Source: an uncultured cyanobacterium
GTDB lineage: Bacteria; Cyanobacteriota; Cyanobacteriia; Thermosynechococcales; Thermosynechococcaceae
Reading direction: 5' to 3'
NCBI GenBank assembly: GCA_937951315.1
Contig: CALFCG010000010.1
Coordinates: 1 to 33,859, forward strand
Length of the DNA stretch: 33,859 nucleotides
Shown piece after piece: positions 1 to 33,859 of the stretch (positions are counted from its first letter, which is position 1; every line of letters begins with the position of its first letter). The translations under genes were made by a program, and so were the position numbers. The notes beneath the pieces are model-generated. The model was not told the DNA's origin and did no database searches. It saw only the letters and a program-made list of their open reading frames with translations.

Positions 1-17
1 ATCCCATCCCTATCGTC

Positions 18-476
18 ATGGCAAAACGCATACAGCTCCTCCTCAATCAAGATGTCAGAAAGCTTGGCACATCCGGTCAACTGGTCGAGGTAGCCCCTGG
101 TTATGCCCGCAACTACCTAATTCCCCAAGGGATGGGTGTCCGCGTCACCAAGGGCGTCCTTAAGCAAATCGAATTCCGCAAAGCTGAAGACTTAAAACGC
201 ATCGCCGCCCTCAAAACTGGCGCAGAGAAGCAGAAGACCGCTCTAGAAACCATTGGCGTCTTCAGCATTAAAGAAAAAGCCGGCGAAGAAGACATGCTCT
301 TTGGTCGCGTCACCGCGATTGACATCGCAGACCTTGTTCAAAACACAAGCGGCATTGAACTTGACCGTCGTGAGCTAGACATCCCTGAGATTCGTAAACT
401 AGGCACCTACACCGTTGACCTGAAACTACACCCAGAAGTTTCGGCCACCGTTAAGATCGAAGTTCTACCCGATTAG
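18..476 (+). CDS. rplI: 50S ribosomal protein L9
   Basis: This 152-residue protein is a structural component of the large ribosomal subunit. Family knowledge: L9 binds 23S rRNA through its N-terminal domain, and a long helix separates this from the C-terminal domain. Seen here: the N-terminal signature with a GYARNYLIP motif at about residues 28-36, a lysine- and glutamate-rich helical middle (about 45-75), and a C-terminal domain ending in a VKIEVLP-type strand. The length is normal for the family. The ATG is the first in-frame start; only 17 bases precede it, so its promoter and any upstream partner lie outside the window. dnaB follows 64 bases downstream on the same strand, a common rplI-dnaB pairing in bacteria. 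Confidence 0.97.
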   Translation: MAKRIQLLLNQDVRKLGTSGQLVEVAPGYARNYLIPQGMGVRVTKGVLKQIEFRKAEDLKRIAALKTGAEKQKTALETIGVFSIKEKAGEEDMLFGRVTAIDIADLVQNTSGIELDRRELDIPEIRKLGTYTVDLKLHPEVSATVKIEVLPD

Positions 477-492
477 TACTCATGTTCTCATG

Positions 493-498
493 TACAAT
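493..498 (+). promoter_or_regulatory. possible -10 box upstream of dnaB
   Basis: The hexamer TACAAT sits in the 64-base rplI-dnaB gap, 42 bases before the dnaB GTG. It matches the sigma-70 -10 consensus at five of six positions, but no convincing -35 partner is visible. dnaB may have its own promoter as well as read-through from rplI. This is a weak call. Confidence 0.25.
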
Positions 499-540
499 AG
501 GGTTCCCGTGTTGTGCATGACTAAATCGGTGGTCTGACTC

Positions 541-1899
541 GTGGTTTACCAACTTGACTTCCAGGCACCTAGCGAAGATCGCTTACCGCCTCAGAATATC
601 GAAGCCGAAGAATCGATTCTGGGCGGTATCTTGCTGGACCCCGAGGCAGTGGGTCGTGTCGCAGAGCTGCTGACGCCAGATACGTTCTACATCAGCGCGC
701 ATCAAGAAATCTACCGGGCAGCTCTAGCGCTCCACGCCCAGGGCAGTCCAACAGATCTCATGTGCGTCACCGCATGGCTGCAAGACCAGGGGCTTCTTGA
801 CAAAGTCGGCGGCCAAAGCAAACTGACACAGCTGGTGGATTCTATTGTCAGCGCCGTCAATATTGACCAGTATGCAGCTCTCATTAAAGAGAAGCATTTG
901 CGCCGTCAGTTGATTAAGGCCACGGGTGATGTCAATCAGATGGCCTACGATACTTCTAAATCCTTAGAGGTGATCCTAGACGAGGCCGAACAGCAAATTT
1001 TTAGCGTCACTCAGGATCGAGCCAGCCAAGGGCTAGTGGCAACGGAAGATATTCTGGCCAGTACCTTTGCCGAGATTGAACAACGCTCGCTTGGGCAAGT
1101 TCTCCCAGGTCTCTCCTGCAACTTTTATGACCTGGATGCCATGACCCAAGGCTTCCAGCGCTCTGACCTGATTATCGTTGCCGGTCGTCCCTCCATGGGT
1201 AAAACGGCACTCACGTTGCAAATTGCTCGTCAGGTGGCTGAAATTCATCAGCTTGGCGTTGCAGTCTTTAGCCTAGAGATGTCCAAAGAGCAGCTTGTAC
1301 AGCGCCTACTCTCCTGTGAAGCTGGAATTGATAGTAACTATCTTCGAGCGGGACGCATCCAACAAAATCAATGGGAACCTCTCAGTCGAGCCATTGGGAC
1401 CCTCTCTCAACTCGGCATTTACATTGATGATTCACCCAACCCATCGGTGAATGAGCTTCGGTCTAACGCCCGTCGCCTCCAGGCAGAGCGCCCAGAAGGC
1501 CTAGGAATGGTGATGATCGACTATCTGCAGCTGATGGGGTCGGGTGACTCAGAAGGGCGCGTTCAGGAAATTTCTAAAATCACACGGGCACTGAAGGGGT
1601 TAGCCCGTGAGTTAAATGTGCCCGTGATTGTGCTCTCGCAGCTCAGTCGTGGCGTTGAATCCCGAACCAATAAGCGACCACTCATGTCCGACCTCAGAGA
1701 ATCTGGGTCAATTGAGCAGGATGCCGACTTAATCGTCCTGTTATATCGGGATGATTATTACAATCCTGATAGCCCGGAGCGGGGCATTTGTGAATTAAAC
1801 ATTGCCAAACACCGGAATGGCCCTGTCGGCACCGTAAAGTTGCTATTTGAGCCAAAACTGACTCGGTTCTTCAATTTAGCCAAGCCAGGAAATAGTTAA
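541..1899 (+). CDS. dnaB: Replicative DNA helicase DnaB
   Basis: DnaB is the hexameric 5'-3' helicase that unwinds DNA at the replication fork and recruits primase. The 452-residue protein has the N-terminal primase-interacting domain (about residues 15-115, beginning PPQNIEAEESILGGILLD), then a RecA-like ATPase core. Walker A is GRPSMGKT at 215-222 and Walker B is around MVMIDYLQL at 323-331. The DLRESGSIEQDADLI motif is at about 384-398. The start is GTG; an upstream ATG in another frame stops at once. Some cyanobacterial DnaB proteins carry an intein at the RESG/SIEQ junction, but here that junction is uninterrupted. Full length, high confidence. Confidence 0.97.
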   Translation: MVYQLDFQAPSEDRLPPQNIEAEESILGGILLDPEAVGRVAELLTPDTFYISAHQEIYRAALALHAQGSPTDLMCVTAWLQDQGLLDKVGGQSKLTQLVDSIVSAVNIDQYAALIKEKHLRRQLIKATGDVNQMAYDTSKSLEVILDEAEQQIFSVTQDRASQGLVATEDILASTFAEIEQRSLGQVLPGLSCNFYDLDAMTQGFQRSDLIIVAGRPSMGKTALTLQIARQVAEIHQLGVAVFSLEMSKEQLVQRLLSCEAGIDSNYLRAGRIQQNQWEPLSRAIGTLSQLGIYIDDSPNPSVNELRSNARRLQAERPEGLGMVMIDYLQLMGSGDSEGRVQEISKITRALKGLARELNVPVIVLSQLSRGVESRTNKRPLMSDLRESGSIEQDADLIVLLYRDDYYNPDSPERGICELNIAKHRNGPVGTVKLLFEPKLTRFFNLAKPGNS

Positions 1900-1995
1900 A
1901 TTTCCCAGGTGCATGCGCCTTATCCTTGTCTTATAAACTTTATTGGAAGCGTCATAAATTATGAATGCTGCCAAATTGTTTGAGAGCAAGCCCTC

Positions 1996-3060
1996 ATGAC
2001 AGAACTCAGCGAACAGAACGAGTGTATAACCGTTAGCATCATTATCAATAACTATAATTATTCAAAATACTTAAAGCAGGCAATCGAGAGTTCTTTAGCG
2101 CAAACGTACAAGCATGTAGAAACCATTGTCGTAGATGATGGATCAACTGATGATTCCGCCCACATTATCAAACAATATCAATCCGAACTCGAAGCAATTT
2201 TAAAGAAAAATGGTGGTCAAGCCTCCGCGCTCAACAAAGGCTTTGCATCCAGTACTGGCAAGTTGGTGATTTTTCTAGATTCTGATGATTATCTATTTCC
2301 AAATGCCGTTGAGAATGTTGTAAAAGCCTACGGGCCAGGAGTTGTAAATATCCAGTACCGCTTGCAATCGGTTGATGCAACAGGAAAAAAGCTGGGTCTA
2401 CATCCATCCAAAGAGAAGCAATTATGTTCGGGTAATGTTCTGCCAGACTTACTCAATCAGGGGCGATATATTTGGCAAGTCACAAGTGGAAATGCATTCT
2501 GCAGAGACGCTTTAGACAAAATAATGCCCATACCTGAGCAAGAATTCATCACAGAGGCAGATGGTTATTTACATGTCCTGATGCCATTGCTCGGATTGAT
2601 AGCGTCCATAGACTCTCCCTTAGGTGCTTATCGAAAGCATGACAGCAATGCTTGGCAAATCAGTGACACAATCGATAAAAACCGATTTCACAAGTCCGCA
2701 GCAAAAGACTTTAATAAGTTCAAATACTTCCGTCAAGCATATACAGAGCAAGCACAGGTAGCACCGAAGGACATAGCCTTGCGTAACTTTGCTTGTGTGA
2801 TCACAAGACTGGCATCTCTGCGTCTGACACCAGAACAACATCCCATTGCCTCGGATAGCCGACTAGGATTGGTTCGTGCAGGTCTAAAGTCAATTTGGAA
2901 ATATTCAAAGGGTAGCGGTAGCTGGAAACTTGCCACCAGCATCTGGATAATTTTAGTGGGGAGCGTACCACAAGAATTCTGCGAACAACTCATTTCTTGG
3001 CGCCTAGTATCAGAATCTCGGCCTCAACCCATGGTTTGGCTCAAGAAGCATTTAGGCTAA
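1996..3060 (+). CDS. Family 2 (GT-A) glycosyltransferase
   Basis: This is probably a cytoplasmic or membrane-associated transferase that adds a sugar to a polysaccharide or lipid-linked acceptor; donor and acceptor cannot be read from the sequence. Over 354 residues, the N-terminal GT-A fold shows a VSIIINNYN strand at 13-21, the nucleotide-binding VVDDGSTDD at 45-53, a GGQASALNKG segment at 73-82, and the metal-binding DxD motif as DSDD at 95-98. The C-terminal 150 residues are less conserved and have no clear transmembrane helix, although 305-330 is hydrophobic. The start ATG is the first in frame after a 96-base gap. The gene is visibly AT-richer than dnaB and murE, with many AAA, ATT and AAT codons, which hints at transfer or a variable surface-polysaccharide locus. 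Confidence 0.85.
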   Translation: MTELSEQNECITVSIIINNYNYSKYLKQAIESSLAQTYKHVETIVVDDGSTDDSAHIIKQYQSELEAILKKNGGQASALNKGFASSTGKLVIFLDSDDYLFPNAVENVVKAYGPGVVNIQYRLQSVDATGKKLGLHPSKEKQLCSGNVLPDLLNQGRYIWQVTSGNAFCRDALDKIMPIPEQEFITEADGYLHVLMPLLGLIASIDSPLGAYRKHDSNAWQISDTIDKNRFHKSAAKDFNKFKYFRQAYTEQAQVAPKDIALRNFACVITRLASLRLTPEQHPIASDSRLGLVRAGLKSIWKYSKGSGSWKLATSIWIILVGSVPQEFCEQLISWRLVSESRPQPMVWLKKHLG

Positions 3061-3069
3061 TGCGTTTGA

Positions 3070-3357
3070 AGTTATTTTCTAGCATGGATTCCAATCGAAG
3101 CACTAAGGGGTGCGATGCGCCGGCTTAGCCTCGATGAAGGCATTGCGGAAGCCTAATCACACCCTAATGTGATTACCCTAGATCGCACCTACGTTGACAA
3201 GCACAATAAATACAACTGTAAGCAGAAGTATGACTGCGGAAGCTTTGCGAAGTGACTCAGATTGCATAACTATAAAGTCCCTATCGTTACATCAGTTAAC
3301 TATAGTCGCACAAATGTAAAGAAACATGTTGTCAAACCGCGATTATTCAACTTGTGA
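3070..3357 (+). pseudogene. possible degenerate reading frame after the glycosyltransferase
   Basis: The frame that includes an ATG at 3115 reads as protein-like sequence for about 95 codons. It is interrupted only by TAA at 3154-3156 and TGA at 3253-3255, and its end overlaps the end of murE on the other strand. Readable pieces include RRLSLDEGIAEA before the first stop and HPNVITLDRTYVDKHNKY and VPIVTSVNYSRTNVKKH after it. The family is not recognised. It could be the decayed remnant of a gene that travelled with the glycosyltransferase, or simply chance, since about four or five stops would be expected and two are seen. No start or ribosome site supports present expression. Confidence 0.25.
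3154..3175. repeat. 8-bp perfect hairpin (possible terminator)
   Basis: TAATCACA at 3154-3161 and TGTGATTA at 3168-3175 pair perfectly around the six-base loop CCCTAA. It lies 94 bases after the glycosyltransferase stop and between convergent genes, where a terminator is expected. No T-run follows on the plus strand, so it is at best an atypical terminator. Confidence 0.35.
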
Positions 3358-4849
3358 GTCTTTGCTGCAGGGCAGCTTGGGCTTCTTCACGATCATCAAA
3401 ATGAATCTTTTCAGTCCCCAAAATTTGATAATCCTCATGCCCTTTACCCGCGATGAGGACAAAATCGCCAGGCTCAGCGGTCAAAATTGCAGTCTGAATC
3501 GCCACACGACGATCCACCTCAACCGTGGGCTGCACATTGTCTTCAATCCCTTCCAAAACATCCTGCAGAATCTGCTGCGGGTCTTCAGTGCGGGGATTGT
3601 CGGAGGTGACCACAACTTTATCGGCAAAGCTAGCGGCAATTCCGCCCATCAGAGGACGCTTGGTGCGATCGCGATCGCCACCACAGCCAAAAACGCAAAT
3701 CATCTGCCCTTTGACAAAGGGGCGTGCCGCCTTGAGCATATTTTCTAAGCTATCAGGGGTATGAGCATAATCAACAATCACGCTAATATCTTGCTCCGAG
3801 GCCACAGACACTTGCTCCATGCGACCGGGAACCCCTGAGAATTGTGACAGGCTCTGCGCCATCACCTTTAAATCGAGCCCAAGGGATAGACCTGCTCCCA
3901 CAGCAGAGAGCATATTGGCGACATTAAACTGCCCCACCAATGGAGACTGGAAGGGGACCGTTCCCACAGGTGTATGGAATTGGCCTTGAACGCCTCCAGG
4001 CGTATAGGTTAAATCACTCGTCCACAAGTCAGCCTCAGAATTGTCTGTGCTGTAGGTCCACACATTATCCACCCGCTCAGCCAAACGACGACCGTAGGCA
4101 TCATCCAGATTAACGATGGCACGCCCCTCTAAGTAGGTCGGACTAAACAGCAATGCCTTCGCTTCAAAGTAATCGTCCAGATCTTTGTGATAGTCCAGAT
4201 GATCCTGGGTGAGATTAGAAAAAACAGCCACGCTAAACTTGCAACCGAGGACACGCTGCTGGGCTAGGGCATGGGAACTAATTTCCATGACACCAAATTC
4301 AGATCCAGCCTTCTGGGCCTCTGCCAGTTGCTGTTGCAGATCGACGGCAAAGGGGGTCGTATGGGTTGCCGTTTGTTCATGCCCAGGCCAGCGTGCATAG
4401 AGAGTACCGAGCAAGGCCGTTGCCTTGTGATTTTGGTGGAGTAGGTATTCAATGAGATGTGTCGTTGTGGTCTTACCATTGGTGCCTGTCACCCCCACCA
4501 TTTGCATTTTCTGGCTGGGATGCTCATAAAAGGCCGTCGCAACTTCAGCACAGGCCCGGTTCATATCAGTCATGGGAATGACACAGGCCGTCCCGTTCTG
4601 GGGCAACTTAACCTTCACGGACACAAGTGCCGCGACGGCTCCAGCCTCAATTGAACTGGCCCAAAAGTCCCCACCATCCACTCGCGTTCCGGGCATCCCA
4701 ATGAATAAATCACCGGCTTTACAGTTCCAAGAATTGGTGGCCAAGCCTGTAATTTCTGTGTCTAGAGCCGGGTGCGTTGAACTGTTCCAGGCTGAATCTG
4801 CACTCAGTTCTGAAGGAAGTTGGGCGAGTAAGGTGCGCAGTTTAACCAT
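3347..4849 (-). CDS. murE: UDP-MurNAc-tripeptide synthetase (meso-DAP-adding) MurE
   Basis: MurE is the cytoplasmic ATP-dependent ligase that adds the third peptide residue to UDP-MurNAc-L-Ala-D-Glu in peptidoglycan synthesis. The 500-residue protein has the Mur N-terminal domain (about 30-110), the central ATPase domain with P-loop GTNGKTTT at 122-129, SSHAL at 191-195 and a lysine in EAKALLF (K231) at the position usually carbamylated. The C-terminal ligase domain carries YAHTPDSLENML at 361-372 and DNPR at 417-420. DNPR is the family's signature for meso-diaminopimelate recognition, so this enzyme should add DAP rather than lysine. The start ATG leaves a 134-base divergent region before the M50 protease gene. 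Confidence 0.97.
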   Translation of the reverse strand: MVKLRTLLAQLPSELSADSAWNSSTHPALDTEITGLATNSWNCKAGDLFIGMPGTRVDGGDFWASSIEAGAVAALVSVKVKLPQNGTACVIPMTDMNRACAEVATAFYEHPSQKMQMVGVTGTNGKTTTTHLIEYLLHQNHKATALLGTLYARWPGHEQTATHTTPFAVDLQQQLAEAQKAGSEFGVMEISSHALAQQRVLGCKFSVAVFSNLTQDHLDYHKDLDDYFEAKALLFSPTYLEGRAIVNLDDAYGRRLAERVDNVWTYSTDNSEADLWTSDLTYTPGGVQGQFHTPVGTVPFQSPLVGQFNVANMLSAVGAGLSLGLDLKVMAQSLSQFSGVPGRMEQVSVASEQDISVIVDYAHTPDSLENMLKAARPFVKGQMICVFGCGGDRDRTKRPLMGGIAASFADKVVVTSDNPRTEDPQQILQDVLEGIEDNVQPTVEVDRRVAIQTAILTAEPGDFVLIAGKGHEDYQILGTEKIHFDDREEAQAALQQRLTS

Positions 4850-4983
4850 TGTTGACCTACGAGCTGCTGTCAGAGCTTATTCTAAGCTGCTCCTGGGTTC
4901 AAAGGCTATGTCCAGCTTCAGGCTCAATCTGGCAAAGAGAGGAGAGGATTAGACTAGTCATAGTTCAGTTGCGATCGCAAGTC

Positions 4984-5670
4984 ATGTTCGACCCTTCCCC
5001 CGAGCAAAAACCCCAAACGCCGAACGAACAGCTCTTGGTGGGTCTAATGATTACATTGGCAGCAAGCCTGCTCGTTTTGGAATTTGCCCAGGACTTTCAG
5101 CCCGCCAAACTCAGCTTTTTCTTTTTTATCTTCTTTTGGTTTCCCCTCTTGGTTTTGCATGAAGCCGCCCATGCGGCAATGGCAACATTATTGGGGTGGT
5201 CAGTCGATAAGGTTGTCATCGGTATTGGGCGCCCCCTCCGCGCCTTCCAGGTCGGCTCTATTGCTGTGGAATGGCGGTTGCTCCCCCTAGAAGGCTTTAC
5301 CCGATGTTGCCCAACCAACCTAGAACTTCCACGGGTCAAGAATGTCCTGATTTATATGGCAGGTCCAGGCAGCGAACTCCTCCTAGCGGCACTCATCTTG
5401 ATAGCGGTGGGGCCCAATCACCTCTTACATTCCTCTGAGAACATTGGCATGATTGCTCTGCAAACCTTGGTCGCGACGAGTTGCTGCTCAGGGATTATGA
5501 ATCTGATTCCGTTCTCGATTCAGACGCCCCAGAAAACAATTGTGAATGATGGTTTAGGCATCATTCTGGCGCTCATCACCCCACGCAAAAAATATATTGA
5601 GGTGCTAAAACCGATGCTCAGAGGTGACCGGCAACTAATCGAAAAGAATCACAATTCGAGCCATGAGTAG
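4984..5670 (+). CDS. M50-type (site-2 protease-like) membrane metalloprotease
   Basis: A predicted multi-pass membrane zinc protease of 228 residues. Seen: hydrophobic segments at about 17-35, 44-58, 120-142 and 152-176. HEAAH at 59-63, at the end of the second, is the HExxH zinc motif that M50 proteases carry inside a membrane helix. LIPF...NDGLG at about 174-191 stands where M50 proteins have their NPxDG-type motif with the third zinc ligand (D189 here). The frame stays open upstream to a TTG at 4849, but that would overlap the murE start, so the ATG at 4984, just after a HIP1 site, is preferred. It lacks a PDZ domain and is short for an RseP-type enzyme. The substrate is unknown. Its stop codon lies inside the downstream hairpin. 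Confidence 0.75.
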   Translation: MFDPSPEQKPQTPNEQLLVGLMITLAASLLVLEFAQDFQPAKLSFFFFIFFWFPLLVLHEAAHAAMATLLGWSVDKVVIGIGRPLRAFQVGSIAVEWRLLPLEGFTRCCPTNLELPRVKNVLIYMAGPGSELLLAALILIAVGPNHLLHSSENIGMIALQTLVATSCCSGIMNLIPFSIQTPQKTIVNDGLGIILALITPRKKYIEVLKPMLRGDRQLIEKNHNSSHE

Positions 5671-5691
5671 CAGCATCCTCCTACTCATGGC
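5660..5691. terminator. bidirectional terminator hairpin
   Basis: GCCATGAGTAG at 5660-5670 and CTACTCATGGC at 5681-5691 form a perfect 11-bp stem with a 10-base loop. It sits exactly between two convergent genes and contains the stop codon of the rightward one. There is no long T-run, but the stem is by far the strongest structure in the gap and could end transcription from both sides. Confidence 0.65.
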
Positions 5692-5698
5692 CAAATTA

Positions 5699-5968
5699 TC
5701 ACTCAGTTGTGCAGGATTTAGCTAAAAACTTCTGGAGCTGCTGCACAGAGAGGCGTGGAGAAGGGCGGGGAAGATGTCTCTCGGTCGTATCCGCCAACAC
5801 TTCATATAAAACCGGCACTTCATACTGATAAGCCTGAAACCAAGCATCTTGGGTTGTAATATCTCGAATCTCTAACCGCAGCGCTGGCTCCTGAATCTGC
5901 TCTAGCTTTTCTTGCAGTCCCTCACAGAGATGGCAACCTGTTTTGCTGTAAAGAATTAGCTGAATCAT
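5699..5968 (-). CDS. Glutaredoxin-like (DUF836-type) thiol protein
   Basis: A small 89-residue cytosolic protein with a thioredoxin/glutaredoxin-type fold. The N-terminus is a beta strand (MIQLILYSKT) leading into GCHLCEG with the redox pair C12 and C15 (CxxC). The family's cis-proline lies in the YEVPVLY segment at about 49-55. Glutaredoxin-like proteins of this type are found in many bacteria, mostly without a known substrate. The ATG overlaps the stop codon of the upstream TPR gene by four bases (5965-5968), so the two are very probably co-transcribed and translationally coupled. Function beyond a thiol-disulfide role is not established. Confidence 0.8.
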   Translation of the reverse strand: MIQLILYSKTGCHLCEGLQEKLEQIQEPALRLEIRDITTQDAWFQAYQYEVPVLYEVLADTTERHLPRPSPRLSVQQLQKFLAKSCTTE

Positions 5969-7788
5969 GACGGCAGTTCATTCGAGTATTGTTTGATCAG
6001 ATCCATGGTGGCTTGGTAACGATCCATATTCTGCTGTTCTAGAAACAGGGATAGCGCACTGGCTAAAGCCTTGATCCCTCTCACCCTCTCCCCCGCTTTC
6101 GCAAAATCAAGACCCTGACTAAATAGAATCTCTGCCTTTGATTGGTGTTGAGCCAGAGGCTCATCAACGGATGGCACTTGTTCCTGAATATTGGCAGGCG
6201 GAGACAATTTGGAGAGGGGCTTTTGTCGAATCGCGTGATTGAGATCCTCCGTCGATCCTTGCTCATCCCCCAGGGCTGAACGGCTCCGACCTCGCTTGTA
6301 ATAAACCTCACTTTGGGTTGGGTCGAGACGAATCGATTCGGTATAGTCTGCAACCGCCCCCTCTAGATCACCCAATAAGGCACGACTCTTGCCGCGCTCA
6401 AAAAAAGCCTGGGCATTATTGGGATTGTCACGGATGGCCTGGGAGGCAGCTTCAATAGCAGCTTCTATCGGAGGTAGCGTCGAGTTTGAGGAAGGTGGAC
6501 GGTCAGACAACCCACCTTTGAGAGTGGCGATGGTCTCCGCAAGTTCACCATTAAAATCTTTGAGCAGACTCAAGGACTGGAGGCGGGTCCAATGAATCGC
6601 CTGTTCGAGATCTTGCATCGCAGCATCAGCATCCCCAAGCGCATTGCGGCTCTGGCCTCGCTGATAGTATGCCTGCTTATTTTGAGGATCTCGCTCAATA
6701 ATTGCGGTGTAATCGGCAATCGCACCAGACCAATCACCTTGGACAGCTCGTTCCCGCGCACGGTCAAAGTAGTCATCCACAGACTCAGGGGGCACATCCA
6801 CGGTATCTGCAGCAGCAATAGAGGGAGAAGACGATTCTACAGGCATCGCTTCAGACCAGGAAACGTCGACACTGGGAGCAGAAGGGGCCTCCAGCGAAGT
6901 CTCAAAAGGAACCGGATCTGCGGCCTCAAGCTGCAGCACAGGGTCATTTACTGGCTCCACATCTGCACGCACAGAGTCCATGGGCGCGGATTGCAAGAGG
7001 GGCTGAGCCCCAAGAGCAGTGCCCTTCAGCGCACCTAACGCAGAAGTCCGACTCTGCTGAGCCGCCTCGTGGTTCGGATCATAGAGCAGCGCCTGACTGA
7101 AGTCTTGATGGGCCTTGCCTTCTTCACCTAATTGGGCGTAGCAGTAGCCTCGATGAAAATAGGCATCTGCATGCTGAGGATTGTACTGAATTGCCTGAAT
7201 GAAATCTTTAATGGCAATGGGGAATTCACCCAGCTTTTCTAAAAAAAGACCTCTCCGATAGTAGGCGTTGGCATCCTTAGGCACATGCAGAATCGCCTGA
7301 GAATAATCCGCTAAGGCAGCCTGCTCTCCCCCTAGCTCAACGAGCACTTCAGCTCGCTGATAATAGGCCTTGATGCAAAAGGGATTGATTTTCAAAGCCT
7401 GACTAAAATCAGCAAAGGCGCCTTGCAGATCCTCCGTTTGATGACGACCTATCGCCCGTTGGAAAAAGGCTTCATCATAATCCGGCAGTAACTGAATCGC
7501 CTCCGTAAAATCTAAGATCGCCTGATCAAACTGCCCCACAGTATTGCGAAGGAAACCACGATTGAAATAGGCTGTGGCTTTCGCAGGATTAAGCTGAATC
7601 GCTTCATTGAAATCTTCGATCGCGCCATCAAGATCACCATTCACAGCTCGCTTATTGGCTCGATTGATAAACGCCTCAGGACTATCAAGATCACCGCCAT
7701 AAACGTTTGCTAACGCCTCAGAATGGGGGAGAGGCGAAGACGGATCCTCGGAAATTAAGTTACGAATTTTACCCAGGAAAGAACTCAC
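5965..7788 (-). CDS. Large tetratricopeptide-repeat protein
   Basis: A 607-residue TPR scaffold with no signal peptide. The N-terminal array holds about six repeats (about 36-243) with the recurrent pattern AxxYFxRGxxxxxLGxxxxAIxDFxxAIxxxP. An acidic, Pro/Ser/Ala-rich linker follows (about 250-335), then a second TPR pair (337-402), a further pair (441-525) and a helical tail. TPR arrays bind other proteins; in cyanobacteria they often assist assembly of photosynthetic or envelope complexes, but nothing here identifies the partner. The start is GTG without a strong ribosome site. It overlaps the glutaredoxin-like gene by four bases, which suggests a joint function. The divergent neighbour is the SLC12-type transporter. 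Confidence 0.85.
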   Translation of the reverse strand: MSSFLGKIRNLISEDPSSPLPHSEALANVYGGDLDSPEAFINRANKRAVNGDLDGAIEDFNEAIQLNPAKATAYFNRGFLRNTVGQFDQAILDFTEAIQLLPDYDEAFFQRAIGRHQTEDLQGAFADFSQALKINPFCIKAYYQRAEVLVELGGEQAALADYSQAILHVPKDANAYYRRGLFLEKLGEFPIAIKDFIQAIQYNPQHADAYFHRGYCYAQLGEEGKAHQDFSQALLYDPNHEAAQQSRTSALGALKGTALGAQPLLQSAPMDSVRADVEPVNDPVLQLEAADPVPFETSLEAPSAPSVDVSWSEAMPVESSSPSIAAADTVDVPPESVDDYFDRARERAVQGDWSGAIADYTAIIERDPQNKQAYYQRGQSRNALGDADAAMQDLEQAIHWTRLQSLSLLKDFNGELAETIATLKGGLSDRPPSSNSTLPPIEAAIEAASQAIRDNPNNAQAFFERGKSRALLGDLEGAVADYTESIRLDPTQSEVYYKRGRSRSALGDEQGSTEDLNHAIRQKPLSKLSPPANIQEQVPSVDEPLAQHQSKAEILFSQGLDFAKAGERVRGIKALASALSLFLEQQNMDRYQATMDLIKQYSNELPS

Positions 7789-8127
7789 AATGACAACCCA
7801 ATAGTAGCGAGACTAGAAATGACCCAACCCATGCAAGAAAAGGAAGCACCTATCAATTGAGATAGCCTAAGATGCGTGCCGCCCCTAATACCCTCACAAT
7901 CTAGCGGATGATCGCCCCCTCTGCATAGCCGGTCAAATCAAGGGAGGCTAACGCTTTTACAGAAGAAAAAAGTGTTCTAAACATCAGCACCACGGGATAC
8001 TGAGTTCAAGGCTCTAGTTAGGGTGCTAAAACTAGAAATGTCTCAATGCCGGATTTTCCCTAGGGGAACAAGGATGTATTAGATCTGGGCTGCAGTCTTT
8101 CATGTTGTCAATGCCATACAATTGCCG
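7789..8127. other. divergent intergenic region, TPR gene / transporter gene
   Basis: These 339 bases separate two divergent genes and must hold promoters for both, but no pair of well-spaced -35 and -10 boxes stands out. Visible elements are an inverted repeat CTAGTT (8014-8019) / AACTAG (8030-8035), two direct copies of ACTAGAAATG (7812-7821 and 8031-8040), and the palindrome CCCTAGGG near 8057. TACAAT at 8116-8121 is only six bases from the transporter ATG, too close for an ordinary -10 box. No gene or RNA is recognised. Confidence 0.4.
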
Positions 8128-10374
8128 ATGCCCTTTTTCCCGCTGAACCGCTTTGCCAAACCGGCACAAGATGATCAGAATAACCCAGAGACTCCGCAGG
8201 GCTTAGGTACTTTCGCAGGCGTCTACACCCCCTCAGTTTTGACCATCTTGGGGGTAATCATGTATCTGCGCTTTGGCTGGGTGCTCGGTAATGTAGGGCT
8301 TTTCAATACGTTGCTAATCGTGACGCTGTCGACCTCGATTACCTTTCTGACAGCACTCTCCATTGCTGCAATCGCAACGGACCAAACCGTCCGTGCAGGT
8401 GGGGCTTACTACATGATTAGCCGTTCCCTCGGCATCGAAACGGGCGGGGCCGTAGGCATCCCCCTCTTTTTTGCTCAAGCTTTTTCCGTGGCCCTTTACA
8501 CCCTCGGATTTGCCGAAAGCTTTGTCGAGGCATTCCCCAACCTTCAACGGGTGCCGGTCGCCTTCATCACCACCGCCATCATTGGCCTCCTAGCCTTGCG
8601 CTCCCTTGATATCGCCATGAAGGCTCAGTACGTCATCATGGGGGCAATCATTTTATCGCTGACCTCCCTAGCCTTTGGCAGCCCCCTCACAGGTGTAGAG
8701 ATCAATCCCCTAGGCACACCAGCAACCCTACCCATCGCAGAAACGGCTAATTTTTGGGCCGTCTTTGCCGTTTTCTTTCCCGCTGTCACGGGCATTATGG
8801 CAGGCGTAAATCTCTCAGGAGATCTCAAAGATCCAAAGCGGTCGATTCCGAAAGGCACATTGGCTGCAGTGGGAACCGGCTATCTCGTCTATATGCTCCT
8901 GCCAGTCCTGCTGGCCTTTCGAGCCGACTTTGGCACCTTAGTTCAAGATCCCCTCGTCATGCGCCGCATTTCAGTATGGGGAAATGCCATCTTTCTGGGG
9001 GTTTGGGGCGCCACCCTATCGAGCGCCATAGGCAGTATTTTGGGTGCCCCTCGCGTTTTACAGGCACTGGCAAGAGACGGTGTCCTGCCAAGCTCATTGC
9101 GTTGGCTGGGCCAGGGAAGTGGTCCCAATGACACTCCAAAATGGGGCACCTTGTTTACCCTGACCCTGGCTCTAACCCTGGTGTTGCTGGGAGACATCAA
9201 TCTGATTGCCCCCATCCTCAGTATGTTTTTCTTGACCACCTATATGGTGCTCAACGTGGCCGCCGCAATTGAAGGCTTTGTCCGCAGTCCATCCTTTCGC
9301 CCCACCTTCAAGGTGCATTGGATCTTCTCCCTGGCGGGGGCAGTAGGCTGCATTGCTGTCATGTTTTTAATCAATGGATTCGCCACCATTATTGCCGCGG
9401 CCGTTTCTCTTGCGATCTATCTCTGGCTAGAGCGACAAGAGATAGAGAGTGCTTGGGGAGATGTTCGCCAAGGCATGTGGATGACCTTGGTCCGCATGGG
9501 ATTGTTTAACCTGGCCCGCGTCCCCGATGTCAAAAACTGGCGGCCTCATATTTTAGTCCTGTCGGGCGTCCCATCGCGCCGCTGGCATTTAGTGGAACTG
9601 GCCTCTGCCCTCTCCCATAATCGTGGCCTGATCACCGTTGCCAGTGTCCTACCCAGTGGCGCCCGGGATACCAATCAGCAGGTGACGATGGAAGCCATGA
9701 TTCAAGACTACCTGGAACGGCGAGGAACCCGCGCTTTAGTCCGCCTCGTCCAAGGGCAAGACTTTTTTGAGGGTGCAGAGCAGCTCGTTGAAGCCTATGG
9801 GTTAGGCAGGTTAGTGCCCAACACAATTGTGCTAGGCGCCACCGGAGAATCGGACAGTCAAGATCGCTACTGCCAGATGATTGCCAATTTCCATCAGGTC
9901 CAGCGAAACGTCGTGATCCTGCGCTATCAAAAACCGCAGCCGCGAAGCCTACGCCTGCGCTCTCGCATCGACGTCTGGTGGGGCGGGCTTAAGAACAACG
10001 GAGGACTCATGCTGCTGGTTGCAGATCTCCTACGCACGAGCCGAGAATGGCGCAATGCCGTAGTCTGGCTCAAGCTAGTGGTGCCCAATCAGGCCGCAGC
10101 GGAGGCAGCTCGCACCAACATCAAGGCCGTCTTGAAACGATTACGCATTGATGCCGTAGCCGAAGTCTTGATCTCCGATGGGCAACCCTTCAACAAAATA
10201 TTGAAATTGTCTTCTAAAACGGCAGATTTAGTAATTCTAGGCATGGCAACGCCCCACGAAAACTACAGCCAGTACTACAGCGAACTGCAGGACCGGACAG
10301 CAGGCTTACCGACCACATTATTTGTCCTTGCCTCTGAAGATCTCGACTTCATAGAGGTCTTAGATAACGACTAA
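8128..10374 (+). CDS. SLC12-type cation-chloride cotransporter homologue
   Basis: A 748-residue inner-membrane secondary transporter of the APC superfamily, closest by motif to SLC12 (Na-K-Cl / K-Cl cotransporters). About 12 hydrophobic helices span residues 28-435. The first contains GVYTPSVLTILGVIMYLRFGW, and the sixth region has MAGVNLSGDLKDPKRSIPKG at about 224-243, both close to SLC12 signatures. The cytosolic C-terminus (about 440-748) also matches SLC12 landmarks: a PNTIVLG segment near 564, IDVWWGGLKNNGGLMLL at about 614-630, and a DLVILGMATP segment near the end. Transported ions cannot be deduced; K+ or Na+ with Cl- is the family role. The frame opens at TTG 8122, but the ATG two codons later is preferred. 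The neighbours give no functional link. Confidence 0.85.
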   Translation: MPFFPLNRFAKPAQDDQNNPETPQGLGTFAGVYTPSVLTILGVIMYLRFGWVLGNVGLFNTLLIVTLSTSITFLTALSIAAIATDQTVRAGGAYYMISRSLGIETGGAVGIPLFFAQAFSVALYTLGFAESFVEAFPNLQRVPVAFITTAIIGLLALRSLDIAMKAQYVIMGAIILSLTSLAFGSPLTGVEINPLGTPATLPIAETANFWAVFAVFFPAVTGIMAGVNLSGDLKDPKRSIPKGTLAAVGTGYLVYMLLPVLLAFRADFGTLVQDPLVMRRISVWGNAIFLGVWGATLSSAIGSILGAPRVLQALARDGVLPSSLRWLGQGSGPNDTPKWGTLFTLTLALTLVLLGDINLIAPILSMFFLTTYMVLNVAAAIEGFVRSPSFRPTFKVHWIFSLAGAVGCIAVMFLINGFATIIAAAVSLAIYLWLERQEIESAWGDVRQGMWMTLVRMGLFNLARVPDVKNWRPHILVLSGVPSRRWHLVELASALSHNRGLITVASVLPSGARDTNQQVTMEAMIQDYLERRGTRALVRLVQGQDFFEGAEQLVEAYGLGRLVPNTIVLGATGESDSQDRYCQMIANFHQVQRNVVILRYQKPQPRSLRLRSRIDVWWGGLKNNGGLMLLVADLLRTSREWRNAVVWLKLVVPNQAAAEAARTNIKAVLKRLRIDAVAEVLISDGQPFNKILKLSSKTADLVILGMATPHENYSQYYSELQDRTAGLPTTLFVLASEDLDFIEVLDND

Positions 10375-10406
10375 AACGTGACACTCACCGTCCCGAAAAA
10401 TTCGAG

Positions 10407-10423
10407 TTTTCGCTTTGCGAAAA
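10407..10423 (+). terminator. short hairpin after the transporter gene
   Basis: TTTTCGC (10407-10413) and GCGAAAA (10417-10423) pair perfectly around TTT, 33 bases after the transporter stop. A T-poor GCTTTATTC follows. Together with the next hairpin it probably ends the transporter transcript. Confidence 0.4.
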
Positions 10424-10448
10424 GCTTTATTCGCGCTGAGTTTATTGC

Positions 10449-10474
10449 GAAAGATGAACAAAAAGCCATCTTTC
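10449..10474 (+). terminator. second hairpin after the transporter gene
   Basis: GAAAGATG (10449-10456) pairs with CATCTTTC (10467-10474) over eight bases around a ten-base A-rich loop, followed by TTATCC. A plausible rho-independent terminator, although the stem is AT-rich. Confidence 0.4.
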
Positions 10475-10497
10475 TTATCCAAATCCTGAATCTATAG

Positions 10498-11637
<1,140 letters not shown>

Positions 11638-11644
11638 CAGACGG

Positions 11645-12925
11645 CTAAATAAAGACCATGGGCTTATCCTTGAGGGGCGCAAAGGCTTCAGCATTAAAGC
11701 GATAGAGCGAAGCGGGGCGCCCCGCACCCCGGCCCACCTTTTGCCCGGTCGCGCTGAGAAAACCCAGCTTCAGAATTCGAGCCCGAAAGTTAGAATAATC
11801 GGAGAACTGTTCCCCCAAAACGGTACTGTACAAGTGATACAGGTCCCCGAGGGTAAACTGATCTGGCAAGACATCGAAGGCAATGGGACTGTACTCTAGT
11901 TTGTTGCACAGTCGACGGTGGCCGTAATCTAGAATTTGGGCGTGATCAAAGGCCAGTGAAGGAAGCTGCCCCATAGGGTGCCAAGACAAGAGATGGCACT
12001 CATCACTCATCAGCAGAGCTTCTTCATAGCGGACAACCGCAAAGTAACTCACGGATAAATAGCGCGCGTTTTCAGTTGCTTCTCTTGGGTCTCGGTTCGG
12101 GCCACCAAAGGTATAAAGCTGTTCTAGATAGAGATTTTGGGCTCGAATTTTCTCTGCCAAGATGCGATAGGCCGCATCCTCTAGGGCTTCGCCTTGGCGA
12201 ACCAACGTCCCCGGCAACGCCCATTGACCAGCATAGGGGGGCGTCTGACGCACTGCTAATAACACCAGCAACTGGTTGCGGCTGGTGTCAACCGAAAAGA
12301 TGACGTTATCGACGCCCACATTGAAGCCAGCCAAAGGGAGATCCGCAGGAGTCTCATGACTTTCCGTCAGTTGGGGATAGAGATCATGCGCTTGAATATA
12401 GGTAGAGATCGTCTCCGGCAATCCAGCCGCATTACCGGTATTGCGATAGGCACTAGAAGAAATGTCGGGTCCGAGAAAATTTGCGATCGCAACTTTCGCA
12501 CCTTGCGATCGCAACGCCTGCAGCGTCGCCTCAATCAGGGGAGCCCCAGAGCGCGGCAGCACCAAAATTTCCACGAGATTCAACAGTTCTTCAACACGAT
12601 GCCAATGTAAAAGCGTCGGCAACACATCGGACCCCACCACCAGAGTAAATTGAGCTGAAGGCCAGCGCTGACGCGCCGTATTCACAGTATTCAACGTCCT
12701 GGGATCACTCAAACGGGGATCATGCTGAATCTGAGGGAGTTGAACATGGTCCACCAAGCACCGCAGCATTTGCTGCCGGTGTTCAAGGGGAGTTTGATTC
12801 CCCTTAAACGGATTATCTGACGCCCAAACAGCCACTCGATCAAACCGTTGAGCCAGCCACTCTAAAACCACCTGATGACCAATCGTGGGTGGATCTGCGC
12901 TCGTACCAAAAAGAGCAATATTCAT
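11645..12925 (-). CDS. NadD-like adenylyltransferase fused to NrtR-like Nudix/winged-helix regulator
   Basis: A 426-residue three-part protein. Residues 1-185 are a nucleotidylyltransferase of the NadD/NMNAT type: GTSADPPTIGH at 7-17 (the (H/T)xGH site), VVGSD at 96-100, and ISSSAYR at 155-161. Residues about 200-345 are a Nudix fold with LPGTLVRQGEALEDAAYRIL at 237-256. The Nudix box is damaged: the catalytic REUxEE is RILAEK, leaving one of three glutamates. Residues about 350-412 (FTLGDLYHLYSTVLG ... NFRARIL ... GRPASLYRF) match the DNA-binding domain of NrtR, the Nudix-related repressor of NAD genes. Inference: a NAD-biosynthesis enzyme joined to its own sensor-repressor. Whether the first domain is still active is not provable here. 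Confidence 0.8.
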   Translation of the reverse strand: MNIALFGTSADPPTIGHQVVLEWLAQRFDRVAVWASDNPFKGNQTPLEHRQQMLRCLVDHVQLPQIQHDPRLSDPRTLNTVNTARQRWPSAQFTLVVGSDVLPTLLHWHRVEELLNLVEILVLPRSGAPLIEATLQALRSQGAKVAIANFLGPDISSSAYRNTGNAAGLPETISTYIQAHDLYPQLTESHETPADLPLAGFNVGVDNVIFSVDTSRNQLLVLLAVRQTPPYAGQWALPGTLVRQGEALEDAAYRILAEKIRAQNLYLEQLYTFGGPNRDPREATENARYLSVSYFAVVRYEEALLMSDECHLLSWHPMGQLPSLAFDHAQILDYGHRRLCNKLEYSPIAFDVLPDQFTLGDLYHLYSTVLGEQFSDYSNFRARILKLGFLSATGQKVGRGAGRPASLYRFNAEAFAPLKDKPMVFI

Positions 12926-13119
12926 AGCGGTCGCATGAGTAGGGAAAGCAACAGAACAGGATTTGGGATGCAGCTCACATCCTTAAACGCAAAGATTGAA
13001 AGCCGTGGAAGACCACAAACGGAACTTTTCCTCCAGGGCTCAACGTCAATCAAACCCAAGGTCTTAATTAGGGTCAGTCAGATCAGAACATAATGGTAAG
13101 ATGACCAGAACTTAAAGCC

Positions 13120-13125
13120 TATTAT
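13120..13125 (+). promoter_or_regulatory. possible -10 box for the secreted-protein gene
   Basis: TATTAT lies 33 bases before the GTG start at 13159, at about the right distance, but no good -35 hexamer lies 16-18 bases upstream. The rest of the 233-base gap (12926-13158) also holds the start side of the divergent NadD/Nudix gene and must contain its promoter. Weak. Confidence 0.2.
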
Positions 13126-13158
13126 TCTACAGTCGAGTTATTTGAGGGTTGATCCATA

Positions 13159-13902
13159 GTGTCTACCAAATACGCTTCACATTCCATACCACCTCACAAA
13201 TCTTGGATCGTTGCGATCGCGGCTCTACCCGCAGCAATACTGAGCTCGGCCTTAGTCGCAGTCCCAGTCCAAGCCCAGAGTTTAGACGGCTTGGGGGAAG
13301 GTCAGCCCGTCAATCCCACCAACGTTGAGCCCCTCAGTCCAGACGTTGCCCGTAGCGGCCTCTTTAGCATCGCCGCCGGCAAAAATCTGATGGCCGAGTC
13401 CCGCAGCGCCGTCTCCTCTCAAAATTACGATTTAGCGGCCAAAAAGCTGCAGGACTCCCGCAGCATTTTTAATCAGCTGTCCAACTTCTATCAAGCCTTG
13501 ACCTCCAGCTTTCAGGGGGTGAACCGTGTCGCCGCTGATAGCCACCGACGCAAAGCCTTAGAAACAGCTCAGCTCCGGGATGAGGCTACCTACCAGCTGG
13601 CCCTTGTCTATCGCTCTCAGAACAAACCGGAGAAATCGATTCCGCTCCTGATTGAGATTATTCGCAGCCAGAACCCATCCCGTGATCTCGGCAAGAAATC
13701 CTATCAGCAACTAGTCGAGCTGGGCTTTGTTGATACCCCTCTCCCTCAGACCAAGGAGAAGAAATCTGACAAGAAATCGAAAGAAGAAGCGGCTCCACCT
13801 GCCGCAGCCCCTCCTACTGCCCCAGAGGGAGGTGCAGCTCCGACGGCACCAACACCCTCGTCACCACCGTCTGTCTTACCCGAAGGAGCGGAAATTAACT
13901 AA
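13159..13902 (+). CDS. Secreted or periplasmic protein with helical repeat-like core, unknown function
   Basis: A 247-residue protein, family not recognised. An N-terminal signal peptide is clear: a positively charged start, a hydrophobic core around IAALPAAILSSALVAV (19-34), and an AQA/Q cleavage region at about 38-41. The mature part (about 70-190) is helical, with TPR-like phrasing (ATYQLALVYRSQNKPEKSIPLLIEII) but no full consensus. The last 50 residues are a Lys-rich stretch and then a low-complexity Pro/Ala tail, typical of an extended linker or wall-associated end. Start GTG, with GAGGG about 13 bases upstream. Two hairpins follow. It is probably a cyanobacterial envelope protein; nothing ties it to the bolA-grxD pair downstream. 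Confidence 0.75.
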   Translation: MSTKYASHSIPPHKSWIVAIAALPAAILSSALVAVPVQAQSLDGLGEGQPVNPTNVEPLSPDVARSGLFSIAAGKNLMAESRSAVSSQNYDLAAKKLQDSRSIFNQLSNFYQALTSSFQGVNRVAADSHRRKALETAQLRDEATYQLALVYRSQNKPEKSIPLLIEIIRSQNPSRDLGKKSYQQLVELGFVDTPLPQTKEKKSDKKSKEEAAPPAAAPPTAPEGGAAPTAPTPSSPPSVLPEGAEIN

Positions 13903-13908
13903 AGACAC

Positions 13909-13934
13909 GGCTGAATTGGCAAGTTCCTTCAGCC
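13909..13934 (+). terminator. terminator hairpin after the secreted-protein gene
   Basis: GGCTGAA (13909-13915) and TTCAGCC (13928-13934) form a seven-base stem, followed by CTTTCT. It starts six bases after the stop codon and probably works with the stronger hairpin 45 bases further on. Confidence 0.55.
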
Positions 13935-13978
13935 CTTTCTAGCGGCCAGACCAACTCGACAACAATTGAACATAGGCG

Positions 13979-14023
13979 AAGAGACAGGGAGCGGCGCCAT
14001 AAGCCATCACCTGTCTCTTTTAT
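13979..14023 (+). terminator. strong rho-independent terminator
   Basis: AAGAGACAGG (13979-13988) pairs perfectly with CCTGTCTCTT (14010-14019) around a 21-base loop that can itself pair (GGC / GCC), followed by TTATA. The best terminator in the window, isolating the bolA-grxD unit from upstream transcription. Confidence 0.75.
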
Positions 14024-14028
14024 ATATC

Positions 14029-14050
14029 GCGGGCAAATCCCTTAGCCCGC
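14029..14050. repeat. GC-rich hairpin upstream of bolA
   Basis: GCGGGC (14029-14034) and GCCCGC (14045-14050) pair around a ten-base loop, 54 bases before the bolA ATG. It could be part of the termination region or a leader structure of the bolA transcript; no T-run follows. Confidence 0.3.
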
Positions 14051-14103
14051 AGGGTTTAAAGTTAGACTAATGACTGTTCTGTACATTGCCATGAGGTAGC
14101 TGA

Positions 14104-14382
14104 ATGATTAGCCCAGATAATCTTGAAGCCATGATTCAAGCGGGTTTACCAGGGGCTGAAGTACATGCACAGGATCTCACTGGCGGTGGTGATCATTATC
14201 AAGCCACAGTGGTGTCATCAGCCTTCGCAGGTAAAAACCTAGTGCAGCAACACCAATTGGTCTACGCAACCGTCCAGCAGGTCATGGCCAGCGAAGAACT
14301 TCATGCCTTGGCACTCAAGACCTATACCCCTGAGAAATGGGCTACCCTCAATCCTGAGGTCGCAACGAGTCCGCAGCCATAA
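14104..14382 (+). CDS. bolA: BolA family protein
   Basis: A 92-residue cytosolic protein of the BolA/IbaG family. Family knowledge: BolA proteins partner with CGFS monothiol glutaredoxins and help bind or pass on [2Fe-2S] clusters. Seen: the core [19 protein letters not shown] at about 27-45, and H50 in VQQHQLVY, the conserved C-terminal histidine that serves as a cluster ligand. The tail PEVATSPQP is extra. The ATG is the first in frame. grxD follows 53 bases later on the same strand, so the pair is probably co-transcribed, as the functional partnership predicts. Confidence 0.92.
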
Positions 14383-14435
14383 ACACAGTCCTTTCATCTC
14401 CCTCATTTACCGACATTCATTTCAGGAAAATAACC

Positions 14436-14759
14436 ATGACACCCGAAGTTAAAACTCGCCTTGATGACCTCGTCAAAAAGAACAAGATTATCGTGTTCAT
14501 GAAGGGGACAAAATTAATGCCCCAATGTGGCTTTTCCAATAACGCGGTCCAACTCTTAAATAGCCTCGGTGCCCCTTACGAAACAGTGGATGTCCTCTCA
14601 GATCCTGATATTCGTCAGGGCATTAAAGAATACTCCAACTGGCCAACCATCCCGCAGGTCTATATCAATGGCGAATTTGTCGGTGGCTCCGATGTCTTGA
14701 TCGAGCTCTACCAGCAGGGCGACTTACAAGAGATGGTGGAAGTTGCTCTCGCCTCTTAA
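14436..14759 (+). CDS. grxD: Monothiol glutaredoxin, Grx4 (CGFS) family
   Basis: A 107-residue glutaredoxin that, by family knowledge, binds a bridging [2Fe-2S] cluster as a homodimer or with BolA and acts in cluster delivery and iron sensing rather than in dithiol reduction. Seen: [12 protein letters not shown] with the single active cysteine C31, the glutathione-site [17 protein letters not shown] at about 68-84 containing the cis-proline (TIP), and a normal C-terminal helix. AGGA lies about eight bases before the ATG. It pairs with the bolA gene just upstream and ends at a strong hairpin. Confidence 0.95.
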
Positions 14760-14780
14760 GCAGCAGCTCTAAAGTCTCAG

Positions 14781-14812
14781 AAGGGTGATGGCGAAGAGCG
14801 ATCACCCTTTGT
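14781..14812 (+). terminator. rho-independent terminator after grxD
   Basis: AAGGGTGAT (14781-14789) and ATCACCCTT (14801-14809) pair over nine bases around an 11-base loop, followed by TGTG. It starts 21 bases after the grxD stop and closes the bolA-grxD unit. Confidence 0.7.
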
Positions 14813-14851
14813 GTTGAACAAAGAGAAGACCTTTATACCAAGAAATAAACC

Positions 14852-15121
14852 ATGCCAAAATACGTCATGTGGGGTAGCTATTGTGACGATGTCCTCGAAA
14901 AACGTGCGCCCTATCGTCAGGATCATCTAGATGGCTTGGCGGCTCAGAAAGAAACGGGAGTTTTAGTGACCATTGGCCCAACCAAAGATATTTCGAAAGT
15001 CTTTGGCATCTACGAAGCTGCTGATGAAGCTACAGTCCGCCAGCTCATTGAGTCAGACCCCTACTGGAAGGGTGGCGTCTGGACCGAATATGAAATCAAA
15101 GAATGGATTCAGGCGCTATAA
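14852..15121 (+). CDS. YciI family protein
   Basis: An 89-residue protein with the small ferredoxin-like fold of YciI proteins: a first strand (KYVMWGSYCDDV), RAPYRQDHLDGL at about 18-29 with the conserved histidine H25, and an ESDPYWKGGVWTEYEIKEW segment at about 66-84 that matches the family's DPF...G(V/L)...EI(R/K)xW ending. YciI domains are thought to bind small molecules or act as minor enzymes; no specific role is known. It lies after the grxD terminator, so it has its own promoter or relies on read-through. Confidence 0.85.
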   Translation: MPKYVMWGSYCDDVLEKRAPYRQDHLDGLAAQKETGVLVTIGPTKDISKVFGIYEAADEATVRQLIESDPYWKGGVWTEYEIKEWIQAL

Positions 15122-15184
15122 AGCGAGCACCACGTTGTTGCACCGAAACCAGGCCTGAATTTAGCATCAATCCGACTTGAATTC

Positions 15185-15215
15185 CCTGATCAGTCTCGAC
15201 CCACCCCCGATCAGG
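15185..15215 (+). terminator. weak hairpin after the YciI gene
   Basis: CCTGATC (15185-15191) pairs with GATCAGG (15209-15215), loop 17 bases, followed by CCCAAATATAG. No T-run; a weak terminator candidate. Confidence 0.3.
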
Positions 15216-15246
15216 CCCAAATATAGATTAAGAAGACAGCGATCGC

Positions 15247-15275
15247 TTGAGTTAGACCGTTATACTTCATATAGA
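15247..15275 (+). promoter_or_regulatory. promoter for the DUF3318-type gene
   Basis: TTGAGT (15247-15252) and TATAGA (15270-15275) are spaced by exactly 17 bases, each matching four of six consensus positions. The predicted start is near 15282, about 23 bases before the ATG at 15305. It directly overlaps the end of a HIP1 site (15239-15246). Confidence 0.45.
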
Positions 15276-15304
15276 GACGTTATTTACTACACTTCCCGAC
15301 CGGC

Positions 15305-16048
15305 ATGGTATCTTCTTCAAATTCCAGTGTAAGAACTGAGATGAATGAGCTGCGTCGTTTGCGCTCTCTACTCCCGCCTGAGCTACAAAGCTGGGTAACG
15401 GTAGAAGCAACGACTGCAGTTAACCCTCCCCTAATTACCTCCGAAGAGCTGGGCCAAGATCAGGTCGAGGTACAGGTTGATTTAATTCGCTGGGAAGAGT
15501 TTGCCAAAGATCAGCGCAACCTCCTGTTCTGGCATGAAGTTGCTCGGATCCAGAACGATACCATTCCCCGAGATGGCTGGGAAATGGCAGCTCTCGCCAT
15601 TGGTCTAGGGGGCGCGGTCGGCGAACTCTGGGTTCAAGATGGTCTGCTCTTACTCTTAGCGATGGCCCTATGTGGCATATCAGGCTGGCGACTCTACAAA
15701 CGGAATAATTCACAGCAGAGTCTGGACAATGTGACAGCAGCGGACGAAAAAGCAATCGCCCTGGCAACACGCTTCGGCTATTCTCTGCCCAATGCCTACA
15801 AAAGTCTTGGGAGTGCTTTAAAAGTACTGATTGAAAAAACGCCGAATCGCCGGAAGCGCAAGCAATTTGAAGCGCGTCTACAAGCTTTAAAATCAGGCGC
15901 AGCTGAGGCAAAGGCCCGTAGCAAAGCAATGCGAACAGAGCGGGAAGGAGGATCTCAGGGAAAAGGTCGAACTCAAGGTAAGGAACGTCCTCAGATCAAA
16001 GAGACCGTTAAAGAAACTGTTAAAGAATCCAGACCCTACACCCCATAA
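15305..16048 (+). CDS. DUF3318-type membrane protein
   Basis: A 247-residue cyanobacterial protein that I match from memory to DUF3318; function unknown. Seen: a charged N-terminal helix (TEMNELRRLRSLLPPELQSWV), a conserved stretch WEEFAKDQRNLLFWHEVARIQNDTIP at about 63-88, then two hydrophobic segments at about 92-108 and 111-128 that could form a membrane hairpin. A basic helical region follows (about 140-210), then a hydrophilic tail with a repeated KETVKETVKE. It has its own likely promoter. Its stop codon overlaps a hairpin facing the convergent rnb gene. Confidence 0.75.
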   Translation: MVSSSNSSVRTEMNELRRLRSLLPPELQSWVTVEATTAVNPPLITSEELGQDQVEVQVDLIRWEEFAKDQRNLLFWHEVARIQNDTIPRDGWEMAALAIGLGGAVGELWVQDGLLLLLAMALCGISGWRLYKRNNSQQSLDNVTAADEKAIALATRFGYSLPNAYKSLGSALKVLIEKTPNRRKRKQFEARLQALKSGAAEAKARSKAMRTEREGGSQGKGRTQGKERPQIKETVKETVKESRPYTP

Positions 16049-16063
16049 AACGGCTTCGGTTTT
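16047..16063. terminator. short hairpin between convergent genes
   Basis: AAAAC (16047-16051) and GTTTT (16059-16063) flank a GC-rich seven-base loop, in the 24-base gap between the DUF3318-type gene and rnb. On either strand the stem ends in T or A runs, so it may terminate both genes. Confidence 0.4.
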
Positions 16064-16072
16064 AGCTGCTCA

Positions 16073-18115
16073 TTACTGAGAAGACGGTAAAGATGTTTCT
16101 GTAGATGAAGCATAGGCCTTCAGCCTAATCCGATCCAAGCGAGGATCAACAGAACTCACTTTGACCTCGAGGCGATCGCCTAACACCACTGGGAAATCGA
16201 GCCGAACAGCTAGCTCTACCCCCAAGTCCTCTAACAGGACCAACGCTAAATTCTCATGTTCTCGCAACCAGCGCAGCACTTCTGCCTGCCAAATATCATC
16301 AGCATGCTGCCGCAGATACTCTAAGCACCAATATCGATTCGTCTGACGTTCGATTAAAGTAGCCTCTTGTGCGGTGGTGGTCACACTAATGATTAAAGGC
16401 GATAACTCCACATCACTGAAGGGAAGTGGGTCACCTCGCAAATGAGCCTTAATCTGGAAATGAGCCAGGAGGTCAGCATAGCGACGAATGGGAGATGTCA
16501 CTTGGCAGTAGCTTTCTAAACCCAGACTTGCATGACGGGTCGGGGTTGTTCCCACTTCGCTACGGGTCATGCACCCCCGAATCGCACAAGCGCGCACCCA
16601 TTCCGAAGGCAGCTGATCCAACTCCTCCTCCGGCGGCAGCTCTGGCTGAGGTTGCCCACGAAACGGAAGTGGAAGATTATGGGTTTCGCCATAGTTCGCG
16701 GCCACCTCTCCGGCTAAAATCATCATTTCAGCCACCAGCGTGCGGGCCTCAGAGTCATTCAACACCTCAATCTGAACCTGCTCACCATTAACTTTGATGG
16801 AGGATTCCGGGAGGTTAATATTAATAGCCCCTTGCTGACGGCGCCAGTCTTGGCGACACTTCGACCAATGGGCTAAACTAAGCAATTCTGGTTCGGCCTG
16901 CACAGCTAAATCCAGCATTTCATCAACGTCGTCGTAGGTCAGCCGATACGTGGGTCGGATATGGCTGGGGCAGATTTCATAAGTGTCAATCTCCCCTAAT
17001 TCGGTAAGGGTGACCCCAAAGCTAAGGGAGCAGCAAGTTTCTCCCTGCACCAAACTCATCGGCCCCGTAGACAACTCTGCCGGAAACATCGGAATCATGC
17101 CGGTGGGCAAATAAATAGTAGTACTGCGTCGCTTCGCCTCTTGATCGAGCTCATCGCCCAACATAATCCAACGGCTCGGATCTGCAATGTGAATCCACAG
17201 ACGCTGTTGACCATTGCCTAAGGTTTCAAAGCTCAAACCATCATCAATTTCCCGGGTCCCCTCATCATCAATGGTATAAACCTTGAGGTGGGTCAGATCA
17301 GTCCGGGTCGGGTCGGGGTCAGGGGGCATATGCTCCAGCCGATCAGCAACAGCAGTTTGAACCTGCGCTGCAAATTCCGTAGAAATCTGACTGCGGCGCA
17401 AAAATAGATTTTCGTGGGGGTCCCACAATTTCAAATCGACTAAAAGCTGGAAAGCCGCTTCTGGCGATCCATGACGATTCAGAGCAGACAAAATTTCAAT
17501 CGCGTCTGCACGGCTGGAAGCACTGTCACCCAGGATTGCAAATTTCTCTAAGGCTTGGAGATGGATGCGATCGCAACTTTGCCAATCCACGACCTCACCC
17601 GCAACAGCCTTCCGCAGAGACGCCTGAAAAGCCTCTTGCTCCTGCAAGCGCTGGACCTGCTTCTCGATTTGATGCTTCAGCTCTTCAACCTGAGTCGCCG
17701 AACGCGGTTCGTAGGAATCGCCCTTCTTCTTAAAGTACAGCTTGTCCTCACTGAGCAAGCGATGTGCCGCAAAACAGAACGGCGGTTCTTGGTCAGAAAA
17801 AAGCAACATAGCCAGGTCAGAAGGCGTCGTCGCCTCCCTGTCTTCCACGAGAAGCTCCCAGGCAACCTCCAAGCTATCTGGGTCATATACAGACTCGACA
17901 GCTGCGAAAAATTCTGTCAGCTGCTTGGACTCGTAGCTCTCACCTTCAACAACATAGGTCATTTGTCGGGGATGAATCGTGTGAGACTGTCCCTTGGCGT
18001 CCACAACAACCCAATTCTTCTTGCCTTCAGGCCGCTCCAAAAGACCGACACGTTGCTGCCAAAGGCTCGAAGCATCACCTTGGCGTCGAAACTCGACTAA
18101 TGTTCCTTTTTCCAC
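16073..18115 (-). CDS. rnb: RNase II/R family 3'-5' exoribonuclease
   Basis: A 680-residue processive 3'-5' exoribonuclease of RNA turnover. Seen: an N-terminal RNA-binding region (about 1-60), a middle helical region, then the RNB catalytic domain (about 272-600). Its acidic site TIDDEGTREIDDGLS lies at 281-295; D283, D291 and D292 correspond to E. coli RNase II D201, D209 and D210, while the D207 position is glutamate (E289). SYCQVTSPIRRYADLL, the conserved substrate-binding region, follows near 550, and the C-terminus is an S1-like beta domain. Start GTG, with AAAAAGGA just inside the frame and no clear upstream ribosome site. It lies 96 bases after rpsR on the same strand, so the two may share a transcript. 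Confidence 0.9.
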   Translation of the reverse strand: MEKGTLVEFRRQGDASSLWQQRVGLLERPEGKKNWVVVDAKGQSHTIHPRQMTYVVEGESYESKQLTEFFAAVESVYDPDSLEVAWELLVEDREATTPSDLAMLLFSDQEPPFCFAAHRLLSEDKLYFKKKGDSYEPRSATQVEELKHQIEKQVQRLQEQEAFQASLRKAVAGEVVDWQSCDRIHLQALEKFAILGDSASSRADAIEILSALNRHGSPEAAFQLLVDLKLWDPHENLFLRRSQISTEFAAQVQTAVADRLEHMPPDPDPTRTDLTHLKVYTIDDEGTREIDDGLSFETLGNGQQRLWIHIADPSRWIMLGDELDQEAKRRSTTIYLPTGMIPMFPAELSTGPMSLVQGETCCSLSFGVTLTELGEIDTYEICPSHIRPTYRLTYDDVDEMLDLAVQAEPELLSLAHWSKCRQDWRRQQGAININLPESSIKVNGEQVQIEVLNDSEARTLVAEMMILAGEVAANYGETHNLPLPFRGQPQPELPPEEELDQLPSEWVRACAIRGCMTRSEVGTTPTRHASLGLESYCQVTSPIRRYADLLAHFQIKAHLRGDPLPFSDVELSPLIISVTTTAQEATLIERQTNRYWCLEYLRQHADDIWQAEVLRWLREHENLALVLLEDLGVELAVRLDFPVVLGDRLEVKVSSVDPRLDRIRLKAYASSTETSLPSSQ

Positions 18116-18133
18116 GATCGCTCGTCAAATAGG

Positions 18134-18146
18134 GCGGCAAAGCCGC
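18134..18146. repeat. small hairpin between rpsR and rnb
   Basis: GCGGC (18134-18138) and GCCGC (18142-18146) pair around AAA (TTT on the minus strand). Lying in the 96-base gap, it could be an attenuator or a processing site separating ribosomal-protein from exonuclease expression. Confidence 0.3.
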
Positions 18147-18211
18147 TTTCAACATGGAGCAGACGGCATTGCCATAGGCTCTCATTAAGATTATCCAAGG
18201 GATAGGCCTGA

Positions 18212-18427
18212 CTAGCTCTCTCGGTTGATGAAGGGTAACAAAGCCAGCGTTCTGGCTCGCTTAATAGCGCGCGTCAAATCCCGCTGCTGTCGAGAAGTGA
18301 GTCCCGTAATCCGCTGAGGCAAAATCTTACCTCGTTCCGTAATGAAGCGGCGGAGGAGATCAACATCTTTGTAATCAATGGGCTCACCGGGCTTGATCGG
18401 AGAAATGCGGCGGCGAAAATAGGCCAT
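18212..18427 (-). CDS. rpsR: 30S ribosomal protein S18
   Basis: A 71-residue component of the 30S platform. Seen: the start [42 protein letters not shown], and the basic C-terminus [23 protein letters not shown], all hallmarks of S18 in cyanobacteria and plastids. It follows rpmG after 46 bases, the same order as in many cyanobacteria and plastids. Confidence 0.97.
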
Positions 18428-18473
18428 ATCGTTGCTCTATTGAATCGAAACTGTGGACTAGGTGCGAAATGCA

Positions 18474-18662
18474 CTATTTGATTTCTTTATGGGGCGTATG
18501 CTTATTGCAATGGGTGCAAAATTTCTTCAACTCTAGACGCCCCGTTGTATTCCGACGGTTTTTAGTCGTGGTATACCGGGAAACACCCGGTGAACGAGGG
18601 GTTGAATTCGAGCGGCACTCAGTACACTCGAGGGTAATAATGACACGAACACCTTTAGCCAT
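18474..18662 (-). CDS. rpmG: 50S ribosomal protein L33
   Basis: A 62-residue ribosomal protein of the large subunit. It has the zinc-binding form: C13/C16 in ECTEC and C49/C52 in FCTHC. The start [14 protein letters not shown] and the middle [22 protein letters not shown] are typical. The ATG is clear. A TATACT (18681-18686, read leftward) lies about 19 bases upstream and could be a -10 box, without a good -35 partner. Confidence 0.97.
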
Positions 18663-18705
18663 GGTCTTCTTTAGACGCTAAGTATAAATTAAACACAAGC
18701 TCTAA

Positions 18706-19257
18706 TTATCGCACACGTTGTTGAGCTTGTGTCAGAACTTTCTTAAGCTTCAGATCGAGGGAGTAGCCGCGTGTTGTATAGATCACAATTGTATCCACCC
18801 ACCGATCATGAATCGTTTGGAGTCGCACAGGATCTGCCAACCCAATGCCATTGTCAACCGCTAAAGGCGCAAGTAACGCTAACAAGGCCAGTCCCCCCAT
18901 ATTGAAACCAATCAACAACAGGAGACAACAGCCCCCAGCAATCGCCTCCCGCTTCAATAAATCTTCAATTCTAGGCAACTGAGCCGAACGCGCATCAATC
19001 ACCTTTAGGTCCATCGCCCAATGGCCTGGACTCTGCCCCTGGTTGTTCATAACCACCACCACCCGCAACAGCCCCCACAGGACAGCAAAGATCACCCACT
19101 GTCCCAGCTGAAGCTGCGCATCACTGGTAATCGCCACCGTACTCAGCAACCAAGCCAAGGAAAAATCAATGGCTGAAGCCCCCACACGCGACCACATCTG
19201 TGCCTTCTTCAAACGGGGAGGCAAGCGCTGAGGGGAATAGGAATCATTAAAGCTCAT
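18706..19257 (-). CDS. RDD family membrane protein
   Basis: A 183-residue predicted membrane protein. RDD-type features: R and D in RVGASAIDF at about 25-33, before a first hydrophobic helix (about 30-45); a second helix around GQWVIFAVLWGLLRVVVVM; GQSPGHWAMDLKVID at about 76-90, matching the family's G.S.GK...L.V.D motif; and a third hydrophobic stretch around 103-130. The frame opens at a TTG four codons earlier; the ATG at 19257 is preferred. The C-terminal 45 residues are soluble and basic. Family function is mostly unknown. It sits 43 bases upstream of rpmG on the same strand. Confidence 0.75.
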   Translation of the reverse strand: MSFNDSYSPQRLPPRLKKAQMWSRVGASAIDFSLAWLLSTVAITSDAQLQLGQWVIFAVLWGLLRVVVVMNNQGQSPGHWAMDLKVIDARSAQLPRIEDLLKREAIAGGCCLLLLIGFNMGGLALLALLAPLAVDNGIGLADPVRLQTIHDRWVDTIVIYTTRGYSLDLKLKKVLTQAQQRVR

Positions 19258-19330
19258 GAAACTGCCCAAACATCAAGTCACCACGGTCTATAGATCACAG
19301 GGCTATCGGTCAAATTTTAGCATCCAGCCC

Positions 19331-20230
19331 TTAGGGCTGTTGACTGAGACTCTCTAAGTAACGCTGCGGATCTTGAGCCACCCACCCCAAATCAGAGCGA
19401 GAACGAACTTCAAAACTCAAAAAGGTATCAGCTCCAGCAATTAGCGCAACCGTCCCAATCTGAGTCCCCCGCTGAATGGTTTGCCCCGTCTGCACCGTTA
19501 GATCTGACAGCTGAAGATAGCGGGTTTGTCGGCCCTCGCTGTGATTAATCACGACAACCGGCCCCCCCTCCTCGTCACCAGCAAAGGCAACAGTTCCATC
19601 CGCGACAGCAGAAACAGGTGTGCCAGCATCGGCAGCCAAGTCAACACTGGTGTAGAACTCAGCAGCTTGGGTCTCAGGATTAACACGCCAGCCGTAGGCC
19701 CCTAAAATTTTGGCGGGCTGGGGCAGAGGGTAAAGATCTCGCTCGTAGGCAGTGGCCACCTGTCGCGTTTGAGATAAATCTTGGAAGGGTGCAATCCCAG
19801 TGGGCTGATTATGTAGGAGGGGAGACCAGTTCACCCCAGGGATAAAAGCCACCTTTGGGGTCTTCTGACAGCCGTTGAGTTCAAACAAAACATCAGGCCG
19901 CACTTGATACGCTTTCGCTAAATCATGGATTGTTTTGCCACTGGGAACCGAGACAAGGATCCCGTTATAGGGAGGCACTGCTATTTTTGCCCCTACCGGC
20001 GCTTGCCCCTGTCGCAGAATAGGATTTAGCCCCATCAACGTTGTGGGTAACAACTGAAACTTTTCAGAAACCGTCGTCAGCGTTTCTCCAGGCGCAATGG
20101 TGTACTGCTTCAGACTATCGAGAACAGAGGCTCGACACGCAGGTTTTTCCTGAGCCAGAGCAGGCAGAGGCAGTCCCCACCACAGAACAACGACACCAGG
20201 AAAGATAAAACGGGACAGAGACTGAAACAT
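19331..20230 (-). CDS. Secreted LysM / LytM-like envelope protein with degenerate metal site
   Basis: A 299-residue exported protein. Signal peptide: hydrophobic GVVVLWWGLPLPALA at about 12-26 with cleavage near AQ/EK. Two LysM-like peptidoglycan-binding repeats follow (about 43-88 and 92-132). The C-terminal third (about 175-290) is an M23/LytM fold: GWRVNPET, DLAADAGTPVSAVADGTVAFAG, and a final SFEVR. In active M23 enzymes the site is HxxxD plus HxH, with an extra His in YxHLS. Here these read Y193...D197, F270-L-S272 and Q240, so only the Asp remains. By analogy with EnvC and NlpD it is probably a non-catalytic regulator or scaffold of wall hydrolases (inference). ATG chosen over an upstream TTG. 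Confidence 0.8.
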   Translation of the reverse strand: MFQSLSRFIFPGVVVLWWGLPLPALAQEKPACRASVLDSLKQYTIAPGETLTTVSEKFQLLPTTLMGLNPILRQGQAPVGAKIAVPPYNGILVSVPSGKTIHDLAKAYQVRPDVLFELNGCQKTPKVAFIPGVNWSPLLHNQPTGIAPFQDLSQTRQVATAYERDLYPLPQPAKILGAYGWRVNPETQAAEFYTSVDLAADAGTPVSAVADGTVAFAGDEEGGPVVVINHSEGRQTRYLQLSDLTVQTGQTIQRGTQIGTVALIAGADTFLSFEVRSRSDLGWVAQDPQRYLESLSQQP

Positions 20231-20231
20231 A

Positions 20232-20289
20232 GCCAATATTGAAGAAATATGAGTGGAGAGAATGAACCCTTCTCACATAATATTGTGGC
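20232..20289 (-). repeat. long imperfect hairpin in the leader of the LysM/LytM gene
   Basis: GCCAATATT (20232-20240) pairs with AATATTGTGGC (20279-20289) with one bulged base, enclosing a second stem GAGAA (20258-20262) / TTCTC (20270-20274). It fills the gap between the rhomboid stop and the LysM/LytM ATG. It could end the ndh-rhomboid transcript or form an RNA leader of the next gene. Confidence 0.4.
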
Positions 20290-20297
20290 AAAAGAAT

Positions 20298-20849
20298 TTA
20301 GGGTTTAGCCAAGAATCGCGCCGCCAGCCCCCCTCCCAGGAACCCAAAAAGATGTCCCTGCCAAGAAACACCCGGCACAGTTGGCAAGACACCCAAGATC
20401 AAACTACCGTAGGCAACCGCCACAACAATTGAGATAAAGCTGGCGGCAAAACTACGCTCAAAATATCCCCGCAACAGTAAATAGCCTAAATAGCCAAAAA
20501 CTAAACCGCTAGCGCCAACATGGACGGTCCTGGGGCCAGCCAATAACCATGTTCCCAAACCACCGACGCCCATGGCGATTGCCGTCACCATGAAAAAGTC
20601 TTCCGTTGCCCTGACCAAGACCAACCAACCCAAAATAACAAAGGGCAGCGTATTCGCCATCAGATGACCTAACCCCGCATGGAGAAAAGGCGCAAACAAA
20701 ATCCCCCGCAACCCAATGATGGTGCGCGGAATAATACCGAATTCAAGCAGGGAACCCCGTAAGAGGAATAAGTTCAGGAGCGTCGAAGCCCACATCAGGG
20801 CCACCATACTTCCTAGAATCTGAACCTGCGTTTTAAGCGCCTGAGTCAT
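20298..20849 (-). CDS. Rhomboid family intramembrane serine protease
   Basis: A 183-residue multi-pass membrane protein. Catalytic dyad: S114 in the GASG motif (VHVGASGLVFGY) and H166 in WQGHLFGFLGGG. The oxyanion-type H62 and N66 are present in GHLMANT, the typical rhomboid spacing. About six hydrophobic helices fit the minimal bacterial form. The substrate is unknown. The ATG lies only three bases after the ndhE stop, so the gene is very probably co-transcribed with ndhAIGE. A housekeeping or quality-control role for membrane complexes is a reasonable guess, not shown. Confidence 0.88.
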   Translation of the reverse strand: MTQALKTQVQILGSMVALMWASTLLNLFLLRGSLLEFGIIPRTIIGLRGILFAPFLHAGLGHLMANTLPFVILGWLVLVRATEDFFMVTAIAMGVGGLGTWLLAGPRTVHVGASGLVFGYLGYLLLRGYFERSFAASFISIVVAVAYGSLILGVLPTVPGVSWQGHLFGFLGGGLAARFLAKP

Positions 20850-20852
20850 TCC

Positions 20853-21158
20853 CTACCACTTCAGCAGATTAAACTGCTCCATATCGATGGTGTCTCGACT
20901 GCGATAGATGGCCAGGATAATCGCCAAGCCCACCGCGGCTTCAGCCGCCGCCACAGTAATGACAAAGACCGTAAAGACCTGCCCTCTAATGTTTTGGCCA
21001 TCAAGGTAGTTAGAAAAAGAGACCAGATTCAAGTTCACTGCATTGAGCAGGAGCTCAACAGACATCAGCACCCTCACCGCATTCCGACTGGTGACGAGGC
21101 CATAAATCCCAATACAGAACAGGGCTGCAGCAAGTAGAAGGAAGAATTCTAAGGGCAT
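20853..21158 (-). CDS. ndhE: NDH-1 complex subunit NdhE (NuoK-like)
   Basis: A 101-residue membrane subunit of the photosynthetic NDH-1 complex, which takes electrons from ferredoxin to plastoquinone in respiration and cyclic electron flow. Three hydrophobic helices are visible. The second contains [17 protein letters not shown], with the conserved membrane glutamate E35 of NuoK proteins, and the third has [19 protein letters not shown] with E73. The C-terminus NLLKW is typical of NdhE. It follows ndhG by 87 bases. Confidence 0.96.
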
Positions 21159-21245
21159 GGATCTGGTTTACGAAGATGGGTGCAAAGAAACGAATAAATC
21201 TAGAGAAACTTGAGAAAGGGTGCCAGAGGCATTAACCCTTCATAA

Positions 21246-21842
21246 CTAAGCAACAGGCTCCCGAGGACGCTCAGGCAATTCTAAAACGGGGGGAGGGGTC
21301 TCACCCACAAGGGCCGTTTCTTCACCCACAATCGACTCCCGACGAGCGATTACAATGGCCCCCACTAAGGCCATCAGCAGCAAAATTGAAGCGATCTCAA
21401 AGGGCAAGAGATAATCACTGAAAAAATGTTCACCAATCAATTCAACAGCAGACACGGGTGGAACTAGTGACAAATCGGTAGGCCAACTTGTTTTCACAAC
21501 CATCGTGGCAAGCAAGGCAAACACACCGGCACAAACAAGCGCCGCAGACCCTTTACGAACCCAGCGCCGAGGGACAGGCTTAAAGTCTTCTCTCTTATTC
21601 ACAAGCATAATTGCGAACAAAATGAGCACGTTAACCGCCCCCACATAGACCAGCACCTGGGCCGCAGATACAAAGTCAGCATTGAGCAAGATGTATAACC
21701 CCGCAATGCTCATGAAAACCCCCGCCAATGTAAAGGCGGAGTAGACGATGTTCTCAAATAGAACAACACCAAGAGCCGCCCCAATCATCATGACGGACAG
21801 CAGAATTGTGCAAACGAACCGAATACCTTCTGCTAGATTCAC
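21246..21842 (-). CDS. ndhG: NDH-1 complex subunit NdhG (NuoJ-like)
   Basis: A 198-residue membrane subunit of the NDH-1 complex with five hydrophobic helices. [41 protein letters not shown] is highly conserved in NuoJ/NdhG. The start is GTG, and its first four bases (GTGA) overlap the ndhI stop, implying translational coupling. The soluble C-terminal tail is Glu/Pro-rich. Confidence 0.95.
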
Positions 21843-22453
21843 GGGGCTTCAGTCTCCTTTTCTTCCTGTTGTTTGGGGGTAGCGGCCACAATCTCTTCGG
21901 GGCGTTGTCCAGCACGGGCGACATTCGAAGGGGCATCATGACCAGCGAGGACTTTCTCGGGCAAATATGCAAACTCCCGGATAGGGGTCACCATTGGATC
22001 TTCGGTCACTTTATAGGGAAGGCGTCCCATGGCGACATTATCGTAGTTCAGTTCATGGCGATCAAAGGTTGAAAGCTCATACTCTTCCGTGACCGAAAGA
22101 CAGTTCGTAGGACAGTATTCGACGCAGTTGGCACAGAAAATACAAACCCCAAAGTCAATGCTGTAATGTTTGAGCTGTTTTTTCTTGAGTGCCTTATTAA
22201 ATTCCCAATCGACGACCGGCAAGTTAATCGGGCAGACCCGAACACAAACTTCACAGGAGATACATTTATCAAACTCAAAGTGAATTCGACCTCGAAAACG
22301 CTCTGAGGGGATCAGCTTCTCATAGGGATACTGAACCGTGATCGGGCGGCGGCTCATGTGATCAAAGGTGACTGACAGCCCCTGCCCTATATAACGGGCA
22401 GACTGAAGAGTTTCTTTGGCGTAGCCACCAACTTGCTTCAGAAATTTCAGCAT
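21839..22453 (-). CDS. ndhI: NDH-1 complex subunit NdhI (two 4Fe-4S ferredoxin type)
   Basis: A 204-residue peripheral subunit carrying electrons toward plastoquinone. Two ferredoxin-type clusters: C64, C67, C70 and C74 in [12 protein letters not shown], and C104, C107, C110 and C114 in [12 protein letters not shown]. The N-terminal [40 protein letters not shown] segment is typical of NdhI. It has a longer Glu/Ala-rich tail than plastid versions. It sits between ndhA (60-base gap) and ndhG (four-base overlap). Confidence 0.97.
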
Positions 22454-22513
22454 GGTGCGGTTTTTCTCTAAAAAAGGATGAAGGGTTGAGCCATGGACAA
22501 TTCGGGTTAGACG

Positions 22514-23632
22514 CTAGCCACCAAAAGCAAAAGGAAGCGCCAACTTCAGACCCGCAGTCATGAGTAAATTCACAAGACCGATGGGTAACAAGAACTTCCA
22601 GCCTAAATCAAGCAGCTGGTCGATGCGCACCCTGGGCACGGTCCAACGCAGCAAGATAGCGATGAAGACAAAGAAATAGGCCTTCAGGAGAGTCATAACA
22701 ATGCCGAGACCACCCGTGACAATCTGTAAAACCGAATTATCAGGACTAATGTGGAGCAAACCTGCCAGCAGATCAAGAGGGATCGGGAAATCCCAGCCCC
22801 CTAGATACAGAACTGAAACCAGTAAAGCGGAGAGGACCAAGTTCACGTAGGACCCCAAATAGAACAGGGCAAACTTCATCCCGGCATATTCTGTCTGATA
22901 ACCAGCGACAATCTCTTCTTCCGCTTCGGGTAAGTCAAAGGGCATGCGTTCGCATTCTGCCAGGGCTGAGATCCAAAACAACAGCAGACCTGCAGGTTGT
23001 CGCCAAAGGTTCCACCCGAGAATTCCGTAACCAGACTGCTGGTTAACGATATCAACCGTACTCAAGCTATTGGACATCATCACAACTGCAAGCACAGCCA
23101 GTGCCAGCGGTATTTCATAGCTGATGGATTGAGCCGCAGCCCTTAGCCCTCCAATCAACGCATATTTGTTGTTCGAGGCATAACCTGACATCAACAACCC
23201 AATGGGAACGATGCTGGACAGCGCAATCCAAAGAAAAATACCGATACCCAGATCGGTAATCATCAGATTTTGACCAAAGGGCACAATCAGATAGGACAAG
23301 AAAACGGGAATTACAACGATCACCGGCCCTAGGAGAAAAAGCCAGGGATCGGAGTTGGCGGGGACAATATCTTCTTTGAAAACCAGCTTGATCCCGTCCG
23401 CGACAGGGGCCAATATGCCCAGGGGGCCAATAAATTCAGGACCGATGCGTTGCTGAGCGGCAGCGGATATTTTCCGCTCTAGCCATACGGCGACGAGCAC
23501 GCCAACCGTCGCTCCAATGAGCATCAACAATAGGGGTAGGGGAAGCCAAACGGCTTTGGCTGCACCCGGTGACAGGCCATAGCCCATTAAGGTTTCGACG
23601 AAGCGTTGCTGCAGATCAATGCCTGGATTCAT
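22514..23632 (-). CDS. ndhA: NDH-1 complex subunit NdhA (NuoH-like)
   Basis: A 372-residue membrane subunit with eight hydrophobic helices that, by family knowledge, joins the peripheral and membrane arms and helps form the quinone site. Seen: [39 protein letters not shown] at about 50-88, the most conserved NuoH loop, and [31 protein letters not shown] at about 231-261, with its acidic loop. Full length. It lies 71 bases after gltA on the same strand and begins the ndhAIGE run. Confidence 0.97.
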
Positions 23633-23703
23633 ATCCTGCTCTGATGTTTGTAAAGTTTCTTTTGGCCTTACTCAGTATAATGCGCCTGCGGTGTTTACGG
23701 GAC

Positions 23704-24840
23704 TTAGCGATCTGCAATCGGGAGATAGGGCTGGTTATGTCCCCCAATGTAAATCTGGGTCGGTCGGTAGATGCGGTTGGCTTCAAGCTGTTCGCGCCAG
23801 TGGGCTAGCCAACCGGCCACCCTTGCGATCGCAAATATTGGCGTAAACAAATCCGTCGGAATCCCCAAACGCTTATAAACCAGCCCAGAATAAAAATCCA
23901 CATTCGGGTGAATACCTTTGGCGCCCAGCTTATCGGTGACGATTTTTTCGAGTTCTAGGGCGATTTCGTAATATTTATCGCTCCCTAACTCTCCAAATAG
24001 CTCCTCAGCCAGCTTTTGTAATATCTTGGCGCGGGGATCCTTGACCTTATAGACACGATGTCCAAAGCCCATAATTTTGGACTTTGTGGCAAATTTTTCT
24101 TCTAGGAAAGGTCGGACATTTTCCACACAACCGATCTGCTCGAGCATCTCAATCACCTCTTCATTGGCTCCTCCATGGAGTGGCCCTCCCAAGGTCCCCA
24201 CGGCTGAAGCCACAATTGCATAGGGGTCCGTCAACGTCGAAGCCGTCACTCGTGCCGAAAAGGTCGAGGCATTCATCGTATGTTCTGCATGGAGTGTCAG
24301 GCAGGTGTCAAAAATATGAGCCTTGATGGGATCGGGTTCCTGCTCATTAAGCATGTACAGGAAATTTGCCGTGTAACTGAGATCGTCACGGGGCTGAATC
24401 GGATCGTTCCCTTTACGGATATGTTCAAACGCCGTCACCATGGTCGGGATCTTAGCCAGCAAACGCACAACAGCCCGCCGAATGTAGGTCGGGTCATCCA
24501 GGGCCCGCTTGGAATAGAACAATCCCAATGCCGCCGCCGAAGCCTGCAAAGCATCCATCGGATGACCGCTTTCAGGGAAGCACTTCATCATGTCTCGAAT
24601 CCGGTATTTTACCCGCCGATGATGGGTAATTTCATACTGAAAGGCAGCCAAATCGTCCGCCGACGGGAATTCACCCCAGATCAACAGATAAGCCGTCTCT
24701 AAAAAACTCCCATGCTCTGCCAACTGTTCAATGGGGACACCGCGATATTCTAAGCGGCCAATTTTTCCATCAACGTAGCTAATTTTTGACTGAGCGGCAG
24801 GAATGCCTTCTAAACCAACTTGATACTCACATGCTGTCAT
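23704..24840 (-). CDS. gltA: Citrate synthase
   Basis: A cytosolic 378-residue enzyme that condenses acetyl-CoA and oxaloacetate to citrate, the entry to the cyanobacterial TCA branch. The catalytic triad is visible: H222 in GPLHGGANE, H261 in GFGHRVYK and D315 in HPNVDFYSG. LTLHAEHTMNASTF and WLAHWREQLEANRIYRP are typical. The size is that of the short bacterial dimeric type rather than the longer E. coli form. The frame opens 13 codons earlier at TTG; the ATG giving MTACEYQVGLEGIPAA is preferred because the conserved sequence starts there. A promoter candidate lies 170 bases upstream. Being next to ndhAIGE places carbon input beside an NAD(P)H/ferredoxin-linked complex. Confidence 0.96.
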   Translation of the reverse strand: MTACEYQVGLEGIPAAQSKISYVDGKIGRLEYRGVPIEQLAEHGSFLETAYLLIWGEFPSADDLAAFQYEITHHRRVKYRIRDMMKCFPESGHPMDALQASAAALGLFYSKRALDDPTYIRRAVVRLLAKIPTMVTAFEHIRKGNDPIQPRDDLSYTANFLYMLNEQEPDPIKAHIFDTCLTLHAEHTMNASTFSARVTASTLTDPYAIVASAVGTLGGPLHGGANEEVIEMLEQIGCVENVRPFLEEKFATKSKIMGFGHRVYKVKDPRAKILQKLAEELFGELGSDKYYEIALELEKIVTDKLGAKGIHPNVDFYSGLVYKRLGIPTDLFTPIFAIARVAGWLAHWREQLEANRIYRPTQIYIGGHNQPYLPIADR

Positions 24841-25010
24841 AGGGCAACTCAATGTTGAATAATTCCCCAGCCTCAGCACCTTGATGACTGGGATAGCATC
24901 AATATGCCGGTTCTATTGATAAAGAGCTGAGCTGGGACCGCTGAAGGGCAGAAGTAACAACAGATCTCATAGAGAACGACCTGCAGACAACTGTATGAAG
25001 CGATAGATCA

Positions 25011-25019
25011 ATTATACCA
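25011..25019 (-). promoter_or_regulatory. extended -10 promoter for gltA
   Basis: Read on the minus strand, TGGTATAAT is a perfect -10 hexamer (TATAAT) with the TGN extension, which can stand in for a weak -35. It points at gltA, implying a leader of about 165 bases. No other -10 of this quality is seen in the 238-base gap. Confidence 0.5.
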
Positions 25020-25078
25020 GTCTGCCCCAAGCCCAGTCTGTGCTTGACATAGAGATTCGTTTTTCGACTCGTGATGAT

Positions 25079-25387
25079 TTAGGTCCAGTCTTCTTTCTTA
25101 CTGGTTTTAATGCTATAGAGTTGCTCCGTCTCGTGGATCAGCCGCGTCTTCTCAAACAGTGCTTCTTCCGTTAAGTCCCACTTTTTGAGGACCGTATCGA
25201 GATCCGTCTGAATATCCCACCCTCCCGGGAAACCCGTATAGCGAATCCGCAGGCGTGCCAACTCAGCCAAATTAAGATTAGTAGGTTCTTCCCGCATTAG
25301 ACGATCGGCCACCTGCCGATCGCGGTACCACTGCGGATGCTGCTGGTCGGGTTGTCCCAGCTTGGCCTTGGACGGAGGCTGAGCCAT
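25079..25387 (-). CDS. DUF3288-type small protein
   Basis: A 102-residue soluble protein that I match from memory to DUF3288, a cyanobacterial family without a known function. Seen: a DQQHPQWYRDRQVADRLMREEPTNLNLAELARLRIRY stretch and FPGGWDIQTDLDTVLKKWDLTEEALFEKTRLIH, both helical and charged, with no membrane segment or catalytic motif. The frame opens at an upstream GTG (25411); the ATG at 25387 is preferred. It lies 72 bases after rfbA. Confidence 0.7.
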   Translation of the reverse strand: MAQPPSKAKLGQPDQQHPQWYRDRQVADRLMREEPTNLNLAELARLRIRYTGFPGGWDIQTDLDTVLKKWDLTEEALFEKTRLIHETEQLYSIKTSKKEDWT

Positions 25388-25459
25388 AACGAGCGACAAT
25401 GAAAAGATCACCTGCAGTATTACACAGGACTCTGACGACCTTCTAGAGTTGAGAAGAAC

Positions 25460-26335
25460 TTAACGGGAATCGTGATCAAGCAGCGCCAGCAAATACTTGC
25501 CATAACCACTCTTCTCCAGTGGATGCGCCAATTGCCTGAGCTGTTTTGCATCGATATAGCCTTGGCGATAGGCGATCTCTTCCACACAGGCAACCTTAAA
25601 GCCCTGTCGCTGTTCCAAGGTCTGAATAAAGCTACCCGCTTGGTGAAGCGTATCGTGCATCCCTGTATCTAGCCAAGCATAGCCTCGCCCCAGCAGCTCC
25701 ACCTTTAATTCACCGCGATTGAGATACTCCCAACTCAAATCGGTAATTTCTAGTTCACCCCTTGCGGACGGTTTCAGGTTTGCGGCAAAATCGACCACCT
25801 TGGAGTCATAGAAATAAATTCCCGGTACAGCATAGTTGGACTTGGGCTGCTTGGGTTTTTCTTCCAGTCCAATGACGTAGCCCGCTTGATCAAACTCCAC
25901 AACACCATAGTGTTCCGGTTCCTGCACACGATACCCAAAGATTAAGGCTCCTGACTGTAACTGAGCGGCCTGGGACAGCACCTCTGAAAAACCATGGCCG
26001 TAGAACAAGTTATCCCCCAGAACCAAACACACCGGCTCGGAGCCAATGAAATCTTGGCCCAGGATAAACGCTTGCGCCAGCCCCTCTGGCTTCGGTTGCA
26101 CGACATAGCTCAGGTTTAAGCCCCACTGTTGCCCATCGCCCAGCAATTGCTGGAATAACGGTAAATGAGTGGGGGTCGAAATAATCAAAATGTCCCGAAT
26201 TCCTGCCAGCATCAAGGTTGACAGGGGATAGTAAATCATCGGCTTGTCATAAACAGGCATGAGCTGTTTACTGACAACCGCTGTCAGGGGCGCCAGCCGG
26301 GTCCCCGAACCTCCGGCTAAAATGATTCCTTTCAT
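25460..26335 (-). CDS. rfbA: Glucose-1-phosphate thymidylyltransferase
   Basis: RmlA/RfbA makes dTDP-glucose from glucose-1-phosphate and dTTP, the first step of dTDP-L-rhamnose and other dTDP-sugar pathways. The 291-residue protein shows the nucleotide-binding [11 protein letters not shown] at 8-18, [38 protein letters not shown] and LGDN at 106-109 with the metal-binding D108. Near the C-terminus, [12 protein letters not shown] is typical of the enzyme. It follows rfbB after 15 bases, so the two are one operon. rfbC and rfbD are not in the window. Confidence 0.96.
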
Positions 26336-26350
26336 GTGCTAAATACCCGC

Positions 26351-27445
26351 TCAGGGACTTGAGTCAGAAGCTTCAATAGAACGTGCATCATCATAGTTTT
26401 GTTGAATCCAAGCTTGATAGGCACCCGACCGAACCTGTTCAATCCAGTCAGTCTGCTCGATGTACCACTGAATGGTTTTTGATAAGCCACTCTCAAAACT
26501 TTCCTGAGGCACCCAGCCCAATTCTCGTTGAATCTTGGTGCTGTCAATCGCATAGCGACGATCGTGACCAGGGCGATCTTTAATAAAGGTAATTAGTGAG
26601 GCATAGTCAAAATTTTCTTTCGGTAAAAGTTGATTGAGCCGCGTACAGATTTGCTGGACAACCTCTAAGTTGGTGACTTCATTATTGCCACCGATATTAT
26701 AGGACTCCCCTAAGCGACCCTGCTGGAGAACCAACTGAATGGCCTCACAGTGATCACCCACATATAGCCAATCTCTGATGTTTTGACCGTCCCCATAAAT
26801 CGGCAGCGATAGTTTGTCCCTTGCATTCAAAATCATGAGGGGGATCAGCTTCTCGGGGAACTGAAACGGACCATAATTATTAGAACAATTCGTCGTCAGG
26901 ATAGGGAAGCCATAGGTGTGGTGATAGGACCGCACAAGGTGATCTGAACTCGCCTTAGAGGCAGAGTAAGGACTATTGGGAGCATAGGATGTCTCTTCGT
27001 GAAAGGCGGGATCATCGGGCCCCAGGGAGCCAAACACTTCATCTGTTGAGATATGCAAAAACCGGAAAGTCGATGGCTGCGATTCGGATCGTTTCTCCCA
27101 ATAGGCTTTGCAAGACTCGAGCAGTCGAAAGGTCCCCAAAATATTGGTTTGGATAAAATCTTCTGGGCTCAAAATTGAGCGATCAACATGACTTTCTGCA
27201 GCAAAGTTAATCACTGCATCCGGTTGATATTGATTCAGTAGCGCACTGACCTGTTGGGAATCTGCAATATCGCCGCGGCAAAAGTCGTAGCCGGAATCAC
27301 TCTCTAAGGAGTCTAATGTCTTCGGGTTACTCGCGTAGGTTAACTTGTCGAGATTAACAACATTAAACCAATTGTGATGTCGGGCTTTGAGGATGAAGTT
27401 AGCACCAATAAATCCAGAGCCACCTGTCACTAAAACCGTTTTCAT
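26351..27445 (-). CDS. rfbB: dTDP-glucose 4,6-dehydratase
   Basis: RmlB/RfbB turns dTDP-glucose into dTDP-4-keto-6-deoxyglucose, the second step of the pathway begun by rfbA. The 364-residue SDR-type enzyme has the NAD-binding GGSGFIG at 8-14, STDEVFGS with the catalytic D135/E136 pair, and YSASK at 160-164 with Y160 and K164. NNYGPFQFPEKLIPLMI and YAIDSTKIQRELGW are also typical. It lies 40 bases after the DUF3352-type gene and 15 bases before rfbA. Confidence 0.97.
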   Translation of the reverse strand: MKTVLVTGGSGFIGANFILKARHHNWFNVVNLDKLTYASNPKTLDSLESDSGYDFCRGDIADSQQVSALLNQYQPDAVINFAAESHVDRSILSPEDFIQTNILGTFRLLESCKAYWEKRSESQPSTFRFLHISTDEVFGSLGPDDPAFHEETSYAPNSPYSASKASSDHLVRSYHHTYGFPILTTNCSNNYGPFQFPEKLIPLMILNARDKLSLPIYGDGQNIRDWLYVGDHCEAIQLVLQQGRLGESYNIGGNNEVTNLEVVQQICTRLNQLLPKENFDYASLITFIKDRPGHDRRYAIDSTKIQRELGWVPQESFESGLSKTIQWYIEQTDWIEQVRSGAYQAWIQQNYDDARSIEASDSSP

Positions 27446-27485
27446 TGAACTTTCTCACTCTTGTTTGGCAACTGAAGCTTGGCCA

Positions 27486-29183
27486 TTATTTTTTCAACTT
27501 GACGCGAATATCATAGCGAGTGCTCCAGGTGTTACTAATGGCAGTCGTCATACCGATGGCTTCAATACCTTGGGCGTATTGCTGGGTTCCTGGGGCTATT
27601 TTAGGAAACAGCGGGTTTGTCTCCATCACCTTCAACATGCGGGGCATATGAACGAAGAACTGACCATTATGGGGGTTGAGAGAAGATTGCGTTGCATCTT
27701 TGAACAGATCGGTCTGACTCAAACTAGACTCTGATTCAATCAGTTGCTTCGCAATGGGGACCGGGGCTCCGATGGCAAAAAACATCGTTTTATCACTGAG
27801 GGAACCATGACTCGCGATGGGCAGGCCCGGGGGTACTTTCCAAGTAATCACAGCGGATTTTTTGATTTTAGATTCGGCAATCTGAAAATCTCGCTGTTCA
27901 CGCACGGCATCATCCAGTTGCTTAAAAGCCTGGAGTGCAGCAGGGTTGTCGCTAGTTTGCGCCAAGGTAACCAACCCAATACTTTTGTCATCGCCACTTT
28001 TAGCGGGCACAATGGCCCCTGCAAATTTGCGATCGAGCCAGGGAACAAAGGTCGTGTTGAAATCAAGCCCCGTTTGTTCAACAAAACCATCGGTCCAGGA
28101 CTTGGGATTGAAAGGCACCAGCAGCTTTGCAGGGGTGCCTTTGGCGTACGCCTGCCATAGCTCTTGAAAGTTGCCACCGGAAGCCATCATGAGCGTACTC
28201 TCGGGCAGACGCTTAGCCATCCCCGACGCTTCGTTCTTGACCTCAAGCGGGTACTTCGCCTCTGGTTCGAGCCAGGTGATGGTTTTGAAATCGAGGGTGT
28301 CGTCAGAGTCAAGGGTGACAGTGGAACCTAGGCCCTGCAGCTCTTGGATTCGTTCCATCGAGGCTTCTGAGATGGGCTGATTGGAACCTGCGGCCAGTTG
28401 TGCCGTGGCCAGGGGCATATTGATGTAAATCTGTGCGAGAGGTTTGCTGGCACCAATTTCAGCAATCGATTCGGCAAAGCGAGGCGTCTGCTCCACAGAG
28501 GGTTTGCCTTTTATGGTGTCGATCACCTGATCGATGGGAGCACCGGCAGTGGTAAAAACAAGATTGCGCTGATCTGGGGTTGCGATCGCAAACTTGTCAT
28601 CTTCAAGTTGAAACTCTTGAATTTCAACCTCTGAATGGGTTCGGGTTGTAGATTGATTACCGGAGGTAGCCAACTGATCCGTAAAGAGCTTCTTGGCCCG
28701 TCCTGAATTCCGGACCGGCAGAATCCAGATGGTCGCTTGCTTGTCAAAATCGGGCCCCGCATTAGCATTGGGGGGCAAAAAAGCCATGGTGATCTGATCA
28801 CCGACCCAGGGAGCAATATTCTCTTCGTAGCTGAGTCCCTGAGCCAGGACCGTCTTTTCCATTTTTTGCAGTTCTGCCTGCCAGTTCTTTCGCGATTGTT
28901 CTGTTCCTAGTTTTGCCAGTTGTTTCCACGACCCAGTATTGGTCGTGAAGGTCACGGACATCAGGGTATCTTGAGGCAACAAGGCCGTTGGACCAAAGGC
29001 TTTTCGATCGCCGCCTCGTCCCTGCAGCAGTCCAAAGGCAATGGCGCCACCCGCAATGAGAAGCAGCGCTCCCCCCACCGTAATGGCAAGAGAACGAGAC
29101 TTACTGTTTAAAGGGCGTCTCGACGGTGATGACCGGGGAGGAGTCCTTTTCTGGCGTCTTCGCGGTTGTTGATTCCCTCGCAT
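27486..29183 (-). CDS. DUF3352-type membrane-anchored protein
   Basis: A 565-residue protein that I match from memory to DUF3352, found mainly in cyanobacteria, function unknown. A very basic cytosolic N-terminus (residues 1-30, rich in Arg, Pro and Ser) precedes a single membrane helix, LAITVGGALLLIAGGAIAFGLL at about 33-54. The rest should face the periplasm or thylakoid lumen: a large alternating beta/alpha region starting ALLPQDTLMSVTFTTNTGSW, with no cysteine-rich or catalytic motif seen. The frame opens at a TTG (29198), but the ATG at 29183 is preferred. A cluster of palindromes lies 90-116 bases upstream. Confidence 0.75.
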   Translation of the reverse strand: MRGNQQPRRRQKRTPPRSSPSRRPLNSKSRSLAITVGGALLLIAGGAIAFGLLQGRGGDRKAFGPTALLPQDTLMSVTFTTNTGSWKQLAKLGTEQSRKNWQAELQKMEKTVLAQGLSYEENIAPWVGDQITMAFLPPNANAGPDFDKQATIWILPVRNSGRAKKLFTDQLATSGNQSTTRTHSEVEIQEFQLEDDKFAIATPDQRNLVFTTAGAPIDQVIDTIKGKPSVEQTPRFAESIAEIGASKPLAQIYINMPLATAQLAAGSNQPISEASMERIQELQGLGSTVTLDSDDTLDFKTITWLEPEAKYPLEVKNEASGMAKRLPESTLMMASGGNFQELWQAYAKGTPAKLLVPFNPKSWTDGFVEQTGLDFNTTFVPWLDRKFAGAIVPAKSGDDKSIGLVTLAQTSDNPAALQAFKQLDDAVREQRDFQIAESKIKKSAVITWKVPPGLPIASHGSLSDKTMFFAIGAPVPIAKQLIESESSLSQTDLFKDATQSSLNPHNGQFFVHMPRMLKVMETNPLFPKIAPGTQQYAQGIEAIGMTTAISNTWSTRYDIRVKLKK

Positions 29184-29273
29184 GGCTATCCCATCCAAAC
29201 CTCAGAGGTCAGTATGCACAATGGCAGAGTCATTGGTAAAGTCTTCATTGCAGATTTCTTGGACGCAACGTTG

Positions 29274-29299
29274 GCTAACGTTAGCATGCGCATGGCTAA
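29274..29299. repeat. overlapping palindromes between cofH and the DUF3352 gene
   Basis: GCTAACGTTAGC (29274-29285) is a perfect 12-base palindrome. It shares its right half with a second symmetric element, TTAGC (29281-29285) / GGCTAA (29294-29299), around the palindrome ATGCGCAT. It lies 91-116 bases upstream of the DUF3352 start, at promoter distance, in the 140-base gap after cofH. It could be a double operator or a terminator-like structure; no T-run follows. Confidence 0.4.
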
Positions 29300-29312
29300 T
29301 ATCGCTTCGAGA

Positions 29313-29325
29313 GACCTTTAAGGTC
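29313..29325 (-). repeat. small hairpin at the cofH stop codon
   Basis: GACCT (29313-29317) and AGGTC (29321-29325) pair around TTA and overlap the cofH stop. It may help end the cofH transcript, but the stem is only five bases. Confidence 0.25.
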
Positions 29326-30463
29326 AAGCAACCGAGCCATACAAAGTTGTGCGCTGTCGATAGGGACGATCGATGGCCGTAATCGCCATCTGTAGCTCTG
29401 ACTCGGATAAGCAGGTGCCCCCCTGAGCTCCCGCCATGGTGGTGATATGTTCTTCCATTAGGGTACCGCCCAGATCATTACAGCCCCATTGCAAGGCTTG
29501 GGTGGCCCCTTCAACCCCCAATTTGACCCAGCTCGGCTGATGATTGGGTATCCACCGTCCTAAAAATAAGCGGGCCACAGCAGTCAGATGCAGGACCTCT
29601 GTTAAGGTCGGCTGATCGCGTCCGACTCGACGGCGCAAAGCGGGGGGAGCATCCTGACCCACATAGGGCAGCAGGACAAATTCACTAAAGCCAATATTGC
29701 CCTGGGCCTGCATCTTTTGTTGATGCGATCGCAACTTGTCCAGATGTCCAATTTGTTGAGCCGGGGTTTCAATATGGCCCGACAACATAGTGCTGGTGGT
29801 GGGGACTCCCAACTGATGCGCGGTGGCAACCACCTCAATCCAAGTGGCGGTATCAATTTTCTCGGGACACAGCACCCGTCGCACCTGATCATCGAGGATT
29901 TCAGCAGCGGTGCCTGGCATGGAGTCAACGCCAGCCTCTCGGAGTGCGGAAATGACGTCTGCAAAGGAACGCCCATCTTCACAGGCAATAAACTGAATTT
30001 CTTGGGGCGAAAAAGCATGGAGATGGATCTCTGGGAAAGACGTTTTCAAGGTCTCCACCAGTCGCACATAGTAGGGCAAAGACTGTCCCTTCAACTTAGC
30101 TTCGAGGTTCAGCCCCCCCTGCATACAAATTTCCGTCGCACCTCGTTGACGGGCATCCGTTGCCTTTTCTAGGATTTGCGCCTCCGATAACCAGTAGGCT
30201 CCCTCTTGATCAGCATCTCGACGAAAGGCACAGAAGTTGCAATGTTGTTCACAGATATTGGTGAAGTTGATGTTGCGGTTCACGACATAGGTGACGGTGT
30301 CACCCACTAAATCCTGCCGCATCTGATCGGCGGCCTGCTGGATATCCCTCCAAACCTCTGACTCTGTCTGATCTAGGAGCAGAACGCCAGACTCAAGGGA
30401 CATCGGTTGCCCCGATAAAGCCTGTGTCAGGATTCGTTCAAGGGTGGGGGATTGTGTAATCAC
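29324..30463 (-). CDS. cofH: Radical SAM Fo synthase subunit CofH
   Basis: CofH joins tyrosine-derived and flavin-precursor units and, with CofG, makes 8-hydroxy-5-deazaflavin (Fo). In cyanobacteria Fo is the antenna pigment of some DNA photolyases (family knowledge). The 379-residue protein has the radical-SAM cluster motif [12 protein letters not shown] with C71, C75 and C78 (CxxxCxxC). [40 protein letters not shown] and [13 protein letters not shown] follow, a pattern shared with CofH and the related MqnC/MqnE enzymes. The CofH reading fits best. Start GTG, 26 bases after yidD. No cofG is present in the window. Confidence 0.88.
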
Positions 30464-30489
30464 GTTCGCAACAAGGTATCCGTCTATAT

Positions 30490-30780
30490 TCAGTGATCTT
30501 TAAAATTCTGAGGCTGTGATCGACGGCGTATCACGTCAACCAGCGAAGTTTTATCCGTGGTCAAAAAGACTTCAGGGATCGGGTCATACCCGCCTCGCCC
30601 CCAAGGATTACATCGCAGAATACGCCAGATGGCTAGCCCACTTCCCCGCAGGAAGCCAAAACGTTCTAGAGATGCGATCGCATAATGCGAGCAGCTCGGC
30701 TGAAATCGACAGACAGGCGGAAACAACGGCGAAATAAATCGCTGATACAGCCGAAAAACGCCTATCAGTAAATGTTTCAT
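30490..30780 (-). CDS. yidD: Membrane protein insertion efficiency factor YidD
   Basis: A 96-residue protein that helps YidC insert inner-membrane proteins. Seen: the amphipathic N-terminus [19 protein letters not shown], then the family's diagnostic [19 protein letters not shown] with Cys24 and Cys30, and [20 protein letters not shown], the conserved RCxPxxxGGxDPVP motif. The C-terminus is slightly longer than in E. coli. The usual rnpA/rpmH neighbours are absent; cofH follows instead. Confidence 0.96.
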
Positions 30781-30891
30781 CTCTTAATCTTAGAATAAGC
30801 ACGCGAGTCTGGCGATAAAATCCAACGTTCAGAACGCACCGTAGGCCCTTGCTGAAAGCGCTGCCTCCAACAGAAGCAACCGACCCAAGAG

Positions 30892-31023
30892 TCAGTCGGC
30901 ACGGGCCTGCTTAATAGTGACATGGGATTTACCAAAGGTACGCCGCAGCGAGCCCCCCATGCCATCGGTGCGAGCACTGATGGCATAACTAACAACTGGT
31001 TCAGAAGAGCTTAAGCGAGCCAT
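30892..31023 (-). CDS. possible 43-residue protein, unknown
   Basis: An ATG-started frame of 43 codons, preceded by TAGGT about nine bases upstream as a possible ribosome site. Codons strongly follow the purine-N-pyrimidine pattern usual in real genes (GCT, AGC, GTT, GCC, ATC, ACC, GAT, GGC). The product begins MARLSSSEPVVSYAISA, is basic and soluble, and has a glycine pair followed by SLRRTFGKSH. No family is recognised; no signal or membrane segment is seen. A small stem (CCGAC / GTCGG) overlaps and follows the stop. Confidence 0.35.
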   Translation of the reverse strand: MARLSSSEPVVSYAISARTDGMGGSLRRTFGKSHVTIKQARAD

Positions 31024-31188
31024 CAAGGTACCTATGCGTTCATTAAAAAGCTAACAACAATCCATGACACCGATATCGCTGAATTAATGTGTATCTGGGA
31101 GAAAGTCAAAGCCTCGCTGATTGACCTTATAGTTCAGGCAAGAAGGGCATTCCATAGACCTTCTCAGTTTGGGGTGGAAGCATTGTAG
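31015..31188 (+). pseudogene. possible 5'-truncated gene fragment
   Basis: A frame of about 57 codons, open from just after a TAA near 31012 to a TAG at 31186-31188. It has no suitable start codon at its beginning; the first in-frame ATG is at about residue 25. The text reads like protein (GTYAFIKKLTTIHDTDIAEL, WEKVKASLIDLIVQARRAFH) with gene-like codon choice. It ends on the base before the stop codon of the convergent AT-rich gene. It may be the tail of a gene cut off by insertion or deletion; the family is not recognised. Confidence 0.28.
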
Positions 31189-31791
31189 CTAGGTTCTTTT
31201 TGCATACGCCCCGCCCAACGCCTTATCTAACGTCCCAATGGCTTCTCTAAAAGGTTTTGAGTGCTGAGACACCTGATGTAATGCGTGTGTCAGAGGGCGA
31301 CCCATCATCGCTTTATAGTAATTTTTAAAAGTTTTATTTGCGATCATATTTTCGCTTCTCGCATAAAACGCGGCAACAGTTAGATATTGCGATTGATTGA
31401 ATATCCCCAACATTCGCCAAATCAAAGGTTGGGACCAAAGTATATCGACACACAATACGCTAGGCAAAATCCTAGTTTCAGGCAACACCTTACTGGCCTT
31501 TATAATCGCATCCTCGGAAAAGGGAAGGGGATCAAAACCATTTTCGCTGATTTCTTGATTGAGATCATTAATAGCATTATCTAACTTTCTTTCAGACAAC
31601 TCGAAGCCTTTTGAGATATTGAATAAACATGCCTTCTTTAGCTCTCTTTGCTCTGTTGTTAGATCTGTATTCAAATACATTTGATCCAGCGTGAAAGCAC
31701 TAGATTTAAAATTTGTAGTTTCGTCGTTAGAATACGACCACTTGTGAAAGCTAGTCAATATCAACAACTCAGCATAAATTTTAATCGACAT
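31189..31791 (-). CDS. Hypothetical protein, second gene of an AT-rich pair
   Basis: A 200-residue protein of unknown family. Predicted mostly helical and soluble: an N-terminal SIKIYAELLILTSFHKWSYS, a charged middle with long helices (about 45-85), a hydrophobic stretch SVLCVDILWSQPLIWRMLGIF at about 110-130, and a basic tail GGAYAKRT. No catalytic motif is visible. The start is the ATG at 31791, with GGAAG about seven bases upstream; a TTG four codons earlier is less likely. It overlaps the preceding gene by 11 bases, so the two form an operon. Base composition is clearly AT-richer than the housekeeping neighbours, suggesting transfer. A toxin-antitoxin, defence or regulatory role is possible but unproven. 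Confidence 0.6.
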   Translation of the reverse strand: MSIKIYAELLILTSFHKWSYSNDETTNFKSSAFTLDQMYLNTDLTTEQRELKKACLFNISKGFELSERKLDNAINDLNQEISENGFDPLPFSEDAIIKASKVLPETRILPSVLCVDILWSQPLIWRMLGIFNQSQYLTVAAFYARSENMIANKTFKNYYKAMMGRPLTHALHQVSQHSKPFREAIGTLDKALGGAYAKRT

Positions 31792-32182
31792 GCCCACTTC
31801 CAATTCTCTCTTTTGCAGATTGAGCTATGGCGTTAACTTCTTTTTGGATGTGTTCGAGTTGCTCTTTGTTAATTTGTCGCATATGGTAAGCCCGGAACGA
31901 GCGCACTAACGTATCATCAATTAACATAATTAAACAATACAGATCCTCAAGTCTTTCCTCATCTGGAATAGTCATTTGCCACAAAAAAGATCGTTCAAAA
32001 AGAATGTGCCTGACCAAACCGACGTTTTGAAAACTGACAAGCGTTGAATTCAATTGTTTGATTTCATTCAATAAATCTTTATATTCAGCAAAGGCCAGCT
32101 CATCAAATGCATACTTTTTAGTGAGGTGTTTAATTAACATCAACGTCACATTTTCACTGATCTCTATACTCCTATATTTCAC
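31781..32182 (-). CDS. Hypothetical protein, first gene of an AT-rich pair
   Basis: A 133-residue, probably all-helical soluble protein of unknown family, with no cysteine motif or DNA-binding signature. Segments: SENVTLMLIKHLTKKYAF, LAFAEYKDLLNEIKQLNST (possible coiled coil), an aromatic FERSFLWQMTIPDEERLEDLY, and a charged C-terminal helix KEQLEHIQKEVNAIAQSAKER. The start is GTG, backed by a good AGAGGG six bases upstream. The stop lies inside the start region of the next gene (11-base overlap). The size order (small then larger, overlapping) resembles many two-gene modules, but function cannot be named. Confidence 0.6.
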   Translation of the reverse strand: MKYRSIEISENVTLMLIKHLTKKYAFDELAFAEYKDLLNEIKQLNSTLVSFQNVGLVRHILFERSFLWQMTIPDEERLEDLYCLIMLIDDTLVRSFRAYHMRQINKEQLEHIQKEVNAIAQSAKERIGSGHVD

Positions 32183-32291
32183 AGCTTGCCCTCTAGGTTT
32201 ACTATTTTTTAATTAGTAAGTAGGCTGAGTGTTAAATCATCAACTACGTTCCCTTTTGCAAGGAAGGCCAAAATCCTCATCACGAACAGAA

Positions 32292-32325
32292 CTTAGGCGT
32301 ATTTTCATTATGAATTACACCTAAG
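32292..32325. terminator. hairpin between the AT-rich pair and the cyclase gene
   Basis: CTTAGGCGT (32292-32300) pairs with ACACCTAAG (32317-32325) with one mismatch around a 16-base AT-rich loop, followed by CTTTTCT on the plus strand. It lies after the cyclase stop (that gene reads left) and before the AT-rich pair, so it may help separate the two transcripts. The remaining 226-base gap is AT-rich and holds no recognisable gene. Confidence 0.4.
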
Positions 32326-32408
32326 CTTTTCTACCACTACATATTTATATTAGTGCTTTACTCTATGCCCCCTCTCAACTTTACCTACAAGACTTTTCAA
32401 ACACGTTC

Positions 32409-33859
32409 TTAGACTTGCGCAAGCATTGTTCGACATCTTGCAAGAGCCGTCAGCGAAAAATGCTGCTGATAAAGATGATATTTCAGGTAAAAATGGCAGG
32501 GGAAACCCGTCCCGGTAAAGAAATCTTCATCCCAAGCTCCATCCTTCTGGGTGGTCACCAAGTACTCAACACCGCGCTCAATAGCGGACAAATTATAGGT
32601 ACCAGTCGCATCACCAGCCGCCAACAATCCCATCAGCGCCCAAGCCGTCTGAGATGCTGTACTGGGTCCTTGTCCTTTCAGGCTTGAGTCGTTATAGCTT
32701 TTACAGGTTTCACCCCAACCTCCATCAGCATTTTGGCAGCTCGATAACCACTGCCCCCCGCGCTGAATTTCAGACTGAAACGTCTGCGGTTCCACCAGGG
32801 CTAAAGCCGCTAAAACACCGCTGGTTCCATAAATATAGTTAACGCCCCAACGACCAAACCAGCTCCCGTCAACCTCTTGTTCAGCCTTGAGATAGTTCAG
32901 GGCTCGGTTGACCCTACTGTCTGTTAGCAAATGGCCAGAGCCATTCTGGTGAGATTGATTCGGCGCACGCCCCAGCATCTCGAGCACCCGCGCGGTCACA
33001 TCAGCGGTATTCGGGTCAATCATAGCCTTGAGATCCCCATAGGGAAGCCAATTGAGCCAATCTTGATCGTTATCGATATCAAAGGCAGCCCAGCCCCCTG
33101 GCTTGCATTGCATGGTGGCAATCCAGTTATAGGCTCGGGTCACCGCAGCCTGCTTCGCCTTCTCATCCGGCAGCTTGACCTCGTTCAGGGCCATCACCAC
33201 CACTGCCGTATCATCGACATCGGGATAGAAACGGTTTTCAAACTCGAAGGCCCAGCCTCCTGGTTCACCCTCTTTGTTTTTAACTTTCCAGTCGCCGTAA
33301 TCAAGAATCTGTTTTTCCAGTAACCACTCACCACCTCGAACAAGGGCTGGATGATCACGGTCCAAACCGGATTCAGCTAAGGCTCGAATCACGAGGCCCG
33401 TATCCCAAACGGGAGAAATACAAGGCTGCACCCGATATTCAGTCTCGGTTTCAATCGCAAAGTTATCAACAGCGGCTAGCCCTCGTTCAATAATGGGGTC
33501 ATGAACGTCATAGTCCAACGCCTTCAACCCCAACAGAGAGTTGAGCATGGCGGGGATAATGCCACCCCAGTCGCCCGTGGCCTCCTGACGTTCTAGCACC
33601 CAACGCTCTGCAGCCTTGAGTCCCTCTTCCCGCAACGGCACAAAGTTGGTGGCTTCTGCAAACTTGAAAATACCGTCTAGACCAACAAAAACATCTGTCC
33701 AGTCGCTGTTAGAAGGAAGCTCAAAGGTGGCCTGCCCACGACCTTCTGTATAAAGTTCATCCAGGTTAATGCCCAGGTTATAGACCGGCTCTCGATCCAT
33801 AACCAGCAACAGTGGAACGGTACTGCCCCTGGCCCAACTCGACATTTCATAAATCGTGA
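32409..33859 (-). CDS. shc: Squalene-hopene cyclase, partial (start beyond the window)
   Basis: The enzyme cyclises squalene to hopene and hopanol, the first committed step to hopanoid membrane lipids. About 482 residues are visible; full-length enzymes have about 630-650, so roughly 150 N-terminal residues lie past the right edge. The frame stays open to the edge (TIYE before the first visible Met), so that Met is not the start. Seen: the catalytic DVDD motif in FYPDVDDTAVV at about residues 209-212 of the Met-numbered fragment, several QW-type repeats (QEVDGSWFG, QNADGGWGE, QKDGAWDE), and the C-terminal TGTGFPCHFYLKYHLYQQHFSLTALAR. Likely a monotopic membrane enzyme. No other hopanoid genes are in the window. 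Confidence 0.95.
   Translation of the reverse strand, partial: TIYEMSSWARGSTVPLLLVMDREPVYNLGINLDELYTEGRGQATFELPSNSDWTDVFVGLDGIFKFAEATNFVPLREEGLKAAERWVLERQEATGDWGGIIPAMLNSLLGLKALDYDVHDPIIERGLAAVDNFAIETETEYRVQPCISPVWDTGLVIRALAESGLDRDHPALVRGGEWLLEKQILDYGDWKVKNKEGEPGGWAFEFENRFYPDVDDTAVVVMALNEVKLPDEKAKQAAVTRAYNWIATMQCKPGGWAAFDIDNDQDWLNWLPYGDLKAMIDPNTADVTARVLEMLGRAPNQSHQNGSGHLLTDSRVNRALNYLKAEQEVDGSWFGRWGVNYIYGTSGVLAALALVEPQTFQSEIQRGGQWLSSCQNADGGWGETCKSYNDSSLKGQGPSTASQTAWALMGLLAAGDATGTYNLSAIERGVEYLVTTQKDGAWDEDFFTGTGFPCHFYLKYHLYQQHFSLTALARCRTMLAQV

Follow-up and report, generated by a model that had tools for sequence, protein, structure and literature searches.

A cyanobacterial NadD–NrtR fusion protein predicted to join an NAD-synthesis enzyme to a repressor of NAD genes

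The fused gene and its domains

The window analyzed here is a stretch of 33,859 nucleotides from the genome of an uncultured cyanobacterium of the Thermosynechococcaceae (assembly GCA_937951315.1, contig CALFCG010000010.1). Translation revealed one uninterrupted open reading frame (ORF) of 426 amino acids plus a stop codon on the minus strand, at positions 11645 to 12925, in which nadD is fused to nrtR. The gene and its parts are as follows:

11645–12925, minus strand: nadD–nrtR fusion gene (ORF, translation, profiles)
12368–12925, minus strand: NadD (nicotinate-nucleotide adenylyltransferase) domain, residues 1 to 186 (NF000842, PF01467, fold match, conservation)
12875–12907, minus strand: GTSADPPTIGH, NadD nucleotide-binding motif, residues 7 to 17 (translation, conservation)
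12443–12463, minus strand: ISSSAYR, NadD motif, residues 155 to 161 (translation, conservation)
12332–12367, minus strand: linker between the NadD and Nudix domains, residues 187 to 198, with a disordered core at 190 to 198 (pLDDT <50)
11894–12331, minus strand: Nudix-fold sensor domain of NrtR, residues 199 to 344, start approximate (PF00293; SoNrtR 3gz5 and BtAraR 5bs6 by sequence and fold)
12140–12208, minus strand: degenerate Nudix box TLVRQGEALEDAAYRILAEKIRA, residues 240 to 262 (87-sequence alignment)
11648–11893, minus strand: NrtR/AraR-type winged-helix DNA-binding domain, residues 345 to 426 (PF19368, PF21906, conservation)

Seven bases separate the 3' end of the fused gene from that of a convergent gene on the plus strand (10624 to 11637); the latter encodes a short-chain dehydrogenase/reductase (Pfam adh_short) with no evident link to NAD synthesis.

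The initial annotation of this DNA had proposed a NadD/NMNAT-like N-terminal domain, and each of our analyses agreed with that assignment. Residues 1 to 186 scored 237 bits against the NCBIfam equivalog NF000842, for which the cut-off is 167, matched Pfam CTP_transf_like (PF01467) with an E-value of 2.7e-12 and found NadD structures by sequence search. The (H/T)xGH and SSTxxR-type signatures of NadD are present as TIGH (residues 14 to 17) and ISSSAYR (residues 155 to 161) and are conserved among relatives, with S157 and R161 of the latter found in every alignment row that spans those positions. Moreover, all 38 positions conserved across 83 unfused NadD proteins are retained in the window protein (38/38).

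The C-terminal half shows the architecture of the NrtR family, a Nudix-like domain followed by an NrtR-type winged helix, as judged by Pfam and by fold matches to SoNrtR and BtAraR. The Nudix domain matches PF00293 at 1.4e-12, and the winged helix, which retains 49 of 51 conserved positions, matches PF19368 (AraR_C) at 1.6e-45 (153.6 bits) and PF21906 (NrtR_WHD) at 1.6e-19 (70.2 bits), in keeping with the C-terminal NrtR DNA-binding segment that had been recognized from the letters. By sequence, the nearest solved structures to this half are BtAraR (5bs6, 7e-37), SoNrtR (3gz5, 1e-24) and NadQ (7q91). The fusion scored 115.7 bits against NCBIfam NF050029, the equivalog for ADP-ribose–responsive repressors, which is below the cut-off of 400; its sequence thus places it in the broader NrtR family, outside that equivalog.

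An AlphaFold model of the whole chain (mean pLDDT 89, pTM 0.57) contains three confident domains, with residues 190 to 198 disordered. Since the pTM is low, the model does not predict how the domains are arranged. Fold searches with it returned AraR/NrtR structures over the C-terminal half, NadD structures over the N-terminal half and a weak NadM–Nudix match across both. Hence, profile searches and structure prediction support all three domains, and three outcomes named beforehand as counting against the annotation, namely an ordinary catalytic Nudix box on realignment, a C-terminal end unlike a winged helix or an N-terminal part lacking an adenylyltransferase fold, did not arise.

The disordered linker bears on an alternative in which the locus yields two proteins, a full-length NadD–NrtR and an NrtR made from an internal start, or in which the linker is cleaved, such that the activities would be physically uncoupled. 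TTG and GTG codons do lie near residues 196 to 203, but the junction in the window contains neither an ATG nor an evident ribosome-binding site, and the junction of the fused protein from a relative in the same family (G303) likewise lacks a methionine. We regard this alternative as quite unlikely.

The Nudix box was said in the initial annotation to have lost two of the three glutamates of REUxEE, and this is so: the motif reads RILAEK at residues 254 to 259, and the glycine of Gx5E is also replaced (T240). The impaired signature typical of NrtR is therefore found in the window protein at T240, I255 and K259. However, the loss is not specific to the fusion. In an alignment of 87 related cyanobacterial NrtR sequences, fused and unfused, the box takes the form R-[IVTM]-[LM]-x-E-K, with T240, R254 and E258 each present in 87/87, K259 in 86/87 and a glutamate at position 255 in 0/87. 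Because the glutamate loss is shared by all 87 relatives, it is a trait of the family rather than a product of fusion, and we rejected decay of the Nudix box as a hallmark of the fused proteins. NrtR regulators generally have an impaired Nudix signature, and several lack enzymatic activity; DNA binding by the Shewanella and Synechocystis NrtR proteins is suppressed by ADP-ribose (PMC4666351).

An ancestral operon and its fusions

At most of the cyanobacterial loci examined, nadD and nrtR are separate, adjoining genes in the order pncB–nadD–nrtR–nadE, and the two are often very close or overlap in different frames. An uninterrupted fused frame was present in five genomes: that of the window (G000), two from the same family (G303 and G307) and one from each of two other families (G070 and G318). 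Several look-alikes were discarded. An apparent 504-residue frame across nadD and nrtR in G157 (L015) contained five stops between the genes on direct translation, and at L003 to L008, L010 and L104 the genes are same-frame neighbors with an intervening stop, which was checked individually at L003, L006, L010 and L104 and taken from the genome search output at the others. In a genome that is 74% complete (G304, L135/L126, contig C104), nadD and nrtR appear to be frameshifted, with stops within the nrtR match, reflecting either gene decay or assembly error. Several genomes encode a second NrtR-like protein, with ∼45% identity to the C-terminal half (G296:C152, G292:C2, G294:C12 and G297:C75).

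As G000 is a metagenome-assembled genome (MAG) of 390 contigs, estimated to be 83% complete, and since nadD usually overlaps nrtR or comes very near to it, a sequencing or assembly error might have merged adjacent genes. The four other uninterrupted fused frames led us to reject an assembly or frameshift artefact peculiar to this MAG: their linkers differ, one lies in an assembly of two contigs that is 99% complete (G307), and those of G070 and G318 still sit within the operon. Nor is the window fusion simply the operon with one indel, because its nadE and pncB neighbors are gone. We consider an error to be highly improbable.

Phylogenetic analyses argue against one origin for the fusion. A single clade of fused proteins was rejected by the concatenated NadD+NrtR tree (p-AU 7.7e-5), though long branches are involved; the starred branches of that tree require at least four changes, while the separate NadD and NrtR trees require at least three. 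As the trees reject a single origin, adjacent genes appear to have fused repeatedly, with the exact count uncertain because some of the end branches are long. The trees and the survey of loci thus suggest that the fusion is rare and arose more than once.

In G000, G303 and G307, the customary partners pncB and nadE no longer accompany the fused gene, and a search for pncB across these three genomes, run without a positive control, gave no match. All three carry a NadM–Nudix gene (L204 on contig C342 in G000, separate from the fusion; L203 and L201 in G303 and G307), which is absent from most relatives examined. In G000 this gene is followed by one for a protein that, by eye, we take to resemble nicotinamide phosphoribosyltransferase. 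Apparently, the operon came apart where salvage of nicotinamide took over from that of nicotinate.

A candidate operator before NAD genes

Upstream regions of pncB in family f1 yielded the palindrome TTATRGTAA-N3-TTACYATAA. All upstream regions at the loci were scored against it. Those of pncB reached at least 14/18 at 39 of 45 loci, a count that includes the few loci that supplied the motif, compared with 0.7% of shuffles. Nine nadD upstream regions, mostly at loci without pncB directly ahead, also reached this score; those of nrtR and nadE did not.

Five whole genomes (G000, G303, G306, G307 and G308) were then scanned with TTWTRGT-N7-ACYAWAA. Nine perfect matches were found, six of which stand just before NAD genes, namely nadA (four) and pncB or nadD, and a one-mismatch site lies 49 bp before nadM in G307. 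The nadA sites are independent of the loci from which the motif was derived. The identity of nadA was checked by Pfam PF02445. Of the 14 genomes whose nadA upstream regions were scanned, 12 had a 14/14 site, a score that none of 20,000 shuffles attained. These data suggest that TTWTRGT-N7-ACYAWAA is the likely operator, located before the first gene of the operon and before nadA.

Two of the fused genomes tie this site to the fused protein. The perfect nadA site lies 45 bp before the start in G303 and 34 bp before it in G307, and in each genome the fused protein is the sole NrtR match. This would be explained most simply by binding of the fused protein to the nadA site. Two of the 14 genomes lack the site. 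One of them, G302 (L193), provides a natural control, where nadD is present, nrtR has no match and no operator precedes nadA; the operator thus seems to require the regulator. In the other, G174 (L191), nadD and nrtR are unfused, yet the 600 bp preceding the conserved nadA motif contain no operator.

The window's own genome gave a different result. Upstream of the fused gene, the best site with 7-base spacing scored 11/14, which was equalled by 218 of 2000 shuffles. A scan of the same intergenic region also returned one weak candidate:

13091–13110, minus strand: weak operator-like sequence TTCTGGTCATCTTACCATTA, 12/14, with 6-base spacing (site scan of the intergenic region upstream of the fused gene)

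This is possibly a decayed operator, or a chance match. No good operator was found before nadE (contig C336) or nadM in G000, and nadA was not found in this 83%-complete assembly by protein and Pfam searches. The scan of the whole G000 genome gave one perfect match, which lies inside a coding frame, and one-mismatch matches near no recognized NAD gene. The initial annotation had suggested looking for a palindrome shared by NAD-gene promoters. One was found before pncB, nadD and nadA in relatives; in the window's genome, the regions scanned ahead of nadE, nadM and the fused gene gave none that is convincing.

Such a pattern might be expected if the protein were an enzyme only, that is, if the repressor half in the window's lineage had lost its targets and persisted through passive retention or as an added structural element, leaving the NAD genes free of NrtR control. 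The break-up of the ancestral operon in G000, G303 and G307, where the search described above did not detect pncB, is also consistent with this possibility. However, the conservation of the window's winged helix noted above would be unexpected in the absence of selection, perfect nadA operators have been kept in G303 and G307 despite comparable operon loss, and the concurrent absence of nrtR and of the nadA site from G302 suggests that the site is not kept without its regulator. We therefore judge the enzyme-only explanation unlikely.

A predicted two-function protein

The data are best explained by a two-function protein, and we think it probable that this chain, formed by fusion of nadD to the downstream nrtR, combines a NadD enzyme with an ADP-ribose–responsive NrtR repressor. 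This explanation builds on what the computations directly give: the domain content, the conservation of both halves, the recurrent fusion, and the candidate operator together with its co-occurrence with nrtR. The architecture, the ancestral operon, the predicted operator and the nadA site kept in G303 and G307 all favor the NAD enzyme with its own NAD-gene repressor that had been proposed at the outset; the lack of a convincing operator at the fused gene, nadE and nadM in G000, the failure to find nadA in that assembly and the missing nadA site of G174, whose nrtR is unfused, weigh against it.

In the mechanism that we infer, the N-terminal half would act as a NaMN adenylyltransferase, converting NaMN and ATP to NaAD. 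The C-terminal Nudix fold would have lost hydrolysis and would bind a ligand, which is ADP-ribose in characterized NrtRs, and the winged helix, as a dimer, would bind TTWTRGT-N7-ACYAWAA at NAD genes and repress them. The targets would ancestrally be pncB–nadD–nrtR–nadE, as well as nadA and, in one genome, nadM. Increased NAD turnover would raise the level of ADP-ribose, an NAD breakdown product, which would release the protein from DNA and thereby increase NAD synthesis. A further coupling between the halves is conceivable, though doubtful: the protein may be a trigger enzyme, in which occupancy of the NadD half by NaMN, ATP or NaAD alters DNA binding by the NrtR half, so that the cell would sense NaMN-adenylylation flux along with ADP-ribose.

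Comparison with known systems helps to place the fusion. It resembles known NrtR proteins, such as Synechocystis NrtR, in its Nudix fold with an impaired box and its C-terminal winged helix, and, at the level of the family, in the linkage of the gene to NAD genes (pncB–nadD–nrtR–nadE) and in a predicted palindromic operator of the GGT-N7-AC type before them. Unlike the fusion, those proteins carry no adenylyltransferase domain on the chain. BtAraR (5bs6), from the arabinose branch of the NrtR family, is what the C-terminal half matches best in both sequence and fold, and this half also matches Pfam AraR_C; however, BtAraR senses arabinose and adjoins sugar genes, whereas the context and predicted operator targets of the fusion are NAD genes. 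Agrobacterium NadQ (7q91 to 7q94), likewise a regulator of NAD genes, has a structure that matches the C-terminal half, but it lacks a NadD domain, was solved with NAD and ATP bound and matches by sequence within residues 325 to 412 alone.

NadM–Nudix proteins (NMN adenylyltransferase/ADP-ribose pyrophosphatase; 2qjo, 2r5w) share with the fusion the order of an adenylyltransferase followed by a Nudix domain, with a weak fold match over both, but have a NadM-type enzyme, an active Nudix domain and no winged helix. In NCBIfam scans the fusion gave weak, partial matches to this group that fell far below the cut-off, and its Nudix box is degenerate.

The textbook case of an enzyme that doubles as the repressor of its own pathway is enteric NadR, which combines an HTH repressor, an NMN adenylyltransferase and a ribosylnicotinamide kinase. 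Its parts are not known to be of the NadD or Nudix/NrtR type, and its effector is NAD rather than ADP-ribose. NadR is both an adenylyltransferase and a repressor of nadA, nadB and pncB (PMC7221760), and the fusion would be similar in that an adenylyltransferase of NAD synthesis and a repressor of NAD genes are joined in one chain. Pfam and NCBIfam scans of the fusion found none of the NadR domains (NadM-type adenylyltransferase, ribosylnicotinamide kinase and N-terminal HTH). Thus, the fusion is not a member of the NadR family; at most it would work like NadR, and the likeness would be a convergence in design.

Our literature search, which was incomplete, found no description of a NadD–NrtR fusion, although earlier notice elsewhere is possible, and the architecture is probably listed in automatic domain databases. 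Because a candidate operator and a nadA target have been identified, the idea of coupling is testable, and the natural pairs of fused and unfused proteins would allow its effect to be measured. If the trigger-enzyme reading is true, cyanobacteria have several times evolved a convergent counterpart of NadR, with NadD and NrtR as its parts. A second, structurally unrelated NadR-like design arising repeatedly from operon neighbors would show that selection favors the coupling of NAD adenylyltransferase to NAD-gene repression.
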